NCBI RefSeq assembly: GCF_024362525.1
Contig: NZ_CP101458.1
Coordinates: 434,001-498,000 of the forward strand
Source of the DNA: Natrononativus amylolyticus
GTDB lineage: Archaea; Halobacteriota; Halobacteria; Halobacteriales; Natrialbaceae
DNA length: 64,000 nucleotides
Direction: 5' to 3'
Made by a program: the position numbers and the translations under genes. The notes under the pieces were generated by a model. The model was given only the letters and a program-made list of their open reading frames with translations. It made no database searches and was not told where the DNA came from. Position 1 is the stretch's first letter, and each line of letters begins with the position of its first letter. Below are positions 1-64,000 of this stretch, one piece after another.

Positions 1-386
1 ATTCGCTCTGCGTGCTCGAGGCGTTTGAGCGGGAGCGCGTGCTCGCGAACGCTCTCGAGGCCGTAGAAGGCGGTTTCGGCCCCGAGACAGATCGCACAGT
101 AGTCGTACTCGAGGTCGCCGGCCGCACAGACGACCCGTCGTCCCTCGCGGTCGATTTCTTCGACGCGTGCCACCCGGAGGTCGGCCCGCTCGAGGAGATC
201 CCGCAGCGGCAGGCTGATCTCCCCGGCGACTGCGGGCCGCCGGATCACCCGGTGGAGTTCGTGCTGGACGAGGTGATTCGGCGACTCGTTGACGAGCGTG
301 ATCTCGACGTCTTCTGGGAGTTCACGCTCGAGCAACCGGGTCAGCGTCAGACCCGCGTAGCCGGCGCCGAGAACCGCGACGTGCAT
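1..386 (-). CDS. NDH-2-like FAD-dependent oxidoreductase (N-terminal part, cut by window edge)
   Basis: Reading the minus strand from the ATG at 386 gives a protein that starts with a classic dinucleotide-binding Rossmann loop (VLGAGYAGL, residues about 5-13). It continues in frame to the window edge with no stop, so only about 128 N-terminal residues are present. The phrases NESPNHLVQHELH and YDYCAICLGAE match the quinone-reducing type II NADH dehydrogenase / sulfide:quinone reductase superfamily. These are membrane-associated FAD proteins that pass electrons from NADH or sulfide to menaquinone. The family is clear, but the donor cannot be decided because the C-terminal half is missing. It points away from the rest of the window, and a gap of about 340 bases separates it from mvaD. 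Confidence 0.8.
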   Translation of the reverse strand, partial: MHVAVLGAGYAGLTLTRLLERELPEDVEITLVNESPNHLVQHELHRVIRRPAVAGEISLPLRDLLERADLRVARVEEIDREGRRVVCAAGDLEYDYCAICLGAETAFYGLESVREHALPLKRLEHAER

Positions 387-722
387 GGGTTGGGGTAGGG
401 ACTCGAGGGATAAAGGTGTAAGCGGCAAACCGACTCGAGCAATTCGTGGCCGAGAGCGCGGTCGCCGCTCCCGCGGCGATTCGCGCGAGCCGGGGAAGGG
501 CAGGCGGCTCACAACTCGCCGCGAACTGACGAGCTGCGCCAGCCGTGAGTCTGTGAGTGAGCGGCTTTTTGGTCGAGATTTTTGCGCGAGTGGTGAGCGG
601 AGCGAACCCGAGCGGAAAAAGGTCGGAGTGAGTGCTTTTGCTCGAGCTTTTGCCGAGTGACGGCAGGCTGTGCGACAGCGTCGCTGTCGTCAGCCTGCCA
701 GAACGCAGAGTAAAAGGTCGTT
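387..722. other. Intergenic region without a gene, repeat-like composition
   Basis: No convincing reading frame lies in these 336 bases. Around 560-660 the sequence is a run of short G/A-rich and T-rich words (tttttgcgcgag, gagcggagcgaac, gagcggaaaaagg) that partly mirror each other. Such text is common in Natrialbales intergenic DNA. It is followed by a strong hairpin at 662-699. The region separates the oppositely facing NDH-2 start and the mvaD stop, so it must hold the NDH-2 promoter and the mvaD terminator. Confidence 0.55.
662..699. terminator. Long GC-rich hairpin downstream of mvaD
   Basis: The arms GGCAGGCTG (662-670) and CAGCCTGCC (691-699) are perfect complements. Inside them CGACAGCG (673-680) and CGCTGTCG (682-689) pair around a single T. 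The stem has 17 pairs, interrupted only by a small internal bulge. It lies 23 bases beyond the mvaD stop, so a transcript-end or REP-like role is plausible. No obvious T-tract follows on the minus strand, so termination is inferred. Confidence 0.55.
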
Positions 723-1709
723 TTAGAACAGGTGGTCGTCCTCGCCCTCGAGGAGCTTCGCCGGGCCGCCGACGCCCCACGTGGTCGTGGAAACGCCGCA
801 GTCCGAAACCGCCTCCTCGACGCGCTCGGCGTGTTCCTCGGTGGTGTTGACGTAGACGCTCGCGCCGGTGTCAGTCGAGAAGTACACCGGAATCCCCTCC
901 TGCTCGCGGAGTTCGCGAACCGTGTTGAAGATCGCCAGGGTGGCGGGCTGCCAGTAGACCCAGCCCTCGGGGCCGGTCATCGTCGTTGCGGCCAGCGAGA
1001 GCGAGTCGTGCTCGGCGAGTTCGAAGGCGCCCTCGAAGTCGTCGTTTCGGAGGTGGTCGCGCATCTCCGCGATCTGGCCGTGGATGTGGGCGTTTCGCGC
1101 CTGGAACATGTGGCTCTCTGCGGCCTCGTCGTGGGCGTCCTCGGTGTTCTTGTGGTAGGGGACGAGTCCGACGACGATCTTGAGCTCCTCGTGGAGGTTC
1201 GTCGGCACCCGGCGGGAGCGACAGTCCTCGTCGTTCAGGCCGGTGTAGAGCTGGGAGAACGCGCCGGTGACGGCTCTGGCGGCGGAGGCGGAGCCCACGC
1301 GGGCGATGGTCGAGATGTCCTGGAGCGAGGCGTCGAGGTCGGCGGCCTCGGCGAGCGCGCGGGCGGCGGCGGCGAAGCCCGACGAGGAGGAGCCCAGGCC
1401 GACGTTCGAGGGGAAGCTGTTCTCGCTCTCGACCCGGACCGGGTAGACGGTGTGGGCGGCGTCGGACATCCCGCGGGCCTTTTCGACCACCGCCTCGAGC
1501 CGATCGAAGGCGCGGCCCTCGAGCTCCTCGCCGTCGACGACGTAGACGTCCTGGTCGTACTCCATCGAGAACTCGACGGTGGTCCGGGTGTGACTCGGCG
1601 CGGTGCAGACGCTGATGCTGTCGTGGTAGGGGAGTCGCTCGATGTCGTCGCGCATCCCGTGGTACTTCACGAGACCCTGAATCGGGTGGGCCATCGCCGT
1701 CGCTTTCAT
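723..1709 (-). CDS. mvaD: Phosphomevalonate decarboxylase (GHMP-family, mevalonate pathway)
   Basis: This 328-residue GHMP-fold protein decarboxylates (5-di)phosphomevalonate to isopentenyl (di)phosphate for archaeal lipid synthesis. The serine-rich nucleotide loop GLGSSSSGFA is at residues 104-113. The late TDTGASVYV segment matches the catalytic-Asp region of mevalonate-diphosphate decarboxylases. Haloarchaeal members are known to act on the monophosphate (Haloferax phosphomevalonate decarboxylase), hence the product name. The ATG at 1709 (MKATAMAHP) is preferred over one 12 codons upstream, because a TTTAAG promoter lies 22-31 nt before it, inside the longer frame. No other mevalonate gene is adjacent. 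A strong hairpin follows the stop. Confidence 0.9.
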   Translation of the reverse strand: MKATAMAHPIQGLVKYHGMRDDIERLPYHDSISVCTAPSHTRTTVEFSMEYDQDVYVVDGEELEGRAFDRLEAVVEKARGMSDAAHTVYPVRVESENSFPSNVGLGSSSSGFAAAARALAEAADLDASLQDISTIARVGSASAARAVTGAFSQLYTGLNDEDCRSRRVPTNLHEELKIVVGLVPYHKNTEDAHDEAAESHMFQARNAHIHGQIAEMRDHLRNDDFEGAFELAEHDSLSLAATTMTGPEGWVYWQPATLAIFNTVRELREQEGIPVYFSTDTGASVYVNTTEEHAERVEEAVSDCGVSTTTWGVGGPAKLLEGEDDHLF

Positions 1710-1730
1710 ACCCCCACAGGTGAGTGACGG

Positions 1731-1740
1731 CCGCTTAAAG
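1731..1740 (-). promoter_or_regulatory. TATA-box of mvaD
   Basis: On the minus strand CTTTAAGCGG lies 22-31 nt before the mvaD ATG at 1709, the usual distance for a leaderless haloarchaeal transcript. Confidence 0.6.
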
Positions 1741-1824
1741 GTCACGGGATGTGAGTCTCGAGCCGGCGGGCGAGACCGCGCGGAACCGAACGCCTGAAAT
1801 GGACACTCTCACAACAGAGTCGCC

Positions 1825-2508
1825 ATGGGAACGCCACGCGAGAGCCGCGCGGAGCAGGCCGAGGAGATCGTCGACCGCCTCGAGGCGGAGTACCCCGACT
1901 CGACGATCTCGCTTCGGTACTCGAACCGACTCGAACTCCTGATCGCCGTCATCCTCTCGGCGCAGTGTACTGACGAGCGAGTGAACACGGAGACGCGCGA
2001 GCTCTTCGCGACCTACGAGACCGCTTCGGACTACGCGAACGCCCCCCAGGAGGAGCTGGCCGAGGCGCTGAGTTCGATCACCTACTACAACAGCAAGGCG
2101 GGCTACATCCGCGAGTCCTGCGAGATCATCGTCGAGGAACACGACGGCGAGGTGCCCGATACGATGGCAGAGCTGACCGAGCTACCGGGGGTCGGCCGAA
2201 AGACCGCGAACGTCGTCCTCCAGCACGGCCACGACGTCGTCGAGGGGATCGTCGTCGACACCCACGTCCAGCGGCTCTCGCGGCGGCTCGGGCTGACCGA
2301 GGAGGAGTACCCGGAGACGATCGAGCAGGAACTGATGGAGCTGGTTCCCGACGGCTACTGGCAGCAGTTCACCCACCTCTGCATCGACCACGGACGGGCG
2401 GTGTGTACGGCCCGGAACCCGGACTGCGGTGACTGCGTGCTCGCGGACATCTGTCCCTCCGAGCGCGGCGACGGCGAGGTCGACCTCGCTTCCGGCGACC
2501 CCTGGTAG
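1825..2508 (+). CDS. nth: Endonuclease III (DNA glycosylase/AP lyase)
   Basis: This 227-residue base-excision-repair enzyme removes oxidised pyrimidines and cleaves AP sites. The helix-hairpin-helix LPGVGRKTANVV carries the catalytic Lys126. VDTHVQRLSRR carries the catalytic Asp145. The C-terminal iron-sulfur loop is complete: Cys194, Cys201, Cys204 and Cys210 with spacing C-x6-C-x2-C-x5-C. Length is normal for the family. The start at 1825 (MGTPRESRAEQAEEIVDRL) aligns with other archaeal Nth proteins. It is transcribed away from mvaD and followed by a small acidic protein gene. Confidence 0.95.
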   Translation: MGTPRESRAEQAEEIVDRLEAEYPDSTISLRYSNRLELLIAVILSAQCTDERVNTETRELFATYETASDYANAPQEELAEALSSITYYNSKAGYIRESCEIIVEEHDGEVPDTMAELTELPGVGRKTANVVLQHGHDVVEGIVVDTHVQRLSRRLGLTEEEYPETIEQELMELVPDGYWQQFTHLCIDHGRAVCTARNPDCGDCVLADICPSERGDGEVDLASGDPW

Positions 2509-2604
2509 GGATCGGTGTCGTCTTGCTGACGGGGACGGCGGTGCGTCGACTGTCGCAAGGCCAAACCCTTTTCTACCCACTGTCGTACCGCCGGGTGAAG
2601 ACCC

Positions 2605-2829
2605 ATGTCCGACGATACAGAACACGGCCGAGACGTCGAACTCGCGAAGGAGGACACCGACGCGGAGGACGACGAGGAACTCACCGAAGAGGAGATGGAG
2701 GCGCGTCGGAAGCGCCAGGAAGAAGAGCGCCGTCAGGATATCGAGCACGAATCCGAGGAGCGAGAGGACGATGCGTTAGAGCACCAGAACCCCGACAACC
2801 ACCGGGACGAGGAGCCGTTCAACAGCTAA
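2605..2829 (+). CDS. Small highly charged protein, 74 aa
   Basis: The protein is very hydrophilic and acidic, rich in Glu, Asp and Arg. Residues about 26-60 form one predicted charged helix (EELTEEEMEARRKRQEEER). It has no cysteine, membrane segment or recognisable motif. Codon use is typical of the neighbours, and a start codon follows a GTGAAG-rich leader. It lies 96 bases after nth. Its stop overlaps by 4 bases the stop of the convergent membrane gene at 2826, which fits a real gene end. Function is unknown. Confidence 0.65.
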   Translation: MSDDTEHGRDVELAKEDTDAEDDEELTEEEMEARRKRQEEERRQDIEHESEEREDDALEHQNPDNHRDEEPFNS

Positions 2830-3308
2830 AGTATCGGATACCGAATGACGTACCTGATCATACCGAGCAGGTACGCGAGCAGCCAGAAGAAGACGTAGCC
2901 GAAGACGCCGACCCGGAGCCGTTTTCGCCACGCGCCGACGTTCTCGTGGAGGTCGTCGAGCGCGACGTCCTGGTCCGGGTCGTGATACAGGTCGTGGGCG
3001 ATTTTCACCTGCAGGATGCGGACGATTCCCGTCAGTCCGACGAGTAACATCGCGTACGCCTGCAGGCCGAAAAAGGCGTGAACCGCCAGGAGGCCGCCGA
3101 TCTGATCCACCGTTCGGGGAATCATCCAGACGACGACGGGGCCGGTCGTCAGCGCCAGTCCGACGGCGATGAACTTGAGGTGGTGAATCAACACCGCCCA
3201 GGTGACGACCTCGGCGTCGATCATGATCCAGGCGCCGTAGAGGTAGAACGGAAAGCTGGCCGTCACGAGGATCGCGACGATCGTTGCGATCGTCAGCTCC
3301 GACACCAT
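2826..3308 (-). CDS. Four-helix membrane protein next to the bc cluster (DUF7321-like)
   Basis: The 160-residue protein has about four hydrophobic spans (residues about 5-25, 36-60, 70-95 and 133-152). The second and third spans contain histidines (LIHHLKF, LAVHAFFGL). A loop HDLYHDPDQD follows the third span. Such histidines can bind heme or copper, but this is only a possibility. It is divergent from the DUF7319-like gene and the respiratory genes that follow, and from memory this gene type recurs near haloarchaeal bc complexes. A role in assembly or electron transfer is inferred from context only. Confidence 0.6.
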   Translation of the reverse strand: MVSELTIATIVAILVTASFPFYLYGAWIMIDAEVVTWAVLIHHLKFIAVGLALTTGPVVVWMIPRTVDQIGGLLAVHAFFGLQAYAMLLVGLTGIVRILQVKIAHDLYHDPDQDVALDDLHENVGAWRKRLRVGVFGYVFFWLLAYLLGMIRYVIRYPIL

Positions 3309-3453
3309 AGACGGAACTCGGGAGGGGTGACGAATAAACGAAGCGAAAGCGAGAGCGACTGCTCGTACGGTCTCGTCCGTCGCTCACCCCGCGACGTGAG
3401 CCGGCGGACGTCAACCGTCACGCTAACGGGGATAGCGACCCAACCCTCGAGTG

Positions 3454-4308
3454 ATGAGTGACGCCTCCGAGGATTCGGGTGGTGACGAACCGGTCGACAC
3501 CGTCGAGGAGAGAGCGGAGGCGACGGGCGACGAGGCCGAACTCGAGGAACTTCGCAGGCGCGTCGAAGAGAAGTACGACTTCGATGACTTCGGTCCGGCC
3601 GACATGGCCGAGATGACCGCCGAGGAGTGGGAGGTCGCCTTCGACGACGAGACCTGGATCACCGGCGAGGAGTTGCTCGAGCGCGTCGAGCGCGAACTCA
3701 AATCCCGGATCGCCGACCGGGACGTCTTCGCCGCCCTCGAGTACGCCGTCGTCGACGGCGAGCGCGTACTGGTCGCGTACTCGGACACCGATTACGCGAT
3801 CGTCTACCCGGGCGGCAGCGTCGAGGGGCGCGGGACGGTCGTCCGCGACGTCAAACCGACGGTCGCGCTGTGTTCGATGGACAGCTACGACGTCGAGCGC
3901 CCACCCGAGGACTGGCAGCTTCCCAGCCCCGGGGAGATCCCCGACTCGGGGAACGAGCTGGGTAACTGGATGCTCCAGTTACTCGCGGCCTCGCAGCTTC
4001 TGCTCGGTCTCGCGGCGATCGCACTCTGGATCGCACAGGACGTCCGCGACCAGCTCGTTCTGGGGGTCGCCGGCATGGGGTTCATCGTGATCGGACTGAT
4101 CCTGTTTACGATGGTCGCGAACGCGCGGCTCTCGGAGAAGTTCCAGGTCAGCGCCTACCGGGAGCGGCTTCGCTCGATCGGCCTCGAGTCGGAGCGGCGG
4201 CCGTCGTTCCTTCCGATCGACGACGAGGATTTCGAGGGAGCGCTCGGAGAGAGCCCTCACAGCGGACCCGTAGAGACCGATCGCGAGGGGCTCGAGGACC
4301 GCGCGTGA
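3454..4308 (+). CDS. Membrane protein upstream of halocyanin (DUF7319-like)
   Basis: The protein has 284 residues. The first about 165 are acidic and soluble, and they are followed by two close membrane spans (LLLGLAAIALWIA and VLGVAGMGFIVIGLILF, about residues 175-215). A cytoplasmic tail contains SYRERL-like basic and acidic stretches. The ATG at 3454 is chosen over a GTG one codon earlier. It lies 73 bases before the halocyanin gene, which has its own promoter. No enzyme motif is visible. The position suggests an accessory role to the menaquinol:halocyanin oxidoreductase. Confidence 0.65.
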   Translation: MSDASEDSGGDEPVDTVEERAEATGDEAELEELRRRVEEKYDFDDFGPADMAEMTAEEWEVAFDDETWITGEELLERVERELKSRIADRDVFAALEYAVVDGERVLVAYSDTDYAIVYPGGSVEGRGTVVRDVKPTVALCSMDSYDVERPPEDWQLPSPGEIPDSGNELGNWMLQLLAASQLLLGLAAIALWIAQDVRDQLVLGVAGMGFIVIGLILFTMVANARLSEKFQVSAYRERLRSIGLESERRPSFLPIDDEDFEGALGESPHSGPVETDREGLEDRA

Positions 4309-4348
4309 GCCCGCCGACCGGGAGACAGGAGGCCGGCAGCATCGGTGG

Positions 4349-4356
4349 GTTTAAGC
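4349..4356 (+). promoter_or_regulatory. TATA-box of the halocyanin/bc operon
   Basis: GGTTTAAGCG (core 4349-4356) is centred about 29 nt before the ATG at 4382. This predicts a leaderless transcript covering the genes to 8477, which are separated by at most about 10 nt or overlap. Confidence 0.6.
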
Positions 4357-4381
4357 GAACCCGTTCCTGAGTTCAGCCTGT

Positions 4382-5044
4382 ATGAACAGGCGGGAGTTTA
4401 TGGTAGCGGCCAGCGGCGTTACCGGTGGAGCCGTAGTCGCGACTGCTGCGACACCCGTCGTCGCACAGGAAGACGAGAACGGCGATGACGACCCCGACGC
4501 CGACGAGGAGAACGGCGACGAGGAGGAGAACGGAGAGGAAGAAAACGGCGAGGAGAACGGCGACGAGGAGGAGAACGGAAACGGGGCCAACGGAAACGGC
4601 GGCGGCACCGAACACATCGAGATCGGCGACAACTACTACGAGCCCGAGTCGGTGACCGTCGAGCCGGGAACGACGGTCGTCTGGGAGTGGGTCGGCGACA
4701 TCGACCACAACATCAACCCCACCTCCCAGCCCGACGACGCCGACTGGGAGGGTCACCCGGACCTCATTTCCGACGGCGAGTACGAGTTCACTTTCGACGT
4801 CGAGGGCGAGTACGCCTACACCTGCGACCCTCACCCTGGTATGGACGGTGTCGTCGAAGTTTCCGACGACGCCGGTGAGGAGGCGGTCGCGGCCGACGTC
4901 GACATCGACGACCTCGGAATCCCGATCCAGAAGCACTTCGTCGGCGTCGCGACGTTCCTCGCGATCTTCGTCTCGATCGTCTTTACGTTTTACCTGCTGA
5001 AGTACGGCGAATCGTCGCACTCGAGCAGCCCAGGGAGGAAATAA
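4382..5044 (+). CDS. Halocyanin-type blue copper protein with C-terminal membrane anchor
   Basis: A twin-arginine signal (NRREFM, then a hydrophobic stretch to about residue 28) exports the protein. Residues about 29-75 are a Glu/Asn/Gly linker made of tandem repeats. The cupredoxin domain follows, with type I copper ligands His109, Cys148, His151 and Met154 (DIDHN and CDPHPGM). A single membrane helix at 186-207 (FVGVATFLAIFVSIVF) anchors the C-terminus, and a short tail ends KYGESSHSSS. It is the first gene of the bc operon and would accept electrons from the Rieske protein at the outer face. Classical halocyanins are lipoproteins at the N-terminus, so the C-terminal anchor is a different topology. 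Confidence 0.92.
   Translation: MNRREFMVAASGVTGGAVVATAATPVVAQEDENGDDDPDADEENGDEEENGEEENGEENGDEEENGNGANGNGGGTEHIEIGDNYYEPESVTVEPGTTVVWEWVGDIDHNINPTSQPDDADWEGHPDLISDGEYEFTFDVEGEYAYTCDPHPGMDGVVEVSDDAGEEAVAADVDIDDLGIPIQKHFVGVATFLAIFVSIVFTFYLLKYGESSHSSSPGRK
4470..4605 (+). repeat. Imperfect in-frame tandem repeat encoding an acidic linker
   Basis: The words GAGGAGAACGG and GACGAGGAG alternate several times, encoding (E/D)2-4-N-G units. This is the spacer between the signal peptide and the copper domain of the halocyanin. Length variation between strains is likely. Confidence 0.75.
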
Positions 5045-5047
5045 CAC

Positions 5048-5452
5048 ATGTCATCGTCAGGAAGCACGTACGGAGACATTCACCGGTACGAACCGCCCCG
5101 CGAGAGCACGGCAGCCGCCATCGCGATCGTCCTGCTGACGTTCGTCCAGATCATCTTCGTCGCCCTGTTCGTCTACGGACTGGCCGACAACTGGGGGATC
5201 GCGGCACTCGACGGCGGCACCGGGAACATGGTTCTCGGATTCCTGCTCTCGGCGATCTTCATCAATCTCGGCTTTATTCTCCTGCTCTACCGCAAGGAAT
5301 TTCTGCCGGACGTGATGATCGTCAAGAAACGTCGGCGCAAGTGGGAGGACCTGTACGTCCGCGAAGAGGACGTCGAGGGAACGACGCTCGCAGCTGAAAC
5401 CGGCGCGTGGGACACGGTCAAACGCGCAATCTACCCATACTACAAACGATAA
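5048..5452 (+). CDS. Two-helix membrane protein of the bc operon (DUF7318-like)
   Basis: The 134-residue protein has two strong membrane spans (about 24-48, TAAAIAIVLLTFVQIIF, and about 60-82, LGFLLSAIFINLGFILLL). A basic segment KKRRRKWEDLYVREED follows on the presumed cytoplasmic side. It starts 3 nt after the halocyanin stop and ends 2 nt before the Rieske ATG. This tight packing and its position between two electron carriers make it a candidate small subunit or assembly factor of the complex. No cofactor ligands are visible. Confidence 0.75.
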   Translation: MSSSGSTYGDIHRYEPPRESTAAAIAIVLLTFVQIIFVALFVYGLADNWGIAALDGGTGNMVLGFLLSAIFINLGFILLLYRKEFLPDVMIVKKRRRKWEDLYVREEDVEGTTLAAETGAWDTVKRAIYPYYKR

Positions 5453-5454
5453 CT

Positions 5455-6318
5455 ATGGCAAACGACGACAACTATCCGGTTGAATCCGACCGCCGCCGCT
5501 TCGTCAAGGGCGTCGTCGGCGGCGCCGCCCTCTCGGGCGCGCTCGCCACCGGCGCCGTCAGCGTCTCGCTGGCGACGAGCCCGGCGGGCGGTGGCGGTGG
5601 TATCATGAACTACCGCGGCGCGACGCGAACGCTTGGCCCGGCGCCCAGAGGGCTTCCCCAGATTCCGCTCGATATCGACGACGAGGGGTACCTCCAGGGA
5701 CTCTGGCCCGAACCGGAGACCGAAGAGCTCGCTGACGGAAGCGAGTACGTCTTCTCTGCGGCCGAGATCGCCGGCGTCGAGTACACCACCGAGTGGTACC
5801 AGTACTGCGGCCTCCAGACGTTCCAGGGGCTCGTCCCCGACGCCGACGGACAGGACGAGTACCTCCGCTACGACGTCGGCGAGTACGAGTGGATGGACGA
5901 GGTCGAAGAGGGCGACATGATCAACGTCGACGACTTCGAGGACTACGAGGAGTGGGGCAACGAGATCGGCGAAGCCGGCGTCGGCAAGCCGGCGACCGGC
6001 ACCTGGCGCTCCCAAGACGTCCCCCCGGAGGAGACGATCCCGATCGTGGTCATCCGGAGCGAACGAATCCGAGAGATCGCCGAGGAGCAGGCCAACGAGG
6101 GCGACGAGTGGCTTCAGGAGACCTGTCCGGAGGGCTTCATCGCCTTCATCAACAAGTGTACTCACTTCTGTTGCGTGCCCGGCTACAAGAACCGTGACGG
6201 CGCCCCCGAGTTCGGCGCCGAGGACAAGATCTACTGCAACTGTCACAACTCGGTCTACGATCCGTTCGACATCGTCGAAGACCAGTTCGTGTCGCTGCCA
6301 CGACCGGAGGACAACTGA
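5455..6318 (+). CDS. petA: Rieske iron-sulfur protein of the menaquinol:halocyanin oxidoreductase
   Basis: The 287-residue protein has an N-terminal twin-arginine anchor (SDRRRFVKGVVGGAALSG). The cluster motifs are CTHFCC at 235-240 and CNCHNSVYD from 261. The 2Fe-2S ligands are Cys235, His237, Cys261 and His264, with the usual disulfide pair Cys240-Cys263. Tyr268 and Ser266 match the residues that raise the potential in high-potential Rieske proteins. The cluster-binding fold carries a long acidic insertion (about 130-190), as usual in haloarchaea. An upstream in-frame start would overlap the preceding gene, so ATG 5455 is used. The stop overlaps the next start (ATGA). Confidence 0.93.
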   Translation: MANDDNYPVESDRRRFVKGVVGGAALSGALATGAVSVSLATSPAGGGGGIMNYRGATRTLGPAPRGLPQIPLDIDDEGYLQGLWPEPETEELADGSEYVFSAAEIAGVEYTTEWYQYCGLQTFQGLVPDADGQDEYLRYDVGEYEWMDEVEEGDMINVDDFEDYEEWGNEIGEAGVGKPATGTWRSQDVPPEETIPIVVIRSERIREIAEEQANEGDEWLQETCPEGFIAFINKCTHFCCVPGYKNRDGAPEFGAEDKIYCNCHNSVYDPFDIVEDQFVSLPRPEDN

Positions 6319-7115
6319 TGAGTATCGAACGCAAGGACGAACACGACCACGGGGCGTGGCTCGCCGAGCGTGATCTCTCGCTCATCGAGAAGACGTACCT
6401 GATGACGCTGATCTGGCTCGACAAGCGGTTCCGGATCGTCGACTACCTCGAGCTGATGGAGGACATGTACTACAAGGTCAACCTCCAGATGCCGAAGAGC
6501 CACACCGAGCAGTACAACCTCGACAACAAGTTCTGGTACTGGTACCCCTTGTACGCGTTAGGATCGTTCTCGGTCATCGCGTATATCGTCGCTGCGGTCA
6601 GCGGTGCGCTGCTCGGCTTCTACTACGCACCCTCTACCGCTGGCGAGGGTGATCCGGAGGCCTACCTCCAGATCGTCGCCATCATGAAGGATCTGAACTT
6701 CGGGTTCATGCTTCGGAGTATCCACCGCTGGTCCGCACAGGTGATGACCGCGGCGGTGTTCCTGCACATGCTTCGCGTCTACTTCACGGGCGCGTACAAG
6801 GAGCCCCGCGAGATCAACTGGCTGATCGGCATCATCCTGCTCAGTCTGACGATGGTGTTCGGCTACACCGGCTACCTGCTGCCGTGGAACCAGCTCGCGT
6901 TCTGGGCCGGCCAGATCGGCGTCGAGATGGCGATCGCGGTGCCGATCGTCGGCGAGTGGACCGCCCAGTTGCTGTTCGGCGGCTTCAGCCTCGGTCAGCC
7001 CACCCTCCAGCGGATGTACATCCTCCACGTGTTCATCCTCCCGTTCGTGGTGACGGCGCTGATCGCGTTACACATCGGTATCGTCTGGATGCAGGGAATC
7101 GCGGAGCCACACTAG
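6318..7115 (+). CDS. petB: Cytochrome b, N-terminal b6-like half
   Basis: The 265-residue membrane protein has about 70 cytoplasmic residues and then four helices. Helix B carries heme ligands with 13 residues between them (IHRWSAQ...FLHML). Helix D carries two with 14 between them (ILHVFI...ALHIGI). A 13/14 spacing is the cytochrome b6 pattern rather than the mitochondrial 13/13. A GYTGYLLPWNQ segment matches the quinol-site cd helix region. It overlaps the Rieske stop by one base and precedes the subunit IV-like gene by 4 nt. Together they form the quinol-oxidising core with two b hemes. Confidence 0.95.
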   Translation: MSIERKDEHDHGAWLAERDLSLIEKTYLMTLIWLDKRFRIVDYLELMEDMYYKVNLQMPKSHTEQYNLDNKFWYWYPLYALGSFSVIAYIVAAVSGALLGFYYAPSTAGEGDPEAYLQIVAIMKDLNFGFMLRSIHRWSAQVMTAAVFLHMLRVYFTGAYKEPREINWLIGIILLSLTMVFGYTGYLLPWNQLAFWAGQIGVEMAIAVPIVGEWTAQLLFGGFSLGQPTLQRMYILHVFILPFVVTALIALHIGIVWMQGIAEPH

Positions 7116-7119
7116 CACA

Positions 7120-7881
7120 ATGAGCGACAACGAAACCGACCCCCAAACCGACGGAAGCGGCCCCGGAATCGTCGCGCCGGACGACGAAGTCCCGACCTGG
7201 CGCGAGCGAAAGGAGCGAACCACGGGCCTCTCGAGGCTCACCTACGAGTACTTCGAGCGCGCCCGGCGGGAGGACCAGAACCTGCGCCAGGAGTCGAGCT
7301 ACGTCGAGCGCGACGTGCTGGGCTTCCCGGCGTGGCCCCACGAGACGATCCGGAACCTCGCGCTCGCGAGTTTCTTCACGGGGATGTTGCTGTTCCTCTC
7401 GGCGATGTTACCGCCTCACCTCGGCGATCCCGCGAACCCGGCGGTGACTCCGTCGGTGATCCTGCCCGACTGGTATCTCTACTGGTCGTTCGGCCTGCTC
7501 CACCTCGATCCGCTCAACCCCGAACTCGCGATCGCCGGCGGCGAGAAGATCATGTCCGACGAGCTGTACGGCGTGCTCGCGAACGTCGCGGTCGTCACCG
7601 CGATCGCGATCGTTCCGTTCCTCAACAAAGGCGGCGCGCGCCGTCCGGTCGAGGAACCGTTCTGGGGCGCCGTCGGCGTCGGCGGCGTCGTCTTCGCGTT
7701 CACCATCAGCATCATCCCGATCCAGGAGATGTTCCCGTTCCCGGTCGACATCACGTTCGACCTGGCGTTCCTGCTGCCGATCATCGGCGCGACGATCGCC
7801 TACGCGGTGTTGAAGACGATGCGCGAGGGGTACATGTACGACCTCAACAAGCGGTACTACCGGCTCAGGCCGCCGCGGTAG
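7120..7881 (+). CDS. petD: Cytochrome b, C-terminal subunit IV-like half
   Basis: The 253-residue protein has a long charged N-terminal tail (about 75 residues) and then about four membrane helices. The Qo-site tetrapeptide is PDWY (residues 116-119, followed by LYWSFGLLHL) instead of PEWY. Further helices are near VVTAIAIVPFL, VGGVVFAFTISIIP and FLLPIIGATIAYAVL. It completes the cytochrome b that is started by the preceding gene, giving a split b6f-like arrangement. The symbol petD is by analogy with subunit IV, since many haloarchaeal annotations just say cytochrome b. Confidence 0.92.
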   Translation: MSDNETDPQTDGSGPGIVAPDDEVPTWRERKERTTGLSRLTYEYFERARREDQNLRQESSYVERDVLGFPAWPHETIRNLALASFFTGMLLFLSAMLPPHLGDPANPAVTPSVILPDWYLYWSFGLLHLDPLNPELAIAGGEKIMSDELYGVLANVAVVTAIAIVPFLNKGGARRPVEEPFWGAVGVGGVVFAFTISIIPIQEMFPFPVDITFDLAFLLPIIGATIAYAVLKTMREGYMYDLNKRYYRLRPPR

Positions 7882-7891
7882 CGGTCGCGTT

Positions 7892-8224
7892 ATGACCGAT
7901 TCCGAGACCTCCGACGACGCTGCTCGCACGGAAACGGGCACGTCCGGTCGGCGCGAAGTGATCGTCCCGATGCGCCTGTACAAGACGATCACCGTCTTTT
8001 CGACGATCATCGCGATCGTCGGGGTTCTCGGCGGATTCGTCCTGCTCGACGTTGCGACGAACCGAACCCAGGCGGACATCTCGGAGGTGAACATCGTCGT
8101 CGCGATCCTCGGGGTTGCGATGATCGCCTTCGGTGCGGTGACGTACGCGTTCTCGACGCGGTTTCGAACCGTAGAAATGGGAAACGCTAAAGACGACACC
8201 GACGAACACTCCGACAATGGCTGA
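7892..8224 (+). CDS. Small two-helix membrane protein of the bc operon (DUF7315-like)
   Basis: The 110-residue protein has an acidic start, then two spans (about 31-53, ITVFSTIIAIVGVLGGFVLL, and 67-89, VVAILGVAMIAFGAVTYAF) and a polar tail. It follows the subunit IV-like gene by 10 nt and overlaps the next gene by 8 nt, which signals translational coupling. No cofactor motif is visible. It is probably a haloarchaeal-specific small subunit of the complex, an inference from context. Confidence 0.75.
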   Translation: MTDSETSDDAARTETGTSGRREVIVPMRLYKTITVFSTIIAIVGVLGGFVLLDVATNRTQADISEVNIVVAILGVAMIAFGAVTYAFSTRFRTVEMGNAKDDTDEHSDNG

Positions 8225-8477
8225 CGAATTCATGAAAGGGTTCGCCATCCTCACCGGCGGGCTGCTGGTGTGGATGACGTTCGCGGGCTGGTACAACACG
8301 CCAGACTTCTACGAGGCACAGCTCATCGGACCGAACCCGGAGGACCCGGGGACGTACACCGCAATCGCGCTCGTGCTCAAGGACGCCGCACTCTACTTCG
8401 CCCTTCTCGGCGCGCTCACGTTCTGGGTGATCATCCCGGCCGGTCGGCGGGCGCGCTCTCACTACGCCGACGCCTGA
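8217..8477 (+). CDS. Small membrane protein, last gene of the bc operon (DUF7314-like)
   Basis: The 86-residue protein has an N-terminal span (GFAILTGGLLVWMTFAGWY) and a C-terminal span (AALYFALLGALTFWVIIPAG), joined by a loop with PDFYEAQLIGPNPEDPG. It starts inside the end of the preceding gene. After its stop comes a 200-base gap with a new AT-rich promoter, so the operon probably ends here. Confidence 0.72.
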   Translation: MADEFMKGFAILTGGLLVWMTFAGWYNTPDFYEAQLIGPNPEDPGTYTAIALVLKDAALYFALLGALTFWVIIPAGRRARSHYADA

Positions 8478-8604
8478 CTTCCGACTGGTTCGTTACCGAC
8501 GTTTTCGACGCCGTTTCTCGCCCGAGTCGTTCGGTTTACCGTTTCTACGCCCGGGTTATTCCCTCGACGACTGTATGGAAAGATAGAGAGATTAGTAAGA
8601 AATA

Positions 8605-8671
8605 ATGAAAATTCATCGTTCTTAAAGAATACAGCTGTAAATACTGTCTGTTATTCTGAACGGGTCGTTCA
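8605..8671 (+). promoter_or_regulatory. AT-rich promoter with nested palindromes upstream of the DsbA/AstE fusion
   Basis: Three perfect palindromes sit in 70 bases: ATGAA-AA-TTCAT (8605-8616), TTCTT-A-AAGAA (8619-8629) and TGAACG-GGT-CGTTCA (8657-8671). A TATA-like TTATTCTG (8651-8658) lies about 28 nt before the ATG at 8683. The last palindrome would cover the transcription start region, as a repressor operator would. The about 100 bases from 8560 are clearly poorer in GC than their surroundings. Confidence 0.5.
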
Positions 8672-8682
8672 ATCAGAACGTA

Positions 8683-10125
8683 ATGGAGACCCCAACACCT
8701 GACCGACGAACTGTTCTTGCGGCAACGGGCGGCCTCGCCCTTCTCGGGGCGGCGAGTACTGCATCAGTGAGCGCCTCCTCCTCGGATGCACAGCAGCGTG
8801 CTGGTACCGTGCCGTACACGTACGATTATCCGGTGATGGGAACGAATACGCGCAACCCGACGGTGACGTTCTACGGCAACTTCGGCTCTTCATACAGTCA
8901 GCGCTTCGCGCGGAACCACCTTCAGCGAATTATCCAGGAGTTCGTCAAACCCGGCAAGCTCAACCTCGAGTTCCGCCACCTCTCGGAGAACCCGGATAGC
9001 CCGAGTTCGGGCTACCTGTGGTCGAACGTCGCGGACGAACGCTACATGGCGGAGGTCGTCCAGACGACCTGGCACTACGAGCCCGAGAACTTCTGGTCGT
9101 TCTTCCAGTACATGATGGAGAACCCGCCGTCGGGCGGCTCGTTCACCAACAGCGACGCACGCGCCGCCCTCGAGGCAGCGGGCGTTCGCAACTACGTCCG
9201 GATCCCCAACGAGGCCAACCGCGGCTGGTTCACCCACCACGTCGAACACACGACGGAAACCGCGAAGATCGACGACATCCCGTCGATCCCCCGGCTGGTG
9301 ATTCGCGGAGAGCACCTCAGCGGTAACGACGGCGACGTCCTCGACTGGCTCGAGTCCCACGTCTCCTCCTGGAACGAGCCGATTCACATGGGATCGTCCG
9401 CCGACGGCTCGAGTTCGGGATCGGACGACTCGGGACCACAGCTCTCGCGAAGCGAGTGGACGATCATGGACGGGACGCGCTACGAGACGCCGGTGTACGA
9501 GATCGACAGCGGCGAGCCGGGTCCGACCGGGTTCGTCGTCGGCGGCCAGCACGGCATCGAACCCGCCGGCTGGGAGGCCGCACACAACCTCCGTGACATG
9601 ACGCCGAAGAGCGGCAAACTCGTCGTCATCCCGGAAGCCGATCGCACGGCGATCAGGGCCAACACTTACAGCGGCGACGGCGGGAACCTGAACCGCCAGT
9701 GGCCGTCTGGCTCGCGGCCGAGTTCGCCGCTCGCTCGAGCGATCTGGAACGAGATCGAGGCACAGGACCCCGACGTCATCCTCGACCTGCACAGCTCTCA
9801 GGGCATCTACGGCGGCTCGCCTTCCGGCGTCGGCCAGGCGATCTTCCCGACGCCGAACGCCCGGAGCGGGGCGAACGAGGTCATCGACGAACTGAACGAG
9901 CGCCACGTCAGGCCCGCAGGCTACAGCGGCGATCACCTGTTCAGCCGCGGCAACGACCAGACCGGCGCCAACCCGCTGCTCTCGCACAAGATCGGCGGCG
10001 ACACCGACGCCCTCGGCTTCCTCTTCGAGACCACCCGGTCGGGTGTCCCCCTCGAGACGCGTATCGACTGGACGACCGTCGCTTCGGTGAAGATGCTGCG
10101 CCGCGGCGGACTGGTTCTCGAGTAA
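8683..10125 (+). CDS. Exported fusion of a cysteine-less DsbA-like domain and an M14/AstE-type metallohydrolase
   Basis: A twin-arginine signal (DRRTVLAATGGLALLG, residues 7-22) precedes a thioredoxin/DsbA-like domain (about 45-230). It has the usual first strand VTFYGNF and a cis-Pro region IPSIPRLVI (199-207). The place of the CPYC active site holds Ser69-Ser-Tyr-Ser72. A Ser/Gly/Asp linker (236-253) leads to a zinc hydrolase of the succinylglutamate desuccinylase / carboxypeptidase kind. Its residues are His290 and Glu293 (QHGIEP), the NLNR box at 335-338, His370 (LDLHSS) and Glu449 (FLFETT). The hydrolase looks intact, whereas the redox site cannot work. Substrate is unknown, and cell-surface peptide or amide cleavage is inferred. 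Confidence 0.85.
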   Translation: METPTPDRRTVLAATGGLALLGAASTASVSASSSDAQQRAGTVPYTYDYPVMGTNTRNPTVTFYGNFGSSYSQRFARNHLQRIIQEFVKPGKLNLEFRHLSENPDSPSSGYLWSNVADERYMAEVVQTTWHYEPENFWSFFQYMMENPPSGGSFTNSDARAALEAAGVRNYVRIPNEANRGWFTHHVEHTTETAKIDDIPSIPRLVIRGEHLSGNDGDVLDWLESHVSSWNEPIHMGSSADGSSSGSDDSGPQLSRSEWTIMDGTRYETPVYEIDSGEPGPTGFVVGGQHGIEPAGWEAAHNLRDMTPKSGKLVVIPEADRTAIRANTYSGDGGNLNRQWPSGSRPSSPLARAIWNEIEAQDPDVILDLHSSQGIYGGSPSGVGQAIFPTPNARSGANEVIDELNERHVRPAGYSGDHLFSRGNDQTGANPLLSHKIGGDTDALGFLFETTRSGVPLETRIDWTTVASVKMLRRGGLVLE

Positions 10126-10242
10126 CCCGCTTTATCCCCCGCCTGCGATCGATCGTCCGACCGTTCTGCGGACACGCACGCCTCGATCTCGAGCGCCTGT
10201 GATCGGCCCGCTACACCGCTGCGTGCTCTGCCGGCGTCGCTC

Positions 10243-10248
10243 AAAAAA
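10243..10248 (-). terminator. U-tract downstream of the NSS transporter
   Basis: Read on the minus strand, six T residues lie 16 bases after the transporter stop at 10264. This is the simple T-tract type of archaeal terminator. Confidence 0.45.
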
Positions 10249-10263
10249 GACCGCCCAGCGGAG

Positions 10264-11646
10264 TTACAGGTTCTCCTCGAGCCACCAGCCGAACTGGCCT
10301 TCCTCGGTGCCGGTGAGGAAGTCGACGTACTCGACGACGCCGAGCGCGAGTGCGACGACCAGCACGACGATGACGGGGATCCGGATCAGCCAGATCCAGA
10401 CCGTTCCGTACGAGCCGAGCGGGCCGATCCCCTTGCTCAGTTCCTCGAGTGCGATCTCGGAGACGACCCAGCCGACGAGGATCGCCAGCATCAGCCCGCC
10501 GAAGACGAGCAGGATCTGGTCGGCGAAGAGGTCGAACAGGTCCAGCAAGACGAGGTCCCACGCGGAGGGGATTCCGAGCAGGAACAGCCCGCCGCCGATG
10601 CCGACGGCGGCCACCTTTCGGTCGATCCCCTTCTCGTCGATGAGGTACGAGACGACGACCTCGAGCAGCGAGATCGCACTCGAGAGCGCGGCGATCGCGA
10701 CGGTGCCGAAGAAGATCGCGCCGATCAGCCAGCCGAACTGGATGTCGCCGAACGCGGCGGCGAGGCTGATGAAGATCGCTCCGGCGCCGGGGTCACCCGG
10801 GTCGACGCCCGCGGTGAACAGGATCGGGAAGACGACCAGCCCGACGATGAACGCGATCGACGTGTCGAAGCCGACGATGATCGCGCCGTCCTCGGCGAGG
10901 TTGCGGTCCTCGTCGAGGTAGGAGGCGTAGGTGATCATCGCCCCCATTCCGAGCGAGAGGGTGAAAAACGCCTGTCCCGCTGCGGCGGGGAGGATGCTCG
11001 TCCAGTTCTCGGCGATCACTCCGAAGTCCGGCGAGAGGTAGTACGAGTACGCCTCCCCGGCGCCGGGGAGGGTGAACGCGTAGATCGCCATCCCGACGGT
11101 GATGACGATGATCGCCGGCACCATCACCTTCACCGCGAGTTCGATGCCGCGTTTGATGCCCGCGGCGACGACGGCGACGACGATCGCCATGAACAGCGCG
11201 TGGAAGAAGATCGCGTCGAGGCCGCTCGCCAGTTCGAGGAACTGCCCGCCCGACGCCTCGGGGTCGGCGAGGTACTCGTTTTGCAGCCCGAGGATGAAGT
11301 ACCGGATCGTCCAGCCGGCGACGACGCTGTAGTACGACAGGATGATGAACCCCGTCGCGATGAAGATCCAGCCGACGTACTGCCAGACGCCGCTGCCGAG
11401 CTGTTTCAGCGCCCCGACCGGGTTCCGGTTCGTGTACCGGCCGACGACGAACTCCACTAACATCGCGGGGAACCCGACGGCGACGATGAACAGCAGGTAC
11501 ATCGCGAGGAACGCCGCCCCGCCCTCCTGTCCCACCTGGAACGGGAACCGCCAGATGTTTCCGAGCCCGACGGCGCTCCCGACCGCGGCCAGGATGAACC
11601 CGGCTCGTGTCGCCCAGGATTCACGTGGTATGTCTACAGAGCCCAT
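10264..11646 (-). CDS. Sodium-dependent transporter of the NSS/SNF family
   Basis: The 460-residue polytopic membrane protein has about 11-12 helices. The family signature GSAVGLGNIWRFP near residues 22-34 forms the unwound helix 1 that holds sodium and substrate (LeuT fold). ATG 11646 (MGSVDIPRESWATRAGF) is chosen because it places this signature at the usual distance from the N-terminus; much longer in-frame extensions upstream are non-coding. An ATAAATCATA box lies upstream. It probably takes up an amino acid or related solute with sodium. The substrate cannot be read from the sequence. It is convergent to the DsbA/AstE gene and divergent from metG. Confidence 0.92.
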   Translation of the reverse strand: MGSVDIPRESWATRAGFILAAVGSAVGLGNIWRFPFQVGQEGGAAFLAMYLLFIVAVGFPAMLVEFVVGRYTNRNPVGALKQLGSGVWQYVGWIFIATGFIILSYYSVVAGWTIRYFILGLQNEYLADPEASGGQFLELASGLDAIFFHALFMAIVVAVVAAGIKRGIELAVKVMVPAIIVITVGMAIYAFTLPGAGEAYSYYLSPDFGVIAENWTSILPAAAGQAFFTLSLGMGAMITYASYLDEDRNLAEDGAIIVGFDTSIAFIVGLVVFPILFTAGVDPGDPGAGAIFISLAAAFGDIQFGWLIGAIFFGTVAIAALSSAISLLEVVVSYLIDEKGIDRKVAAVGIGGGLFLLGIPSAWDLVLLDLFDLFADQILLVFGGLMLAILVGWVVSEIALEELSKGIGPLGSYGTVWIWLIRIPVIVVLVVALALGVVEYVDFLTGTEEGQFGWWLEENL

Positions 11647-12006
11647 ACCGTGAGCGCAACACAGGTTCGTAAAAATCCTATGATTTATCGCCGATAGGAC
11701 GGCAGCCGTACCGGCGAAAACCGACTCGAGCGCGAGTGAAACCGCCGCCTGGAAATATATGTCGGGTGACACCGGCTCCTCCGGAGAAACTGTTAAACCC
11801 GCTCGGCGTCGGTGTTCTGTCACTGATGACGGAACTCGCTGCAGTCGCCGGGATGTGTATGCGGCGATAACGCCGTCGCCGGAGGGAAAGCCACGAACGC
11901 CGGTCATACGGCTTTGTCGTGGACTCGAAATCCGGCTCGTTTTCGCCGTATAGACTGTCGACCGAAAACCGGCGGGTTTTACGCCCGCCATCGACTGAGC
12001 ACACGT
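11647..12006. other. Divergent intergenic region between the NSS transporter and metG
   Basis: There is no convincing gene in these 360 bases. It must hold both promoters. For the transporter, ATAAATCATA lies on the minus strand at about 11680-11690. For metG, a hairpin GGCGGG-N7-CCCGCC at 11971-11989 contains a TTTTACG stretch about 28 nt before the ATG, which may serve as the TATA-box. A second TATA-like GTTAAACCC is near 11791. The short frames within it have no codon bias or motif. Confidence 0.55.
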
Positions 12007-14094
12007 ATGAGCCACGACGAGTTTCCAACCGACAGACCCGCGGTAGTCACGTGCGGATTGCCGTACGCCAACGGCGACCTGCACGTCGGACACCTGCGAA
12101 CGTACGTGGGCGGCGACGCGCTGTCGCGCGCCCTCGAGACGCTGGGCCAGAAGACGGCGTACGTCTCCGGCTCCGACATGCACGGCACGCCGGTCGCGGT
12201 CAACGCCGAAAAGGAGGGCGTCGATCCCGAGGAGTTCGCCCTGCGTTGGCACGAGCAGTACGAGGAGACGTTCCCGAAGTTCGGCGTCGAGTTCGACAAC
12301 TACGGCCACACACACGACGAAACGAACACCGAACTCACCCGGGAGATCGTCCGCACGTTAGACGAGGAGGGGTACGTCTACGAGGACGAGGTGCTGGTCG
12401 CCTACGACCCCGAGGCCGACCAGTATCTCCCCGACCGCTACGTCGAGGGGACCTGCCCCTACTGCGGGGCGAAGGCCCGCGGCGACGAGTGCGACGAGGG
12501 CTGTCAGCGCCACTTGGAGCCGGGCGAGGTCGAAGACCCGCGAAGCGTTCGAACGGGCAACCCCGCGGAGTACCGCGAGCGGACCCACAAGTTCTTCCGG
12601 GTCTCGGAGTTCGCCGACTACCTCACGGAGTTCTTAGACGGCCTCGAGGGGACATCGAACGCGCGCAATCAGCCCCGCCAGTGGATCGAGGACGGTCTTC
12701 AAGACTGGTGTCTCACCCGCGACATGGAGTGGGGAATCGACTACCCCGGCGCCGAGGACGACGACATCGTCCTCTACGTCTGGGTCGACGCGCCGATCGA
12801 GTACATCGCCTCGACGAAACAGTACACAGAGCGCGTCGGAACCGACGAGTACGACTGGGAGGCGGTCTGGAAGGGCGACGGGGAAATCGTCCACGTCATC
12901 GGCCGGGACATCATCCAGCACCACACGATCTTTTGGCCGGCGATGCTCGAGGCCGCAGCGTACAACGCGCCGCGGGCGGTCGCCGCCACGGGCTTCATCA
13001 CGATCGGCGGCAAGGGGCTCTCGACGAGCCGTAACCGGGCGATCTGGGCGAACGAGTACTTAGCGGAGGGCTTTCACCCCGACCTGCTGCGGTACTACCT
13101 GACGACGACCGGCGGCCTCCAGCAGGACGTCGACTTCACCTGGGAGGCGTTCCAGGAGAAGGTCAACGGCGAACTCGTCGGGACGGTCGGCAACTTCTGG
13201 TACCGCTCTCTGCTCTTTGCCTACCGGAACTACGAGGGGGCCCCGGAGGGCGAGGTTTCCGAAGAGGTGGTCGAGCGCATCGAGGGCGCGATCGGCGAGT
13301 TCCGCGAGGCAGTCAACGACTACTCGCTGCGCGGGGTCGGCCAGGCGGCCACTCGGCTGGCCCAGTTCGGCAACGAGTACATCCAGCGCAACGAGCCCTG
13401 GAAGCTCACCGACGACGAGCCCGAAGAGGCCGCCCAGGTCATCCGCGACTGCGTCCAGATCGCGAAGGCCGTCGGCGTCCTCATCGAGCCGATCGCCCCC
13501 GGCAAGGCCCAGGCGCTCTGGGAGCAGATCGGCGAGGACGGCGCCGTCGCCGAGGCCCACCTCGAGGCCGCCCTCGAGGCGCCGCCGCGGAACTTCGGCG
13601 AACCCGGCGAACTCTTCGAGAAGATCGAGGACGACCGCGTCGACGAACTCGAGGCGGCGCTCGAAGACCGGATCGAGGCGGCCGCGACGGACGAGACTGA
13701 AACCGAAAGCGACGACACCGGGGCGGGCGAAGACGCGGCCATGGCAGACGAACGCGACCTCGAGCCGCTGCTCGAAGACCGCATCAGCTTCGACGACTTC
13801 CAGAACCTCGACATCCGCGTCGGCCGCATCGAGCACGCGGAGGGGATCGAGGGGGCCGACGACCTCGCGAAACTCGAGGTCGACATCGGCTTCGAGACTC
13901 GCCAGGTCGTCGCGGGAATCAAGCAACTGCACGACCTGGAGTCGCTACCCGGCGAGAAGTGCGTCCTGCTCGCGAACATGGAGCCCGCGGAGCTGTTCGG
14001 CGTCGAGTCCAACGGGATGATCCTCGCGGCGGGCGAGGAGGCCGACCTGCTGACGACCCACGGCGAGAGCGAGGTCGGCGAGAAGGTGCGGTAA
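12007..14094 (+). CDS. metG: Methionyl-tRNA synthetase
   Basis: The 695-residue class I synthetase charges tRNA-Met for initiation and elongation. The HIGH-type box HVGH is at 26-29. The zinc knuckle CPYC...CDEGC lies near 155-175. The KMSKS loop reads KGLSTS at 336-341, the form I associate with haloarchaeal and some other archaeal MetRS. After an acidic linker (TETESDDTGAGED), the C-terminal 110 residues are an EMAP-II/Arc1p-type OB domain (FDDFQNLDIRVGRI), which binds tRNA or dimerises. ATG 12007 is preferred to an upstream start, since the extra residues are unlike the family. It stands alone and is divergent from the transporter. Confidence 0.95.
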   Translation: MSHDEFPTDRPAVVTCGLPYANGDLHVGHLRTYVGGDALSRALETLGQKTAYVSGSDMHGTPVAVNAEKEGVDPEEFALRWHEQYEETFPKFGVEFDNYGHTHDETNTELTREIVRTLDEEGYVYEDEVLVAYDPEADQYLPDRYVEGTCPYCGAKARGDECDEGCQRHLEPGEVEDPRSVRTGNPAEYRERTHKFFRVSEFADYLTEFLDGLEGTSNARNQPRQWIEDGLQDWCLTRDMEWGIDYPGAEDDDIVLYVWVDAPIEYIASTKQYTERVGTDEYDWEAVWKGDGEIVHVIGRDIIQHHTIFWPAMLEAAAYNAPRAVAATGFITIGGKGLSTSRNRAIWANEYLAEGFHPDLLRYYLTTTGGLQQDVDFTWEAFQEKVNGELVGTVGNFWYRSLLFAYRNYEGAPEGEVSEEVVERIEGAIGEFREAVNDYSLRGVGQAATRLAQFGNEYIQRNEPWKLTDDEPEEAAQVIRDCVQIAKAVGVLIEPIAPGKAQALWEQIGEDGAVAEAHLEAALEAPPRNFGEPGELFEKIEDDRVDELEAALEDRIEAAATDETETESDDTGAGEDAAMADERDLEPLLEDRISFDDFQNLDIRVGRIEHAEGIEGADDLAKLEVDIGFETRQVVAGIKQLHDLESLPGEKCVLLANMEPAELFGVESNGMILAAGEEADLLTTHGESEVGEKVR

Positions 14095-14133
14095 GCGCGC
14101 CTCTCCGGTCACGTTCTCTGACTCTTCGATCGG

Positions 14134-14553
14134 TTACTCTTCTACGGACGCTGAGTACGCCTCGCCGAAGACGTCGTGTTCGGTGATCGTCGCTCGACGA
14201 ACGCCGCCGTGAACCCGCGCCTCGAGACGGTAGCCCGTCTCGACCAGGTCGTCGGTGCAGGCACCGAACCTCCAGTAGTCGTTGGCCGCGACGACCAGCA
14301 GGTCGAGGCGGTCCTGTGAGTTCTCGTACTTTGCGTGGGCCAGTTCCACGGTTCCGCACCGGCTCGAGCCGTACTGGACGGTGCCGCGGGCGGTAACGGT
14401 GTCGCCCTCGAGAGCGATGTCCGGAGACGCGTCGGAAGCGAGCTGGGGGTCGACCAGATCGAAGTCGGTCGAAACACGAAGTCCGTCGAGACAGCCCGCG
14501 GTTGCGACGACCCCGGTTCCGACGACTGCGCCGAGATACGCGCGTCGCTGCAT
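14134..14553 (-). CDS. Predicted exported lipoprotein, 139 aa
   Basis: The N-terminus MQRRAYLGAVVGTGVVATAGC has a twin arginine, a hydrophobic core and a lipobox (TAGC, Cys21). The mature part would therefore be lipid-anchored outside the cell. The rest is a small beta-rich domain with two further cysteines (SRCGTVE, FGACTDD) that could form a disulfide. No enzymatic motif is seen. It is convergent with metG (39 bases) and followed by a GYD protein gene on the same strand. Function is unknown. Confidence 0.75.
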   Translation of the reverse strand: MQRRAYLGAVVGTGVVATAGCLDGLRVSTDFDLVDPQLASDASPDIALEGDTVTARGTVQYGSSRCGTVELAHAKYENSQDRLDLLVVAANDYWRFGACTDDLVETGYRLEARVHGGVRRATITEHDVFGEAYSASVEE

Positions 14554-14638
14554 GGCATCTCAGTCGGAGCGGAGCGCCGAATAAGTATCGGTAAATTGAC
14601 CGTTCCGGTGGCCGCTCGAGCGAGTCCAGCCCGCCGAG

Positions 14639-14923
14639 CTAGATCTCGTCGACCAGGTGAGAGAAGTCGTCGGTGTTGACGATCTCCATGGTCTGTGCGG
14701 ACAGTCCGTGGCGACGAAGCGTCAGCGCCGCTTTGAACGCCCCCTCCCGGTCGGGCGCCTCGAACGTGACGAGGAAGTCGTGCTCGCCCAGGATCGCGTA
14801 GGAGTCGATGAGTTCGGCATCGTGTTCCTCGAGTTCACCCCGGATCTCTCCCCAGATCGAAGCCAGCTCCTGGGCGTTCTGGACGTCACGCTCTGCGGTT
14901 ACGAGCGACGCGTACTTTGGCAT
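14639..14923 (-). CDS. GYD-domain / dimeric alpha-beta barrel-like small protein
   Basis: The 94-residue protein begins MPKYASLVTAERDVQNAQELASIWGEI and continues with LGEHDFLVTFEAPDREGAFKAALTLRRHG. This resembles the GYD family, whose members have a ferredoxin-like fold and no catalytic residues. A longer upstream reading frame exists but runs antisense into pyk and is not coding, so ATG 14923 is used. It is divergent from pyruvate kinase. A ligand-binding or regulatory role is possible but not shown. Confidence 0.75.
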   Translation of the reverse strand: MPKYASLVTAERDVQNAQELASIWGEIRGELEEHDAELIDSYAILGEHDFLVTFEAPDREGAFKAALTLRRHGLSAQTMEIVNTDDFSHLVDEI

Positions 14924-15044
14924 ACCCGCCGGTACTCCGTTCGCACTCAAAACCCTTGGCCTGGCGGAGAGTTCTCGGTAAGAATGCAACTCGAAGGCGA
15001 GTAAGTCGCGTACCTTTTTGCCGCCCTCGCGTGTAGCCACGCGC

Positions 15045-16796
15045 ATGAGAAACGCGAAAATCGTGTGCACGCTCGGGCCGGCCTCCGACGACAGGTCGAC
15101 GATCCGCACACTCGCAGAGGCGGGGATGTCCGTCGCCCGCCTGAACGCGAGCCACGGCAGCGCCGAGGACCGGGCCGACCTGATCGCGCGAGTCAAAAGC
15201 GTCGACGAGGGCACGGATTTTCCCGTCGCGACGATGCTCGACATGCAGGGTCCGGAGATCAGAACCGCCCCGCTTCCGGGCGGGGAGACGGTTACCCTCG
15301 AGACCGGTTCGGAGATCACCTTCCGCGAGGGCGAGGAGGCGACGGCCGGGACCGTCGGCCTCTCGCTGGCCGTCGACGGCGTCGAAGCCGGCGACCGCAT
15401 CCTCCTCGACGACGGGTTGATCGAGACGACGGTGGTCGACGTCGACGGCGGGACCATCCGCGCGCGAGTCGACACCGGCGGCGAGCTCGGCGGGCGAAAG
15501 GGCGTCAACGTTCCGGGCGTCGACCTCGACCTCGACATCGTCACCGAGAAGGACCGGCGGGATCTCGAACTCGCCGCCGAGGCGGACGTCGACTTCGTCG
15601 CCGCAAGTTTCGTCCGGGACGCGGCGGACGTCTACGAGGTCAGCGAGGCACTCGAGGCGTTCGGCGCAGATATTCCGATCGTCTCGAAGATCGAGCGGGC
15701 GGGCGCCGTCGAGAACTTAGACGAGATCATCGACGCCTCCCACGGGATCATGGTCGCCCGCGGCGACCTCGGCGTCGAGTGTCCGATGGAGGACGTGCCG
15801 ATGATCCAGAAGCGGATCATCCGGAAGTGCCAGAACGCGGGACGACCCGTGATCACGGCGACCGAGATGCTGGACTCGATGGTCCACGCCAGGCGGCCGA
15901 CGCGCGCGGAGGCCTCGGACGTGGCCAACGCCGTCCTCGACGGCACCGACGCGGTGATGCTCTCGGCGGAGACGGCCGTCGGCGACCACCCCGTCGCCGT
16001 CGTCGAGGCGATGGACAGCATCGTCCGCGAGGTCGAGGGGTCGGCTGAGTACGACGAGGTGCTCGAGCAGCGCGTCCCCACCGCCGGCGAGGCCCGGACC
16101 GACGCGCTCGCCCGGTCCGCCCGGTATCTCGCCCGGGACATCGGCGCGGACGCGATCGTCGCGGCCACCGAATCCGGCTACACGGCGCTCAAAACCGCGA
16201 AGTACCGCCCCGGCGTGCCGGTCGTCGCCTCGACGCCGAGCCACCGCGTCCGCCGCCAGCTCGCGCTCGCCTGGGGAGTCAACGCGCTGTACGCCCAGGT
16301 TTCCGACCAGGGCGCCGACGCCGTCGTCGAGAAGGCGGTGCAGGCGGCCCTCGACGCCGGCGTCGCCCAGAGCGGCGACACGGTCGTCGTCCTCTGTGGG
16401 ATGATGACCGAACTCGAGGGCGCGAACACGACGAACATGCTGAAAGTCCACGTCGCCGCCGACGCGCTCGCGACCGGCCGGGTCGTCGTCGGCGGTCGCG
16501 CCGCGGGGCCGATCGCCAGGCTCGACGACGGCGACCTCTCGGCGATTCCCGACGGGGCGATTCTGGCGCTCGATACGGGGTTCGACGACGAGTTCCAGGG
16601 CGACCTCGAGCGCATCGGCGGGATCATCGACGCGCGCCCCGGGATGACCGGGTACCCGGCGCTCGTCGCCCGTGAGATGGACGTTCCGATGGTGAGCGGC
16701 GCCGACGTCTCGAGCCTCGAGTCCGGGCAGATCGCCACGATCGACGGCGAGCGCGGCGTCGTCTACGGCGGGGACATCGGGGCTCGAGAGCGGTGA
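15045..16796 (+). CDS. pyk: Pyruvate kinase with C-terminal PEP-utiliser mobile domain
   Basis: The 583-residue enzyme converts PEP and ADP to pyruvate and ATP, the last step of glycolysis. Family motifs are TLGPAS near the start, MLDMQGPEIRT, IVSKIERAGAVENLDEI with the catalytic lysine, ARGDLGVE and ATEMLDSM. The last about 110 residues (GPIARL...GMTGYPALVAREMDVPMVSG) are an extra swivelling domain like that of PEP synthase, as in Bacillus-type pyruvate kinases. ATG 15045 is chosen because a TTG nine codons upstream adds residues unlike the family. A T-tract follows the stop. Confidence 0.95.
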   Translation: MRNAKIVCTLGPASDDRSTIRTLAEAGMSVARLNASHGSAEDRADLIARVKSVDEGTDFPVATMLDMQGPEIRTAPLPGGETVTLETGSEITFREGEEATAGTVGLSLAVDGVEAGDRILLDDGLIETTVVDVDGGTIRARVDTGGELGGRKGVNVPGVDLDLDIVTEKDRRDLELAAEADVDFVAASFVRDAADVYEVSEALEAFGADIPIVSKIERAGAVENLDEIIDASHGIMVARGDLGVECPMEDVPMIQKRIIRKCQNAGRPVITATEMLDSMVHARRPTRAEASDVANAVLDGTDAVMLSAETAVGDHPVAVVEAMDSIVREVEGSAEYDEVLEQRVPTAGEARTDALARSARYLARDIGADAIVAATESGYTALKTAKYRPGVPVVASTPSHRVRRQLALAWGVNALYAQVSDQGADAVVEKAVQAALDAGVAQSGDTVVVLCGMMTELEGANTTNMLKVHVAADALATGRVVVGGRAAGPIARLDDGDLSAIPDGAILALDTGFDDEFQGDLERIGGIIDARPGMTGYPALVAREMDVPMVSGADVSSLESGQIATIDGERGVVYGGDIGARER

Positions 16797-16811
16797 CCGG
16801 CGGACCGCGCC

Positions 16812-16816
16812 TTTTT
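16812..16816 (+). terminator. T-tract after pyk
   Basis: Five T residues lie 16 bases after the pyk stop, preceded by a GC-rich stretch. This fits simple archaeal T-tract termination, although the next gene starts only 26 bases later. Confidence 0.35.
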
Positions 16817-16841
16817 CATCCGGGCCCGACTACAGGTCCGT

Positions 16842-17162
16842 ATGGCTGAAGACCCGTCCGGCGACGATCCGGACGCCACCACCGAGGAGGGTGGCTTCGA
16901 GTTCGGTACGGTCGACGAGAAGACGTCCGAGGAGGCGTGGGACCGGACGCCGATCACGCCGGCAGCCTCCGACGAGCGCTCTGACGGTCGCCCGGCGCCG
17001 GAGGGGGCGGACGACGCCGAAGACGACCCGTACGGCCCCGAGCCGCGGTCGACGCCGGTCGTCGCGGGCGAGCCGTCGCTCGAGAACGCGGTCTTCGTCG
17101 CTCTCGGCGCCGTCGCCATGATTCTGGTCATCGTCAGGGTCGCCTCGATCGCGTTCGTCTGA
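16842..17162 (+). CDS. Tail-anchored acidic protein, 106 aa (DUF7312-like)
   Basis: Residues 1-80 are acidic, proline-rich and probably disordered, with short conserved-looking words (GGFEFGTVDE, AWDRTPITPAA). A single C-terminal span (FVALGAVAMILVIVRVASIAFV) places the rest in the cytoplasm if it is tail-anchored. It follows pyk by 45 bases and precedes a hairpin and the nfeD-like gene. Function is unknown. Confidence 0.7.
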   Translation: MAEDPSGDDPDATTEEGGFEFGTVDEKTSEEAWDRTPITPAASDERSDGRPAPEGADDAEDDPYGPEPRSTPVVAGEPSLENAVFVALGAVAMILVIVRVASIAFV

Positions 17163-17186
17163 GCCCACTCCCGCGAGTGAGTGGGC
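17163..17186 (+). terminator. Hairpin after the tail-anchored protein gene
   Basis: GCCCACTC (17163-17170) and GAGTGGGC (17179-17186) are perfect complements with an 8-base loop, starting at the stop codon. A T/C-rich stretch follows. It is a candidate terminator. Confidence 0.5.
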
Positions 17187-17243
17187 ACCTTCCTCTCCGG
17201 GTTGCGGTAAACACTTAATCGGAACGAGACCTTAGTCACGCGT

Positions 17244-17822
17244 ATGCTCGAACTTCTCGTCGAGAATATGCCGCTCACGCTGCTGGCGGCCGGACTCGTG
17301 CTGATGGCGCTCGAGGCGCTCTCCCCCGGTGCACACCTGATCGTCATCGGCGTCGCACTGGTCGGCGCGGGGCTGGTCGGGGTGTTGTTCCCGCCGGCGG
17401 CCGCACCGCTCGTTCTCGCCGCGCTGACGCTGGTCATCGGCGCCGCGGCGGCCTACGTCTACCGCGAGTTCGACTTCTACGGGGGGAAGGGAACCGCCCA
17501 GACGAAGGACTCGAGCGCGCTCTCGGGGGCGACCGGCTACGTCACCGAGACGGTGACTACGCGGGGCGGCGAGGTCAAACTCGACAAGGGCGGATTCGCA
17601 CCCTACTACAGCGCCCGAACGACCAGCGGCAGCATCGAGGAGGGCGAGGAGGTCATCGTCCTCGATCCGGGCGGCGGGAACGTGCTGACCGTCGAGGCGA
17701 TGGGCGCCATCGAAAGCGACGAGATCGACCGCGCGCTCGCACGCGGTGCCGAGGAGTCGGCGGAGTCGACCGGCGACGCTCGAGCGGACGAGTCGGCGAC
17801 GGAGACCGAAAAAACGCGGTGA
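17244..17822 (+). CDS. NfeD-like membrane protein
   Basis: The 192-residue protein has three hydrophobic segments in the first 75 residues (TLLAAGLVLMALEAL, LIVIGVALVGAGLVGVLF, LVLAALTLVIGAAAAYVY). A small OB-like domain with GATGYVTETVTTRGGEVKLD follows, typical of short NfeD proteins, and then an acidic tail. NfeD proteins are encoded next to band-7/stomatin genes and are thought to partner them in membrane microdomains, and the next gene is exactly such a protein. A 72-base gap with a TATA-like CTTTTTACG suggests the partner also has its own promoter. Confidence 0.85.
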   Translation: MLELLVENMPLTLLAAGLVLMALEALSPGAHLIVIGVALVGAGLVGVLFPPAAAPLVLAALTLVIGAAAAYVYREFDFYGGKGTAQTKDSSALSGATGYVTETVTTRGGEVKLDKGGFAPYYSARTTSGSIEEGEEVIVLDPGGGNVLTVEAMGAIESDEIDRALARGAEESAESTGDARADESATETEKTR

Positions 17823-17894
17823 CGCGGCCCCGCACTCGTAACGTGTTAGTCAAATAAGGGAACGCTTTTTACGTCACCACCGTAAGACGTCAGT

Positions 17895-19037
17895 ATGGTA
17901 CCCGATCTGATAATCATGCAAGCCGCCGGCATCGGGCTGTTCGTTGGGGCACTCGTGCTCATCGTCGTCATCGCGGCGCTGCTGAGTGCGATCGAGATCG
18001 TCAACGCGTACGAAAAGCGCGCGCTGACGGTGTTCGGGGAGTACCGCAAACTGCTCGAGCCCGGTATCAACCTGGTGCCGCCGTTCGTCTCGAAGACGTA
18101 CAAGTTCGACATGCGAACCCAGACGCTCGACGTCCCGCGCCAGGAGGCGATCACCCGGGACAACTCGCCCGTCACGGCCGATGCCGTCGTCTACATCAAG
18201 GTGATGGACGCGAAGAAGGCGTTCCTCGAGGTCGACGACTACAAGCGCGCCGTCTCGAACCTCGCCCAGACGACGCTGCGTGCCGTCATCGGTGACATGG
18301 AGCTCGACGACACGCTCTCCAAGCGCGAGGAGATCAACGCCCGGATCCGCACGGAACTCGACGAGCCCACCGACGAGTGGGGGATCCGCGTCGAGAGCGT
18401 GGAGGTCCGCGAGGTCAACCCCTCGAAGGACGTCCAGCGCGCGATGGAGCAACAGACCTCCGCGGAGCGCAAACGCCGTGCCATGATCCTCGAGGCCCAG
18501 GGTGAACGCCGCAGCGCCGTCGAGACCGCGGAGGGTGACAAGCAGTCGAACATCATCCGCGCCCAGGGTGAAAAGCAGAGCCAGATCTTAGAGGCACAGG
18601 GTGACGCCATCTCGACCGTGCTCCGCGCCCGCGCCGCAGAGTCGATGGGAGAACGCGCGATCATCGACATGGGTATGGACACGCTCGCAGAGATCGGTCA
18701 GAGCGAGTCGACGACGTTCGTCCTCCCGCAGGAGCTCTCTTCGATGCTCGGCCGCTACGGCAAGCACCTCTCGGGTAGCGACATCAAGGAGAACGGTCGC
18801 GTCCTCGACAGCCTCGAGTTCGACGAGGAAACCCGCGAGCTCATCGGGCTCGACGACATCAGCGAGATGATCGGCGAGATCGACGAGGAGGCCGACATGG
18901 ACGTCGAGGCGATGGAACAGGAGGCTCAGGCGATCAAGGAGGGGAAGGATCCGAAGAACATCAAGGATCCCGACGAGGTCATCGAGGAGATGAGCCAGGA
19001 CTTCGAGGACGCCTCGCCGGATTCCTCGTCTGACTGA
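17895..19037 (+). CDS. SPFH/band-7 (stomatin/prohibitin-like) membrane protein
   Basis: One N-terminal helix (LFVGALVLIVVIAALLSAIEI) is followed by the SPFH domain, with VNAYEKRALTVFGEYRKLLEPGIN and DVPRQEAITRDNSPVTADAVV. Next comes a long coiled coil containing the repeated AQGE(R/K) motif (EAQGERRSAV, RAQGEKQSQI, EAQGDAIS). The about 100 C-terminal residues are very acidic and longer than in bacterial slipins. It probably oligomerises into a membrane scaffold together with the NfeD-like protein upstream. Confidence 0.9.
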   Translation: MVPDLIIMQAAGIGLFVGALVLIVVIAALLSAIEIVNAYEKRALTVFGEYRKLLEPGINLVPPFVSKTYKFDMRTQTLDVPRQEAITRDNSPVTADAVVYIKVMDAKKAFLEVDDYKRAVSNLAQTTLRAVIGDMELDDTLSKREEINARIRTELDEPTDEWGIRVESVEVREVNPSKDVQRAMEQQTSAERKRRAMILEAQGERRSAVETAEGDKQSNIIRAQGEKQSQILEAQGDAISTVLRARAAESMGERAIIDMGMDTLAEIGQSESTTFVLPQELSSMLGRYGKHLSGSDIKENGRVLDSLEFDEETRELIGLDDISEMIGEIDEEADMDVEAMEQEAQAIKEGKDPKNIKDPDEVIEEMSQDFEDASPDSSSD

Positions 19038-19150
19038 AGGCGGATCTCGGCGGTCCTATTCTCCGGTATCGCCGGTGCAACTGATAGCAATTGCTGGGAT
19101 AGAGCGAAACCTGTTTTAGCCCCCGTCTCATTACGGGCTGTAGGTACAGC

Positions 19151-19768
19151 ATGACCGCTCCTGACGGGGTCGACGAACAGAAACGGGCGACCCTGCGCCG
19201 GTTCGCCGCCGTCGGCGCCGCCGCTCCGCTTGCGCGTTTTTCCGATTCAGCGGCCGCCGAGACCGGCGAGAGCGACGCTCGAGACGCCATCGTCGGCTAC
19301 CTTTCGGCGACGCCCGGCGCTCACTTCTCGAAGATCCGCGACGATCTCCAGCTCGGCACCGGCGAGACACAACACCACCTCCGCCGGCTCGAAGAGAGTG
19401 GCCTCATCGAGCGCTACCGCGACGGCGACTACAAGCGGTTCGTTCCCGCGGATCGGTTCGACGAGTTCGAGAAGGCGACCCTCGGCTACCTCCGCCGGGA
19501 TACGCCGCGCGGAATGCTGATCGAACTGCTGCGGACGCCCGACGCCACCGGCGGCGACCTCGCGAGCGCCCTCGGCGTCTCCGCGCCGACGGTGAGCAAG
19601 TACGCCGGCAAACTCGAGGAAGCGGGTGTCCTCTCTCGGGAGGACGGCTACGCGGTCGAGCGCCCGGAGACGGTCCTCCTGCTCGTCGTGCGGTACGCCG
19701 ACTCGTTCGACCAGCGGGCCAGCGCGCTCGCGGCTAACGCGGACACCCTGCTCCGGTACGACGGCTGA
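19151..19768 (+). CDS. Double winged-helix transcriptional regulator with TAT-like N-terminus
   Basis: The 205-residue protein has two winged-helix domains. The first (about 45-105) reads YLSATPGAHFSKIRDDLQLGTGETQHHLRRLEESGLI. The second (about 115-185) reads GMLIELLRTPDATGGDLASALGVSAPTVSKYAGKLEEAGVL. The first 35 residues (RATLRRFAAVGAAAPLARF) look like a twin-arginine signal, odd for a DNA-binding protein. They may instead be a short helical extension. The target is unknown. It stands alone between the band-7 gene and a convergent DUF7123-type gene. Confidence 0.8.
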   Translation: MTAPDGVDEQKRATLRRFAAVGAAAPLARFSDSAAAETGESDARDAIVGYLSATPGAHFSKIRDDLQLGTGETQHHLRRLEESGLIERYRDGDYKRFVPADRFDEFEKATLGYLRRDTPRGMLIELLRTPDATGGDLASALGVSAPTVSKYAGKLEEAGVLSREDGYAVERPETVLLLVVRYADSFDQRASALAANADTLLRYDG

Positions 19769-19867
19769 ACGCGTCTCGAAGCGGTGTTTGCGAACTCGAC
19801 TCGCGAGCGCCGCCGCTGCTCGATCGAGGGCGAACACGGCTCCGCAGAACGGGCGGGGCGGCGCTCC

Positions 19868-20101
19868 TCAGGCGTCGACTTTCCAGGTCGTACTCGAGGA
19901 GTAGCCCCACTTTTCGATGTGGACGTCGTAGCTCCCCTCCTGGAGGGTCGTCATGTTCGATCCGACCTCTTTCGCCGTCATACCGAGCTCCTCGCCGATG
20001 AGCCGCGACTTGAAGTACGTCTTCGTCGCCGCGTTCTCCCGGAGGTACTGGAGAATCTGGCGCTGTTTGGTGGTGAGGTCGGGAACCGTTGCAGTGCTCA
20101 T
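19868..20101 (-). CDS. Small winged-helix protein (DUF7123-like), 77 aa
   Basis: The sequence TTKQRQILQYLRENAATKTYFKSRLIGEELGMTAKEVGSNMTTLQEGS is a compact winged-helix fold, followed by a beta hairpin ending SSSTTWKVDA. It is likely a DNA-binding protein or a small regulator conserved in haloarchaea. A TATA-like CCTATTAGGG lies about 25 nt before the ATG. Farther upstream two copies of a 20-bp repeat occur, which may be its operators or tandem promoters. Confidence 0.8.
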   Translation of the reverse strand: MSTATVPDLTTKQRQILQYLRENAATKTYFKSRLIGEELGMTAKEVGSNMTTLQEGSYDVHIEKWGYSSSTTWKVDA

Positions 20102-20135
20102 ACTCAGTTTCAGGCTTGCGGCCCTAATAGGGGGT

Positions 20136-20155
20136 TTGGTACGTGCGGTTAATAC
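20136..20155. repeat. Direct repeat copy 1 (TTGGTACG-N4-GTTAATAC)
   Basis: This is one of two 20-bp copies in the gap between the DUF7123-like gene and the yjjX-like gene. It shares 17 of 20 bases with copy 2, with all differences in the middle four bases. On the minus strand GTATTAAC resembles a TATA-box about 50 nt before the DUF7123-like ATG. Confidence 0.7.
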
Positions 20156-20215
20156 GGCGTCCGCTTGCGATTTCTACGCGAAGTAATCTCGTACTAACCG
20201 GATGGAAACGGAATC

Positions 20216-20235
20216 TTGGTACGAGTAGTTAATAC
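20216..20235. repeat. Direct repeat copy 2 (TTGGTACG-N4-GTTAATAC)
   Basis: This copy is offset exactly 80 bases from copy 1. A shorter inverted relative, CTCGTACTAAC, occurs between them at about 20189-20199. The arrangement suggests protein binding sites on one face of the DNA or duplicated promoter elements. Confidence 0.7.
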
Positions 20236-20292
20236 ACGCTGTCGCCAGAGACTCACGCCTCGGCGAGTGTCGTCGGCCCCGACCGATCGAAC

Positions 20293-20805
20293 TCACTCGT
20301 AATGGCTCGTGACGAACGGCGCGGCCGCACACGCGACCGCCGCCGCGAGCGCGTCGGTTCGGTCGATCAGCCCGTCCGTCAGCGCGCCGACGGCCCCCGC
20401 GTCCCGGGCGATACCGGTCGTCCCGAGGTACTCGTCCATCACCGGACCTAGTTCGGCGCCGTCGTCGAGTCGACCGGCGATCCGTTCCGGCAGCGCCAGG
20501 CTCGGCCCGGCGCCCCGTCCCGTCCGGTCGCCGTCGGTGACGGCGGCCCACATGATGAGGTACAGCCCCGGTGCGGTGTCGATCGTGGCGACGCCGCCCT
20601 CGAGTCCGACGCCGTACTCCGCCCCCGACTCGAGCGCCCGCCGGGCGCGGGTTTCCGCGCCGTCGATCGTCTCGGCGACCGAGCGGGGCTGTTCGGCGAC
20701 GCCCGAATCGACGTCGACGCTCGAGACGGTCGGCTCGTACCGCTCGAGGGCGCGTTCGACGGCGGCGACCTTCACCGGGTTGGTGCTTCCGACTGCGACG
20801 TGCAT
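20293..20805 (-). CDS. Inosine/xanthosine triphosphatase (YjjX/DUF84 family)
   Basis: The 170-residue protein starts MHVAVGSTNPVKVAAVERAL, the phosphate-binding start of the ITPase-like fold. It continues with VDSGVAEQPRSVAETIDGAETRAR and YGVGLEGGV, the DUF84/YjjX signatures. It should hydrolyse non-canonical purine triphosphates (ITP/XTP) to keep them out of nucleic acids. The ATG at 20805 is used; a start 26 codons upstream adds polar residues without similarity. It is divergent from the TFB gene with a 217-base shared promoter region. Confidence 0.9.
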   Translation of the reverse strand: MHVAVGSTNPVKVAAVERALERYEPTVSSVDVDSGVAEQPRSVAETIDGAETRARRALESGAEYGVGLEGGVATIDTAPGLYLIMWAAVTDGDRTGRGAGPSLALPERIAGRLDDGAELGPVMDEYLGTTGIARDAGAVGALTDGLIDRTDALAAAVACAAAPFVTSHYE

Positions 20806-20937
20806 ACTCGGCGTTGTGAGCGGGGACGGTTTGTCTCCCTCGATCCGGGCGGACACACCCTCATTAATGTTTTGATTTTTCATGCTACTACCGACGAATA
20901 GACGGATCTCGAGCGATTTCGCGTGTGGATTCCGAAA

Positions 20938-21012
20938 CCTTTAAATTTGGCGTGTCTGAACGAGGTAGATAACGACTCCGTTCGGGCGCTTCCTGCTGGT
21001 TCGCCCGGAGGA
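20938..21012 (+). promoter_or_regulatory. tfb promoter, leader hairpin and Shine-Dalgarno
   Basis: A strong TATA-box CTTTAAATTT (about 20938-20947) lies about 80 nt before the ATG, giving a leader of roughly 55 nt. The leader has a 6-bp stem, CGGGCG (20983-20988) with CGCCCG (21002-21007). Its 3' side touches the Shine-Dalgarno GGAGGA (21007-21012), 10 nt before the ATG. A leadered message is less usual here than leaderless ones. Confidence 0.55.
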
Positions 21013-21022
21013 TTTCCCCCGT

Positions 21023-21997
21023 ATGACAAACGCACCACCAACTACCAGAGTCCGACGTAGCGATCAAGCGGAGACCGAGACCGAAACCGAAGACAGCAGC
21101 GTTTCCTGCCCCGAGTGTACGGGCCACCTCGTCGTCGACGACGAACACGGCGAGACCGTCTGTGAGGACTGCGGACTCGTCGTCGACGAGAAGTCCGTCG
21201 ACCGCGGCCCGGAGTGGCGTGCGTTCGACGCCGCCGAGAAGAACAAGAAGAGCCGCGTCGGCGCACCAACCACGAACACGATGCACGACAAGGGGCTGTC
21301 GACGAACATCGACTGGCGCAACAAGGACGCCTACGGCAACTCCCTGGGCAGCCGCCAGCGCGAGAAGATGCAGCGCCTGCGAAAGTGGAACGAGCGCTTC
21401 CGGACCCGTGACTCCAAGGAACGCAACCTCAAGCAGGCCCTCGGCGAGATCGACCGCATGGCGAGCGCGCTGGGCCTCCCGACGAACGTCCGCGAGACCG
21501 CCAGCGTGATCTATCGGCGCGCGCTCAACGAGGACCTCCTGCCGGGGCGGTCGATCGAGGGCGTCTCGACGTCCTGCGTCTACGCGGCGGCCCGCCAGGC
21601 CGGCGTCCCCCGCAGCTTAGACGAGATCGCCGACGTCAGCCGCGTCGAGAAGAACGAGATCGCCCGCACCTACCGCTACGTCGTCCGCGAACTCGGCCTC
21701 GAGGTTCAGCCGGCCGACCCCGAGAGCTACGTCCCGCGCTTCGCGTCGGGGCTCGACCTCTCCGACGAGGCCGAACACCGCGCCCGCTCGCTGCTCCAGA
21801 ACGCGAAGGAGAAGGGCGTCCACTCGGGCAAGTCGCCGGTCGGGCTGGCCGCAGCGGCCGTCTACGCCGCCGCGTTGCTCACCAACGAGAAGACCACGCA
21901 GGCGGCCGTCTCCGACGTCGCCGACATCTCCGAAGTGACGATCCGCAACCGCTACCACGAGCTGCTCGAGGCCGAGGAAACCCTCGGGATGGCGTAA
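21023..21997 (+). CDS. tfb: Transcription initiation factor IIB (TFB)
   Basis: The 324-residue protein recruits RNA polymerase to TBP-bound TATA promoters. The N-terminal zinc ribbon has Cys29, Cys32, Cys47 and Cys50 (CPEC...CEDC). The B-reader/linker region follows with RGPEWRAFD and RVGAPTTN. Two cyclin-like repeats come next, about 120-215 (ALGLPTNVRETASVIYRRA) and 220-320 (KSPVGLAAAAVYAAALL), ending with a recognition-helix region SEVTIRNRYHELL. Haloarchaea carry several TFB paralogues, and the sequence alone does not say which this one is. Confidence 0.95.
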   Translation: MTNAPPTTRVRRSDQAETETETEDSSVSCPECTGHLVVDDEHGETVCEDCGLVVDEKSVDRGPEWRAFDAAEKNKKSRVGAPTTNTMHDKGLSTNIDWRNKDAYGNSLGSRQREKMQRLRKWNERFRTRDSKERNLKQALGEIDRMASALGLPTNVRETASVIYRRALNEDLLPGRSIEGVSTSCVYAAARQAGVPRSLDEIADVSRVEKNEIARTYRYVVRELGLEVQPADPESYVPRFASGLDLSDEAEHRARSLLQNAKEKGVHSGKSPVGLAAAAVYAAALLTNEKTTQAAVSDVADISEVTIRNRYHELLEAEETLGMA

Positions 21998-22045
21998 CTC
22001 GCCGGAAAGCTACCCGTTTTTACGCGCGCTCTCCGATCTGTCGCC

Positions 22046-22726
22046 ATGGAGTTCGACTCGTTTTCGCTCGCCGCCTCGACGGCCGACCTCGGCGACGAGC
22101 CCGCCGCACGCGAGTACGCGGACCTCCTCGAGTTCCGAATGGACCTCGCACCCGAGCCGCTCGCGGCCCTCGAGTCCTACGACGGCGACCTCCCGGTGCT
22201 GGCGACGAACCGCGCCCGCTGGGAGGGCGGCGAGGCCGACGACGAGGGGCGCCTCGAGGCGCTCGCAGCGGCGACCGCCAACGAGTCTGTCGCGGCGATC
22301 GACGTCGAACTCGCGTCGATCCGGGCCGGCGATGCCGAGGCGGTCCTCGAGACGGCCCGCGAGCGCGGCGTGACCGTCGTCGCCTCCGCACACGACTTCG
22401 AGGGGACCGACGACCGGGCGACGCTGATGCGAACGCTCGCGCTCGCGACCGACCGCGGCGACGTCGGCAAACTCGCGGTGACGGCCGCGTCGCTCGCCGA
22501 CGCGCTCGAGGTGCTGTCGGTCACGCGGGCGCTGACCGAAAACGGCGAGCGGGTCGCGACGATGGCGATGGGCGAGGTCGGCCGCCACTCGCGGGCGGTC
22601 GCGCCCGTCTACGGCTCGAAGATCGGCTACGCGCCGGTCGACCCCGCGGAGGCGACGGCGCCCGGACAGTACGATCTCGAGACGCTCGCGGCGCTGGTCG
22701 AGCAACTCGCGCCGCGGGGGGAGTGA
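22046..22726 (+). CDS. aroD: 3-dehydroquinate dehydratase, type I
   Basis: The 226-residue TIM-barrel enzyme turns 3-dehydroquinate into 3-dehydroshikimate, through a Schiff base on Lys142 (VGKLAVTA). The catalytic His116 is in VASAHDFEG. Glu29 is in LLEFRMD. A GRHSRAVAPVYGSKIGYAP motif near the end closes the active site. It lies close to the archaeal dehydroquinate synthase gene (23219-24397, opposite strand), which makes its substrate, with only a small zinc-ribbon gene between. Confidence 0.93.
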   Translation: MEFDSFSLAASTADLGDEPAAREYADLLEFRMDLAPEPLAALESYDGDLPVLATNRARWEGGEADDEGRLEALAAATANESVAAIDVELASIRAGDAEAVLETARERGVTVVASAHDFEGTDDRATLMRTLALATDRGDVGKLAVTAASLADALEVLSVTRALTENGERVATMAMGEVGRHSRAVAPVYGSKIGYAPVDPAEATAPGQYDLETLAALVEQLAPRGE

Positions 22727-22774
22727 AAAGCGAGAGAATTAACCGCCCACGGTTGAGAGTATTGCACACTGACA

Positions 22775-23185
22775 ATGACATGGTTTCGCGCGTTGGTCGC
22801 AGCCGGGCTCTCGGTGATCCTCCCCGGCGCGGGCCACGCTCTGCTTCGTGACTGGGTTCGAGCCCTGCTGTTTGCCGGTCTGTTCGTCTCTGCGGTCGCG
22901 ATCTTTCTGCCGACCGATCAGCTCTCGGCGGCGAGTTCGATGACCGGCGCCGTCGACACCGCGATGGAGGGAACCGGAACGATGGACCGGTTCGTCCTCT
23001 CGTTTATCGTTCTCTTTGCGGCGATCGACGCCACCATCCGGGCGCTCGGTCTCCCGCGGAACTCGAGCGCATCGGGGGACGGCCCCACCTGTCCGCAGTG
23101 CGGGCGCGAACTCGACGAGGAACTCGAGTTCTGTCACTGGTGTACGACGCGTCTCGAGCCCGAACCGGAACCCGACGGCCCCTGA
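22775..23185 (+). CDS. Membrane protein with C-terminal zinc ribbon (DUF7575-like)
   Basis: The 136-residue protein has hydrophobic spans near residues 8-25, 27-48 and 68-90, then a zinc ribbon CPQCGRELDEELEFCHWC at about 107-124. The start WFRALVAAGLSVILPGAGHALLRDWVRALLF resembles small membrane proteins that associate with secretion or zinc-ribbon domains. No specific role can be read. It sits between the two shikimate genes, but nothing else ties it to that pathway. Confidence 0.75.
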   Translation: MTWFRALVAAGLSVILPGAGHALLRDWVRALLFAGLFVSAVAIFLPTDQLSAASSMTGAVDTAMEGTGTMDRFVLSFIVLFAAIDATIRALGLPRNSSASGDGPTCPQCGRELDEELEFCHWCTTRLEPEPEPDGP

Positions 23186-23218
23186 GACGGTCCGCGCGGA
23201 CGGCTCGAACCCGCCCGA

Positions 23219-24397
23219 CTACTGTTCGATGATACTTTCCTCGACGGCCTCGCCGAAGTGACGAGCCGTGTCCTCGTAGTACAGCGCGAGTTCATCGCCG
23301 ACCTCGAGGTCCGTCACCGCCGCCCGCCCGTCGCTCGTGGCGACCTTGATCGTCTCGGCGTTCTGGAGCAGGGTTTCGACGCGGTCGCCGTCGGCGGTTT
23401 CGAGGGCGACCCGGAACATCGGCCGCTTCTCGATCTTCACGCGACCGACGATCGCCTCACGGGTGTGGCCGTCTGTGTCGACGACCTGGACCTCGTCGCC
23501 GCTGCGAAGCTCCGAGAGGTACTTCGTGCCGCCGTCGGGGGTTCGGACGTAGGCGTGGACCGCGCCGGCGTTGACCCGGAACGGCCGCGAGGCGACGTAC
23601 GGCGACTCGGCGGTTTCGGCGTGGACGAACACCAGCCCCCGCGACATCGAGCCGACGAGCATCCCCTCGTCGTGTTCGAACAGGCTCCCCGTGTCGACGC
23701 AGACCCGGTCCGCGCTGCCCACCTGTTCGATGTCGACGACCGCGGCGTACTCGAGGTCGAGGCGCTCGCGGTCGGCGGCGTCGCGAACCTCGACGGTGCG
23801 GCGGATCTCGTCGGGGTCGTCGCTGTCGAGGAGGACGGCGTCGGCGCCGATCTCGAGCGTTTCGAAGGCGGTTTTCGCCTCCTCGGCGGTGGTCACGCCT
23901 GCGACGAGGGAGGTCTCCTCGCCGATGCGGGCGATCAGGTTCTCGAGCGGGATGATCGTCCAGTCCTCGCCGATGACGATGGTGTACTCCGCCTCCGTCG
24001 CGGCGGCCTCGGCGAACGTCTCGTACTCGGTGTCGAGGATGCGGACGTAGGCGCCGCCGTCGACGTCGGCGTCCCGGCGCAGCGTCGAGAGATCGGCCGA
24101 CCCCGAGAAGTCACTCGGCAGATCGATCGTGCCGTCGCCCTCGCCTTCCTTGCCGACGACGAACGCGTCCGGCTGGACGCCGTCGCCGTCGTCTTCGGGG
24201 CTGTCGATCAGCGTGACGTCGCCGCCGGTGCGGAACGCGGCGACGGAGATGTCCCCGAGTTCGCGGACGCGTTCGACGTCGTCCTCGTCGACCAGCACCC
24301 AGTCGGCCCCGGCCTCGAGGGCGGTCGTGATTCGGTTTCGTCTGCGCTCCCAGTCGCCGACGGTGTCGTCGGCTTTGACCCAGACTGCTCTCGTCAT
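23219..24397 (-). CDS. 3-dehydroquinate synthase II (archaeal AroB' type)
   Basis: The 392-residue protein starts MTRAVWVKADDTVGDWERRRNRITTALEAGADWVLV. It carries the characteristic blocks FVVGKEGEGDGTIDLPSDFS, DRVCVDTGSLFEHDEGMLVGSMSRGLVFVHAETAESPYVASRPFRVNAGAVHAY and KTKYLSEL-type segments of archaeal dehydroquinate synthase II. This NAD-dependent enzyme makes dehydroquinate from an aspartate-semialdehyde-derived sugar, replacing the DAHP/AroB route. The next step, AroD, is encoded just beyond, facing it. ATG 24397 is well placed, since longer frames have no family match. Confidence 0.92.
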   Translation of the reverse strand: MTRAVWVKADDTVGDWERRRNRITTALEAGADWVLVDEDDVERVRELGDISVAAFRTGGDVTLIDSPEDDGDGVQPDAFVVGKEGEGDGTIDLPSDFSGSADLSTLRRDADVDGGAYVRILDTEYETFAEAAATEAEYTIVIGEDWTIIPLENLIARIGEETSLVAGVTTAEEAKTAFETLEIGADAVLLDSDDPDEIRRTVEVRDAADRERLDLEYAAVVDIEQVGSADRVCVDTGSLFEHDEGMLVGSMSRGLVFVHAETAESPYVASRPFRVNAGAVHAYVRTPDGGTKYLSELRSGDEVQVVDTDGHTREAIVGRVKIEKRPMFRVALETADGDRVETLLQNAETIKVATSDGRAAVTDLEVGDELALYYEDTARHFGEAVEESIIEQ

Positions 24398-24535
24398 GGC
24401 TCGACCCTCGAACGGAACCGGCTTGAACGTGGCGAAACTGCCAGTCGTCCCGTCCCCGCCGCGGGCGGGTCGGGTCGCCAGCGGTCGCGGTGAACGGCCA
24501 AACACGTATACGCGACGCGCCGGTATCGCTCGAGT

Positions 24536-24826
24536 ATGCGAGAGGCCGACGAAACGACGCGCCAGCGGCTGGCCCGGGCGCTCCGCGAGGAGCCGGGGAC
24601 GCCGAGTGCCCTCGCGGAGCGCTTCGACCTGACACCCGGTTCGGTGCTCCGGCACGTCGAGCACGTCTCCCGATCCGTCGAGGGAACCGGCGAACAGTTC
24701 CTGGTCGCGCCGCCGGCGTGTGAGGAGTGCGGGTTCGATCGCTTCGACGACCTGCTGAACCGCCCGTCGCGGTGTCCGTCCTGTAAGAGCGAGTCCGTCA
24801 CGGAGCCGACGTTCACGATCGAGTGA
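24536..24826 (+). CDS. Winged-helix plus zinc-ribbon regulator, 96 aa
   Basis: The first 50 residues form an HTH (RLARALREEPGTPSALAERFDLTPGSVLRHVEHV). The rest is a zinc ribbon with CEECGFDRFDDLLNRPSRCPSCKSESV. This combination is a small archaeal predicted transcriptional regulator family. It is divergent from the dehydroquinate synthase gene, 138 bases away, so it may share or control that promoter. Confidence 0.82.
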   Translation: MREADETTRQRLARALREEPGTPSALAERFDLTPGSVLRHVEHVSRSVEGTGEQFLVAPPACEECGFDRFDDLLNRPSRCPSCKSESVTEPTFTIE

Positions 24827-25039
24827 GTCCGAACACCGATCGTTATCGATACACAGACTGTGTTCGACCGCGGAACGATGTGAAACGAAGTCGATACTAA
24901 TATCTGTGACGCGGGCTAGTAACCCGATAGAACCGCCGAGCGGGTCGGACACGGCGGCTCGACACGCACCGGGCCGATCCGTCACCGCTCGCGACCGGCT
25001 GTGCGTTCGGCTACCCAGCGGTTCGTCCGAGTAACACGC

Positions 25040-25402
25040 ATGACTGTCACGTCACACTCCGGGTTCGGTTGCGCTGAGTTCGTACTGGCACTTCTCGAGT
25101 GGCTCGAACACCGCGAGGAACAGCCCGCCGCGATCGACGAGGCGTTTCGACTCCTCGCGAACCACCGGCGGCGGCTGTTCATCGAGGTGATGTGTACCTA
25201 CCAGGAGGAGGTAACCCTCCCGGACGCCGCAGAGGAGGTGGCAAGCCGCGAAACCGGGCTTCCGGTCGTGGAGATCTCCGCCGAGCGCGTCGCCGACGTC
25301 TACATCTCGCTGTACCACGACCACCTGCCGCGACTCGTCGACGCCGACTTACTCGAGTACGACCAGGAACGCGACCTGGTCGCCCCCGTCGCGCTGGCGT
25401 AG
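25040..25402 (+). CDS. DUF7344-type winged-helix regulator, 120 aa
   Basis: The core FRLLANHRRRLFIEVMCTYQEEVTLPDAAEEVASRETG followed by ERVADVYISLYHDHLPRLVDADLLEYDQERDLV is the haloarchaeal DUF7344 pattern, a winged helix often beginning with a short LL(A/S)NxRRR signature. A second member is encoded at 44620-45036. ATG 25040 gives the usual length; an alternative 13 codons upstream is possible. A TATA-like GATACTAATATC at about 24893-24904 implies a leader of about 110 nt. The target is unknown. Confidence 0.8.
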   Translation: MTVTSHSGFGCAEFVLALLEWLEHREEQPAAIDEAFRLLANHRRRLFIEVMCTYQEEVTLPDAAEEVASRETGLPVVEISAERVADVYISLYHDHLPRLVDADLLEYDQERDLVAPVALA

Positions 25403-25480
25403 TACTCCTCGGGCGGCGACGCGTGAGTCGAACCGGCCGGGTGGGATCGGTCGATTCACGCGTTCTGGCGCGGCGAGCCA

Positions 25481-25900
25481 CTAGAACTCCACGTTCGAGC
25501 GCGAGGTCCGGTCGGCCGCGTCGGTCTCGAGCGGGCCGACGCCGACGAACTCGTAGTCGTCGTCGGTCAGGTACACGTCCCCGTCTGCGACCGTCGTTTC
25601 GACGTCGCGCAGGTACGCGCCCTCACATGGCCCGAACGTACAGCGTCCGGAGTCCGCCTCGAAGTACGCGCCGTGGTTCTCACAGACGATCTCGTCGCCG
25701 CGCATCGTCGCACCGTCTCCCTTGTCGAGGGCGACGTGCGTGAAGTGCTGACAGGTGTTTAGCCACCCCGCCACTCCCTCACCGTCTCTGACGAGCAGCG
25801 CTTCCCGCGTCTCGCTCGCGTCCCGGTCGCGGACTCGAAAGAGGAACGTCGACGACTCCGGAACGGACTCGAGTGTCGCGATACGGCCTGTCGACTCCAT
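25481..25900 (-). CDS. Rieske 2Fe-2S ferredoxin-like protein
   Basis: The 139-residue soluble protein carries the Rieske ligands CQHFTH (Cys and His) and CENHGAYF (Cys and His), spaced as in the small Rieske ferredoxins of dioxygenase systems. There are no disulfide cysteines, so a low-potential cluster is expected. GRCTFGPCEGAYL follows, with two more cysteines. ATG 25900 (MESTGRIATLESV) is preferred; an alternative 18 codons upstream would add polar residues. It is divergent from a histidine kinase gene. No oxygenase is near, so the partner is unknown. Confidence 0.88.
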   Translation of the reverse strand: MESTGRIATLESVPESSTFLFRVRDRDASETREALLVRDGEGVAGWLNTCQHFTHVALDKGDGATMRGDEIVCENHGAYFEADSGRCTFGPCEGAYLRDVETTVADGDVYLTDDDYEFVGVGPLETDAADRTSRSNVEF

Positions 25901-26079
25901 CGCCTGCGGATTATCGGTCGCCGCCTGTGAACGTTCCGAACGCTGGCGTGTCACAGTTGCCGTCCGCTACATCTGCATTGGACGCGCCGAGTCCGGTTCG
26001 CAGGACCTCACGCGGGCAATCCCGAGGATTGATAACAGTCGGATTGCAACCACCCTGGTACCAACCTACCCGAGTCAGT

Positions 26080-27129
26080 ATGCAAATTCCTCCGCTCCGT
26101 CCCCCCGTGAGAGTCGTCGCCGTCGCGTTCGGTGCGGTTTGTGCGGTCCTGAGCTGGTATCACATCCGCCACGCAATGCTGATGGAGGGCTCGTGGGAGA
26201 TCGTCCCACAGGCGCTGTTCCCGCTCGTCCTGACCGCGCTGTTGCTCGTCGCCGGCTCGCGCGCCCTCGCCCGCCTCCCCGACCGAGAGGTGCTCCGGCT
26301 GGCCGCCTGGATCGTCGTCGGCATGGCGACGCTCGCGCTGGTCGGCGTCTGGATCATCTCCCACCAGCTGGGCCACGGTGACGACTTCACCCACAAGGAG
26401 TACGTCGTCGCCAACGCCGTCACCGCCGGGGCGCTTGGCGGCCTCGCCGTCGGCTGGTACAACGCCCAGCGCCAGGTCGCTACGCGAAAGCTGCGTCGAC
26501 AGAACGAGCGCCTCGAGGCGTTCGCTGGGATCGTCACCCACGACCTGCGAAACCCGCTCGCGGTCGCGATAAGTCACCTCTCGCTGGCCCGCGAGGCGGA
26601 GAACCCGCGAACGCACCTCGACGAACTCGAGAACGCCCACAACCGGATGGACGAGATCATCGAGGAACTGCTCGAACTCGCCCGCAGCGGCAACGAGATC
26701 AGCGACCTCGAGACGGTCGACCTCGAAGACGTCGCCGTCGACGCCTGGGAGAGCGTCTCGACCGAGGAAGCCTCGCTGGCGGTGACCGAGACGCGCGCGC
26801 TCGTGGCCGACCGGATGCGGCTGCTGCGCGTCTTCGAGAACCTCTACCGGAACGCCGTCGAGCACGTCGGCGACGGCGTCCAGGTGCGGGTCGAGGCGAC
26901 CGCAGACGGCTTTGCCGTCGAGGACGACGGCCCCGGCTACCCCCGCGGGGTCGTCTCGGCGCTCGAGGACGGCAAACACGACCTCAGAAATCCCGCCGGC
27001 GCCGGACTCGGGTTGACGATCGTGACGCGGATCGTCGCCGCCCACGGCTGGACGCTGTCGGTCGGCACGAGCGAGACCGGCGGCGCGCGAATCGAGATCA
27101 GGGGCGTCTCCGGGCCGGCGTCGTCGTAA
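26080..27129 (+). CDS. Membrane histidine kinase
   Basis: Four N-terminal helices (about residues 10-28, 44-64, 72-95 and 108-126) make a small membrane sensor with no PAS domain. The phospho-acceptor box is FAGIVTHDLRNPL with His154. The ATPase part has N (NLYRNAVEHVG), G1 (VEDDGPGYP) and G2 (GAGLGLTIVTRI) boxes. At 349 residues it is complete. No response regulator is adjacent, so it is an orphan kinase, as is common in haloarchaea. ATG 26080 follows a TTGATAACAG promoter-like stretch. Confidence 0.9.
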   Translation: MQIPPLRPPVRVVAVAFGAVCAVLSWYHIRHAMLMEGSWEIVPQALFPLVLTALLLVAGSRALARLPDREVLRLAAWIVVGMATLALVGVWIISHQLGHGDDFTHKEYVVANAVTAGALGGLAVGWYNAQRQVATRKLRRQNERLEAFAGIVTHDLRNPLAVAISHLSLAREAENPRTHLDELENAHNRMDEIIEELLELARSGNEISDLETVDLEDVAVDAWESVSTEEASLAVTETRALVADRMRLLRVFENLYRNAVEHVGDGVQVRVEATADGFAVEDDGPGYPRGVVSALEDGKHDLRNPAGAGLGLTIVTRIVAAHGWTLSVGTSETGGARIEIRGVSGPASS

Positions 27130-27154
27130 CCGACGGCTATCGCGAACTCCCGCG

Positions 27155-29641
27155 TCAGGCCTTCGCCTGCCAGCCGCGCACGCGGTCTGCGCTCACACCC
27201 TCGACGGAATCCGCGAGCGAGTCCGGGTCGGCACTCGAGAGATCGTCGATACTCTCGATCCCCGCCGCAGCCAGCTTCTCCGCGGTTTTCGCGCCGATCC
27301 CCTCCAGGGACTCGAGCCCCGTGCCCGACTCGGCCTCGCGGGCCTGGAACTCCCGGTAGTTACAGATCGGACAGCCCAGCTCCCAGGGCTCGTCGCCGCT
27401 GTGAATCAGGAGTTCGGGGAGGTCGTGTTCCGCACAGCGCTCCTCCGTCACCTCGATCTCGCCTCGGCGAGGCAGCGGCAGCGAGTACTCGCAGTCGGGG
27501 TAGCGGGTGCAGCCGACCAGTCGCGAGCCGCTCTGGAGAGTTTTGACGGCGAGCTCTCCCCCCTCGTCTTCTCCGCAGTCGGGACACTCGCCGAGCACCG
27601 GCCCCTCGCCGGCCTCCTCGGCCTTACAGAGCGGACAGCCGTGGACGAACGTCTGGCGGCCGGCGAGCATCTTCACCTCGCGGAGGTCGTGGTCCTCGCA
27701 GACGTCCTCGAGAATCAACGGTTTCCCCGTCGACGGCAACGGAATCGTGTTCTCGCAGTCGGGGTAGCCGTCGCAGCCGACGAAGTACGAGCCGTAGCGG
27801 CTCCGGCGGACCAGGAGATCCTCGCCACACTCCGGACACGGCCCCAGGCGCTTGTCGTCCTTCAGGGACTTGCGGAGGTGGTCGCCGATCTCCTCCCGGG
27901 AGTCGGCCAGCTCGGCGAAGATCTTCTCGAGCATCTCGCGGGATTCGTCGGTGACGTCCTCGAGGCCCTTCTCGCCGGCGGCGATGGCGTCCATGTCGGC
28001 CTCGAGCTGGGCGGTCATCCCCTCGCTGACGACGCGCTCGGCGTAGTTCTCGGCGGCGTCGACGACCGCCATCGCCAGCTGGGTCGGCCGCGGCGGGTCG
28101 CTCTCGATGTAGCCGCGGTCGTACAGCTTTTCGAGGGTGTTGTGGCGGGTCGACTTCGTCCCGATCCCCAGGTCCTCCATCGTCTCGATGAGCCGGGACT
28201 GGCCGTACCGGCGCGGGGGCTGGGTCTGCTTGGCCTCGAGTTCGGCGTCGGTGAGCTCGAGGACCTCGCCCTCGTCGACGCCGGGGACGTAGTTCTCGCT
28301 TGTGTTGAAGTACGGGTAGACGTCGTGGTAACCCGCCTCGACCAGCCGCTTGCCGTTGGCCTTGAGCCGACAGTCGGCGACCTCCGAGACGACCTTGAGG
28401 TGCTCCCAGACGGCCGCCTCGGCGACCGTAGCGTAGTAGCGTCGGACGACGAGTTCGTACACCTCCCACTCGTCGTCGTTCACGTCGCTTCCGCGGGTCG
28501 GGATCTCGCCGGTCGGGTGGATCGGCGGGTGGTCGGTCGTCTCCTCGTCGCCCTCGGTGGGGACGATCTCGTCGGCCTCGAGCAGCGACTCGGCGCTCTC
28601 GCCCAGCACGGGGTGGCCGACGAACTCCTCGAGCAGTTCCTCGGGATCGAGGTCGGCCGGGTAGACGGTGTTGTCGGTTCGGGGATACGTGATGTAGCCC
28701 GCGGTGTAGAGGTCCTCGGCGATCGACATCGCCCGCTTGGCGGAGTACCCCAGCGCGCTCGCCGCCCGGATGAACTGCGTGGTGTTGAACGGCGCCGGCG
28801 GTTTGTCGGTGCGAGTGCGCCGGTTGACGTCGACGACCGTCGCCGTCTCGGCGCTCGAGAGCGTCTCGTACACCTCCTCGGCGGCGGCCTCCTCCCAGAC
28901 CCGCTCGGCCTCGTTGTCCTCGTCGTCGCGGTAGAAGTACTGGGACTCGAAGGCGTCGCCGTCGTCGTTTTCGAGGTCCGCAAAGAGCTCCCAGTAGTCC
29001 TCGGGGTCGAACGCCTGGATCTCGCGTTCGCGGTCGACGATCAGCTTGAGCGTGGGCGACTGGACCCGGCCCACCGAGATGAAGTCGTTGCCGAGTTGTC
29101 CCGCCGAGAGCGAGAGAAACCGGGTGAGCGCGGCACCCCAGATGAGGTCGATGATCTGGCGCGCCTCGCCGGCGGCGGCCAGATCGAAGTCCAGGTCGTC
29201 GGGTTCGGAAAACGCGTTCTGCACTTCGTTTTCGGTGATCGAGGAGAACCGCACGCGCTGGATGGGAACGTCATCGTTCGCCTCGCGGACGATCTCGTAG
29301 GCCTCCTTTCCGATGAGTTCGCCCTCGCGGTCGTAGTCGGTCGCGATCGTTGCGACCTCCGCCTTCCGGGAGAGCAGTCGGAGCGTAGCGACGATGTTCT
29401 CCTTCGTCGCCGTCTTCTCGATGCTCGCGTCGATCAACTCGACGGGTTCGACGTCCCGCCAGTCGGAGTACTCCGGCGGGAAGTCGACGCCGACGACGTG
29501 TCCCGACAGCCCCACGCAGCGCTTGCCGCCCCACTCGTAGACGTTGACGCCGTTCTCCCGGCTCGAGTCGAACGTTCCGCCGCTCAGAATGTCGGCGATC
29601 CGCCGCGCGGCGTTGTCCTTCTCGGTAATAATCAGCTCCAC
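27155..29641 (-). CDS. topA: DNA topoisomerase I (type IA) with zinc ribbons and C-terminal HhH
   Basis: The 828-residue enzyme relaxes negative supercoils. The TOPRIM start is MELIITEKDNAARRIADIL with TDYDREGE at 101-108. The catalytic Tyr319 is in YITYPRTD. After the toroid domains come three or four zinc-finger modules (CPECGEDLL...CDGYPDC, CPLCKAEE...CPDCGEDE, CTRYPDC, CPICNYREF). A final helix-hairpin-helix reads LESLEGIGAKTAEKLAAAGIESIDDL. The size and tail are typical for haloarchaeal TopA. It is convergent with the histidine kinase gene, leaving 25 bases. Confidence 0.96.
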   Translation of the reverse strand: MELIITEKDNAARRIADILSGGTFDSSRENGVNVYEWGGKRCVGLSGHVVGVDFPPEYSDWRDVEPVELIDASIEKTATKENIVATLRLLSRKAEVATIATDYDREGELIGKEAYEIVREANDDVPIQRVRFSSITENEVQNAFSEPDDLDFDLAAAGEARQIIDLIWGAALTRFLSLSAGQLGNDFISVGRVQSPTLKLIVDREREIQAFDPEDYWELFADLENDDGDAFESQYFYRDDEDNEAERVWEEAAAEEVYETLSSAETATVVDVNRRTRTDKPPAPFNTTQFIRAASALGYSAKRAMSIAEDLYTAGYITYPRTDNTVYPADLDPEELLEEFVGHPVLGESAESLLEADEIVPTEGDEETTDHPPIHPTGEIPTRGSDVNDDEWEVYELVVRRYYATVAEAAVWEHLKVVSEVADCRLKANGKRLVEAGYHDVYPYFNTSENYVPGVDEGEVLELTDAELEAKQTQPPRRYGQSRLIETMEDLGIGTKSTRHNTLEKLYDRGYIESDPPRPTQLAMAVVDAAENYAERVVSEGMTAQLEADMDAIAAGEKGLEDVTDESREMLEKIFAELADSREEIGDHLRKSLKDDKRLGPCPECGEDLLVRRSRYGSYFVGCDGYPDCENTIPLPSTGKPLILEDVCEDHDLREVKMLAGRQTFVHGCPLCKAEEAGEGPVLGECPDCGEDEGGELAVKTLQSGSRLVGCTRYPDCEYSLPLPRRGEIEVTEERCAEHDLPELLIHSGDEPWELGCPICNYREFQAREAESGTGLESLEGIGAKTAEKLAAAGIESIDDLSSADPDSLADSVEGVSADRVRGWQAKA

Positions 29642-29837
29642 GGCGAGTCACCTCCCGGTACGCGCATCTCGGTCATCGGGGTTCGCTACGACCGAGTCCC
29701 GGATAACCCTTTCGCCCAAAATCGGGAGACTGCGTGGGTGTGCGCGGTGCGCGGGTGCTCGCGCGAGGCGGATACCCGGCGTCTCGAGCTGATCGGGGTG
29801 GGGTCTCGAGCCGGCCGGTGACGAGACGACTCTCGAG

Positions 29838-31202
29838 TCAGCGCCGGTGGAGCCGCCAGCGGTCGATGTAGAGGCTCAGGTCGTCGCCGTCGCGCTCGAA
29901 GCGCACGGGCTGGCGGTTCCCCGCGGCGGTCAGCGCGTAGAACTCGCCCGCCGCGACGTCCTCCGGGATCAGGGTCGTCCACGAGCCCTCGCCGATGGGG
30001 CCGCCCACGCGCAGCCGGAGGACCCCGCCCTCGGCTTCGACTTCGGCCTCCTTGATTCCCCGGTAGGACTCGTACTCGCCCGAGAGCTCGGCGAAGCGGC
30101 GCTTTCGCTCGAAGAACGGCAGTTCGCGGGGGTCCGCTCCCGCGAGAGCGGCGAAGACGCCCGTCCCGAGTTCCGCGAGACCGTACCCCGGGGAGGTGTT
30201 CGCGAGCAGCGCGATCCCGAGGTCGCACTCGAGGCTGAATCCCACGTACGCGCTCGAGACGGCGATCGAGCCCCCGTGGCCGATCAGCTCGTGGCCGGCG
30301 ACGTCGCGGGTCCGCCAGCCGTAGCCGTACGGCCCGGCCGGCGTGTCGGCGTGGGCGCCGTACTGGGTCTCGAGGGCCTCCCGTCCCACCAGCCGCTCGC
30401 CGCCGAACTCGCCGCCCTGGAGGTGGAACCGAACGTAGTTCGCCAGGTCCGTCACGGGGGCGAGTAACCCGCCGGCGGCGGCGCTTCGCTCGCGGACCGG
30501 CAGCGCCGACTCCTCGGGCTCGCCGTCCTCGAGCGCGTACGGCGTCATCCGGTCCTCGAACGCCTCGAAGCGGTCCCCGTCGTAGGTCGAGCGGCGCATC
30601 CCGAGGGGCTCGAGGATCTCCGCCTCGACGTAGTCGGTGAAGCCGACGCCCGAAACCGCCTCGACGACGTCGCCGAGCATGGTGTACCCCGAGTTGCAGT
30701 ACGCCCACCGCTCGCCCGGTTCGGCCGCGATCTCCCCGCGGGCGCCCTCGACGTGGGCGTAGAAATCCGCTCGGCTCCCGAGCGGCACGCCGGCCTCGCC
30801 GACGCCCATCTGGCGGGCGATCAGCGCCTCGCTCGTCGCGAGCGAGGGGTAGCCCGAGGTGTGGGTCAGCAGGTGGTGGGGCGTAATCTCCTCGGGGACG
30901 TCCGCCGAGAGGTACTCCGTCACCGACTCTTCGAGCCCGAGTTCGCCCGCGTCCACCAGTTGCATCACGGCGAGGGCGGCGAACGACTTCGAGACCGAGC
31001 CGATGCCGTAGACGGTCTCGGGCGTCGCGGGCTCGTTCGTCTCGAGGTCCCGGGAGCCGTAGCCGGCGGCGTACGCGACGCCCGTCTCCGCCGACCCGTC
31101 CACCACCGCGAGGCTCAGCCCCGGAATGGCGTCCTCGCGCATTCGCTCGCGGAGGAGGTCGTCGATGGTCCGTCTCGTCTCGGCCTCGAGTGAGGGTGGC
31201 AT
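29838..31202 (-). CDS. Serine hydrolase of the class C beta-lactamase / DD-peptidase fold
   Basis: The 454-residue protein has the Ser-x-x-Lys nucleophile motif SVSK (Ser69, Lys72), a Tyr-x-Asn motif YCNSGY in the middle, and GHGGS late in the domain. The last about 100 residues (ESYRGIKEAEVEAEGGVLRLRVGGPIGEG) form a lipocalin-like beta domain seen in many such hydrolases. There is no signal peptide, so it is probably cytoplasmic. Archaea lack murein, so an esterase or peptidase role is more likely than beta-lactam resistance. ATG 31202 (MPPSLEAETR) is used over one ten codons earlier. Confidence 0.88.
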   Translation of the reverse strand: MPPSLEAETRRTIDDLLRERMREDAIPGLSLAVVDGSAETGVAYAAGYGSRDLETNEPATPETVYGIGSVSKSFAALAVMQLVDAGELGLEESVTEYLSADVPEEITPHHLLTHTSGYPSLATSEALIARQMGVGEAGVPLGSRADFYAHVEGARGEIAAEPGERWAYCNSGYTMLGDVVEAVSGVGFTDYVEAEILEPLGMRRSTYDGDRFEAFEDRMTPYALEDGEPEESALPVRERSAAAGGLLAPVTDLANYVRFHLQGGEFGGERLVGREALETQYGAHADTPAGPYGYGWRTRDVAGHELIGHGGSIAVSSAYVGFSLECDLGIALLANTSPGYGLAELGTGVFAALAGADPRELPFFERKRRFAELSGEYESYRGIKEAEVEAEGGVLRLRVGGPIGEGSWTTLIPEDVAAGEFYALTAAGNRQPVRFERDGDDLSLYIDRWRLHRR

Positions 31203-31327
31203 GGTGGCGACCTGTCGGCACGTCACTATCAATGTTCAGGTGGCGTACGCTCTGGCCGGTTACCGAGAGCCGGCAACCGCGAACGGGAGGGTAGCTCTTT
31301 TCACCCGACCGCGTGACTCTCACGGGA

Positions 31328-32800
31328 GTGAGCGACACCGAGCGAAAGCGGATCGACATGACGACGGGCGCGATCCCGTCGAAGCTGTTACACCTGGCGT
31401 GGCCGCTCGTGCTCGGCAACCTGCTGCAGACGTTCTACAACCTCGCCGATATGTTCTGGGTGGGGCGCGTGAGTTCGGACGCCGTCGCCGCCGTCTCGCT
31501 CATGTTTCCCCTGTCGTGGATGTTCGTCTCGACGGCGATGGGGATCACCGCGGCCACCATCGCGCTCGTCTCCCAGTACGTCGGCGCCGACGACGACCGG
31601 ATGGCAGACCGGGTCGTCGCCCAGACGGTGTTGCTGACGCTCGCGGTCTCGAGCGTGCTCGCCGCCGTCGGCCTCGCCTTCCGGGCGCCCCTGCTCACCC
31701 TGATCGGCGCGCGCGGCGACGTCTACGTCGAGGCGATGGCCTACATCGAAATCATCTTCCTCGCGCTCCCCTTCACGTTTCTCTTCTTCGCGTTCCGGGC
31801 CTCGCTGCAGGGTGCCGGGGACACCAGGACCGCGATGTGGCTGATGGTGCTGTCGGCGGGGCTCAACGTCGTGCTCGACCCGTTCTTCATCCTCGGCTGG
31901 GGGCCGTTCCCCGAGATGGGGACGCGGGGTGCGGCCGTCGCGACGTTCATCGCCCGCGGGTTCGCCACCGCTGCGGGCATCTACATCCTCCTCCGGGGCG
32001 GGTTCGGCGTCCGGCTGCGGGTCGGCGACCTCGCGCCCGATCTCGAGATCCAAAAGCGGCTCGTCGACATCGGCTACCCCGCGACGATCGACGGCTGGGC
32101 GCGAAGCTTCGCCGCCGTCGCGATGGCCGGCTTCGTCGCCCGCTTCGGCGCGGCCCCCACTGCCGCCTACGGGATCGGCGTCCGGCTGATGTCCGTCACC
32201 TGGTCGGTCTCCGGCGCGGTCGGTCAGGCGACGGCCACCGGCGTCGGCCAGAACCTCGGGGCGCGCGCTCCCGACCGCGCGGCGGCGGTCGCCAAAACTG
32301 CCACCGCGGGCACGATGGCGGTGATCTTCGTCGCCGCGGCGCTGGTCCTCCTGTTCCCGGCGCAGGCGATGGGGATCTTCGTCGACGACCCCGCGGTGAT
32401 CGCCGAGGGCGTCGTCTTCCTGCGGATCATCGCCCCCTTCTGGGCGCTGTTCGCCGGCGTCATGGTGATCCAGGGGGCGTTCCGCGGCGCCGGCAACACC
32501 CGCGAAGCGATGGTCCTCTCCTTTCTCTCGCGGTGGATCTTCCGGATCCCCGTGGCGCTCGTGCTGGCGTTCGCCTGGAGCGTAACGGTTCCCGTCCTCG
32601 GGATCACCGTGTCTGCTCTCGACTGGGGCGTCTCCGGGATCTGGTGGGCGTTCGCCGCCGGGATGGGACTCTCCTTCGTCGTCGCCGTGGCGTGGTTCGC
32701 CCGCGGCACCTGGAAGGAAGACGTCATCGGCGAGGGCGCCGGCGACGGTCAGCGGGGACTCGAGAGCGGCGACGGCGAGGGTGACGCGACGAGTAACTGA
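31328..32800 (+). CDS. MATE-family efflux transporter (copy 1)
   Basis: The 490-residue protein has about 12 helices in two related halves, with the MATE-like start LLHLAWPLVLGNLLQTFYNLADMFWVGR and the mid-protein GQATATGVGQNLGA. It exports toxic or waste compounds using a sodium or proton gradient. The start is probably the GTG at 31328 (reading MSDTERKRIDM); a GTG 5 codons earlier and an ATG 10 codons later are alternatives. A paralogue with the same FxRGTWKE ending is at 46214-47659. Confidence 0.9.
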   Translation: MSDTERKRIDMTTGAIPSKLLHLAWPLVLGNLLQTFYNLADMFWVGRVSSDAVAAVSLMFPLSWMFVSTAMGITAATIALVSQYVGADDDRMADRVVAQTVLLTLAVSSVLAAVGLAFRAPLLTLIGARGDVYVEAMAYIEIIFLALPFTFLFFAFRASLQGAGDTRTAMWLMVLSAGLNVVLDPFFILGWGPFPEMGTRGAAVATFIARGFATAAGIYILLRGGFGVRLRVGDLAPDLEIQKRLVDIGYPATIDGWARSFAAVAMAGFVARFGAAPTAAYGIGVRLMSVTWSVSGAVGQATATGVGQNLGARAPDRAAAVAKTATAGTMAVIFVAAALVLLFPAQAMGIFVDDPAVIAEGVVFLRIIAPFWALFAGVMVIQGAFRGAGNTREAMVLSFLSRWIFRIPVALVLAFAWSVTVPVLGITVSALDWGVSGIWWAFAAGMGLSFVVAVAWFARGTWKEDVIGEGAGDGQRGLESGDGEGDATSN

Positions 32801-32860
32801 CGCGGTCCGTCGTACCCGTCTCGAGCGGTCGTCTGGCCCGCGCTTCCAGTCGGAGTCCGC

Positions 32861-33028
32861 TCACTCTCGGTCGATCGGCCAGATCTCGACGGTGTACTCG
32901 CCGTCTCTCGTCTCGACGTCCCAGGCGCCGGCGACGTCGATGCCGTCCGATCGGGCCGCGGCGAGCAGCGACTCGAGGGCGTCCTCGAACGGAACCTCAG
33001 GGGGAACCGGGCGGCGATTGTCGTTCAT
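32861..33028 (-). CDS. Small protein, 55 aa
   Basis: The minus-strand frame from ATG 33028 reads MNDNRRPVPPEVPFEDALESLLAAARSDG, then VAGAWDVETRDGEYTVEIWPIDRE. The mix is amphipathic helix plus beta strands with normal haloarchaeal amino acid use and no frame interruption, so it is likely a real small gene. It sits 53 bases before the start region of a Bat-type regulator on the same strand. No known domain is recognised. Confidence 0.6.
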   Translation of the reverse strand: MNDNRRPVPPEVPFEDALESLLAAARSDGIDVAGAWDVETRDGEYTVEIWPIDRE

Positions 33029-33081
33029 ACGTTCTGCTAGCCCTCGCGACGGGAGTAGTCGCGTCTTGGGTAACTGCGACT

Positions 33082-33741
33082 TTAAGTCCCCTCGGCGCCC
33101 TCGAGCAGGGTCGTCTCGAGCAGCGCCGCCGTTCCCCGCCGGATGCGTCCCCCGACGGCGGTCGAAGAGACGTTCAGGGCGTCCCCGAGTTCGTTCAGCG
33201 ACGTTCGGCGGGGCTCCTCGAAGTACCCGTGTTCGTACGCCGTGACCAGCGCCTCCCGCTGGGCTGCGGTCAGCCCGTACGCGCCGTCGCCGGTCGCCGT
33301 CGTCGACCGGTAGAGCTGTCGGAGGTCGAAGGCGACGTCGTTTCGCTCACAGAAGGACTTGAACGCCACGAGGGCGTCCCGGTCGGGCAACCACGCCCGG
33401 ACCAGCCAGCCGTCGCCGCTCCCTTGACCGCGGAGAAACGCCGCACCGACGTCGACCAGCGCCGGAACGACGAGAAGCGGCGCTTCGGACAGCGCGACCC
33501 GGTACACCCGCTCGCTCTCGAGGCGCTCGACGCAGGTCACCGCTCGCACCGAGGGGTCGTCCTCGAGGACCGCCTCGAACGACTCGAGGTCGTCGCCGCG
33601 GGCGACGTAGAAGAGGTACGGCGTCGCCGGCGTCGCCGCGGCGTGGTACGTCGTCTCGACCTCGACCGACGGGACGGCCCGGAGGGTGCCAGCGAGCATG
33701 AGGTCGGGACTCGAGAGTCGAACGTCGGCGATGAAACCCAT
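33082..33741 (-). CDS. Bat-type HTH_10 transcriptional regulator
   Basis: The 219-residue protein has an N-terminal bacterio-opsin-activator-like sensor domain (ADVRLSSPDLML...VARGDDLESFEAVLEDDPSVRAV). A C-terminal HTH_10 follows (LTAAQREALVTAYEHGYFEEPRRTSLNELGDALNVSSTAVGGRIRRG). This HTH type is widespread in haloarchaeal regulators related to Bat. The sensor domain lacks PAS or GAF. It is followed on the same strand by the 55-aa gene. The target is unknown. Confidence 0.9.
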   Translation of the reverse strand: MGFIADVRLSSPDLMLAGTLRAVPSVEVETTYHAAATPATPYLFYVARGDDLESFEAVLEDDPSVRAVTCVERLESERVYRVALSEAPLLVVPALVDVGAAFLRGQGSGDGWLVRAWLPDRDALVAFKSFCERNDVAFDLRQLYRSTTATGDGAYGLTAAQREALVTAYEHGYFEEPRRTSLNELGDALNVSSTAVGGRIRRGTAALLETTLLEGAEGT

Positions 33742-33843
33742 TTGCCTCTTGGATATTGTCGTTGGCTACATTTCAATCATTTTCGCGGTACAGTCTAGTG
33801 TTTCCGCCCGTGGACGACCCGACCGCCGGTGTCGCGACGACGA

Positions 33844-34758
33844 TCATCGACCCGCCCCGCGATACACCGCGAGTTCGGCCGCGATCTCCGACTCCGTGAG
33901 CACGAGAAAGCCGAGGACGATCACGCCGAACCCCAGGATCGCCGCCGGCAGGAGGGGTTCGCCGAGGACGAGCCAGCCCGTCGCGACCGCCACCACGGGG
34001 TTCAGGTAGGTGACGAGGTTGACCTCGAGGGCGTCGAAGCGCTCGAGCAGGTGAAAGTAGACGACGAAGCCGATCCCGGAGGAGAAGACGGCGAGGTAGG
34101 CGACGAGCGCGAGCGCGGTCGGCGTCGGGCGGATCGCCGCGGCGGATTCGCCCACCGCCATCGCGAACGCGAGCTGGATGGTCGCGCCGAGTAGCATCGA
34201 CCAGCCGGTGAGCGCGACCACCGACATCGGCGGGTGGCTACGACGAACCAGCACGGTTCCGAGCGCGATGCTGATCGCGGCGAAAGCGATCAGGGTTCGA
34301 CCGACGAACTCCGCCGCCAGCAAGTCGCCCGGATCGGGACTCACGACGACTGCGACGCCGACGAAGCCGATCAGGACGCCGACGGCGCCGCGAGCGGTGA
34401 GCCGCTCGGCGGGCAGGAGCCACCACGCGAAGACGGCCGTGAGGATCGGAATCAGGCTGATGAGGATCGCGGCGACGCCGCTGGTCGTATACTGCTGGCC
34501 GACGAACGTGAGCCCGGTGGCGCCGATGAACAGCGTGCCGCCGGCGATGATTCCGACCCAGTCGTTCCGGGTCGCCGGGCGCCAGCGATCGGAGAAGCCG
34601 ACCGCGTAGACCAGCACCACGAGCCCCGAGAGGTAGTACCTGACCGCCGCGAACAGCAGCGGCGGCAGGTACTCGAGTCCGGCCTTGATCGCCGGAAACG
34701 ACGTTCCGAACAGGACGGCGATCAGGAGAAACAGTCCGAGGTCTCGAGTGCGGGACAT
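33844..34758 (-). CDS. EamA-family (DMT) transporter
   Basis: The 304-residue protein has ten helices as two EamA repeats, with typical segments LFLLIAVLFGTSFPAIKAGLEYLPPLLFAAVRYYL and GIGFVVYFHLLERFDALEVNLVTYLNPVVAVATGWLVLGE. It is likely an exporter or importer of small metabolites such as amino acids. ATG 34758 fits the family start. The gap to the following plus-strand regulator gene holds no other gene. Confidence 0.92.
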   Translation of the reverse strand: MSRTRDLGLFLLIAVLFGTSFPAIKAGLEYLPPLLFAAVRYYLSGLVVLVYAVGFSDRWRPATRNDWVGIIAGGTLFIGATGLTFVGQQYTTSGVAAILISLIPILTAVFAWWLLPAERLTARGAVGVLIGFVGVAVVVSPDPGDLLAAEFVGRTLIAFAAISIALGTVLVRRSHPPMSVVALTGWSMLLGATIQLAFAMAVGESAAAIRPTPTALALVAYLAVFSSGIGFVVYFHLLERFDALEVNLVTYLNPVVAVATGWLVLGEPLLPAAILGFGVIVLGFLVLTESEIAAELAVYRGAGR

Positions 34759-35008
34759 TCGTCTCGTCTACGCCGCCCGTGGAGATAGCGACGACTGCTG
34801 GCGATCGGGACGATCAGAAACGCTCGAACGAAGGCGTGCCGGCTTCGAGTTCGACCCGCGGCGCTCGGTTCGGCACATTCGATCCGCACTGTCGCTGCAC
34901 GAACCGGTTCGTTCGGGAGACCGTCTGGCCCAGCGATCGGTGTCCTATCGACTCGGTCAGGTCGACCTGAAGAAACGGCTATTCCCCTTCCGGCCGTACC
35001 GTCTCCAC

Positions 35009-36325
35009 ATGCGCCAGCCGACGTCGATCGGTGCGGAGGAGGTGCTCCGCGTCTTCGACCGTCTCGAAACCCCCCGTGAACCGCTTCGCACGGAGGAAGT
35101 CGAGGACGCCCTGGGAGCCGACGGCGAACCGATCGACGACGTGCTCTCCGCCCTCGCCGCCCAGGGTCGTCTCGAGACGAAACGGTTCGGCGACCGCGAC
35201 CGCGTCTGGTGGCGATCGCGCGGGACTCGCGGGGAGGAGTGGAGGATTCGATCGCTGACGGACACCCTGGTCGATCGCGTTCTCGAGGTCAGCCCCATCG
35301 GGATAATCGTCGTCGATCCCGCCGGTCAGATGCGGTTCGCGAACGAGCGTGCGATGGAGACGCTCGGTCTCACGCGCGAGGAGATTACGGCCCGCACGTT
35401 CGATAACCCCGACTGGGAGATCTACTACGACGACGGCACGCCGGTACCGACCGAGGAGAATCCCGTCGCTCGCGTCCTGAAGACGAAGGCGCCAGTCTTC
35501 GGGTTCGAACACTGGATCGCGCTCCCGGACGGATCCGAGCGCTGGCTCTCGAGTAACTCGGCGCCCGTGTTCGACGACGAGGGCGAGGTGGACTTCGTCG
35601 TCGTCGGATTCGAAGACGCGACGGAGTTGAAGCGACGCGAGGAAAAGCTGACCAGCGACCACGTCCGCCTGCTCGAACTCCGGGCCGACCGGGCCGCCGT
35701 CCCGCCCTCGCTCCGCGATTCGTCGGACGGCGAGATCCGCATCGACGTCACGTCTATCGTCACCCTCCCGGAGGGGCGAGCGATTCAGTACATGTCGACC
35801 GAGGACCTTTCGGCGAGCGAGTTCGTCACCGCGGTAGAGGAGGTTCCACACTACTTCAACGTGCGGTTGCTCAGCACCAGCGGCGGACGCACTCGAGTCG
35901 AAGCCCACGCGGAACCGGCCACCGTCTCGGAAGTGTTCCAGTCCCTCGGCGGTCGCGCGCGGGCCGTGATTATCGACGCCGAGGCGGTCCGTTTTCTCGG
36001 CGAGATCCCCGGCGACGTCGAACCGCGGGCGGTTCTTAAGGGGGTCCGCTTCTTCCATCCCGAGGTCGAACTCCTGTGTCAGGAACTCGTCTACTCGCCG
36101 CGGGTCCTCCAGCGCGTGGTCGAAGAGGCGCTCACGGATCGGCAGTTCGCCGCGCTCGAGACGGCGTACTACGGCGGCTACTTCGACTCGCCGCGGGCGA
36201 GCACCGGCGACGAACTCGCCGCTCACTTCGGCGTGACCCGCCAGACGTTCAACCAGCACCTCCGCAAGGCGGAGCGGGTCGTCTTCGAGCACCTCTTCGA
36301 GAAGTCCGGCGAGGACGCACGCTGA
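35009..36325 (+). CDS. PAS-domain Bat-type regulator with N-terminal winged helix
   Basis: The 438-residue protein begins with a winged-helix-like part (VLRVFDRLETPREPLRTEEVEDALG...VWWRSRGTRGEEWRI). A PAS domain follows (DRVLEVSPIGIIVVDPAGQMRFANERAMETLG...WIALPDGSERWLSSNSAPVFDDEGEVDFVVVGFEDATELKRRE). The Bat-like sensor comes next, and the HTH_10 is at the C-terminus (LTDRQFAALETAYYGGYFDSPRASTGDELAAHFGVTRQTFNQHLRKAE). This is a one-component sensor/regulator; the PAS ligand is unknown. ATG 35009 is chosen because the extra upstream frame is arginine-rich and unlike coding sequence. Confidence 0.88.
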   Translation: MRQPTSIGAEEVLRVFDRLETPREPLRTEEVEDALGADGEPIDDVLSALAAQGRLETKRFGDRDRVWWRSRGTRGEEWRIRSLTDTLVDRVLEVSPIGIIVVDPAGQMRFANERAMETLGLTREEITARTFDNPDWEIYYDDGTPVPTEENPVARVLKTKAPVFGFEHWIALPDGSERWLSSNSAPVFDDEGEVDFVVVGFEDATELKRREEKLTSDHVRLLELRADRAAVPPSLRDSSDGEIRIDVTSIVTLPEGRAIQYMSTEDLSASEFVTAVEEVPHYFNVRLLSTSGGRTRVEAHAEPATVSEVFQSLGGRARAVIIDAEAVRFLGEIPGDVEPRAVLKGVRFFHPEVELLCQELVYSPRVLQRVVEEALTDRQFAALETAYYGGYFDSPRASTGDELAAHFGVTRQTFNQHLRKAERVVFEHLFEKSGEDAR

Positions 36326-36372
36326 CTAGTCAGCGCCACGGCTTACTATTGACGGATGTGTAGCACGTACCG

Positions 36373-36711
36373 ATGTGTGCGAGCTCACCGGAGATGCCTG
36401 CTGATCCACCCCCGTCGATCGAATCCGACCACGTCGGCTACGACCCAACGACCGGAACGTACCACGCCGCCTTCGGCGTCGACCGCGGCTCCGACGCGGT
36501 CGTCGTCGCCGTCGTCGAAACGATCGGCGCGATCACCGGCCGCGAACTGACCGAGATTCCGCCGCTGTACCGAACGGTAAACCCGAGCGCCCTCGGCGAC
36601 CTCATCAGCGCGCCTCGAGAGAAACCGATCAACGTGACGTTCACCCACGACGGCGTCGACGTCCGCGTCTCGAGTCAGGGTACCGTCGTCGCTCGTCCCG
36701 TCGACGACTGA
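36373..36711 (+). CDS. HalOD1-domain protein, 112 aa
   Basis: The sequence GYDPTTGTYHAAFGVDRGSDAVVVAVVETIGAITGRELTEIPPLYRTVNPSALGDLI and VTFTHDGVDVRVSSQGTVVARP match the HalOD1 output domain. It is an alpha-beta domain found alone or at the ends of haloarchaeal signalling proteins. It follows the PAS regulator gene by 47 bases on the same strand, so the two may be co-transcribed and interact. Confidence 0.85.
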   Translation: MCASSPEMPADPPPSIESDHVGYDPTTGTYHAAFGVDRGSDAVVVAVVETIGAITGRELTEIPPLYRTVNPSALGDLISAPREKPINVTFTHDGVDVRVSSQGTVVARPVDD

Positions 36712-36898
36712 GCGAGATCACGCACCGCCCGACGACCCGCTGGCGCCACCGGTGTCCCGGTAGCACCCGTCTCTCCCGCGGCGCGGTTCGCGGCGTCCGG
36801 CCACGGACCGCCTGCGAAACTCGCACCCTCCCTTCGAGCGCCGAACGCAACCGCGACCGTCCGGTCCGCCCGTCGCCCGTTCGTCGCTCCCGCCGGCG

Positions 36899-38389
36899 CT
36901 AGCCGTCCAGCTCCGCCCTGAGCAGCCCGTTGACGTCACCCGGGTCCGCGCTGCCGCCGGTCTTCCCCATCACCTGGCCGACCAGGAAGTTGATCGCGCC
37001 GTCGTCGCCCGCCTCGTAGTCGGCGACGGCCTCGGGGTTCTCCTCGAGGGCCTCGAGGACGGCCTGTTTCACCTCGTCCTCGCCGGTCTTGCCGAGCGCC
37101 TCGCGGTCGACGATTTCGTCGGGTTCGTCGCCGTCGTCGAGCATCCCCCGGAGCACGACCTCCTTCGCGTTCTTCGCGGTGATCTCCTCGTCGGCGACGA
37201 GTTCGACCAGCCGGTGGACTTCCTCGAGGCGGCCCTCGAGGTCCGTGATCTCCATGTCCCGGTAGTTGAGCTCGCCGAGCAGTTCGTCGGCGACCCACGT
37301 CGCCGCCAGGTCGGGGTCGTACTCGAGGGCGACCTCCTCGTAGAAGTCGGCGACCTGCTTCGTCGAGGTGAGCTTCGAGGCGGCCTCCTCGCTCAGGTCG
37401 TACTCCGCGCGGAAGCGCTCGCGGCGGGCCGTCGGCAGCTCCGGAATGTCGATCTCTTCCGTCCAGCCCGCGACGCGAAGCGGCGGGAGGTCGGCCTCTG
37501 CGAAGTACCGGTAGTCCTTCTCCGCTTCTTTCGAGCGCATCGAGACCGTGATCCCCCGGCTCTCGTCCCAGTGGCGCGTCTCCTGTTCGACCGCGCGGCC
37601 GCGCTGGATGGCGTTCTTCTGGCGGGTCTCCTCGTAGGCCAGCGCCTTCTCCGCGCCCTTGTGACTCGAGATGTTCTTGACCTCCGTTCGGTTCGCCGCC
37701 TCGAGCGCCTCGAGGCCGATCTCGCCGTCGTCGTCGGCCTCCTCGGCGGGGATAATCGAGAGGTTCGCGTCGACGCGGAGGCTGCCGTCCCGTCCGGCGT
37801 CGAAGACGCCGAGGTACTCGAGGACCTCCTCGAGTTCGGCCAGAAACGCCCGCACCTCAGACGGCGAGCGGAAGTCGGGGGCGGTGACGATCTCCATCAG
37901 CGGGACGCCGGCGCGGTTGTAGTTGACCAGGGTGTACTCCGCGCTGTCGATGCCGCCACCGCCGCCGACGTGCTGGAGGCTGCCGGGATCTTCCTCCAGG
38001 TGCGCCCGTTCGATCGTCACGCTCCGGCGCTCGCCCTCGACTGCGATCTCGAGTTCGCCGCGCTGGCAGATCGGCTCGTCGTACTGGGTGATTTGAAAGT
38101 TCTTCGGCAGGTCGGGGTAGTAGTAGTTCTTCCGGTGAAAGCGGGTCTCCTCGGGGATGTCGGCGTCGATCGCCTTTCCGATCTTCACCGCGGATTCGAC
38201 GGCGGCCTCGTTGAGTACCGGCAGCGTGCCGGGGAGGCCGAGACAGACCGGACAGACGTGCTCGTTGGGCTCGTCGGTCGGCTCGGTGGGACAGCCACAG
38301 AAGATCTTGGTCTCGGTTTCCAGCTGGACGTGGACCTCGAGGCCGATGACGGTGACGAGGTCGCCCTGCTGGACGGTTTGTGCGGTCAT
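36899..38389 (-). CDS. gatB: Aspartyl/glutamyl-tRNA amidotransferase subunit B
   Basis: The 496-residue protein binds mischarged Glu-tRNA-Gln (or Asp-tRNA-Asn) and activates the carboxylate for amidation. The start VTVIGLEVHVQLETETKIFCGC, then EHVCPVCLGLPGTLPVLN and RFHRKNYYYPDLPKNFQITQYDEPI, are GatB signatures with zinc-type cysteines. The C-terminal YqeY-like tail ends LVGQVMGKTGGSADPGDVNGLLRAEL. GatA and GatC are not in this window. The 187 bases after its stop hold no gene. Confidence 0.95.
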   Translation of the reverse strand: MTAQTVQQGDLVTVIGLEVHVQLETETKIFCGCPTEPTDEPNEHVCPVCLGLPGTLPVLNEAAVESAVKIGKAIDADIPEETRFHRKNYYYPDLPKNFQITQYDEPICQRGELEIAVEGERRSVTIERAHLEEDPGSLQHVGGGGGIDSAEYTLVNYNRAGVPLMEIVTAPDFRSPSEVRAFLAELEEVLEYLGVFDAGRDGSLRVDANLSIIPAEEADDDGEIGLEALEAANRTEVKNISSHKGAEKALAYEETRQKNAIQRGRAVEQETRHWDESRGITVSMRSKEAEKDYRYFAEADLPPLRVAGWTEEIDIPELPTARRERFRAEYDLSEEAASKLTSTKQVADFYEEVALEYDPDLAATWVADELLGELNYRDMEITDLEGRLEEVHRLVELVADEEITAKNAKEVVLRGMLDDGDEPDEIVDREALGKTGEDEVKQAVLEALEENPEAVADYEAGDDGAINFLVGQVMGKTGGSADPGDVNGLLRAELDG

Positions 38390-38443
38390 TGGGGGTCGCT
38401 TCGGCCCGGGGGCGGTAAAGAATAACGGAGTGGTCCCGCGGCG

Positions 38444-39034
38444 TTACTCTTCGTCGAGAAGACCGTACAGGTACTCGAGACACTCCCGGAGGACCGGCGC
38501 GCCGTCGTAGAGCCAGAGAACGGCGGCGGCGACGGCGATACCGATCTGGCTCCAGATGTACAGCGACGGATCGCCCGCGAGCAGCTCCTGCTGGTACTGG
38601 GCGAACAGCAATGAGAACTGCTCTCCGAACGAGAGCTGGTGTTCGTGTGGGTGGAGTTCGACCGTTCGAACCGGCCACAGCACGAGCTCGAACTGGACGC
38701 GTCCGCCCCGGACGTAGCTGTCGAGGACGTCGGCGGGCAGGTGAAGCAGGTAACCCAGCGCGAACGCGAGCCCCGCTCGCGGCCGGCCGACAGATCGCGC
38801 GTACATCCCGACGGCGATCGAGAGGGGGATGGCGAAGAAGATCGAGTGGCCCAGCTCGTAGCCGGTTTCGAAGACGCCGAACTGCCACGCCAGCGGCTTG
38901 TCGATGAGATCCGGGAGCACCGAGGCGAAGACGACGGCGAACGCCTCGAGTCCGTCCGGCGACTCCCGGTAGACGACGTGGCTGAACAGCGAGTAGGCGA
39001 GATATCCCATGATCGCGTGCTCCCAGGGCCACAT
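38444..39034 (-). CDS. Membrane-bound predicted metal-dependent hydrolase (YdjM/DUF457-like)
   Basis: The 196-residue protein has five or six helices. Metal-type residues typical of the YdjM family are present: WEHAIMGYLAYS near the start, VLPDLIDKPLAW, LGHSIFFAIPLS and GYLLHLPADVLDS. Members are called inner-membrane metal-dependent hydrolases, but the substrate is unknown. It is divergent from the smc operon, with shared promoter DNA. A CGTTAATAGC box lies about 28 nt before its ATG. Confidence 0.85.
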   Translation of the reverse strand: MWPWEHAIMGYLAYSLFSHVVYRESPDGLEAFAVVFASVLPDLIDKPLAWQFGVFETGYELGHSIFFAIPLSIAVGMYARSVGRPRAGLAFALGYLLHLPADVLDSYVRGGRVQFELVLWPVRTVELHPHEHQLSFGEQFSLLFAQYQQELLAGDPSLYIWSQIGIAVAAAVLWLYDGAPVLRECLEYLYGLLDEE

Positions 39035-39159
39035 CGGTGGCTAGCCCTCACCCGAGCGCGGCTATTAACGTTCCTACTTGCGTTAGTAACTCCGGCGGCC
39101 GACGGATTGGTTGGCGGGCGTGAATTACATACCAGAACGACTATCATTGTCTGACGTAC

Positions 39160-39167
39160 GTTTATGT
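39160..39167 (+). promoter_or_regulatory. TATA-box of the smc operon
   Basis: GTTTATGTG is centred about 27 nt before the ATG at 39191, so the first gene of the operon is probably translated from a leaderless message. Confidence 0.55.
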
Positions 39168-39190
39168 GCCAGCACGGAGCCATAGTGGGT

Positions 39191-39478
39191 ATGTCGAAAA
39201 ATCGCGTCGAGGAACTCGAGGCGGCCGTTGCGGAACTGCAGTCGACCGTACAGGGACTCACGGAGGAACTCGTCGAGTCGAAAGAGCGGATTCGCGTGCT
39301 CGAGGCGGAACTGGACACCGAGTCGCCGACGCGCGTCCCCGAGCGCCGCGGCGAGGAGACCGCCCCGGAGGCGGCGGACGCAGACCCCGACGAGGTCGAG
39401 GAAGCGACTGCCACCGTCGAGGACGGAACCGAGGGCGAACCAGAAGACTCAGGTGCCGACGACATTATCGTTGCGTAA
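39191..39478 (+). CDS. Small coiled-coil protein before smc (DUF7518-like), 95 aa
   Basis: Residues 3-45 (KNRVEELEAAVAELQSTVQGLTEELVESKERIRVLEAEL) form a regular heptad coiled coil. The rest is an acidic disordered tail ending in a short hydrophobic tip (GADDIIVA). ATG 39191 is chosen over an in-frame ATG 9 codons earlier, because of the promoter position. It lies 41 bases before smc on the same strand and may be an SMC-associated factor, an inference from linkage. Confidence 0.75.
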   Translation: MSKNRVEELEAAVAELQSTVQGLTEELVESKERIRVLEAELDTESPTRVPERRGEETAPEAADADPDEVEEATATVEDGTEGEPEDSGADDIIVA

Positions 39479-39501
39479 CTACGCGCTCGCTCGCGGTTTA
39501 C

Positions 39502-39507
39502 GGAGGT
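39502..39507 (+). promoter_or_regulatory. Shine-Dalgarno of smc
   Basis: GGAGGT ends 12 nt before the ATG at 39520. It decides this start over the much longer upstream frame, which overlaps the coiled-coil gene in another frame. An internal operon gene needing a leader fits the model that only first genes are leaderless. Confidence 0.6.
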
Positions 39508-39519
39508 TTCGACCCACAG

Positions 39520-42500
39520 ATGCACATCAAGGCGCTCGTTCTGGACAACTTCAAGAGCTTCGGCCGAAAGACGAAGATCCCGTTCTACGAGGACTTCACC
39601 GTCGTCACCGGGCCGAACGGCTCCGGTAAATCGAACATCATCGACGCCGTCCTCTTCGCGCTCGGCCTCGCTCGCACCCGCGGCATTCGAGCCGAGAAGC
39701 TGACCGACCTCATCTACAACCCCGGCCACGAGGACGGGAACGCCAGCGGCGGCCCCCGCGAGGCGGTCGTCGAGGTCGTTCTCGACAACTCGGACGGCAC
39801 GCTCGAGCGCTCGCAGGTCGTCAACGCCGCCGGCAGCGACGACGTCGGCGACTGCGAGGAGATTCGCATTCGAAGACGGGTCAAGGAGACGGAGGACAAC
39901 TACTACTCCTACTACTACCTCAACGACCGGGCGACGAACCTCTCGGACATCCAGGATCTCCTCGCCCAGGCCGGCGTCACCCCGGAGGGGTACAACGTCG
40001 TCATGCAGGGCGACGTCACCGAGATCATCAACATGACGCCGTACAACCGGCGGGGGATCATCGACGAGATCGCCGGCGTCGCGGAGTTCGACGCCAAGAA
40101 GGAAGACGCCTTCGAGGAACTCGAGATCGTCTCCGAGCGGATCGACGAGGCCGAACTCCGGATCGAGGAGAAGCGCGCTCGTCTGGAACAGCTCGAAGAC
40201 GAGCGCCAGGCCGCTCTCCGGTACCGTCGACTCCGCGACGAAACGGAGGAGTACGAGAGCTACCGGAAGGCCAGCGAACTCGAGGAGAAACGCGAGGACC
40301 TCGCGGCGGTCACCGAACGGATCGACGGTCTCGAGGCGGACCTCGACGAGCTCCAGCGCACCCTCGACGAGCGCCAGGGGGCGGTCGTCCGCCTCCAGGA
40401 GGACCTCGAGGACCTGAACGCCGAAATCGAGCGCAAGGGCGAAGACGAGCAGCTCCGGATCAAACGCGAGATCGAGTCGATCAAGGGCGACATCTCGCGG
40501 CTGGAAGACCGCATCGAGGCCAGCGAGGAACAGATCGAGGAGGCCGAGTCGGCCCGCCGCGAGGCGTTCGTCCAGATCGACCGCAAGCAAGAGCGCGTCG
40601 AGGAGCTCACCGGCGAGATGCGCGAGCACAAACTCGAGAAGGCCTCGATCAAAGCCGAGATCCAGGGGCGAGAGGGAACCGTAGAGGAACTCCAGGCGGA
40701 GATCGACGCGGTCGACACCGAGTACGACGAGGTGAAAGCCGAGCTGGCGGAGCGAAAGGAGGCGCTCGAGAGCGCGAAAACCGAGAAGAACGACCTCCAG
40801 CGCGAGCAGGATCGGCTGCTCGACGAGGCCCGCCGGCGCTCGAACGCGATCACCGAGACCGAAGCCGAGATCGAGGAGACCCGCGAGACACTGCCAGAGA
40901 TCGAGAGCGAGCGGGCGGACCTCGAGCGCGAACTCGAGAAGGCCGAACGAAACCGCGAGAACATCGCGGGCGTCGTCGAGGACCTGCGCGAAGAGAAGCG
41001 GGAGCTGCAGTCGACGCTCGAGGAGGTAGACGACGAGCTCCAGGCGAAACAACAGGAGTACGCCGAACTCGAGGCCAACGCGGGCGAGAGCGGCGACTCC
41101 TCCTTCGGCCGCTCGGTGACGACGATCCTGAACTCGGGGATCGACGGCGTCCACGGCGCGGTCGCCCAGCTCGGGACGGTCTCGGGCGAGTACGCCGTCG
41201 CCTGCGAGACCGCGGCGGGCAACCGCCTCGCGAACGTGGTCGTCGACGACGACGTGATCGGCCAGCAGTGTATCGAGTACCTGAAATCGCGCAACGCCGG
41301 CCGGGCGACGTTCCTGCCGATCACGAAGATGCGCGAACGCGGCCTGCCGAACGCGCCCTCCGACCCCGGCGTCGTGGGTTTCGCGTACGATCTCGTCGAC
41401 TTCGACCCGCAGTACGCGGGGATCTTCTCGTACGTCCTCGGGGACACCCTCGTCGTCGAGGACATCGAGACGGCCCGCGCGTACATGGGCGACTTCCGCA
41501 TGGTCACCCTCGACGGCGACCTAGTCGAGAAGTCGGGGGCGATGACCGGCGGCTCCCGAAAGGGGTCGCGGTACTCCTTTTCCGGCGGCGGGAAGGGACA
41601 GCTCGAGCGCGTCGCCACCCAGATCACCGATCTCCAGGACCGCCGGGAGTCGGTCCGGAGCGACCTCCGCGGCGTCGAGGAGCGACTGGACGACGCCCGC
41701 GACCGCCAGACGGCCGCGGCCGACGAGGTTCGCTCGATCGAATCCGAAATCGAGAAGCTCGCGGAGCGACGCGACCGCCTCGAGGGCGAGATCGAGGACC
41801 TCGAGGGCGAACTCGACGACCTCGAGGACGAACGCGAGTCCGTCGACGAGCGGATGACCGAGATCTCCGGGGAGATCGAGACGAAGCAGGGCGAACTCGA
41901 GGAGATCGAGGCCGACATCGACGACCTGGAGGCCGAACTCGCCGACTCGAAGATCCCCGAGCTGACGGCGCGGATCGAGGAGGTCGAAGCCGAGATCGCA
42001 GAGCGCGAGAACCGCATCGACGGCATCGACTCGAAGCTGAACGAACTCGGCCTCGAGAAACAGTACGCGTCCGACGCCATCGAGGACCTCCACGACGACA
42101 TCGAGAGCGCCCAGAACCGCAAGGCCGAGTACGAGGAGCGAATCGAGGAGTGCGAGGCGGAGATCGCCGACAAGCGCGAGGTCCTGTCGGAGAAACACGA
42201 GGCCGTCGAGGAACTCGAGAGCGAACTCGTCGAACTCAAAGACGAGCGAACGGCGCTCCGCGAGGAGCTCACCGCGGCGCGAGAGGCCCGTGATACACAG
42301 CAGGACCAGGTGAACGCCGTCGAGAGCAAACTCGAGACCGCACGCGAGCGAAGGGAAGCCCTCGAGTGGGAGGTCGACTCCCTCGAGGCCGACGTCGGCG
42401 AGTACGACCCCGAGGACGTGCCGGATCACGAGACGGTCCTCGAGATGATCGACCTTCTCACGGCGGACATGGAGGCGATGGAACCGGTGAACATGCTCGC

Positions 42501-43092
42501 GATCGACGAGTACGACGAGGTCCGCGAGGAACTGGAAACGCTCGAGGACGGGAAGGAGACGCTGGTCGAGGAGGCCGACGGCATCCGCGAGCGGATCGAG
42601 CAGTACGAGACCCAGAAGAAGGCGACGTTCATGGAGTCCTACGACGCGATCGCCGGCCACTTCACGGAGATCTTCGAGAAGCTCTCGGAGGGGACCGGCT
42701 CGCTCCACTTAGAGGACGAGGAGGACCCCTTCGAGGGCGGGCTGACGATGAAGGCCCAGCCCGGCGACAAACCCATCCAGCGCCTGGACGCGATGTCCGG
42801 GGGCGAGAAGTCCCTGACCGCGCTTGCCTTTATCTTCGCCATCCAGCGCCACAATCCGGCGCCGTTCTACGCGCTCGACGAGGTTGACGCCTTCCTCGAT
42901 GCGGTCAACGCCGAGCGGGTCGGCCAGATGGTCGACGAACTCGCCGGGCGCGCCCAGTTCGTCGTCGTCTCGCACCGCTCGGCGATGCTCGACCGCTCCG
43001 AGCGGGCGATCGGGGTGACGATGCAACAGGACAACGTGAGCGCGGTGACGGGAATCGACCTGAGCAGCGAGGGGGTGCCGGCCGATGACTGA
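39520..43092 (+). CDS. smc: Chromosome segregation ATPase SMC
   Basis: The 1190-residue protein has full SMC architecture. The Walker A motif is GPNGSGKS at 31-38. Two long coiled coils flank a hinge near residues 520-680, with GVVGFAYDLVDFDPQYAGIFSYVLGDTLVVEDIETARAYM and MTGGSRKGS. The C-terminal ABC signature is MSGGEKSLTALAFIFA and Walker B is PAPFYALDEVDAFLD. It organises and segregates the chromosome, probably as a homodimer with ScpA. The end overlaps the scpA start by 8 bases. Confidence 0.97.
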   Translation: MHIKALVLDNFKSFGRKTKIPFYEDFTVVTGPNGSGKSNIIDAVLFALGLARTRGIRAEKLTDLIYNPGHEDGNASGGPREAVVEVVLDNSDGTLERSQVVNAAGSDDVGDCEEIRIRRRVKETEDNYYSYYYLNDRATNLSDIQDLLAQAGVTPEGYNVVMQGDVTEIINMTPYNRRGIIDEIAGVAEFDAKKEDAFEELEIVSERIDEAELRIEEKRARLEQLEDERQAALRYRRLRDETEEYESYRKASELEEKREDLAAVTERIDGLEADLDELQRTLDERQGAVVRLQEDLEDLNAEIERKGEDEQLRIKREIESIKGDISRLEDRIEASEEQIEEAESARREAFVQIDRKQERVEELTGEMREHKLEKASIKAEIQGREGTVEELQAEIDAVDTEYDEVKAELAERKEALESAKTEKNDLQREQDRLLDEARRRSNAITETEAEIEETRETLPEIESERADLERELEKAERNRENIAGVVEDLREEKRELQSTLEEVDDELQAKQQEYAELEANAGESGDSSFGRSVTTILNSGIDGVHGAVAQLGTVSGEYAVACETAAGNRLANVVVDDDVIGQQCIEYLKSRNAGRATFLPITKMRERGLPNAPSDPGVVGFAYDLVDFDPQYAGIFSYVLGDTLVVEDIETARAYMGDFRMVTLDGDLVEKSGAMTGGSRKGSRYSFSGGGKGQLERVATQITDLQDRRESVRSDLRGVEERLDDARDRQTAAADEVRSIESEIEKLAERRDRLEGEIEDLEGELDDLEDERESVDERMTEISGEIETKQGELEEIEADIDDLEAELADSKIPELTARIEEVEAEIAERENRIDGIDSKLNELGLEKQYASDAIEDLHDDIESAQNRKAEYEERIEECEAEIADKREVLSEKHEAVEELESELVELKDERTALREELTAAREARDTQQDQVNAVESKLETARERREALEWEVDSLEADVGEYDPEDVPDHETVLEMIDLLTADMEAMEPVNMLAIDEYDEVREELETLEDGKETLVEEADGIRERIEQYETQKKATFMESYDAIAGHFTEIFEKLSEGTGSLHLEDEEDPFEGGLTMKAQPGDKPIQRLDAMSGGEKSLTALAFIFAIQRHNPAPFYALDEVDAFLDAVNAERVGQMVDELAGRAQFVVVSHRSAMLDRSERAIGVTMQQDNVSAVTGIDLSSEGVPADD

Positions 43093-44077
43093 CGAGCCGC
43101 AACGCGGCTCGGAACAATCGAGCGGGGAGCGGAGCGACCCGCGAGACAGCGAATTGGGACGCGACGAACCGAACGACGACATTCCGCTCCAGATCGCCGG
43201 CCACGAGGACCGCGAGCGGCCCGGATCGGGGGAATCGACCCTCGAGTTCGTCGACGACACCGCCGAAACCGACGCGGCGGCGGACGACGAGGTCGAACCC
43301 GTCGAGTTGCTCGTCCAGCTCGCCAAGGACGGCGAGATCGACCCCTGGGACATCGACGTCGTTCGGGTCACCGACAAGTTCCTCGAGGCGTTAGACGACG
43401 CCGATCTCCGGACCTCGGGGCGCGCGCTGTTCTACGCGAGCGTGCTGTTGCGGATGAAAAGCGACGAGCTGTTCGCGCCCGACGAGCCCGACGAAGAGGA
43501 GCTGCCGCCGTGGGAGGCGCCCTTTGCGGACGAGGAGCCAATGGACGGCGAGTACGACGGCTTCGACCCCGTGGCGAGCCTCGAGTCCGAGATGGATCGC
43601 CGCCTCGAGCGAAAGCAGGCCCGCGGCAAGCCCGAAACGCTCGACGAGCTGGTCCGCGAGCTGCGGGACGCCGAACGGGGCACTTGGTGGAAGTCCTCGC
43701 GGAGCTACGATACGAGCGACTCTCCGCAGGGGTACGGCCGCGGGGTGCAGGAGCTCAGCTACCACTCCGGCGACGACTTCCGGGTCGACGACGAGCCGAC
43801 GGCCGACGACGTCACTCACACCGCCCACGAGGAGGACATCGAGGCGGTGATCGACGACGTCGACGCGGCCCTCGAGAGCCAGTACGAGCGGGGCCGCGAG
43901 GAGGTGCTGTACGCCGAAATCGACGAGGTGGGGGGCTCGCGGGTGATGACCTACCTCGCGCTGCTGTTTCTCGCCCACCGGGGTCGGATCGTCCTCGAGC
44001 AGGATGAACTGTTCGGCGACCTCTGGATCCAGCGGGCGACGCTCGAGGCCGACCCCGAAGAGGCGATTGCGGACTGA
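43085..44077 (+). CDS. scpA: Segregation and condensation protein A (kleisin)
   Basis: The 330-residue protein has an acidic, probably disordered N-terminus of about 65 residues. The kleisin core follows: VELLVQLAKDGEIDPWDIDVVRVTDKFLEAL and GRALFYASVLLRMKSDELF. A middle Glu/Asp linker leads to a C-terminal winged helix (EVLYAEIDEVGGSRVMTYLALLFLAHRGRIVLEQDELFGDLWI). It bridges the SMC heads. The 8-base overlap with smc implies translational coupling. No scpB follows; the next gene is unrelated. Confidence 0.93.
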   Translation: MTDEPQRGSEQSSGERSDPRDSELGRDEPNDDIPLQIAGHEDRERPGSGESTLEFVDDTAETDAAADDEVEPVELLVQLAKDGEIDPWDIDVVRVTDKFLEALDDADLRTSGRALFYASVLLRMKSDELFAPDEPDEEELPPWEAPFADEEPMDGEYDGFDPVASLESEMDRRLERKQARGKPETLDELVRELRDAERGTWWKSSRSYDTSDSPQGYGRGVQELSYHSGDDFRVDDEPTADDVTHTAHEEDIEAVIDDVDAALESQYERGREEVLYAEIDEVGGSRVMTYLALLFLAHRGRIVLEQDELFGDLWIQRATLEADPEEAIAD

Positions 44078-44115
44078 CCGACGGAACTTTGGCTGTCGTG
44101 TGACTGATCACAAAT

Positions 44116-44607
44116 ATGACCGAGTCGAATCGACCGGTGAGTGCCGATCGCGGGCTCCGACGGCTCGCCGACTGGGCCGGGTTCACGGCGCTCTGGGGGT
44201 GGATCGTTCTCTCGCTGCTCCTCGTTCCAGGGCTGTTCGGCTACTGGTGGCTCGGGGTCGCGTTCGCGCTCGTCGGCACCGTCGTCTGCTGGGAGGCCCT
44301 GAAGGCGTCGACGCACCCGGTGACGACGATCGGCACGCGGCGTGAGGTGCAGACCGAGCCGATTCGGGAGGCCGGGTACGACTGTCGCGTCTGCGACGAA
44401 CCCGCGGGCGGCGGCGAGCGTCGCCGGTACGCGACCCACCGCGTCGTGTTCGGCTCGACGGTCGCGGTTCCCGAGTGGGGCGTAAACGAGTACTGCTCGG
44501 GGTGTGCGGGAACCACGGGCGAGTCCGTGCGCGCCCCCACCGAGGAGTCCGCCTGCGACCGTCGGGACCGGGAGCGGTCGCTCGCGGTCGACGGCGACCG
44601 GGGCTGA
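44116..44607 (+). CDS. Membrane protein with zinc-ribbon-like cysteines, 163 aa
   Basis: Two hydrophobic spans are joined tightly (FTALWGWIVLSLLLVPGLFGYWWLGVAFALVGTVVCWEAL, about 22-62). A soluble part has two CxxC pairs (YDCRVCDE and EYCSGCAG), probably a zinc ribbon. The last 25 residues are charged. It follows scpA by 38 bases on the same strand, but no functional link is evident. Confidence 0.72.
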   Translation: MTESNRPVSADRGLRRLADWAGFTALWGWIVLSLLLVPGLFGYWWLGVAFALVGTVVCWEALKASTHPVTTIGTRREVQTEPIREAGYDCRVCDEPAGGGERRRYATHRVVFGSTVAVPEWGVNEYCSGCAGTTGESVRAPTEESACDRRDRERSLAVDGDRG

Positions 44608-44619
44608 GACGCGAGCCGA

Positions 44620-45036
44620 TCAGTCGTCCTCGAGGGCGAACGGCTCCTCGGGGGGCTTGCTGTAGAGCACCGACAGGTGCGACCGCTCGGGCAGTTCGTC
44701 GGTGTGTTCGCTCGCGTAGGCGTCCTCGAGAAACGGCCGGAGCCGGTCGAACCCCGACGCCGTCACGACGTCCCCGTTGCGGTCGTCGTAGTCGACGACG
44801 TTCTCGTCGGCGAGACGCGGCAGGTGGACGTGGACCAGCGAGACGGCGACCCGGCGGTGGTCGTCCTCGCTGACTTCACGCAGGGAACACCCCTGCTCCC
44901 AGGCGACGATCTTCGTCGCCAGGTCGTCGACGGTCGCGTACTCGCTGTTCAGGAGAAGGTACAACAGCGAACGCCGGCGCGCGTTCGAGAGTAACGAAAA
45001 CACGACGTTCAGTTCGGGTGATTGCCTCCCCGTCAT
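44620..45036 (-). CDS. DUF7344-type winged-helix regulator, 138 aa
   Basis: The core VFSLLSNARRRSLLYLLLNSEYATVDDLATKIVAWE and RRVAVSLVHVHLPRLADENVVDYDDRNGDVV mark this as a paralogue of the protein encoded at 25040-25402. The C-terminal 35 residues (AYASEHTDELPERSHLSVLYS) are an extension not present there. ATG 45036 is used over an upstream one. It is convergent with the zinc-ribbon membrane gene. The target is unknown. Confidence 0.82.
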   Translation of the reverse strand: MTGRQSPELNVVFSLLSNARRRSLLYLLLNSEYATVDDLATKIVAWEQGCSLREVSEDDHRRVAVSLVHVHLPRLADENVVDYDDRNGDVVTASGFDRLRPFLEDAYASEHTDELPERSHLSVLYSKPPEEPFALEDD

Positions 45037-45196
45037 TATCCGGCGGTTGGGGACGAGACGGTACAACCTTCTCGCCAAATCACTTCGGTTTTTCGGCGTT
45101 CCTGACTCTCACGCGCTCGGTTTCGTTTCTCGAGCGACCGTGGACTCGAGCGAAAGAACCGACCGACTCGAGCGAGGTGTCGAGCGCCGATCTCGG

Positions 45197-46099
45197 TTAT
45201 TCGAGGTATTCGCCCGCCAACAGGTCAATCCGCTCGCGCGTTTCCTCGGGGATCGCGTCCGCGGGGGTGTTGATCGTTCCCTCGAGGGCCGACCAGGCGT
45301 CGCTCTCGAAATCCTCTGGCATCGTCCTGATCGCGCGTTCGATCACCTCGTTGATCGACTCCTGGTTGGCGGCGGCGTTCTCGAGGACTTCCTCGAGGGT
45401 GACCTCGCTGTCTTCCTTCCAGACGTCGTAGTCGGTGACGCCGGCGATCGTCGCGTAGCTGAGTTCGGCCTCGCGGGCGAGTTTCGCCTCCGGGATCGCG
45501 GTCATGCCGACCACGTCCCACCCCTGGGCGCGGTAGAACTCGCTCTCGGCTTTCGTCGAGTACTGCGGTCCCTCGATGCAGACGTAGGTGCCGTTCTCGG
45601 AGACCTCGGCGTCGGTTGCCTCGCGGCTCGCGGCTGCACCGCTCTCGTCCTCCGAGGTGCGTAGCACCTCGCGGGCGGACTCGGCGAGGTGTGAGACCAT
45701 CTCGGGACAGTACGGCTCGGCGAAGCTCATGTGGACGACCATTCCGTCGCCGAAGAACGTCGGCGACCGGTGTTTGGTGCGGTCGAAGATCTGGTCCGGA
45801 ACGACGAGCGTCTGTGGGGGGAGGTCCTCCCTGAGGCTACCCACGGCGTTCGTCGCGATGACGCGGTCGACGCCGGCCTGCTTCAGCGCGTAGATGTTGG
45901 CCCGGTAGCTCGCGTCCGTCGGCGTGTGCTGGTGGTCCTCGCCGTGACGCGGGAGAAAGACGACCTCCCGCCCGCCGAGTTCGCCGACGGTGAGGTCGTC
46001 GCTCGGCTCGCCGTACGGCGTCGACACCGACTCTGTCGATACGTTCTCGAGTGGCAGTGCCTCGTAGATTCCGCTGCCGCCGATGACGCCGATTCGCAT
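45197..46099 (-). CDS. mtnP: S-methyl-5'-thioadenosine phosphorylase
   Basis: The 300-residue phosphorylase splits methylthioadenosine into adenine and methylthioribose-1-phosphate, for methionine and purine salvage. Family motifs are IGGSGIYEAL at the start, FLPRHGEDHQHTP, TNAVGSLRED, YVCIEGPQYSTKAESEFYR and VGMTAIPEAKLAREAEL with YDVW. An acidic insertion of about 18 residues (TSEDESGAAASREATDAEV) lies before the IEGPQ motif. It is on the opposite strand to the MATE gene that follows. Confidence 0.92.
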   Translation of the reverse strand: MRIGVIGGSGIYEALPLENVSTESVSTPYGEPSDDLTVGELGGREVVFLPRHGEDHQHTPTDASYRANIYALKQAGVDRVIATNAVGSLREDLPPQTLVVPDQIFDRTKHRSPTFFGDGMVVHMSFAEPYCPEMVSHLAESAREVLRTSEDESGAAASREATDAEVSENGTYVCIEGPQYSTKAESEFYRAQGWDVVGMTAIPEAKLAREAELSYATIAGVTDYDVWKEDSEVTLEEVLENAAANQESINEVIERAIRTMPEDFESDAWSALEGTINTPADAIPEETRERIDLLAGEYLE

Positions 46100-46213
46100 A
46101 CCGAACCATCCCGTCGGAAGCGTTGTAAACGGTGCGGGTTCGCCCCCGACTCGTGAGCCGTGTTATCAGGTGCTACGAGCGTTCAAATACCTGGAGTGCT
46201 ATTTCGGTTCGTA

Positions 46214-47659
46214 ATGTCGTCCGAGACGGAGCCGGGCGCGGACAGCGACCTGACGGAGGGGACGCTGCTCCGGCCGATGTTCCTGCTGGCCTGGCCGCTC
46301 GTGGTCATCCAGCTCCTGCAGGTCGCCTACAACGTCGGCGACACCTTCTGGCTCGGCGCGCTCTCGCCGGACGCCGTTGGCGCGCTGAGCCTCGCGTTTC
46401 CGCTGATCTTCTTTTTGATCTCGATCGGCGGCGGGTTCACCGCCGCGGGCGCGATCCTCATCGCCCAGCACACGGGCGCAGACAGCGGCAAGGGAGGGCT
46501 GATCGCCGGTCAGACGCTCTCGTTCATCACCATCGTCGCGATCGTCCTCGGGATCCTGGGCTACTTCGTCACCGACGCGATGCTCGGCCTGCTGCCCGCC
46601 GACGCCGAGACGCAGGCCCGGATCATCCCGCTGGCGGCCGACTACATGCGCATCTTCTTTCTGGGGATGCCCTTTCTGTTCGGCTTCTTCATCTTCGTCT
46701 CGCTCATGCGCGGCTACGGCAACACCCGCGCGCCGATGCGCGTGATGGTGATCAGCGTCGTCATCAACCTCGCGATCGACCCGCTGCTCATCTTCGGCGT
46801 CGGCCCGTTCCCCCGCCTCGAGATCCAGGGCGCCGCCGTCGCCACCGTCCTCTCGAGAGCGGTGGCGACGGCCGTCGGGTTCTACGTCCTGTTTTACACG
46901 GACGTCGGTCCGGACATCGAGCCCGAGCACCTCGTCCCGCGCTGGGAGTACGTCTCGAAGATCACCCGGCTGGGCGTGCCGACGGCGCTCGAGCAGTCGA
47001 TGAGTTCGCTCGCGATGATCACGATGACGGCGATGGTGGCGACGTTCCCGCCCGCGGTCGTCGCCGCCTACGGGCTGGGCAACCGGCTGATCTCGCTGGC
47101 GTTCCTGCCGGCGATGGGGATGGGGCAGGCGACGGACACGATCGTCGGCCAGAACCTCGGCGCCGGCAAGCCCGACCGGGCGGAGACGGCGACGTGGGTC
47201 GCCTCGGGCGTGATCGCCGCGATCATGCTCGCCGCCGGGCTGATCGCGTTCCTGTTCCCGGAACCGATCGTCGCCGTCTTCCTCACGGCCGACGTCGAAG
47301 GGCGGGCGGACACGCTCGCCTACGGCACCACGTACCTGCAGGTCGCGGCGGCGATGTTCGTCTTCATGGGCGTCCTCCAGGTGATCCTCGGGGCGTTTCG
47401 CGGCGCGGGTAACACGAAGACGGCGCTCGTCTTCTCGGTCGTCACCCTCTGGATCGCCCGCGTCCCGGTGAGCTACTACCTCATCTTCGTCGCCGGCTGG
47501 GGGACGACCGGGATCTGGATCGGCGTCGTCGCCGGCGACGTCGTCGGCGCGATCGCCGCGATCGCCTACTTCACCCGCGGCACCTGGAAGGAGTCGATCG
47601 TCGAGGAGGAAGACGAAGAGGAGACGGCGGAGGCGGTCGCCTCGCCGGCGACCGACTGA
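46214..47659 (+). CDS. MATE-family efflux transporter (copy 2)
   Basis: The 481-residue protein has two six-helix halves. The family start is MFLLAWPLVVIQLLQVAYNVGDTFWLGALSPDAVGALSLAFP, and the mid-protein signature is GQATDTIVGQNLGAG. It resembles the gene at 31328-32800 in these parts and in its FTRGTWKE ending, so the two are paralogues with possibly different substrates. ATG 46214 is chosen; an upstream in-frame start adds unlikely residues. The C-terminal tail is acidic. Confidence 0.92.
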   Translation: MSSETEPGADSDLTEGTLLRPMFLLAWPLVVIQLLQVAYNVGDTFWLGALSPDAVGALSLAFPLIFFLISIGGGFTAAGAILIAQHTGADSGKGGLIAGQTLSFITIVAIVLGILGYFVTDAMLGLLPADAETQARIIPLAADYMRIFFLGMPFLFGFFIFVSLMRGYGNTRAPMRVMVISVVINLAIDPLLIFGVGPFPRLEIQGAAVATVLSRAVATAVGFYVLFYTDVGPDIEPEHLVPRWEYVSKITRLGVPTALEQSMSSLAMITMTAMVATFPPAVVAAYGLGNRLISLAFLPAMGMGQATDTIVGQNLGAGKPDRAETATWVASGVIAAIMLAAGLIAFLFPEPIVAVFLTADVEGRADTLAYGTTYLQVAAAMFVFMGVLQVILGAFRGAGNTKTALVFSVVTLWIARVPVSYYLIFVAGWGTTGIWIGVVAGDVVGAIAAIAYFTRGTWKESIVEEEDEEETAEAVASPATD

Positions 47660-47678
47660 GACGGGAGTCGAGACGCAC

Positions 47679-48374
47679 TCACTCGAGCAGCACCCACTCG
47701 CCGGGCGCGCTCATCTCGATCACCTCGCGGCGCTCCATCTCGGTCAGCACCTCCGTGAGCCGGTTGGGCTGGGCGATCTCCATCTCGATGCGCTCGACGT
47801 TGTGAAACTCGTTCAGGTAGTGGCGCACGTCGGCCTTCGAGAACGAGTCCTGATCGGCCTGTTCCATCACGCCGGAGATGAGGTCGATCATGTCCTCGAT
47901 GAAGTTCCAGGGGTAGACGATCCAGGCCCACTCCTCGAGGCGCTCGCCGATGTAGTCGGGTTCGAACTCGCTGGTCTGGAGGAGCTGGAGCGTCGCGGTC
48001 CGGACCGACCCCGCGTTGCGCTCCTCGACGTACTCCTGAGCGCGCTTGATCGAGCCCCCGGTGTCGGCGATGTCGTCGATGATCAGCACGTCCTTTCCCT
48101 CGACGCTCCCCTCGGGCATCGGGTACCGAACCGTCGGCTCGCCGGATTTCTGGGCGGTGCCGACGTAGTGTTCCATCTTCAGACTCGCCAGATCGTCCAT
48201 CCCGAGGAAGTCACAGATACACCGGCCGGCGAACCAGCCGCCGCGGGCGAGCGCGACGATCACGTCCGGTTCGAAGTCGTCCCGGCGGACGTCGTCGCTG
48301 ACGTCCCGACAGAGGCTGTAAATGTACTCCCAGTTGGTAATCGTACAGTTGAAGTCGTCCGGTAGGTCGGACAT
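47679..48374 (-). CDS. Phosphoribosyltransferase with C-terminal winged-helix-like extension
   Basis: The 231-residue protein has a type I PRTase domain with the PRPP loop DVLIIDDIADTGGS (95-108) and EPDVIVALARGGWFAGRCICDFLG. It would be a purine (xanthine/hypoxanthine-like) salvage enzyme. After about residue 165, a domain FSKADVRHYLNEFHNVERIEMEIAQPNRLTEVLTEMERREVIEM looks like a winged helix. Some PRTases of this kind are transcription regulators, so an enzymatic or a PRPP-sensing role is open. It is convergent with the MATE gene (19 bases between stops). Confidence 0.85.
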   Translation of the reverse strand: MSDLPDDFNCTITNWEYIYSLCRDVSDDVRRDDFEPDVIVALARGGWFAGRCICDFLGMDDLASLKMEHYVGTAQKSGEPTVRYPMPEGSVEGKDVLIIDDIADTGGSIKRAQEYVEERNAGSVRTATLQLLQTSEFEPDYIGERLEEWAWIVYPWNFIEDMIDLISGVMEQADQDSFSKADVRHYLNEFHNVERIEMEIAQPNRLTEVLTEMERREVIEMSAPGEWVLLE

Positions 48375-48518
48375 TGCTGGTGGCCACCTACGTCGACCGA
48401 GGCGAGCGCCCACCTTAAGTGGGGTGAAACGCGGTACCGACGGTTCGTTCTACGCGATAGCCACATACACCTATCGACCGTCGGCTATTACCTCTCGGTA
48501 TTCAGGTGAATCACTACC

Positions 48519-49835
48519 ATGCCAACGACCCGAGACTACGAGTACCTCCTCGAGTGTGCGAACGTGATCGGCGTCGACTACAACGAGGCGGAGAACCGGG
48601 TGAAGGTGTTCGTCTCACAGAAGATGCCGCCCGAGACGCTCGCGGACGAGGACGACGTGAAAAAGCGCGTACAGGAGACCGACGCAGACGTAACCGTCGA
48701 CGTCGTCGACGCCGGCTACGACGACGAGCGAGCGGGGTACGAGCCGCTGTCGACGCTCGAGGTGATTCCCGAGGCGCTCGAGGGACGCGGGGAGCGCCAC
48801 CGGCCGGTCCCCGCGGGCGTGAGCGAGATCAATGCGATCTCGACGGCGGGGACGGGCGGCCCCTACCCGGCTCGCGTCACGGCGGACGCGACCGACGAGG
48901 CGAGCGGGGCGGTCTGGAGTGACGCCGTCGGGGCCGACGACCTCGTTCGGCTGTCGAACAACCACGTCTACGCCCGCTCGAACGAGGCCGACCTCGGCGA
49001 GCCGATCCTCCAGCCGTCGCCCCAGGACGGCGGCGAGAGCGACGACGAAGTCGGGGCACTGGTCGGCTACGTTCCCATCGACGACGGGGTCCGGGTCGAC
49101 GTCGCCGCACGATCCGTCGACCGCGACCGGGAGAGCGACCGGTACCTCGAACTCGAGGACGAGTGGCCGACGGGGGTTCGCCGCGACGGCTACGAGGAAC
49201 TGCGCGAGGAGACGGTCACGAAGACCGGGCGAACGACGGGCGTGACGAGCGCGACGGTCGAGGCGACGAGCGCGAGCGTCAACGTCGACTTCGGCGAGGG
49301 GGGAACGATCACCCTCCGCGATCAGCTGATAACCGGCTACATGTCCGAACCCGGCGACAGCGGCTCCGCGGTCTTCCTCGAGGACGGCGAACTCGTGGGG
49401 CTGCTGTTCGCCGGCTCGACCGAACAGACGATCTGCAACCGGATCGCGAACGTCGAGGCGGATCTCGGCGTCGAAATCCTCACCGAGGAGCCCGACGACG
49501 GCAACGGCGACGGCGGAGGCGACCGGGAGCCGCCGGTGTACACGACCACCTTCGAGCGCGCCCTCGAGGTGGACCTCGAGGGCGCGAGCCTCGACCTGGA
49601 GTCGGTGACGTTCGGCGGCCGACCGCAGCCGGGAGCAACGGTTCCGCTGCGTATCGCGGTCGTCGCGAGCGAACCCGGCAGCTACTGGGTCGACGTCGAC
49701 GGCGACCGCGAGCGATTCGAGATCGGCGGCGAGTCGTCGGACGACCTGGGGCACACGGTGACGGCCTCGGCGGCCGTCCCCGAGGACGCCGCGGGAACGC
49801 TCTCCGTGTCGATCGCGGGCGGGCGACTCGAGTAG
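48519..49835 (+). CDS. Cytoplasmic trypsin-like (chymotrypsin-fold) serine protease, 438 aa
   Basis: The serine protease triad can be assigned as His149 (LSNNHVYAR), Asp194 (VRVDVAARS) and Ser281 (EPGDSGSAVF). There is no signal peptide. The first about 95 residues form a separate alpha-beta domain (YEYLLECANVIGVDYNEAENRVKVFVSQKM, PPET, VDVVDAGYD). After residue 325 an acidic Gly-rich linker leads to a beta-rich C-terminal domain (TTTFERALEVDLEGASLDLESVTFGG). I see similarity in style to plant NAL1-like and bacterial trypsin-like proteases but no exact match. The substrate is unknown. Confidence 0.75.
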   Translation: MPTTRDYEYLLECANVIGVDYNEAENRVKVFVSQKMPPETLADEDDVKKRVQETDADVTVDVVDAGYDDERAGYEPLSTLEVIPEALEGRGERHRPVPAGVSEINAISTAGTGGPYPARVTADATDEASGAVWSDAVGADDLVRLSNNHVYARSNEADLGEPILQPSPQDGGESDDEVGALVGYVPIDDGVRVDVAARSVDRDRESDRYLELEDEWPTGVRRDGYEELREETVTKTGRTTGVTSATVEATSASVNVDFGEGGTITLRDQLITGYMSEPGDSGSAVFLEDGELVGLLFAGSTEQTICNRIANVEADLGVEILTEEPDDGNGDGGGDREPPVYTTTFERALEVDLEGASLDLESVTFGGRPQPGATVPLRIAVVASEPGSYWVDVDGDRERFEIGGESSDDLGHTVTASAAVPEDAAGTLSVSIAGGRLE

Positions 49836-49845
49836 CGGTTTCGGC

Positions 49846-50085
49846 TCACTCCTCGAGCGTTCGCGCCAGCGCGATGTACGCGAGCCCCAGCGCGAAGCTC
49901 ACCAGCGCGGCGGCGAGGACGACGAGCGCGGCGAGCGAGCTCTCGAAGAACCGACTCGCGATGCCGTAGATCACGAGCGCGACGAGCGGCGCGGCACCGA
50001 AGCCGACGAAGAGGCCGCCGGCGAACCAGGCCTGGCCGGCGGTGCGCTCGAGTTCGTCGCCGGTCGGCCCGTCTGCGCCGTGCAT
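49846..50085 (-). CDS. Small two-helix membrane protein, 79 aa
   Basis: Two spans (WFAGGLFVGFGAAPLVALVIYGIA and SLAALVVLAAALVSFALGLAYIAL) follow a short acidic start and end in a four-residue tail. There is no motif. It faces the protease gene (convergent, 10 bases between stops) and is divergent from the PhzF gene. Function is unknown. Confidence 0.7.
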   Translation of the reverse strand: MHGADGPTGDELERTAGQAWFAGGLFVGFGAAPLVALVIYGIASRFFESSLAALVVLAAALVSFALGLAYIALARTLEE

Positions 50086-50184
50086 GACTCGTAGTCGGGC
50101 CGGACGGGTAAATCGGTTGCCGACGGCGACCCGTTTTCGGACGCCGACGGAGGATTGATACCGCCACCGTCGAATACCGTCGGT

Positions 50185-51081
50185 ATGGAGACGATTCGCG
50201 TCCTGCAGGTCGACGCCTTCACGGACGAACCGCTGGCCGGAAACGCCGCCGGCGTCGTTCCCGACGCCGACGACCTCGCGCCCGACCAGATGCGGTCGAT
50301 CGCCCGCGAACTCGCCCTGAGCGAGACGGCCTTTCTCCGCTCGAGTTCCGACGCGGAGTACGGAATCCGCTACTTCACGCCCACCCAGGAGGTCGACCTC
50401 TGCGGGCACGCGACGATCGGGTCGTTCTCGCACCTCCACGAGGAGGGCCTCGAGGCCGGAACGACGACCCTCGAGACGAACGTCGGCGTCCTCGAGATCG
50501 ACGTCGAGTCCGACGGCACCGTCTGGATGACCCAGGACGACCCCGACATTCGGGAGGTCGACCTCGACTACGGCGAGGTCGCCGACGCCCTCGGCGTCGA
50601 GGTGACGGGGCTCGAGGGCGTCGGCGCCGACCTTCCGCTCGCGGTGTCCTCGACCGGCCTGCCGTTTCTGATGGTGCCCATCACCTACCTGCGGGACGTC
50701 GGTAACGCCGTCCCCGACATGGCGGCCGTCGAGGCGCTCACCGACGCGGTCGAGGCGACCGGTCTCTACCTGTTCACCTTCGACACGCTCGCCGCGGAGT
50801 CGACGCTCCACGGGCGGATGTTCGCCCCCGGCGCCGGCGTTCCGGAGGACCCGGTCACCGGAACCGCGAGCGGCGCGGTCGGGGCCTACCTCGAGCGCTA
50901 CGGCGCGCTCGATCCGTTCCCCGAGGAGTGTCGACTCGAGCAGGGCCACTACGTCGACCGCCCCGGAACGGTGCGGGTCAGGATCGACGACGCGGTTCGG
51001 GTCGGCGGTCGGGGCGTCACCGCACTCGACGGCACGCTCGTCGTGCCCGAGGACGAAGACGACGGCATTCTCGAGGCCTAA
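50185..51081 (+). CDS. PhzF-family isomerase-like protein
   Basis: The 298-residue protein has a diaminopimelate-epimerase-like fold. It starts METIRVLQVDAFTDEPLAGNAAGVV and has the catalytic-type Glu in SETAFL, the motif RYFTPTQEVDLCGHATIGS and the late GAGVPEDPVTGTASGAVGAYL. PhzF acts in phenazine synthesis in some bacteria; here a general isomerase role is more likely. ATG 50185 is well placed with respect to family starts. It stands just upstream of the ppsA promoter region. Confidence 0.88.
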   Translation: METIRVLQVDAFTDEPLAGNAAGVVPDADDLAPDQMRSIARELALSETAFLRSSSDAEYGIRYFTPTQEVDLCGHATIGSFSHLHEEGLEAGTTTLETNVGVLEIDVESDGTVWMTQDDPDIREVDLDYGEVADALGVEVTGLEGVGADLPLAVSSTGLPFLMVPITYLRDVGNAVPDMAAVEALTDAVEATGLYLFTFDTLAAESTLHGRMFAPGAGVPEDPVTGTASGAVGAYLERYGALDPFPEECRLEQGHYVDRPGTVRVRIDDAVRVGGRGVTALDGTLVVPEDEDDGILEA

Positions 51082-51170
51082 CCTGCAGCGACGGCGACGA
51101 AGACCCGCCGGTAGTGTGGTTTCTAACCACGGGGCGTGCCGCCGGTATGGTGGAGGCTAAGCGAGAAACT

Positions 51171-51222
51171 CATTCGCTTACGAGTCACGAATGTGGCGCA
51201 CTGTTCGCAAGGTTCTTTATTC
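51171..51222 (+). promoter_or_regulatory. ppsA promoter with inverted repeat
   Basis: CATTCG (51171-51176) and CGAATG (51188-51193) form an inverted repeat with an 11-base spacer, extended by one matching base outside. It lies 20 bases upstream of a TATA-like TCTTTATTC (51214-51222), which is centred about 29 nt before the ppsA ATG at 51247. The position suits a regulator that responds to carbon source. Confidence 0.5.
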
Positions 51223-51246
51223 GATTCGGTGTCTCTGCAGGTACAG

Positions 51247-53571
51247 ATGGCTGTACTCTGGCTGGACGAGATCGACGCCGACGACCTCGAGGCGGTCGGC
51301 GGCAAAGGTGCTTCTTTGGGCGAACTCACCGGGGCGGGGCTTCCGGTTCCGCCGGGATTCGTCGTCACCGCGGGGACGTACCGGACGTTTATCGAGGAGG
51401 CCGGGATCGACGAGGAGCTGTTCGAGGCCGTCGACGTCGACGTCGACGACTCGAGCGCGCTGGCCGGGGCGGCCGATCGAGCGCAGGAACTGATCCAGGA
51501 GACGCCGTTTCCCGAGGAGCTACGCGAGGAGATCCTCGCGGCCTACCGCGAGGTCGGCGCGACGGACGAGGAGGCGTTCGTCGCCGTCCGTTCGTCGGCG
51601 ACGGCGGAGGACCTGCCGGACGCCTCCTTCGCGGGCCAACAGGAGACGTTCCTCAACGTCACCGAGTCGGACCTTCTCGATCGCGTTCGCCGCTGTTGGG
51701 CCTCGCTGTTCACCCAGCGGGCGATCTACTACCGCCAGGAGCAGGGGTTCGACCACTCGACGGTGAACATCGCCGTCGTCGTCCAGCAGATGGTCGACGC
51801 CGAGAAGTCCGGCGTGATGTTTACGAGCCACCCCTCGACCGGCGATCCGACGATGATCATCGAGGCCGCCTGGGGGCTCGGCGAGGCCGTCGTCTCCGGC
51901 GCCGTCTCCCCGGATAACTACGTCGTCTCCAGAGCCGACGGCTCGGTCGACGTCACCGTCGCCGACAAGAAGGTGATGCACGAGAAAGACGAGGAGACGG
52001 GCGAAACCGTCGAACGCGAGGTGCCCGAGGAACGACGCGAGGCGCGCGTGCTGTCGGACGCCGAACTCGATCGCCTCGTCGCACTCGGCGAGCAGGTCGA
52101 AGAACACTACGACACCCCCCAGGACGTCGAGTGGGCGATCGTGGGCGAGGAGGACTACATGCTCCAGTCGCGTCCGATCACGACGATCAGCGACGACGCC
52201 GCGCGGACGGAGGAGCAGGCGGCCGACGCCGCGAGCGCGGAGGTCACCGACGGCAGCGGAACCCAGGCCGCCGGGAGCGGGGCGGCCGACGCCGGGGGCA
52301 GCGGCGACGTCCTCGTCGACGGCCTCGGCTCGAGCCCGGGGAAGGCGACCGGGGCGGCCAAGATCGTCCGCAAGCTCGACGAACTCGACAAAGTGGGCGA
52401 GGGCGACATCATCGTCACCGAGATGACCACCCCCGACATGGTGCCCGCGATGAAACGCGCGGCGGGGATCGTCACCGACGAGGGCGGCATGACCAGCCAC
52501 GCCGCCATCGTCTCCAGAGAGCTCGGCGTCCCCGCCGTCGTCGGCACGACCAACGCGACGACGGTCCTCGAAGACGGCCAGTTCATCACCATCGACGGCG
52601 ACAAGGGCACGATCCTCGAGGGCCAGGAGGTCGAAGACGAGCGCGAGCCGGTCGAGGAGGTGCGCCCGCAGTCGCCGGTGAAGCCGATGACCGCGACGGA
52701 GGTCAAGGTGAACGTCTCCATCCCGGAAGCGGCCCAGCGGGCCGCGGCGACCGGTGCGGACGGCGTCGGGCTCCTGCGGGTCGAGCACATGATCCTCTCG
52801 CTGGGCAAGACTCCCGAGCGGTACATCGAGGACAACGGCGAGGACGCCTACGTCGGCGAACTCATCGACGGCATCCGGGCCGTCGCCGACGAGTTCTACC
52901 CCCGTCCGGTTCGCGTGCGAACCCTCGACGCCCCGACGGACGAGTTCCGCCAGCTCGCCGGCGGCGAGAGCGAGCCCAACGAGCACAACCCGATGCTCGG
53001 CTACCGGGGCATCCGCCGCAGCCTCGACAAACCCGGGCTGTTCGGCTACGAACTCGAGGCGTTCCGCCGGCTGTACGAGATGGGCTACGACAACGTCGAG
53101 ATCATGTTCCCGCTGGTCAACGACGCCGAGGACGTCTACCGGGCGAAGGAGCTGCTGGTCGACGCGGGAATCGACCCCGAAAAGCGCAGCTGGGGCGTGA
53201 TGATCGAGACGCCCGCCTCCGCGCTGGGCGTCGAGGAGATGGCCGGCGCCGGGATCGACTTCGCCTCCTTCGGGACGAACGACCTCACCCAGTACACCCT
53301 CGCCGTCGACCGGAACAACGAGAACGTCGCCGACCGGTTCGACGAGCTCCACCCCGCCGTGTTGCGGCTGATCGGCGACGTCATCGAGACCTGTCGGGAA
53401 CACGGCGTCGAGACGAGCATCTGCGGCCAGGCGGGGTCGAAGCCCGAGATGGTCAAGTTCCTCGTCAACGAGGGTGTGAGTTCGATTTCGGCGAACATCG
53501 ACGCCGTTCGCGACGTCCAGCACGAGGTCAAACGCGTCGAACAGCGGCTGTTGCTCGACTCGGTGCGGTAG
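51247..53571 (+). CDS. ppsA: Phosphoenolpyruvate synthase
   Basis: The 774-residue enzyme makes PEP from pyruvate and ATP for gluconeogenesis, opposite to the pyruvate kinase encoded at 15045-16796. The ATP-grasp N-terminal domain starts LDEIDADDLEAVGGKGASLGEL. The swivelling phosphohistidine domain has His418 (GGMTSHAAIVSRELG). The C-terminal TIM barrel holds Cys726 (SICGQAGS). An Ala/Gly/Asp-rich linker of about 35 residues lies near residue 330. ATG 51247 is preferred to an in-frame upstream start for its fit with the promoter. Confidence 0.96.
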   Translation: MAVLWLDEIDADDLEAVGGKGASLGELTGAGLPVPPGFVVTAGTYRTFIEEAGIDEELFEAVDVDVDDSSALAGAADRAQELIQETPFPEELREEILAAYREVGATDEEAFVAVRSSATAEDLPDASFAGQQETFLNVTESDLLDRVRRCWASLFTQRAIYYRQEQGFDHSTVNIAVVVQQMVDAEKSGVMFTSHPSTGDPTMIIEAAWGLGEAVVSGAVSPDNYVVSRADGSVDVTVADKKVMHEKDEETGETVEREVPEERREARVLSDAELDRLVALGEQVEEHYDTPQDVEWAIVGEEDYMLQSRPITTISDDAARTEEQAADAASAEVTDGSGTQAAGSGAADAGGSGDVLVDGLGSSPGKATGAAKIVRKLDELDKVGEGDIIVTEMTTPDMVPAMKRAAGIVTDEGGMTSHAAIVSRELGVPAVVGTTNATTVLEDGQFITIDGDKGTILEGQEVEDEREPVEEVRPQSPVKPMTATEVKVNVSIPEAAQRAAATGADGVGLLRVEHMILSLGKTPERYIEDNGEDAYVGELIDGIRAVADEFYPRPVRVRTLDAPTDEFRQLAGGESEPNEHNPMLGYRGIRRSLDKPGLFGYELEAFRRLYEMGYDNVEIMFPLVNDAEDVYRAKELLVDAGIDPEKRSWGVMIETPASALGVEEMAGAGIDFASFGTNDLTQYTLAVDRNNENVADRFDELHPAVLRLIGDVIETCREHGVETSICGQAGSKPEMVKFLVNEGVSSISANIDAVRDVQHEVKRVEQRLLLDSVR

Positions 53572-53727
53572 AGCGGGGTATCGCTCGCACCGGCCGGTTT
53601 TCGATCGCCTCGAGTCGACGTGCTCACGGCGTTTTCGCGGAGGCGAGTGCGAACGTGCACGGGGATGGAAATTTCCAGCGGTCATAAGTTATTTACGGGC
53701 GAGGCGTGACCGGTACGTTGCATCACA

Positions 53728-54588
53728 ATGTCACGCACGACTAGACGACGTCTCCTGCGCGCGACCGGCGCCGCGGGAGCGACGCTGGGGCTCGCCACGA
53801 CCGCCGTCACGGCCGACGACTGGCCGACGGGGTACGTCTCGACGCGAAACCACTTCGACTGTGACGGAAACGCACTCGAGGACCTGGACAGCTACGAGAC
53901 GAACGACGTCCCGTGTTTCGACCGGGGCTGTGCGGACGAGTTGCTGGTTCACGTCCACGGCTGGAAGAACAAGGGCGAAGAGGACGCCCAGGGGGCCTTC
54001 GAGAACGCCGCGACGTACCTCGACGCGGGCGGCTACGACGGCGAGGTGATCGGCTGGTGGTGGGATTCGGACTGTGGCTGGGACACGTCGAAGGACATCG
54101 CCTGGTGGAACGGCAAGAAACTGGCGCAGTTCGTCAGGGACTACCGGCACCTCCACGGGAACGATCCGACGGTCCGGATCATGGGCCACTCGCTGGGCGT
54201 GCGGGTCGCGCTCACCGTCCCCTACTACTTCGAGGAGGCGGGCGTCGAGTGGGAGGCCGTTCGCAGTATGCACCTGCCCGGCGGCGCCGTCCCCAACGAC
54301 TGGCCGGATCACGAGAACCTCCAGCCGGGGCTCGAGAACGCGTTCGGTGCGGTCTACAACTACGTCAACCGGGAGGACGACATTTTGGGCTGGTACGCCT
54401 ACGAGTGGGCCGAGTGGAACGATGCCCTCGGCAGGCACGGCTCGGCCGAGGGCGGCACCTGTAACTTCCAGGACTGGGACGTGACCGACTGGTGGGGCAA
54501 CGACCACGACTTCGAGACGTACATCGAGCACTGTAACGACCTCATCGTCGAGGACATGTACCGCGTCGACGAGTACAACGAGTGCTGA
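53728..54588 (+). CDS. TAT-exported alpha/beta hydrolase, cysteine-rich
   Basis: The 286-residue protein has a strong twin-arginine signal (TTRRRLLRATGAAGATLGLA, cut near residue 28). The nucleophile elbow GHSLGVRV suggests a lipase/esterase-type fold. Asp in NREDDIL and His in NDHDFETYI are plausible partners for the triad. Seven cysteines are spread through the mature protein (HFDCD, VPCFDRGC, SDCGW, GTCNF, EHCND, YNEC), an unusual number for a haloarchaeal exoenzyme, and could make disulfides. A TATA-like AAGTTATTTACG lies upstream. The substrate is unknown. Confidence 0.85.
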   Translation: MSRTTRRRLLRATGAAGATLGLATTAVTADDWPTGYVSTRNHFDCDGNALEDLDSYETNDVPCFDRGCADELLVHVHGWKNKGEEDAQGAFENAATYLDAGGYDGEVIGWWWDSDCGWDTSKDIAWWNGKKLAQFVRDYRHLHGNDPTVRIMGHSLGVRVALTVPYYFEEAGVEWEAVRSMHLPGGAVPNDWPDHENLQPGLENAFGAVYNYVNREDDILGWYAYEWAEWNDALGRHGSAEGGTCNFQDWDVTDWWGNDHDFETYIEHCNDLIVEDMYRVDEYNEC

Positions 54589-54662
54589 CTCGCGGTTCGC
54601 TCTCGCCTCACAGCCGCATCGGAGAACGCAATCCATAACATCCCGCTGACGGATGTGGTGGT

Positions 54663-55760
54663 ATGGACGCCGCTCGCGAGGCCGAGCCACAGGAGTTCGA
54701 TCGGGTGCTCTCCTCGATGTGCACCGAGCCACACCCGGTCGCTCGCGATGCGGCCGAACGGTTTCTCGCGACCAACCCCGGCGACCCCGGCACCTACCCG
54801 CAGGTCGCGCGCCTCGAGCGCCGGGCGATCTCGCTTCTCGGCGACGTGGCCGGGCTGGAAGCGCCCGCGGGCTACGTTGCCAGCGGGGGAACCGAGGCGA
54901 ACATCCAGGCGGTGCGGATCGCCCGGGACCGGGCCGACTCGCGCCGGCCGAACGTGGTGATGCCCGACTCCGGCCACTTCAGCCTCCGAAAGGCCGCCGA
55001 CGTTCTCGGGGTCGACCTCCGCGTCGTTCCCCTCGACGACGAGCGCCGGGCGGACCTCGAGGCGGTTCGCCGGGCCGTCGACGCCGACACGGCGCTCGTG
55101 GTGGGCGTCGCGGGCTCGACGGAGTACGGCCGCGTCGATCCGATCCCGGAGCTGGCTGCGATCGCCCGCGAGAGCGGCGCACTGTGTCACGTCGACGCCG
55201 CCTGGGGCGGGTTCGTCCTTCCCTTTACGGACTACGACTGGAGCTTCGCCGACGCCCCGGTGGATACGATGGCGATCGACCCGCACAAGATGGGGCAGGC
55301 GGCGGTTCCCGCCGGCGGGTTGCTCGTCCGCGAGGCGGCGCTGCTCGACGAACTCGCGGTCGACACGCCCTACCTCGAGTCGACCTCCCAGGCGACGCTC
55401 ACCGGTACGCGCTCCGGCGCGGGCGTCGCGAGCGCGGTCGCCGCCATGGAGGAGCTGTGGCCGGACGGCTACGCGGCCCAGTACGAGCGGTCGATGGCGA
55501 ACGCGACCTGGCTGGCCGGCGAACTCGCCTCGCGCGGGTTCGCGGTCGTCGAGCCGACGCTGCCGCTGGTCGCCGCCGCCGTGCCCGCGCCGCTGTTCGA
55601 CGCCCTTCGGGAGGAGGGGTGGCGCATCTCTCGGACCGCCGCGGGCGAACTTCGGATCGTCTGTATGCCCCACGTCACCCGAGCGAGCCTCGAGTCGTTC
55701 GTCGTCGACCTCGACCGGCTCAGAGGCCGCGAGCACGTCCCGCTCGTCGGCGGCGAGTGA
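54663..55760 (+). CDS. mfnA: PLP-dependent decarboxylase, MfnA type
   Basis: The 365-residue fold-type I enzyme has [27 protein letters not shown] and the PLP lysine in [16 protein letters not shown]. MfnA is a tyrosine decarboxylase in methanogens. Haloarchaea lack methanofuran, and their homologues are thought to be aspartate 1-decarboxylases that give beta-alanine for coenzyme A, the more likely role here. It starts 74 bases after the hydrolase gene and has no visible partner in an operon. Confidence 0.88.
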
Positions 55761-55838
55761 TGAGACCGGTACCACTGAGCCGCCGCCCACGTCGTTTCGA
55801 CACCGGTATCTACCGCCCGGCGGACGGGTAAGACAGCG

Positions 55839-56165
55839 ATGGACCGATTCGACACGATCGCGCTGGTCGGCTTTCTGAGTCTCGTCGGCGCGACGGTGCT
55901 GTTCGACCTCGAGGCGCTGTTTCTCTCGGCCGCACTCGGCGGCTTCGTCCTCTCACTCGCGCTCTGGCGGTTCTACGCGGGCGAGGTCTGGGAGGGCCTC
56001 GGCTGGCTCGCCTGGGTCGGCGCGGCGGTCCTCATGGCGGTCGGCATCGAGGGGCGACCGCTCCTCATCGTCGCGTTTCTCGGAGCGCTGCTCGTCGGCG
56101 TCGCGCTCCAGTTCGGCGGCCGGTTCGACCTGCTTCCGGACGTCTGGCGCGAGGGCGCCGAGTAG
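55839..56165 (+). CDS. Small integral membrane protein, 108 aa
   Basis: Four hydrophobic spans fill most of the sequence (IALVGFLSLVGATVLF, LFLSAALGGFVLSLAL, GLGWLAWVGAAVLMAVG, LLIVAFLGALLVGVALQF), with a short tail RFDLLPDVWREGAE. It follows mfnA by 78 bases. There is no recognisable family. It is probably a haloarchaeal conserved hypothetical. Confidence 0.7.
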   Translation: MDRFDTIALVGFLSLVGATVLFDLEALFLSAALGGFVLSLALWRFYAGEVWEGLGWLAWVGAAVLMAVGIEGRPLLIVAFLGALLVGVALQFGGRFDLLPDVWREGAE

Positions 56166-56219
56166 CCGCGTCGCTTTCGGAGCGCGACCGGCGACCGGTG
56201 AGAATCGTCCGGAACCCGG

Positions 56220-56675
56220 TCAGACGACCAGTTCCCACAGCGGGCGGATGATGAAGAACAGCGACTGGTAGGCGATGTAGAGGAACACCAGCGACGAGGC
56301 GACCAGCGCGCCCTTCGGGCGCTCGAGCGGAATCTCGGTACGGGCCTCGACGAGGCGAGCCTCGAACTCGAAGAAGTCCGTGACGAGCAGCCCCAGCGCG
56401 AGCACCGTGAAGATGACGCCGCCGTGGAGGTGGACGGTGATGTAGAAGAACCCGCCGAGGACGATCAGCACGTTCGTCACCTCGAGGAACAGGCTCCGCG
56501 TGACGGCGTCGGCGCCGTCCTCGCGGGCGGTCGCGACGTAGGTTCGGTGAGCGATGGCGCGTGCGAGCAGGTTGGCGACCACGAGGCCGAGCAGGACGAA
56601 CTCGATGATCGTGACGCCGCCGACGACCTCCGTCCCGAGGACGCCGAGGGGTCCGAGTACCGCAGGTGTGATCAT
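56220..56675 (-). CDS. Membrane protein with three or four helices (DUF7313-like), 151 aa
   Basis: Spans are at about residues 20-42, 68-88, 88-102 and 125-147. The central helix pair contains a histidine pair (FFYITVHLHGGVIFTVLALGLLVTDFFEFEARL). A charged loop HRTYVATAREDGAD links the first and second helices. Histidines in a helix could bind a metal, but there is no direct evidence. It is convergent with the previous gene and 71 bases after the NAD-kinase-like gene on the same strand. Confidence 0.68.
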   Translation of the reverse strand: MITPAVLGPLGVLGTEVVGGVTIIEFVLLGLVVANLLARAIAHRTYVATAREDGADAVTRSLFLEVTNVLIVLGGFFYITVHLHGGVIFTVLALGLLVTDFFEFEARLVEARTEIPLERPKGALVASSLVFLYIAYQSLFFIIRPLWELVV

Positions 56676-56746
56676 ACCTGAACCACGGTCGTTCGACCAT
56701 TAGAGTTTTTCCAATGACGGCGACCGTCGCCGACTCGACTCGGGGG

Positions 56747-57529
56747 CTACACGAACTCGCGAGAACTCTCCGGAACGACGAGCGTCGACAGCGTCTCGGT
56801 GGCGCCGACGGAGACGGACGAACCGGGGTCGACGTCGCCGACGGTTCGGTCGTCGGCACAGAGCACGACGTCGCCCTCGTCGCGTTCGACCGACAGCGAG
56901 AGGCGGTCGTCGGGGAGCACCCAGTGGCGCGTCTGCATGACGAACGGCGCGATCGGGACGACGGCGACGGCGCGGACGTCGGCCGAGAGCTGCGGGCCGC
57001 CCGCGGCGTCGGCGTAGCCGCGACTCCCCGCGGGCGTCGCGACCACCACGCCGTCGGCGCGAAACCGCGAGACGCGCCGGCTTCGAGCGTCGACGCCGTA
57101 CTCTGAGATCGTCGCCGGTTCGGCGGTGACGAGCGCGACGTCGAACAGCGCCCGCGCCGCGCCGGCGTCGGTTTCGGCGGTGAGCAGCGGTCGCCGACAC
57201 TCCGTCGCACCCCTCGAGAGCAGCGACCGAATCGCCGCCGGCCCGTCTTCGGGCGCGACCGCGCCGATACCCCGGATCGAACCGATCGGAAGGATCGGCG
57301 CGTCGGTCCCCTCGCGGACGGCACTGGTCAGTGCGGCCTCGCCGACGGTTACCAGCACGTCGGGGGCGACGTCCACCGCGGCGACCGACTCGCCGACGCT
57401 GCTCGAGGCGCCCGCCCCGGCGACCGCCGACTCGAGTCCCTCGAGGTCAACGCCGTCGGTACTCCCGCCCGTCGCCGGGACGATCCCGACGACCGGATCG
57501 TCGCCCGCCGCCCACGCGCCGCGTTCCAT
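56747..57529 (-). CDS. NAD-kinase-fold protein lacking the GGDGT motif
   Basis: The 260-residue protein keeps the second NAD-kinase block (FRADGVVVATPAGSRGYADAAGGPQLS) and the surrounding beta-sandwich. The ATP/phosphate-binding GGDGT region reads VTVGEAALTSAV instead. The adjacent NE motif is also not evident. It is thus a paralogue of NAD kinase that probably does not phosphorylate NAD in the standard way. ATG 57529 (MERGAWAAGDDPVVGIV) is used over one nine codons earlier. It starts 43 bases after the M28 peptidase stop and is probably co-transcribed with it. Confidence 0.78.
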   Translation of the reverse strand: MERGAWAAGDDPVVGIVPATGGSTDGVDLEGLESAVAGAGASSSVGESVAAVDVAPDVLVTVGEAALTSAVREGTDAPILPIGSIRGIGAVAPEDGPAAIRSLLSRGATECRRPLLTAETDAGAARALFDVALVTAEPATISEYGVDARSRRVSRFRADGVVVATPAGSRGYADAAGGPQLSADVRAVAVVPIAPFVMQTRHWVLPDDRLSLSVERDEGDVVLCADDRTVGDVDPGSSVSVGATETLSTLVVPESSREFV

Positions 57530-57572
57530 ACGACCCAGTTCCGCCGGCGCGACCAAAAACGTGCGGATGCGG

Positions 57573-58883
57573 TCAGTCGTCGTACGGCCAGTCGCCGGTG
57601 ATCCGCATCCCCTCGGCGAGGTTCTGGGCCTCGAGATCCGCGACGAGTTCGTCGGGGGGACGGTGGGGAATCTCGACGTCCTCGCTCGCGAGGTGGACCA
57701 CGAGTTCGGTGAGCAGGATCGCCTGCTCGGGGAGGTCCCGCCGGTCGAGTTTGTCGAGGGTGTCCGCGAACGTGTGCCCCCAGCCGCGGCCGACCTCCTC
57801 GGACGTGCTCATCACGTGATATCCGGGGACCCCCCACTGGACGAACGGCCAGTGGTCGCTGTGGGGGCCGAGGCGGGGGATCGTCTCGATCGGGTGGCCG
57901 AACCGCTCGGCGACGGTTTCGGCGGCCTCCGCGAGTGCTGGGAAGCCGTGGGTTGTCATCGAGAGCGTTCGCCCGCGGACGACGCCGTCGTTGTTGACGA
58001 TCGCCGTGATCGAGTCGTGGTCGGTCGTCTCGGCGTGGTGGGCGGAGCCGACGAGGCCGACCTCCTCGGCGCCGTAGGCGACGAACTCGACGCGCGTCTC
58101 GAGTTCGTCCTCGCGTTTCGCGAGGGCGTTCGCGAGTTCGACCACCATCGCGGTGCCCGCGCCGTTGTCGAGGGCGCCCTCGGCGATGTCGTGGGCGTCG
58201 ACGTGGCTCGTGACGAGCACGCGCCCGTCGGTGTCGGGGCCGAGTTCCGCGTGAACGTTCTGGCTCGTCGCCTCGCGGATGTCGGCCTCGACGGAGACCG
58301 TAACCTCCTCGCCGTCGAATCGGCGGGCGAGGCGGGCGCCGACCTCGCTCGAGACGCCGACGGCCGGCACGTCGCCGATGGGGTCGTCGGCAGTGCCGAC
58401 GCTACCGGTGGGTGGCAGACAGCCCTCGACGTGGTTGCGGTAGACGAACGCGGCCGCCCCGTTGGTCACCGCGTGATAGTACTTCTCCCGGCGGTGGACG
58501 TACCGGTCGTAGTAAGAGGGAATGTCGCTTCTGACCATGACGACCTTCCCCTCGAGGTCGGTTTCCTCGTACTCCTCGGGCAGGCCGTAGCCGAGGTCGA
58601 CGAGTTCGGCGCTCGCGGTGCCCGACGGGCTGCGGGGAAGGGCGATGCAGTCGAGGTCGACGTCGCCGGCGGCGACCGAGCTCTCGCCGCGCGTCCACCC
58701 CTGGATGTCGAAGGTCTCGAGGCGAGCGTCTCGAGCCCCGACGTTCTCGAGTGCGTCCCGCGTCAGCTCGGCGGCCTCGCGCTCGCCGTCACTGCCGGCC
58801 ATCCGGTTGCCGACGTCGACGAGTTCCTCGAGATGGCCCCACCCCACGTCGCTGGTGACGGTTTCACCGATCCAGGTTACCAT
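57573..58883 (-). CDS. M28-family zinc aminopeptidase
   Basis: The 436-residue protein has metal ligands in SHVDAHDIAEGALDNGAG (His and Asp), the catalytic and metal glutamates in FVAYGAEEVGLVGS, and the last His in HSDHWPFVQWGVPGYHVM. An inserted PA-type domain (about 100-200, SYYDRYVHRREKYYHAVTNGAAAF) is usual for this family. No signal is seen, so it is probably cytoplasmic. It would trim peptides. It is upstream of the NAD-kinase-like gene on the same strand. Confidence 0.9.
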   Translation of the reverse strand: MVTWIGETVTSDVGWGHLEELVDVGNRMAGSDGEREAAELTRDALENVGARDARLETFDIQGWTRGESSVAAGDVDLDCIALPRSPSGTASAELVDLGYGLPEEYEETDLEGKVVMVRSDIPSYYDRYVHRREKYYHAVTNGAAAFVYRNHVEGCLPPTGSVGTADDPIGDVPAVGVSSEVGARLARRFDGEEVTVSVEADIREATSQNVHAELGPDTDGRVLVTSHVDAHDIAEGALDNGAGTAMVVELANALAKREDELETRVEFVAYGAEEVGLVGSAHHAETTDHDSITAIVNNDGVVRGRTLSMTTHGFPALAEAAETVAERFGHPIETIPRLGPHSDHWPFVQWGVPGYHVMSTSEEVGRGWGHTFADTLDKLDRRDLPEQAILLTELVVHLASEDVEIPHRPPDELVADLEAQNLAEGMRITGDWPYDD

Positions 58884-59089
58884 GTGCCGAGGGTGCCACC
58901 GGGGGAGCCTAACTGTTGGGGAACCGGTGACGGCTGAGGGATTGTCAGTCTCGCATCGCGTTCTCCCGCTGTGACTCCCAACTCGTAGAACGTGTTTAAG
59001 TACCAGTTACGATCGTTCGGCGATTCCGTATCCTGGCGATCTTTTATTACTGATGGCGCTGTTTCTCCGATAGACCGTTGGTGAACTCG

Positions 59090-60154
59090 ATGGCAAGTCA
59101 AGTCGACGATATCGTTCGGGTGTTGCCGGGTAGCGAGGACGACCACGGAACCAGAGCGGCCGAGCTCTCCGACGCCGCGCTGTGTGAGCTCTACGAGACG
59201 CAGGTCCTCGCGCGCACGTTCGACGAGAAGGCGATCAGCCTCCACCGACAGGGGCGGATCGGAACCTACGCGCCGATGCAGGGCCAGGAGGCCGCACAGG
59301 TCGGCGCGGCGATGGCGCTTCGCTCGTCGGACTACCTCTTTCCGACCTACCGCGATCACGCGATGTACCTCTCGCGGGAGATCCCGCTCTCCGAGATCCT
59401 TCGGCACCTGATGGGCCGCGGGAACTACGTCGACCGCCAGGACCCCGAGGGCCTGCGGACGTTCCCGATCACGATCCCGATCGCCACCCAGCTCCCCCAC
59501 GCCGTCGGCGTCGGGATGGCGGCAGACTACAAGGGCGAGGAGGTCGCCGCGATGGCCAGCCTCGGCGACGGCGCGACCAGCGAGGGCGACTTCCACGAGG
59601 CGCTGAACTTCGCCGGCGTCTTCGAGGCGCCGGCCGTCTTCTTCTGTCAGAACAACGGCTACGCGATCTCGGTTCCACGCGAGCGCCAGACCGCGAGCGC
59701 GACGATCGCCCAGAAGGCCGACGCCTACGGTATCGAGGGCGTCCGCGTCGACGGCAACGACGTCCTCGCCGTGTACGACGTCGTCGAGAACGCCCTCGAG
59801 CGCGCCCGCCGGGGCGACGGGCCGACGCTGATCGAGGCCGTCACCTACCGGCAGGGACCGCACACCACGACCGACGATCCGAACGTCTACCGCGACGAGT
59901 CCGAGTGCGAGGAGTGGGGCTGTCCGCTCGAGCGAACCCGCGAATACCTCGAGACGACCGTCGGCTGGACCGAGGCGGACGACGAGGCGGTGTACGAGGA
60001 CGCCCGCGAGACCGTCCAGCAGGCCGTCGAAATCGCCGAGGCGGAGACCGATCCCGACCCCGAGACGATGTTCGATCACGTCTACGCCGGCGACCACCCG
60101 CGCTACGCCCGCCAGCGCCGGCGGCTGCCCGACGAGCCGCGAGTCGAGCGCTGA
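59090..60154 (+). CDS. 2-oxoacid dehydrogenase E1 component, alpha subunit (orphan)
   Basis: The 354-residue protein has the thiamine-diphosphate motif GDGATSEGDFHEALNF...FCQNNGYAIS and the phosphorylation-loop region YRQGPHTTTDDPNVYR. It should pair with an E1-beta subunit to decarboxylate pyruvate or branched-chain 2-oxoacids, but no E1-beta, E2 or E3 gene is near. A TTTAAG box at about 58993 implies a leader of about 70 nt. ATG 59090 is used; a TTG four codons earlier is possible. Haloarchaea often have several such paralogues of unclear substrate. Confidence 0.88.
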   Translation: MASQVDDIVRVLPGSEDDHGTRAAELSDAALCELYETQVLARTFDEKAISLHRQGRIGTYAPMQGQEAAQVGAAMALRSSDYLFPTYRDHAMYLSREIPLSEILRHLMGRGNYVDRQDPEGLRTFPITIPIATQLPHAVGVGMAADYKGEEVAAMASLGDGATSEGDFHEALNFAGVFEAPAVFFCQNNGYAISVPRERQTASATIAQKADAYGIEGVRVDGNDVLAVYDVVENALERARRGDGPTLIEAVTYRQGPHTTTDDPNVYRDESECEEWGCPLERTREYLETTVGWTEADDEAVYEDARETVQQAVEIAEAETDPDPETMFDHVYAGDHPRYARQRRRLPDEPRVER

Positions 60155-60235
60155 CAGGAGGCATCGAGTCGCCGATCCGCACCCGACGCGGGCGGAACTG
60201 AATCTTTTTCACGCCGCTCTGTGAGGGATTCACGT

Positions 60236-61300
60236 ATGCGGGAGACGCTTGCCGAGTGGCGGCCGGTGATCGACGAGACGATCGCTGACCTCCTCCCACG
60301 AGAAGTCGATGCCGAGTACCTCGAGTCGTTCTTCGGCGAGGCGACCTACAGCTACGACCCCGAGGGCGTCCAGTGTGCGCTGTCCGACCCGGTCTGGGAC
60401 CTCCTCGACCGTGGTGGCAAACGGTGGCGGGCCGTCCTCTTTCTGGTCTTCCTCGAGGCCTTCGGCGAGGATCCCGAACCCTACCTCCCCTACGCCTGCA
60501 TCCCCGAGATACTGCACAACGGGACGATCATCGTCGACGACGTCGAGGACGGGGCGGCGATTCGGCGCGGCGAACCCGCGCTCCACCACGTCTACGGCGA
60601 GGACGTCGCGCTCAACGCGGGCAACGCGATGTACTTCCTGCCGCTGAAGATCCTGACGAACGACCCCGCCGACCTGCCCGCAGAGCGCAGACTCGCGGCC
60701 TACGAGATGCTGATGTACGAACTCAACCGCACCCACCTCGGCCAGGGGATGGACATCTACTGGCACAACGAGCGCGAGGTCCGCATCGGCCGCGAGGAGT
60801 ACCTCGAGATGTGCGCCTGCAAGACCGGCTGTCTCGGCCGGATCGTCGCCCAGCTCGCGGCGATCGTCGCCGACCAGCCCCCCGAGGTGACGGCCGCGGT
60901 CGCCGACTACGCCGAACTCACCTCGATCGCGTTCCAGGTCGGCGACGACATCTTAGACGTCGAGAACTCGCTCGGCCGGGCCGGCGAGTTCGGCAAGGAG
61001 TTCGGCAACGACATCCGCGAGGGAAAGAAGACGCTGCTGGTCATCCACGCCATCGAGGAGAGCGACCCCGCCGACGCCGAGCGCCTCCAGGAGATCCTCG
61101 GGGCCGAGACGAACACCGACGAGGAGATCGTAGAGGCGCTGTCGATCATCGAGGGCGCCGGAAGCATCGAGTACGCCCGCGAGCGCGCGCTCGAGCTGGC
61201 GGCCGAGGCGAGAGAGAACGTCCGCGGCCTCGACCTCGAGCCGGCGGCGACGGACCAGCTCCTCGAGTTCACGGAGTTCGTCGTCGCCCGCGACGTCTGA
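60236..61300 (+). CDS. Polyprenyl diphosphate synthase (geranylgeranyl/geranylfarnesyl type)
   Basis: The 354-residue enzyme elongates isoprenoid chains. The first Asp-rich motif DDVED is at 101-105, with RRGEPALHH after it. The second, GDDILD, is at 236-241. The IPP-binding GGKRWR is near residue 60. Chain length cannot be decided without modelling the residue before the first motif (here IIV). ATG 60236 is used; a GTG five codons earlier is an alternative. It is 81 bases after the E1-alpha gene. It feeds lipid core or menaquinone synthesis. Confidence 0.92.
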   Translation: MRETLAEWRPVIDETIADLLPREVDAEYLESFFGEATYSYDPEGVQCALSDPVWDLLDRGGKRWRAVLFLVFLEAFGEDPEPYLPYACIPEILHNGTIIVDDVEDGAAIRRGEPALHHVYGEDVALNAGNAMYFLPLKILTNDPADLPAERRLAAYEMLMYELNRTHLGQGMDIYWHNEREVRIGREEYLEMCACKTGCLGRIVAQLAAIVADQPPEVTAAVADYAELTSIAFQVGDDILDVENSLGRAGEFGKEFGNDIREGKKTLLVIHAIEESDPADAERLQEILGAETNTDEEIVEALSIIEGAGSIEYARERALELAAEARENVRGLDLEPAATDQLLEFTEFVVARDV

Positions 61301-61378
61301 ACCGGCTCGGGCGGCTGACAGTCACGGCCGCCGGCATCTCGGGGCGGGATCTAACTGGCTCGCTTCCGTACCCGACCT

Positions 61379-61768
61379 ATGGGCGATCACGCGACCCGCG
61401 CCGACTCGCCGCCGCGGACGAGTCCGTGGCCGATTCTCATCGCAGTGGGGCTCGTCGGCGCCGAGGTCGGCATCATCCTCGATCTGTTTCCCGTCGCCGT
61501 CGGCGGACTGGTACTCCTCGCGCGGAGCCTCGTCGGCATCCTCTCCGAATCGGGTTACCTCTCGCGTCCGCGAGTACTGGCTGCTGGCCTCGGGGTCGCG
61601 TTCGTCGCGGTCGGGCTGGCGCTGTACGGGCTGGGAACGGGACTGCTCGCGGGTGGGACCGGCGCCGAAACGCTGGTCGGACTCGAGAGCCGCGGGCTCG
61701 CGATCGCCGTCGCCGGCGCGCTCACGCTGGCCGGAGCGGCCGTCCTGCCTCGAGTTCGACGCGCCTGA
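61379..61768 (+). CDS. Small membrane protein of the cytochrome-oxidase-linked kind (DUF7541-like)
   Basis: The 129-residue protein has four spans (WPILIAVGLVGAEVGIILDLF, VAVGGLVLLARSLVGIL, VLAAGLGVAFVAVGLALYGL, LAIAVAGALTLAGAAVL) and little else. I recall that proteins of this kind sit by cytochrome oxidase genes in haloarchaea, but no oxidase gene is in this window. The two following small membrane genes strengthen that reading. Function is unproven. Confidence 0.68.
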   Translation: MGDHATRADSPPRTSPWPILIAVGLVGAEVGIILDLFPVAVGGLVLLARSLVGILSESGYLSRPRVLAAGLGVAFVAVGLALYGLGTGLLAGGTGAETLVGLESRGLAIAVAGALTLAGAAVLPRVRRA

Positions 61769-61842
61769 GACGTCCGAGATCGGGGGGTACGCAGATTCGA
61801 CCGGCCCCACAGCGACTTATGGAGTCGGCGCGTAGGCGTCGT

Positions 61843-62091
61843 ATGAGTCGGAGCGCGTTCGACGCCGAGATGGCACTCGACCTCGCGGTCAACCTCATTC
61901 CGCTGGGGATCCTCGTCTTCTTCATCGGACTGTACGCGCTCGTCAACCCGTGGGGGATCGACCCGCTCAGAAGCACGCTCCAGTTCGCGATCATCGGGTT
62001 CACCGCGGTCGGTCTGGCACTCGTCACGTACGTCGCCGCCCGAGCGATCGAAGGCGACCCCCGGACCCGGGGCGACTCGAGCCGACGTTAG
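61843..62091 (+). CDS. Small membrane protein (DUF6684-like), 82 aa
   Basis: The sequence MALDLAVNLIPLGILVFFIGLYALVNPWGIDPLRSTLQFAIIGFTAVGLALVTYVAARAI gives two spans with a short WGIDPL loop, typical of the small haloarchaeal protein found with the cytochrome oxidase genes. ATG 61843 is preferred over one eight codons earlier. It ends by overlapping a convergent gene by 4 bases. Confidence 0.75.
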   Translation: MSRSAFDAEMALDLAVNLIPLGILVFFIGLYALVNPWGIDPLRSTLQFAIIGFTAVGLALVTYVAARAIEGDPRTRGDSSRR

Positions 62092-62222
62092 GGGCCACCC
62101 AGCACGAGGACGAAACCAGTGAGCGCCATCAGGACGACGATCCCAGCCAGTACGAGTCCGAACAGCTCCTTCTCGGAGAGCCGACGGTCGTCCGCCGGTT
62201 CGTCGGGGCCACTCGAGGACAC
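62088..62222 (-). CDS. Single-helix membrane microprotein (DUF7520-like), 44 aa
   Basis: From GTG 62222 the protein reads MSSSGPDEPADDRRLSEKEL followed by one span FGLVLAGIVVLMALTGFVLVLGGP. Its stop overlaps that of the DUF6684-like gene by 4 bases. This small single-helix type also belongs, from memory, to the oxidase-linked set. The start is uncertain because no ATG is available near; GTG is the only reasonable choice. Confidence 0.65.
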   Translation of the reverse strand: MSSSGPDEPADDRRLSEKELFGLVLAGIVVLMALTGFVLVLGGP

Positions 62223-62317
62223 GGAAACTCTCGGAGTGCTACACCGCCGCCGGATAAATGCCTTCGCCACCCGACGCAGCGAACTCGCCGGGAACGCACA
62301 CCAGCCGAGGTGTCGGC

Positions 62318-62470
62318 TCAGTTGGCGAGGGGAACCGTCCGCGCCCGCCCGCCGTCGTCGAACTCGTCGTCGGGATACCGCGTCTCGCAGTTCAGACACT
62401 GATACCCGCCGTCGATGTGTCCGTACAGACGCCCGCCGCAGTCAGCACACTGTCCGTGTGGATAGTACAT
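62318..62470 (-). CDS. Zinc-ribbon microprotein, 50 aa
   Basis: The ATG at 62470 gives MYYPHGQCADCGGRLYGHIDGG, then YQCLNCETRYPDDEFDD. The two CxxC pairs (CADC, CLNC) are 12 residues apart and make a small zinc ribbon, with an acidic C-terminal tail. Such microproteins are common in haloarchaea and several affect growth or biofilm traits. It is divergent from the DUF309 gene. Confidence 0.75.
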   Translation of the reverse strand: MYYPHGQCADCGGRLYGHIDGGYQCLNCETRYPDDEFDDGGRARTVPLAN

Positions 62471-62585
62471 CTGAATGTGGAAAACGGCCCCGTTCGAATA
62501 AGCCCTCCGCCACAACGGTACACGCATTAAGAACGTTCTGTAGATCGACCGACGGAGTTACCCCACGACCGCCCGAAGACTCGGT

Positions 62586-63068
62586 ATGGACGACCACACC
62601 CGCGACCCTACCGTCGGCGCCCCCGACGGGGACCCGACGGGGTGGCTCGAGTCGGCGGGTCGCTGGGAGCACGGCACCTTACGCCGGGCGACGATCCACG
62701 GCGTTCGGCTGTTCAACAGCGGCGCGTACCACGAGAGCCACGACTGCTTCGAGGACGAGTGGTACAACTACGGGCGGGGAACCTGCGAGAGCATGTTCCT
62801 CCACGGGATGGTCCAGGTCGCAGCGGGCGCCTACAAGCGTATCGACTTCGAGAACGACGACGGAATGCGTTCGCTGTTTCGCACTGCTCTCCAGTACTTC
62901 CACGGCGTGCCGCGGGACTTCTACGGCGTCGACGTCCTCGAGGTGCGAACGACGCTCACGAACGCCCTCGAGGAGCCCGAACGCATCGACGGCTGGCAGA
63001 TTCCCCTCGACGGACGGGTTCCGGCGGCTCGAGACGTCGATTTCGCGTACGCCGCCGGCCTCGAGTAA
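62586..63068 (+). CDS. DUF309-family protein
   Basis: The 160-residue protein carries the family block [43 protein letters not shown], with conserved His, Glu and Asp that suggest metal binding. The fold is all-helical. DUF309 members are common in archaea and bacteria with no agreed function. An ATTAAGAACG box lies about 55 nt before the ATG. Confidence 0.9.
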
Positions 63069-63147
63069 CGGGCAAACGTCTTCGATCACGAACAGCTCTC
63101 GCGAGAGATCGAACGGCCTTTGAGGACGACGCGCCTAGTGTGAGCAA

Positions 63148-63945
63148 ATGAAAGTTGCCCAGCTCGGGTCGGGGACGCCCGAAATCGCGGTCGTCGCCGG
63201 CGTTCACGGCGACGAACCCTGCGGCGTTCGCGCCGTCGAGCGACTGCTCGACGAACGGCCGCCCGTCGAACGGCCGGTCAAACTCGTCGTCGCCAACGAG
63301 GCGGCCCTCGAGCGACAGGTCCGGTTCCTCGACGAGGATCTGAACCGCGCGTTCCCCGGCTCGCCGGAGGCGGACACCCACGAGGGACGTCTGGCCCACG
63401 AACTCGCCGCGGAGCTACGGAACTGTCTCTCCTTCTCGATGCACTCCACCCAGAGCCACGCGGAGCCGTTCGCCATCGTCAACGGCCTGTCGGAGACGGC
63501 AACGGAGCTGTGTCCGCAGCTACCGGTCAACGCGATCGTCGAAACCGGCCCGTTCGCGGAGGGGCGGCTGTTCACGCAGATCGAGACGATCGAGGTCGAG
63601 TGCGGCCTCCAGGGCTCGGATACGGCCGCCGAGAACGCGGATCGACTGACGCGGGCATTTCTGACCGCCGTCGGTGTGCTCCCCGGCGACACCGTCTCTC
63701 GAGACCTTCCGGTGTTCCGGCTCACCGACAGCATCCGAAAGCAGCGGGCCGACGAGTACGAGGTGTTCGTCGAGAACTTCCAGCGCGTCGAGGCCGGCGA
63801 CGCGTTCGCGGCCACCGACGGCGAACCCCAGGTCGCCGCGGAGCCGTTCTACCCCGTTCTCATGTCGCCGTACGGCTACAGCGACGTCTTCGGCTACACC
63901 GCGGAGAAACTCGAGGTGCTCACCTCGGGAACGATCGCCGACTAG
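63148..63945 (+). CDS. Succinylglutamate desuccinylase/aspartoacylase-like (M14) hydrolase
   Basis: The 265-residue cytoplasmic protein has metal ligands His20 and Glu23 (VAGVHGDEPCG), the DLNRAFPG box near 65-72, His100 (FSMHSTQS) and a catalytic-type Glu near IEVECGLQG. The last about 75 residues form a small beta domain (YEVFVENFQRVEAGDAFAATDGEPQV). It would cleave an acyl-amino acid or related amide; the exact substrate is unknown. It is related in fold to the hydrolase half of the exported fusion at 8683-10125. No gene follows before the window end. Confidence 0.88.
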   Translation: MKVAQLGSGTPEIAVVAGVHGDEPCGVRAVERLLDERPPVERPVKLVVANEAALERQVRFLDEDLNRAFPGSPEADTHEGRLAHELAAELRNCLSFSMHSTQSHAEPFAIVNGLSETATELCPQLPVNAIVETGPFAEGRLFTQIETIEVECGLQGSDTAAENADRLTRAFLTAVGVLPGDTVSRDLPVFRLTDSIRKQRADEYEVFVENFQRVEAGDAFAATDGEPQVAAEPFYPVLMSPYGYSDVFGYTAEKLEVLTSGTIAD

Positions 63946-64000
63946 CCGCCGCTCCGGGATACGGGCACCGTTCACCGCGTCGCAGGATTCATACGCGGTC

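Follow-up and report, generated by a model that had tools for sequence, protein, structure and literature searches.

A DsbA-like domain without active-site cysteines fused to an AstE-type hydrolase in a conserved, putatively exported family of haloarchaeal proteins

The window that we analyzed is a stretch of 64,000 nucleotides from Natrononativus amylolyticus (NZ_CP101458.1, positions 434,001 to 498,000). The gene at positions 8683–10125 of its forward strand encodes a fusion of a DsbA-like and an AstE-like domain, and a residue count found no cysteine among the 480 amino acids of this protein (P0001). The ORF translation has a Tat-type start (PDRRTVLAATGGLALLG), and its first 32 or so residues (positions 8683–8778; DRRTVLAATGGLALLGAASTASVSA) form a putative Tat signal peptide that lacks a lipobox cysteine and is disordered in the structural model; among relatives, the Pfam TAT_signal match is weak. 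Because of this signal sequence, we infer that P0001 is exported by Tat in folded form, which agrees with a first-pass annotation of the same DNA that had called the protein exported. The signal is followed by a predicted thioredoxin-fold domain of the BdbD/DsbA type (residues 47–231, positions 8821–9375), a linker rich in serine, glycine, and aspartate (residues 232–254, positions 9376–9444), and a predicted zinc hydrolase domain of the M14 type that resembles AstE and AspA (residues 255–480, positions 9445–10122). Databases label such proteins only as "succinylglutamate desuccinylase/aspartoacylase family protein." This name, which is that of a cytosolic amino-acid enzyme, reveals neither the export signal nor the dead DsbA domain.

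When compared to Pfam as a single sequence, P0001 falls below the curated cut-offs for Thioredoxin_4 (18.6 bits versus 23.2) and for AstE_AspA_cat (20.3 bits versus 25), so we took the domain assignment from homologues and from structure. The relatives score 44.5–54.8 bits against AstE_AspA_cat, with L119 at 54.8 (labels of this form are our own, for relatives and their loci). A profile built from the DsbA-like relatives matched BdbD at 1e-20, and a profile built from the hydrolases matched 2qj8 at 1.8e-12 and Csd4 at 2.9e-9. With 33 relatives as input, AlphaFold placed a thioredoxin fold with a helical insertion at residues 47–231 or so (pLDDT mostly 80–98), a disordered linker (pLDDT below 50 at residues 233–243), and a second folded domain at residues 255–478. 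The full-length model has a pTM of 0.59 and so does not fix the placement of the domains relative to each other. In Foldseek searches, the first half matched BdbD (3eu4, E = 1.5e-10, TM-score 0.81 on the target). For the second half, the matches were Csd4, Mlr6093, DoeB, and M14 carboxypeptidases; the solved AstE-type relatives among these matches are 314–330 amino acids long, with TM-scores of 0.43–0.49 on the target. At the level of predicted structure, this confirms that the first half has a thioredoxin fold of the BdbD/DsbA type and that the second half has an M14-type hydrolase fold.

The first-pass annotation had claimed that serines replace both active-site cysteines of the DsbA-like domain while the cis-proline is kept, and the alignment bears this out. 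Ser69-Ser-Tyr-Ser72 (positions 8887–8898; codons TCT TCA TAC AGT) falls in the same columns as the CPYT, CPVT, or CPYC motifs of relatives, and the column of the cis-proline (P203, positions 9289–9291) contains proline in all intact rows. Thus P0001 resembles the BdbD/DsbA oxidoreductases (PDB 3eu3/3eu4) in its thioredoxin fold with an inserted helical domain, its cis-proline, and its probable export, but it is fused to a hydrolase and lacks CxxC. Because both active-site cysteines are missing, the first half is incapable of thiol-disulfide chemistry.

The zinc-binding and catalytic residues that had been noted in the second half are indeed present and conserved across 63 sequences. The predicted zinc ligands are H290 and E293 (HGIE, positions 9550–9561; conserved in 62 and 63 sequences, respectively) and H370 (positions 9790–9792; 63 of 63), and the predicted catalytic glutamate is E449 (positions 10027–10029; 63 of 63). 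In the NLNR substrate-binding motif (residues 335–338, positions 9685–9696), N337 is present in all 63 sequences and R338 in 55. The HxxE...H zinc site, the NxNR motif, the catalytic glutamate, and the M14 fold are shared with the AstE/AspA family (Pfam AstE_AspA_cat; for instance Mlr6093, 2qj8, and DoeB, 6twm). In contrast to that family, the hydrolase of P0001 is fused and probably exported, and at about 225 amino acids it lacks the C-terminal part of the AstE/DoeB architecture that is present in the longer solved relatives, so the specificity of AstE or DoeB cannot be transferred to it.

The pairing of the two domains had been described as unusual. The fusion is real, but it is not unique: a search of 392 genomes of the order found the same architecture in 8 genomes of Haloferacaceae from three genera, besides the window's own genome, and a class-wide sample added one more. 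The carriers include Haloferax prahovense, H. gibbonsii, H. larsenii, H. elongans, H. mediterranei, and Halobellus rufus, and the linker between the domains in the Haloferacaceae proteins is shorter than that of P0001 or absent. None of the 13 distinct fused sequences has a cysteine at either motif position. The serines are not invariant (the motifs are SSYS, SEAS, SEES, SEDS, SDAS, SDSS, SESS, SGSS, and DPAA), and the cis-proline is kept in those fused sequences that are part of the motif alignment. When we scanned genome contigs, the single protein found no relative, and an alignment-based scan found 29. Of 61 relatives, 38 had a match, nearly all of them to the hydrolase half. The closest relative of the hydrolase half (L002, 73% identity) is a stand-alone paralogue in P0001's own genome. 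Our literature searches found no description of the fusion or of its family.

Between pairs of Haloferax and Halobellus fusions, dN/dS was 0.12–0.29 for the cysteine-less half and 0.08–0.21 for the hydrolase half, and both halves are under purifying selection. These observations bear on the idea that P0001 is a case of local decay, in which a DsbA gene was fused by accident and is drifting. The DsbA half of P0001 has diverged strongly (its end branch is 1.44), and in a broken copy from Haloferax massiliensis (L144:5998-6727) the DsbA part is shortened and the hydrolase is in a different frame, as decay would have it. But the fused homologues elsewhere share the loss of the cysteines and the purifying selection, and the frame is open at every other fused locus that we examined. 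Because the fusions are conserved, local decay is already largely refuted, and we consider it very improbable. The fusion is a conserved haloarchaeal family rather than a local mutation. Neither of the two refuting outcomes that the first-pass annotation had named, the absence of a thioredoxin fold from the first half or homologues with CxxC that would make this copy a local mutation, was observed.

How did the cysteines disappear? Stand-alone haloarchaeal relatives that are exported by Tat retain the first cysteine, and threonine or serine stands where the second would be (CPYT, CPVT, CPSS); CPYC or CPFC is found in just four outgroup rows. We left the motif columns out when building a tree of the DsbA-like domains. 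In this tree, a clade of 55 rows (support 100/99) lacks the resolving cysteine throughout, which indicates that the common ancestor of this clade already had threonine or serine there. The first-pass annotation had proposed that each cysteine was lost by the change of a single base. This is wrong for position 72, whose cysteine was gone by the time of that ancestor; only Cys69 was lost within the lineage of P0001. The same tree implies at least three losses of the nucleophilic cysteine, all of them in multidomain proteins that carry either the hydrolase or a β-helix. Fusion does not force this loss, because CPYT persists in one β-helix fusion (L123) and in two lectin-like ones (L130 and L138).

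The two trees give conflicting views of how the fusion arose. The DsbA halves of all of the fusions form one clade, with modest support (92/68) and long branches. In the hydrolase tree, P0001 pairs with the stand-alone L002, and a strongly-supported branch (99/99) separates it from the fusions of Haloferacaceae, which speaks against a simple single origin: it seems that either there were two separate fusions or the hydrolase half was swapped. We also considered whether YDYPLMAGTQ in L002 might be the scar of a deletion from a fused ancestor, and rejected this: stand-alone hydrolases of Haladaptatus begin alike (e.g., WTYPIREGTKDET).

The DsbA-like proteins have other features of interest. Many cysteine-bearing members (such as L041, L134, and L124) have Pro-His-His after the last β-hairpin, past the cis-proline, and no cysteine-less member does; these proteins could possibly have a Cys-His-His metal site. 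A strict coupling of the cysteine to the two histidines can be rejected, as there are CPYT or CPFT proteins that lack them (L118, L132, L135, L137, and L145), and a test by independent pairs had at most three pairs and was underpowered. The stand-alone CPYT-type proteins of Natrialbaceae (L006, L039-L055, L128, L129, L134, and L143) have long C-terminal tails of low complexity that are rich in aspartate and glutamate. Most of these tails have a cysteine within their last few residues (...DLPVDC, ...DDEC, ...DCPF), which could substitute for the lost resolving cysteine or could serve for attachment.

A second type of fusion has a right-handed β-helix (Pfam Beta_helix) followed by the DsbA-like domain (L058, L062, L063, L114, L057, L123, L080, and L081), with motif YPNT, GPYT, DSED, or CPYT. 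Also, a weak match to H-type-lectin-like repeats is found at the C terminus of a hydrolase (L081:7861-9462) and of the DsbA-like proteins L130 and L138. The presence of this module on both types of proteins suggests a shared pool of extracellular modules.

In several genera (Natronococcus, a genus that we label g8, Haloarchaeobius, and Haladaptatus), the DsbA-like domain and the hydrolase are encoded by separate genes that lie roughly 0.3–2.5 kb apart, with outer flanks that differ. For one given gene, the chance of such proximity is about 1% (this is arithmetic from at most 8 hydrolase-like genes in a genome of about 4.5 Mb). Because the unfused genes are repeatedly close together and because the fusions exist, there is good evidence that the two domains work together.

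The genes around the relatives suggest a substrate. In Haloferacaceae, the fused gene is usually flanked by GlmM and GlmU, all in the same orientation, with an AsnB-like amidotransferase and GlmS next; several genomes then have a CPYT DsbA-like gene and a glycosyltransferase of the GT39/PMT type. H. mediterranei ATCC 33500 carries its cluster on the plasmid pHME505; the fused gene there (E6P09_RS17210) adjoins glmU and has no GlmM directly upstream, and the cluster continues with a PylC-like ATP-grasp enzyme, a DUF354 protein, two nucleotide-sugar dehydrogenases (closest to UDP-GlcNAc and UDP-ManNAc dehydrogenases, of the TviB/UDP-ManNAc type), and an acyltransferase. A related cluster in Haloarchaeobius encodes β-helix-DsbA proteins, a hydrolase whose C terminus is lectin-like, two polysaccharide deacetylases, a PMT-type transferase (PMT_2), GlmM, DUF1616, and YdjM. 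In Halobacterium bonnevillei, a β-helix-DsbA gene adjoins a PMT-type transferase, and at one Haladaptatus locus, GlmU and GlmS are near the pair of DsbA-like and hydrolase genes. The common theme is probably a surface polymer of N-acetylated amino sugars that bears uronates, together with enzymes that form amides. The neighbors of P0001 itself (cytochrome bc genes, an ORF similar to Na+ symporters, and MetRS) include no glycan genes, and in Natronococcus and genus g8, which belong to the same family, the pair lies outside of any glm cluster.

According to the first-pass annotation, the DsbA fold might present peptides to the hydrolase. The neighborhoods of the relatives speak against this, as they indicate an amino-sugar polymer and not proteins. 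A related alternative is that P0001 is a nutritional carboxypeptidase that trims extracellular peptides so that they can be taken up, with the DsbA-like half providing a peptide-binding groove left over from the redox enzyme. The M14 fold, the NxNR motif, the similarity to M14 carboxypeptidases in Foldseek, and the retention of the cis-proline, where peptides dock, in all intact members would fit this, as would a CPVT relative in the same genome (L006) that adjoins an oligopeptide ABC transporter. However, the fused homologues sit in clusters for amino sugars and polysaccharides rather than for peptide uptake, and the DsbA half of P0001 has diverged strongly, so this alternative seems unlikely.

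Alternatively, the DsbA-like half might bind no substrate and merely aid folding or stability, either as an intramolecular chaperone for a hydrolase that is folded before Tat export or as a spacer. The half is cysteine-free and far diverged, and hydrolases that lack it are found in many genomes and include L002. But its dN/dS is as low as that of the enzyme half, and the repeated linkage of the separate genes and the fusion of the domain to β-helices and lectin-like repeats suggest that it has a function of its own. We therefore doubt that folding is its sole role.

We put the chances at about even that P0001 is instead an exported zinc amidohydrolase that acts on an amino-sugar surface polymer and carries a non-redox accessory domain with a thioredoxin fold. 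Tat would export the two-domain protein in folded form. The C-terminal half would be an amidohydrolase of the M14 fold, in the AstE/AspA/Csd4 branch, whose activity is suggested by the intact site. It would cut an amide bond (an N-acyl, uronamide, amino-acyl, or peptide link) of the extracellular polymer and would thereby trim or remodel amide bonds that were made by the enzymes of the cluster; we propose this because of the intact zinc site and the gene context of the relatives. The thioredoxin-fold half may have been retained as a non-catalytic helper that holds the polymer or a partner protein, or that keeps the enzyme at the surface. Our reasons for proposing an accessory role are the loss of the cysteines, the conservation of the domain, and its shuffling among proteins.

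In Foldseek, the hydrolase half matched best (E = 1e-9) to Csd4, a peptidase M99 from Helicobacter pylori (4wck/4wcl). Csd4 is a secreted enzyme that acts on a cell-wall polymer, which is similar to what we propose for P0001. Two Haladaptatus relatives are annotated as "M99 family" in public records; the Pfam model for peptidase M99 did not match P0001, and its scores for relatives were 14.2–26.4 bits, with a cut-off of 27. P0001 has a histidine where native Csd4 has Gln46 (the entry 4wcm is a Gln46His variant). Unlike the setting of Csd4, Archaea have no peptidoglycan.

For the first half, the closest analogy may be to ERp44 and TMX5 (both CRFS), which are monothiol thioredoxin-fold proteins whose altered CxxC motif serves for binding instead of redox turnover; they keep the first cysteine and trap their clients covalently (PMC13384778, PMC11443168). 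By analogy, the CPYT relatives might trap clients in this way. P0001, in contrast, lacks even the first cysteine, and the loss of its thiols is in keeping with a role in binding or in structure.

More tentatively, we suggest that a DsbA-type enzyme was turned into an exchangeable extracellular module in haloarchaea. The resolving cysteine would have been lost, and many members would have gained Pro-His-His (possibly as a Cys-His-His site for binding metal or trapping clients, loosely like ERp44). The last cysteine and the histidines would then have been lost upon fusion to a β-helix or to an AstE-like hydrolase, leaving a binding domain without redox activity that belongs to an undescribed system for an amino-sugar surface polymer (glmS/M/U, NDP-sugar dehydrogenases, GT39, ATP-grasp, DsbA-like, and hydrolase). 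The stepwise decay of the redox site from CxxC to CxxT to no cysteine, with the fold kept and the last step repeated, offers a good set of natural variants in which to study the function of a thioredoxin fold that no longer has its chemistry. The comparison also points to a putative surface-polymer gene cluster, which our literature searches did not find described in haloarchaea and which is present in a model species, H. mediterranei.

A few other observations concern the gene neighborhoods. In the N. amylolyticus genome, the locus of L006 (L078, C1:2680000-2699900) also has a gene for a Rieske-domain protein next to L006, and 15 kb away is another copy of the exported hydrolase, with an acidic PKD-like extension at its C terminus. 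Natronococcus has a wall of poly-glutamine glycan, which is a possible link, and a literature search for this link found no paper. In two genomes of genus g8, a gene for rod-determining factor A (RdfA) lies about 4–8 kb from the pair of DsbA-like and hydrolase genes (L071:13695-14372 and L072:18402-19145); Csd4, the top structural match of the hydrolase half, is a cell-shape enzyme.

Follow-up and report, generated by a model that had tools for sequence, protein, structure and literature searches.

The gene examined here lies in the window, a 64,000-nucleotide stretch of the Natrononativus amylolyticus genome, and encodes a distant relative of NARROW LEAF 1 (NAL1), the rice protease known for its effects on leaf shape and crop yield. 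The protein is a divergent member of a known superfamily that carries one appended, clade-specific domain. Our preferred reading, which we consider probable, is that it is a cytoplasmic NAL1-related serine endopeptidase with limited substrates, controlled by its N-terminal domain, equipped with an Ig-like domain for docking, and encoded by an accessory gene. For haloarchaea, this assigns an unannotated protease to a known superfamily, and an earlier reading as a defense protein loses support. The features on which the analysis rests are collected in Table 1.

Table 1. Coordinates of the protease gene, its parts, its neighbors, and selected relatives. Positions with an L prefix refer to collected loci; all others refer to the window.
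Feature	Position	Strand	Basis
NAL1-like serine protease gene, 438 aa	48519..49835	+	open ORF, ATG start, homologues
GGTGA, Shine-Dalgarno-like, 9 nt 5' of ATG	48505..48509	+	read in sequence
N-terminal NAL1_N-type domain, residues 1-66	48519..48716	+	profile search, predicted fold, relatives on PF25608
Chymotrypsin-fold protease domain (predicted), residues 95-321	48801..49481	+	VIA fold rows; PF13365 below cut-off
Catalytic His149 codon	48963..48965	+	invariant in alignments
Catalytic Asp194 codon	49098..49100	+	invariant in alignments
Catalytic Ser281 codon (GDSGS)	49359..49361	+	invariant in alignments
C-terminal Ig-like beta-sandwich (modeled), residues 357-438	49587..49832	+	structure models, fold searches
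Phosphoribosyltransferase PRT (PF00156), divergent core neighbor	47679..48413	-	Pfam, locus comparison
Putative small membrane protein of 79 aa, flanked by protease and PhzF	49846..50085	-	locus comparison
PhzF-like protein (PF02567)	50185..51081	+	Pfam, locus comparison
Free-standing NAL1_N-type examples	L050:8960-9241; L060:7560-7793; L106:9004-9222		partner HMM
Putative serine protease, gene 25-326 of Aeropyrum coil-shaped virus	L167:2971-3951		relative of L058

Antisense ORFs overlap the protease frame, as is usual in GC-rich DNA, and the homologues match the plus frame. Haloarchaeal homologues are 55-71% identical to the window protein, and dN/dS is below 1 in 24 of 24 comparisons (range 0.08-0.65, from six sequence pairs and four overlapping parts). 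These two observations identify the ORF as a real gene, and because the ratios of 0.08-0.65 extend across all parts, selection acts on the protein throughout its length. The GGTGA element upstream of the start codon resembles the Shine-Dalgarno consensus. The organism's own genome holds a single copy of the protease.

The initial annotation described a cytoplasmic trypsin-like protease with a complete triad of His149, Asp194, and Ser281. That numbering is right. All three residues are invariant in 26 of 26 rows of a haloarchaeal alignment (A1), and likewise across the 107 rows (100 distinct sequences) of a wider alignment that covers archaea and many bacterial phyla. Single-sequence searches with the window protein return weak trypsin-type matches alone, and Pfam gives just protease-type matches, all below cut-off (PF13365, E 1.8e-4). 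The chymotrypsin fold is supported by the AlphaFold model (pLDDT 82.2, pTM 0.69), for which the VIA rows of streptogrisin and alpha-lytic protease span model residues 95/97 to 321/323. The part borders were corrected to residues ~1-66 for the N-domain, ~95-321 for the protease, 322-356 for the linker, and 357-438 for the C-domain.

The kinship to plant NAL1 emerges from profiles and folds. When the A1 family profile is compared with the PDB, plant NAL1 structures rank first (E 1.3e-4), followed by streptogrisin-type enzymes, and the NAL1 alignment takes in the N-domain as well as the Ser region. A Foldseek search with the AlphaFold model gives rice NAL1 in every one of the top 32 rows (best E 3.3e-13). 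The top ten VIA rows are likewise all rice NAL1, with a best Z of 23.6 and an rmsd of 3.9 over 294 aligned residues, pairing model residues 1 to 341 with NAL1 residues 95 to 458. The best non-NAL1 protease reaches a Z of 19.0 and is restricted to model residues 97 to 321. Since non-NAL1 rows align about 183 residues, the remainder of the NAL1 match likely comes largely from the N-domain. Pfam already contains the models NAL1_N (PF25608) and Nal1_C (PF25819). The former is matched by 21 of 25 members of the mostly bacterial A5 set and by 9 of 26 A1 members, and relatives L020 and L058 exceed its cut-off; the latter is matched by 10 of 25 A5 and 8 of 26 A1 members (E up to 0.1 for A1). The window protein alone matches neither PF25608 (Pfam at E up to 1) nor PF25819 (E up to 0.1), and for this reason we call it a distant NAL1 relative rather than a member of the curated family. 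By family profile, relatives, and predicted fold, its N-domain belongs with NAL1_N. Of the two flanking domains first described as unknown, the N-terminal one is thus of NAL1_N type, whereas the C-terminal one still has no sequence family; fold searches lead to NAL1 over the N-domain and protease, and for the C-domain to a generic Ig-like fold only.

Comparison with characterized proteases sharpens this placement. Plant NAL1 has the same order of an N-domain and a chymotrypsin-fold domain, matches the predicted fold across both, and has the VFVxxK, GR(T/S)(T/S)G, and GDSGS motifs in common with the window family. However, it is only ~19% identical to the window protein, to which the C-terminal Ig-like domain belongs. 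Bacterial NAL1-like proteases such as L058 and L050 also combine N-domain, protease, triad, and motifs, but are mostly 300-393 aa long, end directly after the protease, and usually have a free-standing NAL1_N-type gene nearby. Streptogrisin and alpha-lytic protease resemble the window protein in the fold of the protease domain (Z about 16-19). These enzymes are exported and made with a signal and a prodomain, whereas the window protein has no such signal by hydropathy. HtrA/Deg proteases share the protease fold as well (Z about 12.6-14) but differ in that no PDZ match is found in the window protein (Pfam, E up to 1). In the one literature collection searched, nothing was found in print that links NAL1 with prokaryotes or gene transfer, and searches for NAL1_N, Nal1_C, and the Pfam numbers returned rice work on other subjects only.

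Beyond the protease, residues 322-356 form a linker modeled mostly with low confidence, with pLDDT below 50 at residues 324-354. The C-domain is modeled as a six-stranded sandwich. Neither Pfam (at convincing E) nor a sequence search of the PDB yields a family for it, and Foldseek returns nothing at an E of 0.001 or below. Its VIA scores (best Z 7.9, transglutaminase 7.5, CARDB 6.8) are within the level that chance can give, and on these models the domain is best called Ig-like, a generic fold. It is limited to one haloarchaeal clade, the close orthologues of the window protein. It is missing from a related protein, L013, whose last residue is 335; a second haloarchaeal group (L018-L029) has different C-termini, and most of the 61 non-haloarchaeal relatives (among the best 80 of at least 531) end directly after the protease. 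In most pairs, constraint is lowest in the C-domain (dN/dS 0.19-0.65), which would fit docking and also weak constraint.

The cytoplasmic assignment was examined by N-terminal hydropathy. Within residues 1-35, the highest 11-residue mean is 1.46, which is not signal-like, and the absence of a signal peptide claimed at the outset agrees with this search. A secreted or surface protease misread as cytoplasmic might be suspected from the D/G-rich linker and from the C-domain, which is of an Ig-like type common on surface proteins. Against this stand the lack of a hydrophobic N-terminus in the window protein and the behavior of its homologues, 3 of 80 of which pass the hydropathy cut (best 80 of at least 531 relatives). 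We therefore regard secretion as very improbable and retain the cytoplasmic reading.

Relatives occur in 26 of 242 Halobacteria genomes by protein search, so the statement that such proteases are uncommon in archaea holds for haloarchaea. A scan of named genomes yielded at least 531 relatives, of which the best 80 (19 haloarchaeal and 61 others) were analyzed. In the tree, the window clade holds together with an SH-aLRT of 100, its stem measuring 2.59 changes per column, and the second haloarchaeal group is separate from it. Deep placement is unsafe because the tree is a quick one with long branches. The very long stem, together with the failure of either NAL1 Pfam model to match, suggests that function may have shifted in the window clade.

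The locus itself is metabolic. The neighbors in the window (PNP, MatE, phosphoribosyltransferase, PhzF, and PPDK) have metabolic or transport functions and are kept in related loci. The divergent phosphoribosyltransferase gene (PRT) adjoins the protease in every orthologue locus from L030 to L048 except Halogranum L044 (18 of 19) and at 8 of 8 further loci, which represent 8 of 17 close orthologues in partly overlapping genomes. PRT is a core gene (58 of 61 family genomes), but the protease stands beside it in only 11 of the 30 PRT loci examined (30 of 58); the protease is therefore an accessory gene that comes and goes at one set position. PhzF directly follows PRT in L211 and L224, the small membrane protein does so in L203 and L205, and the protease lies several kilobases from PRT in G104. 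This distribution bears on the idea of a general housekeeping turnover enzyme, with which the breadth of the family would agree. An enzyme confined to 26 of 242 Halobacteria genomes, and dispensable at loci where PRT persists, makes general housekeeping improbable. Two further features of the region were noted. The 79-aa putative membrane protein has similar genes in a few relatives and no Pfam match. A conserved block with the consensus CCCCATAAGTGGGCTGAAAC lies in the PRT-protease intergenic region (48365-48518); it adjoins PRT and is probably the PRT promoter. A promoter shared by PRT and the protease was rejected, given that no such block lies by the protease.

The same locus speaks against a part in defense or phage response, which the initial annotation had raised along with regulation. 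Proteases act in some defense systems, and the accessory distribution of this one would suit an anti-virus or abortive-infection role. Yet the neighborhood comparison across haloarchaea reveals a conserved metabolic locus in which no sensor or effector partner is seen, and PADLOC gives the window protein one match, at chance level (E 0.031) and to the C-domain only. A defense island was rejected on these grounds. Moreover, viruses themselves carry relatives, and we consider a defense role extremely improbable. With the bacterial relative L058 as query, the protease turns up in two records of Aeropyrum coil-shaped virus and in one large uncultured phage. The Aeropyrum virus protein is 32.8% identical to L058 over 87% but differs in being viral and on a very long branch. 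IMG/VR contributes 57 loci with relatives, and the window protein is itself matched by PHROG 20754, "protease" (E 1.8e-36). The neighbors include terminases and an endolysin family, which indicates that some of these contigs are viral. A pattern among the viral neighbors was sought and rejected, the commonest PHROGs families each accounting for 3 of 120 proteins. The best viral fold match is BFVD A0A0N9MU75, an unnamed viral protein of 318 aa (E 5.5e-19). On one viral contig (L161:5716-6210), an N-domain match occupies a separate frame that overlaps the protease frame, an arrangement that corresponds to a split gene or a frameshift. Elsewhere (L179:1462-3201), a NAL1-like protease fronts a 1,106-aa ORF (G165); by eye, the parts after the protease are beta-rich and resemble a virus tail protein, and nothing is found for them in Pfam.

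These results allow us to propose how the window protein may work as a limited protease. The catalytic unit would be the chymotrypsin-fold domain with His149, Asp194, and Ser281, its activity being suggested by conservation and predicted fold. The NAL1_N-type N-domain is kept in the full-length family members examined and most likely governs folding, assembly, or active-site access. Plant NAL1 forms an oligomer, a hexamer, and degrades TOPLESS-type transcriptional corepressors. For maize, REL2 is reported to be degraded by purified ZmNAL1a and to disappear more slowly from extracts treated with PMSF (PMC12915138). By analogy with plant NAL1 and corepressors, the window protease most likely acts on a restricted range of cytoplasmic substrates, and a regulatory role is possible on the same analogy. 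The Ig-like domain, attached through a flexible acidic linker, is probably a docking site for substrates or partners. Bulk turnover and defense are less favored roles than limited proteolysis.

A lead that we judge more interesting than the window protease itself is a free-standing copy of the N-domain beside the bacterial enzymes. Such a gene accompanies the protease at 51 of the 61 non-haloarchaeal loci (from the best 80 of at least 531 relatives). A partner HMM was built from 23 small genes near bacterial proteases and run against 20,286 stop-to-stop ORFs of at least 45 aa, taken from the window and every locus collected by that stage. It gives 93 matches at E up to 1e-3: 41 protease ORFs, recognized by their own N-domains, one viral ORF beside a protease, and 51 small ORFs, one per locus in 51 loci. 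Of these small ORFs, 23 had built the model and 28 are independent of it. Most lie downstream of the protease on the same strand (37, many with a 4-nt overlap); nine are upstream on the same strand, four downstream on the other strand, and one upstream on the other strand. Distances from the protease extend to 1.0 kb in L071 and 1.4 kb in L085. Profile-profile comparison of the protease N-domains with the free-standing copies gives a probability of 98.7 (E 3.1e-16), and Pfam NAL1_N matches 6 of 45 copies (best E 2.8e-5). Across 20 whole genomes (E up to 0.001), all matches are either small (70-178 aa) or protease-sized (320-425 aa) frames. Small frames are present in 13 of the 20, including 3 of the 10 with no partner at the locus (L062, L074, and L077); the L074 locus sits at a contig end. 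Within one order, the domain profile matches 2 of 196 genomes, with the protease beside the domain in both. In one of these two (G317:C12:265537-266423), a single in-frame TAA interrupts the protease, and an intact partner lies 12 nt away. The protease search matches four of the 196, two of these being partial matches in larger frames. A conserved wider bacterial neighborhood was rejected, as the commonest Pfam family accounts for 4 of 108 neighbor proteins. Nothing on this neighbor gene was found in print in the one collection searched.

We tentatively suggest, at somewhat below an even chance, that prokaryotic NAL1-like proteases are two-gene systems in which a free N-domain copy regulates in trans, as an inhibitor, assembly cap, or chaperone, and that the window clade lacks the partner and has the Ig-like domain instead. 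If true, this would give a first handle on the role of the NAL1_N domain, plants included; in the literature searched, no biochemical role for that domain was found stated. A simple prokaryotic relative and a recurrent isolated-domain gene make the question testable in vitro. A related alternative casts the N-domain as a pro-domain or inhibitor module like those of alpha-lytic protease or subtilisin: it would aid protease folding and block the enzyme until removed or displaced, with the second copy acting in trans in bacteria. The N-domain precedes the protease throughout, as a pro-domain would, and the frequency of nearby free copies agrees with this account. Against it, none of the 45 copies scanned matches a known prodomain or I9 in Pfam. 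In addition, 21 of 51 copies have a signal-like N-terminus by hydropathy, against 3 of 80 proteases, so that partner and enzyme may not meet; 17 of these 21 have a Met where the domain begins that might serve as an alternative start. We consider a pro-domain rather unlikely, although four haloarchaeal ORFs of 371-440 aa (L180, L181, L184, and L188) also speak for it: the partner profile (A6) matches a segment that, read by eye, precedes serine-protease-like motifs in proteins with export-signal-like starts.

Regulation in trans would not extend to the window clade, as the two-gene reading already allows. The partner gene is present in 0 of 19 haloarchaeal orthologue loci, and the organism's own genome has no free-standing copy, giving partial matches only (E 0.13 and 0.75). 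The partner profile matches 18 of 232 Halobacteria genomes; most of these matches are partial and short or fall on the N-domains of longer ORFs. A 149-aa haloarchaeal ORF that it matches (L187:1471-1917) may be a free-standing copy, judging from sequence; Pfam finds nothing in this ORF or in those of L179, L180, L181, L184, and L188.
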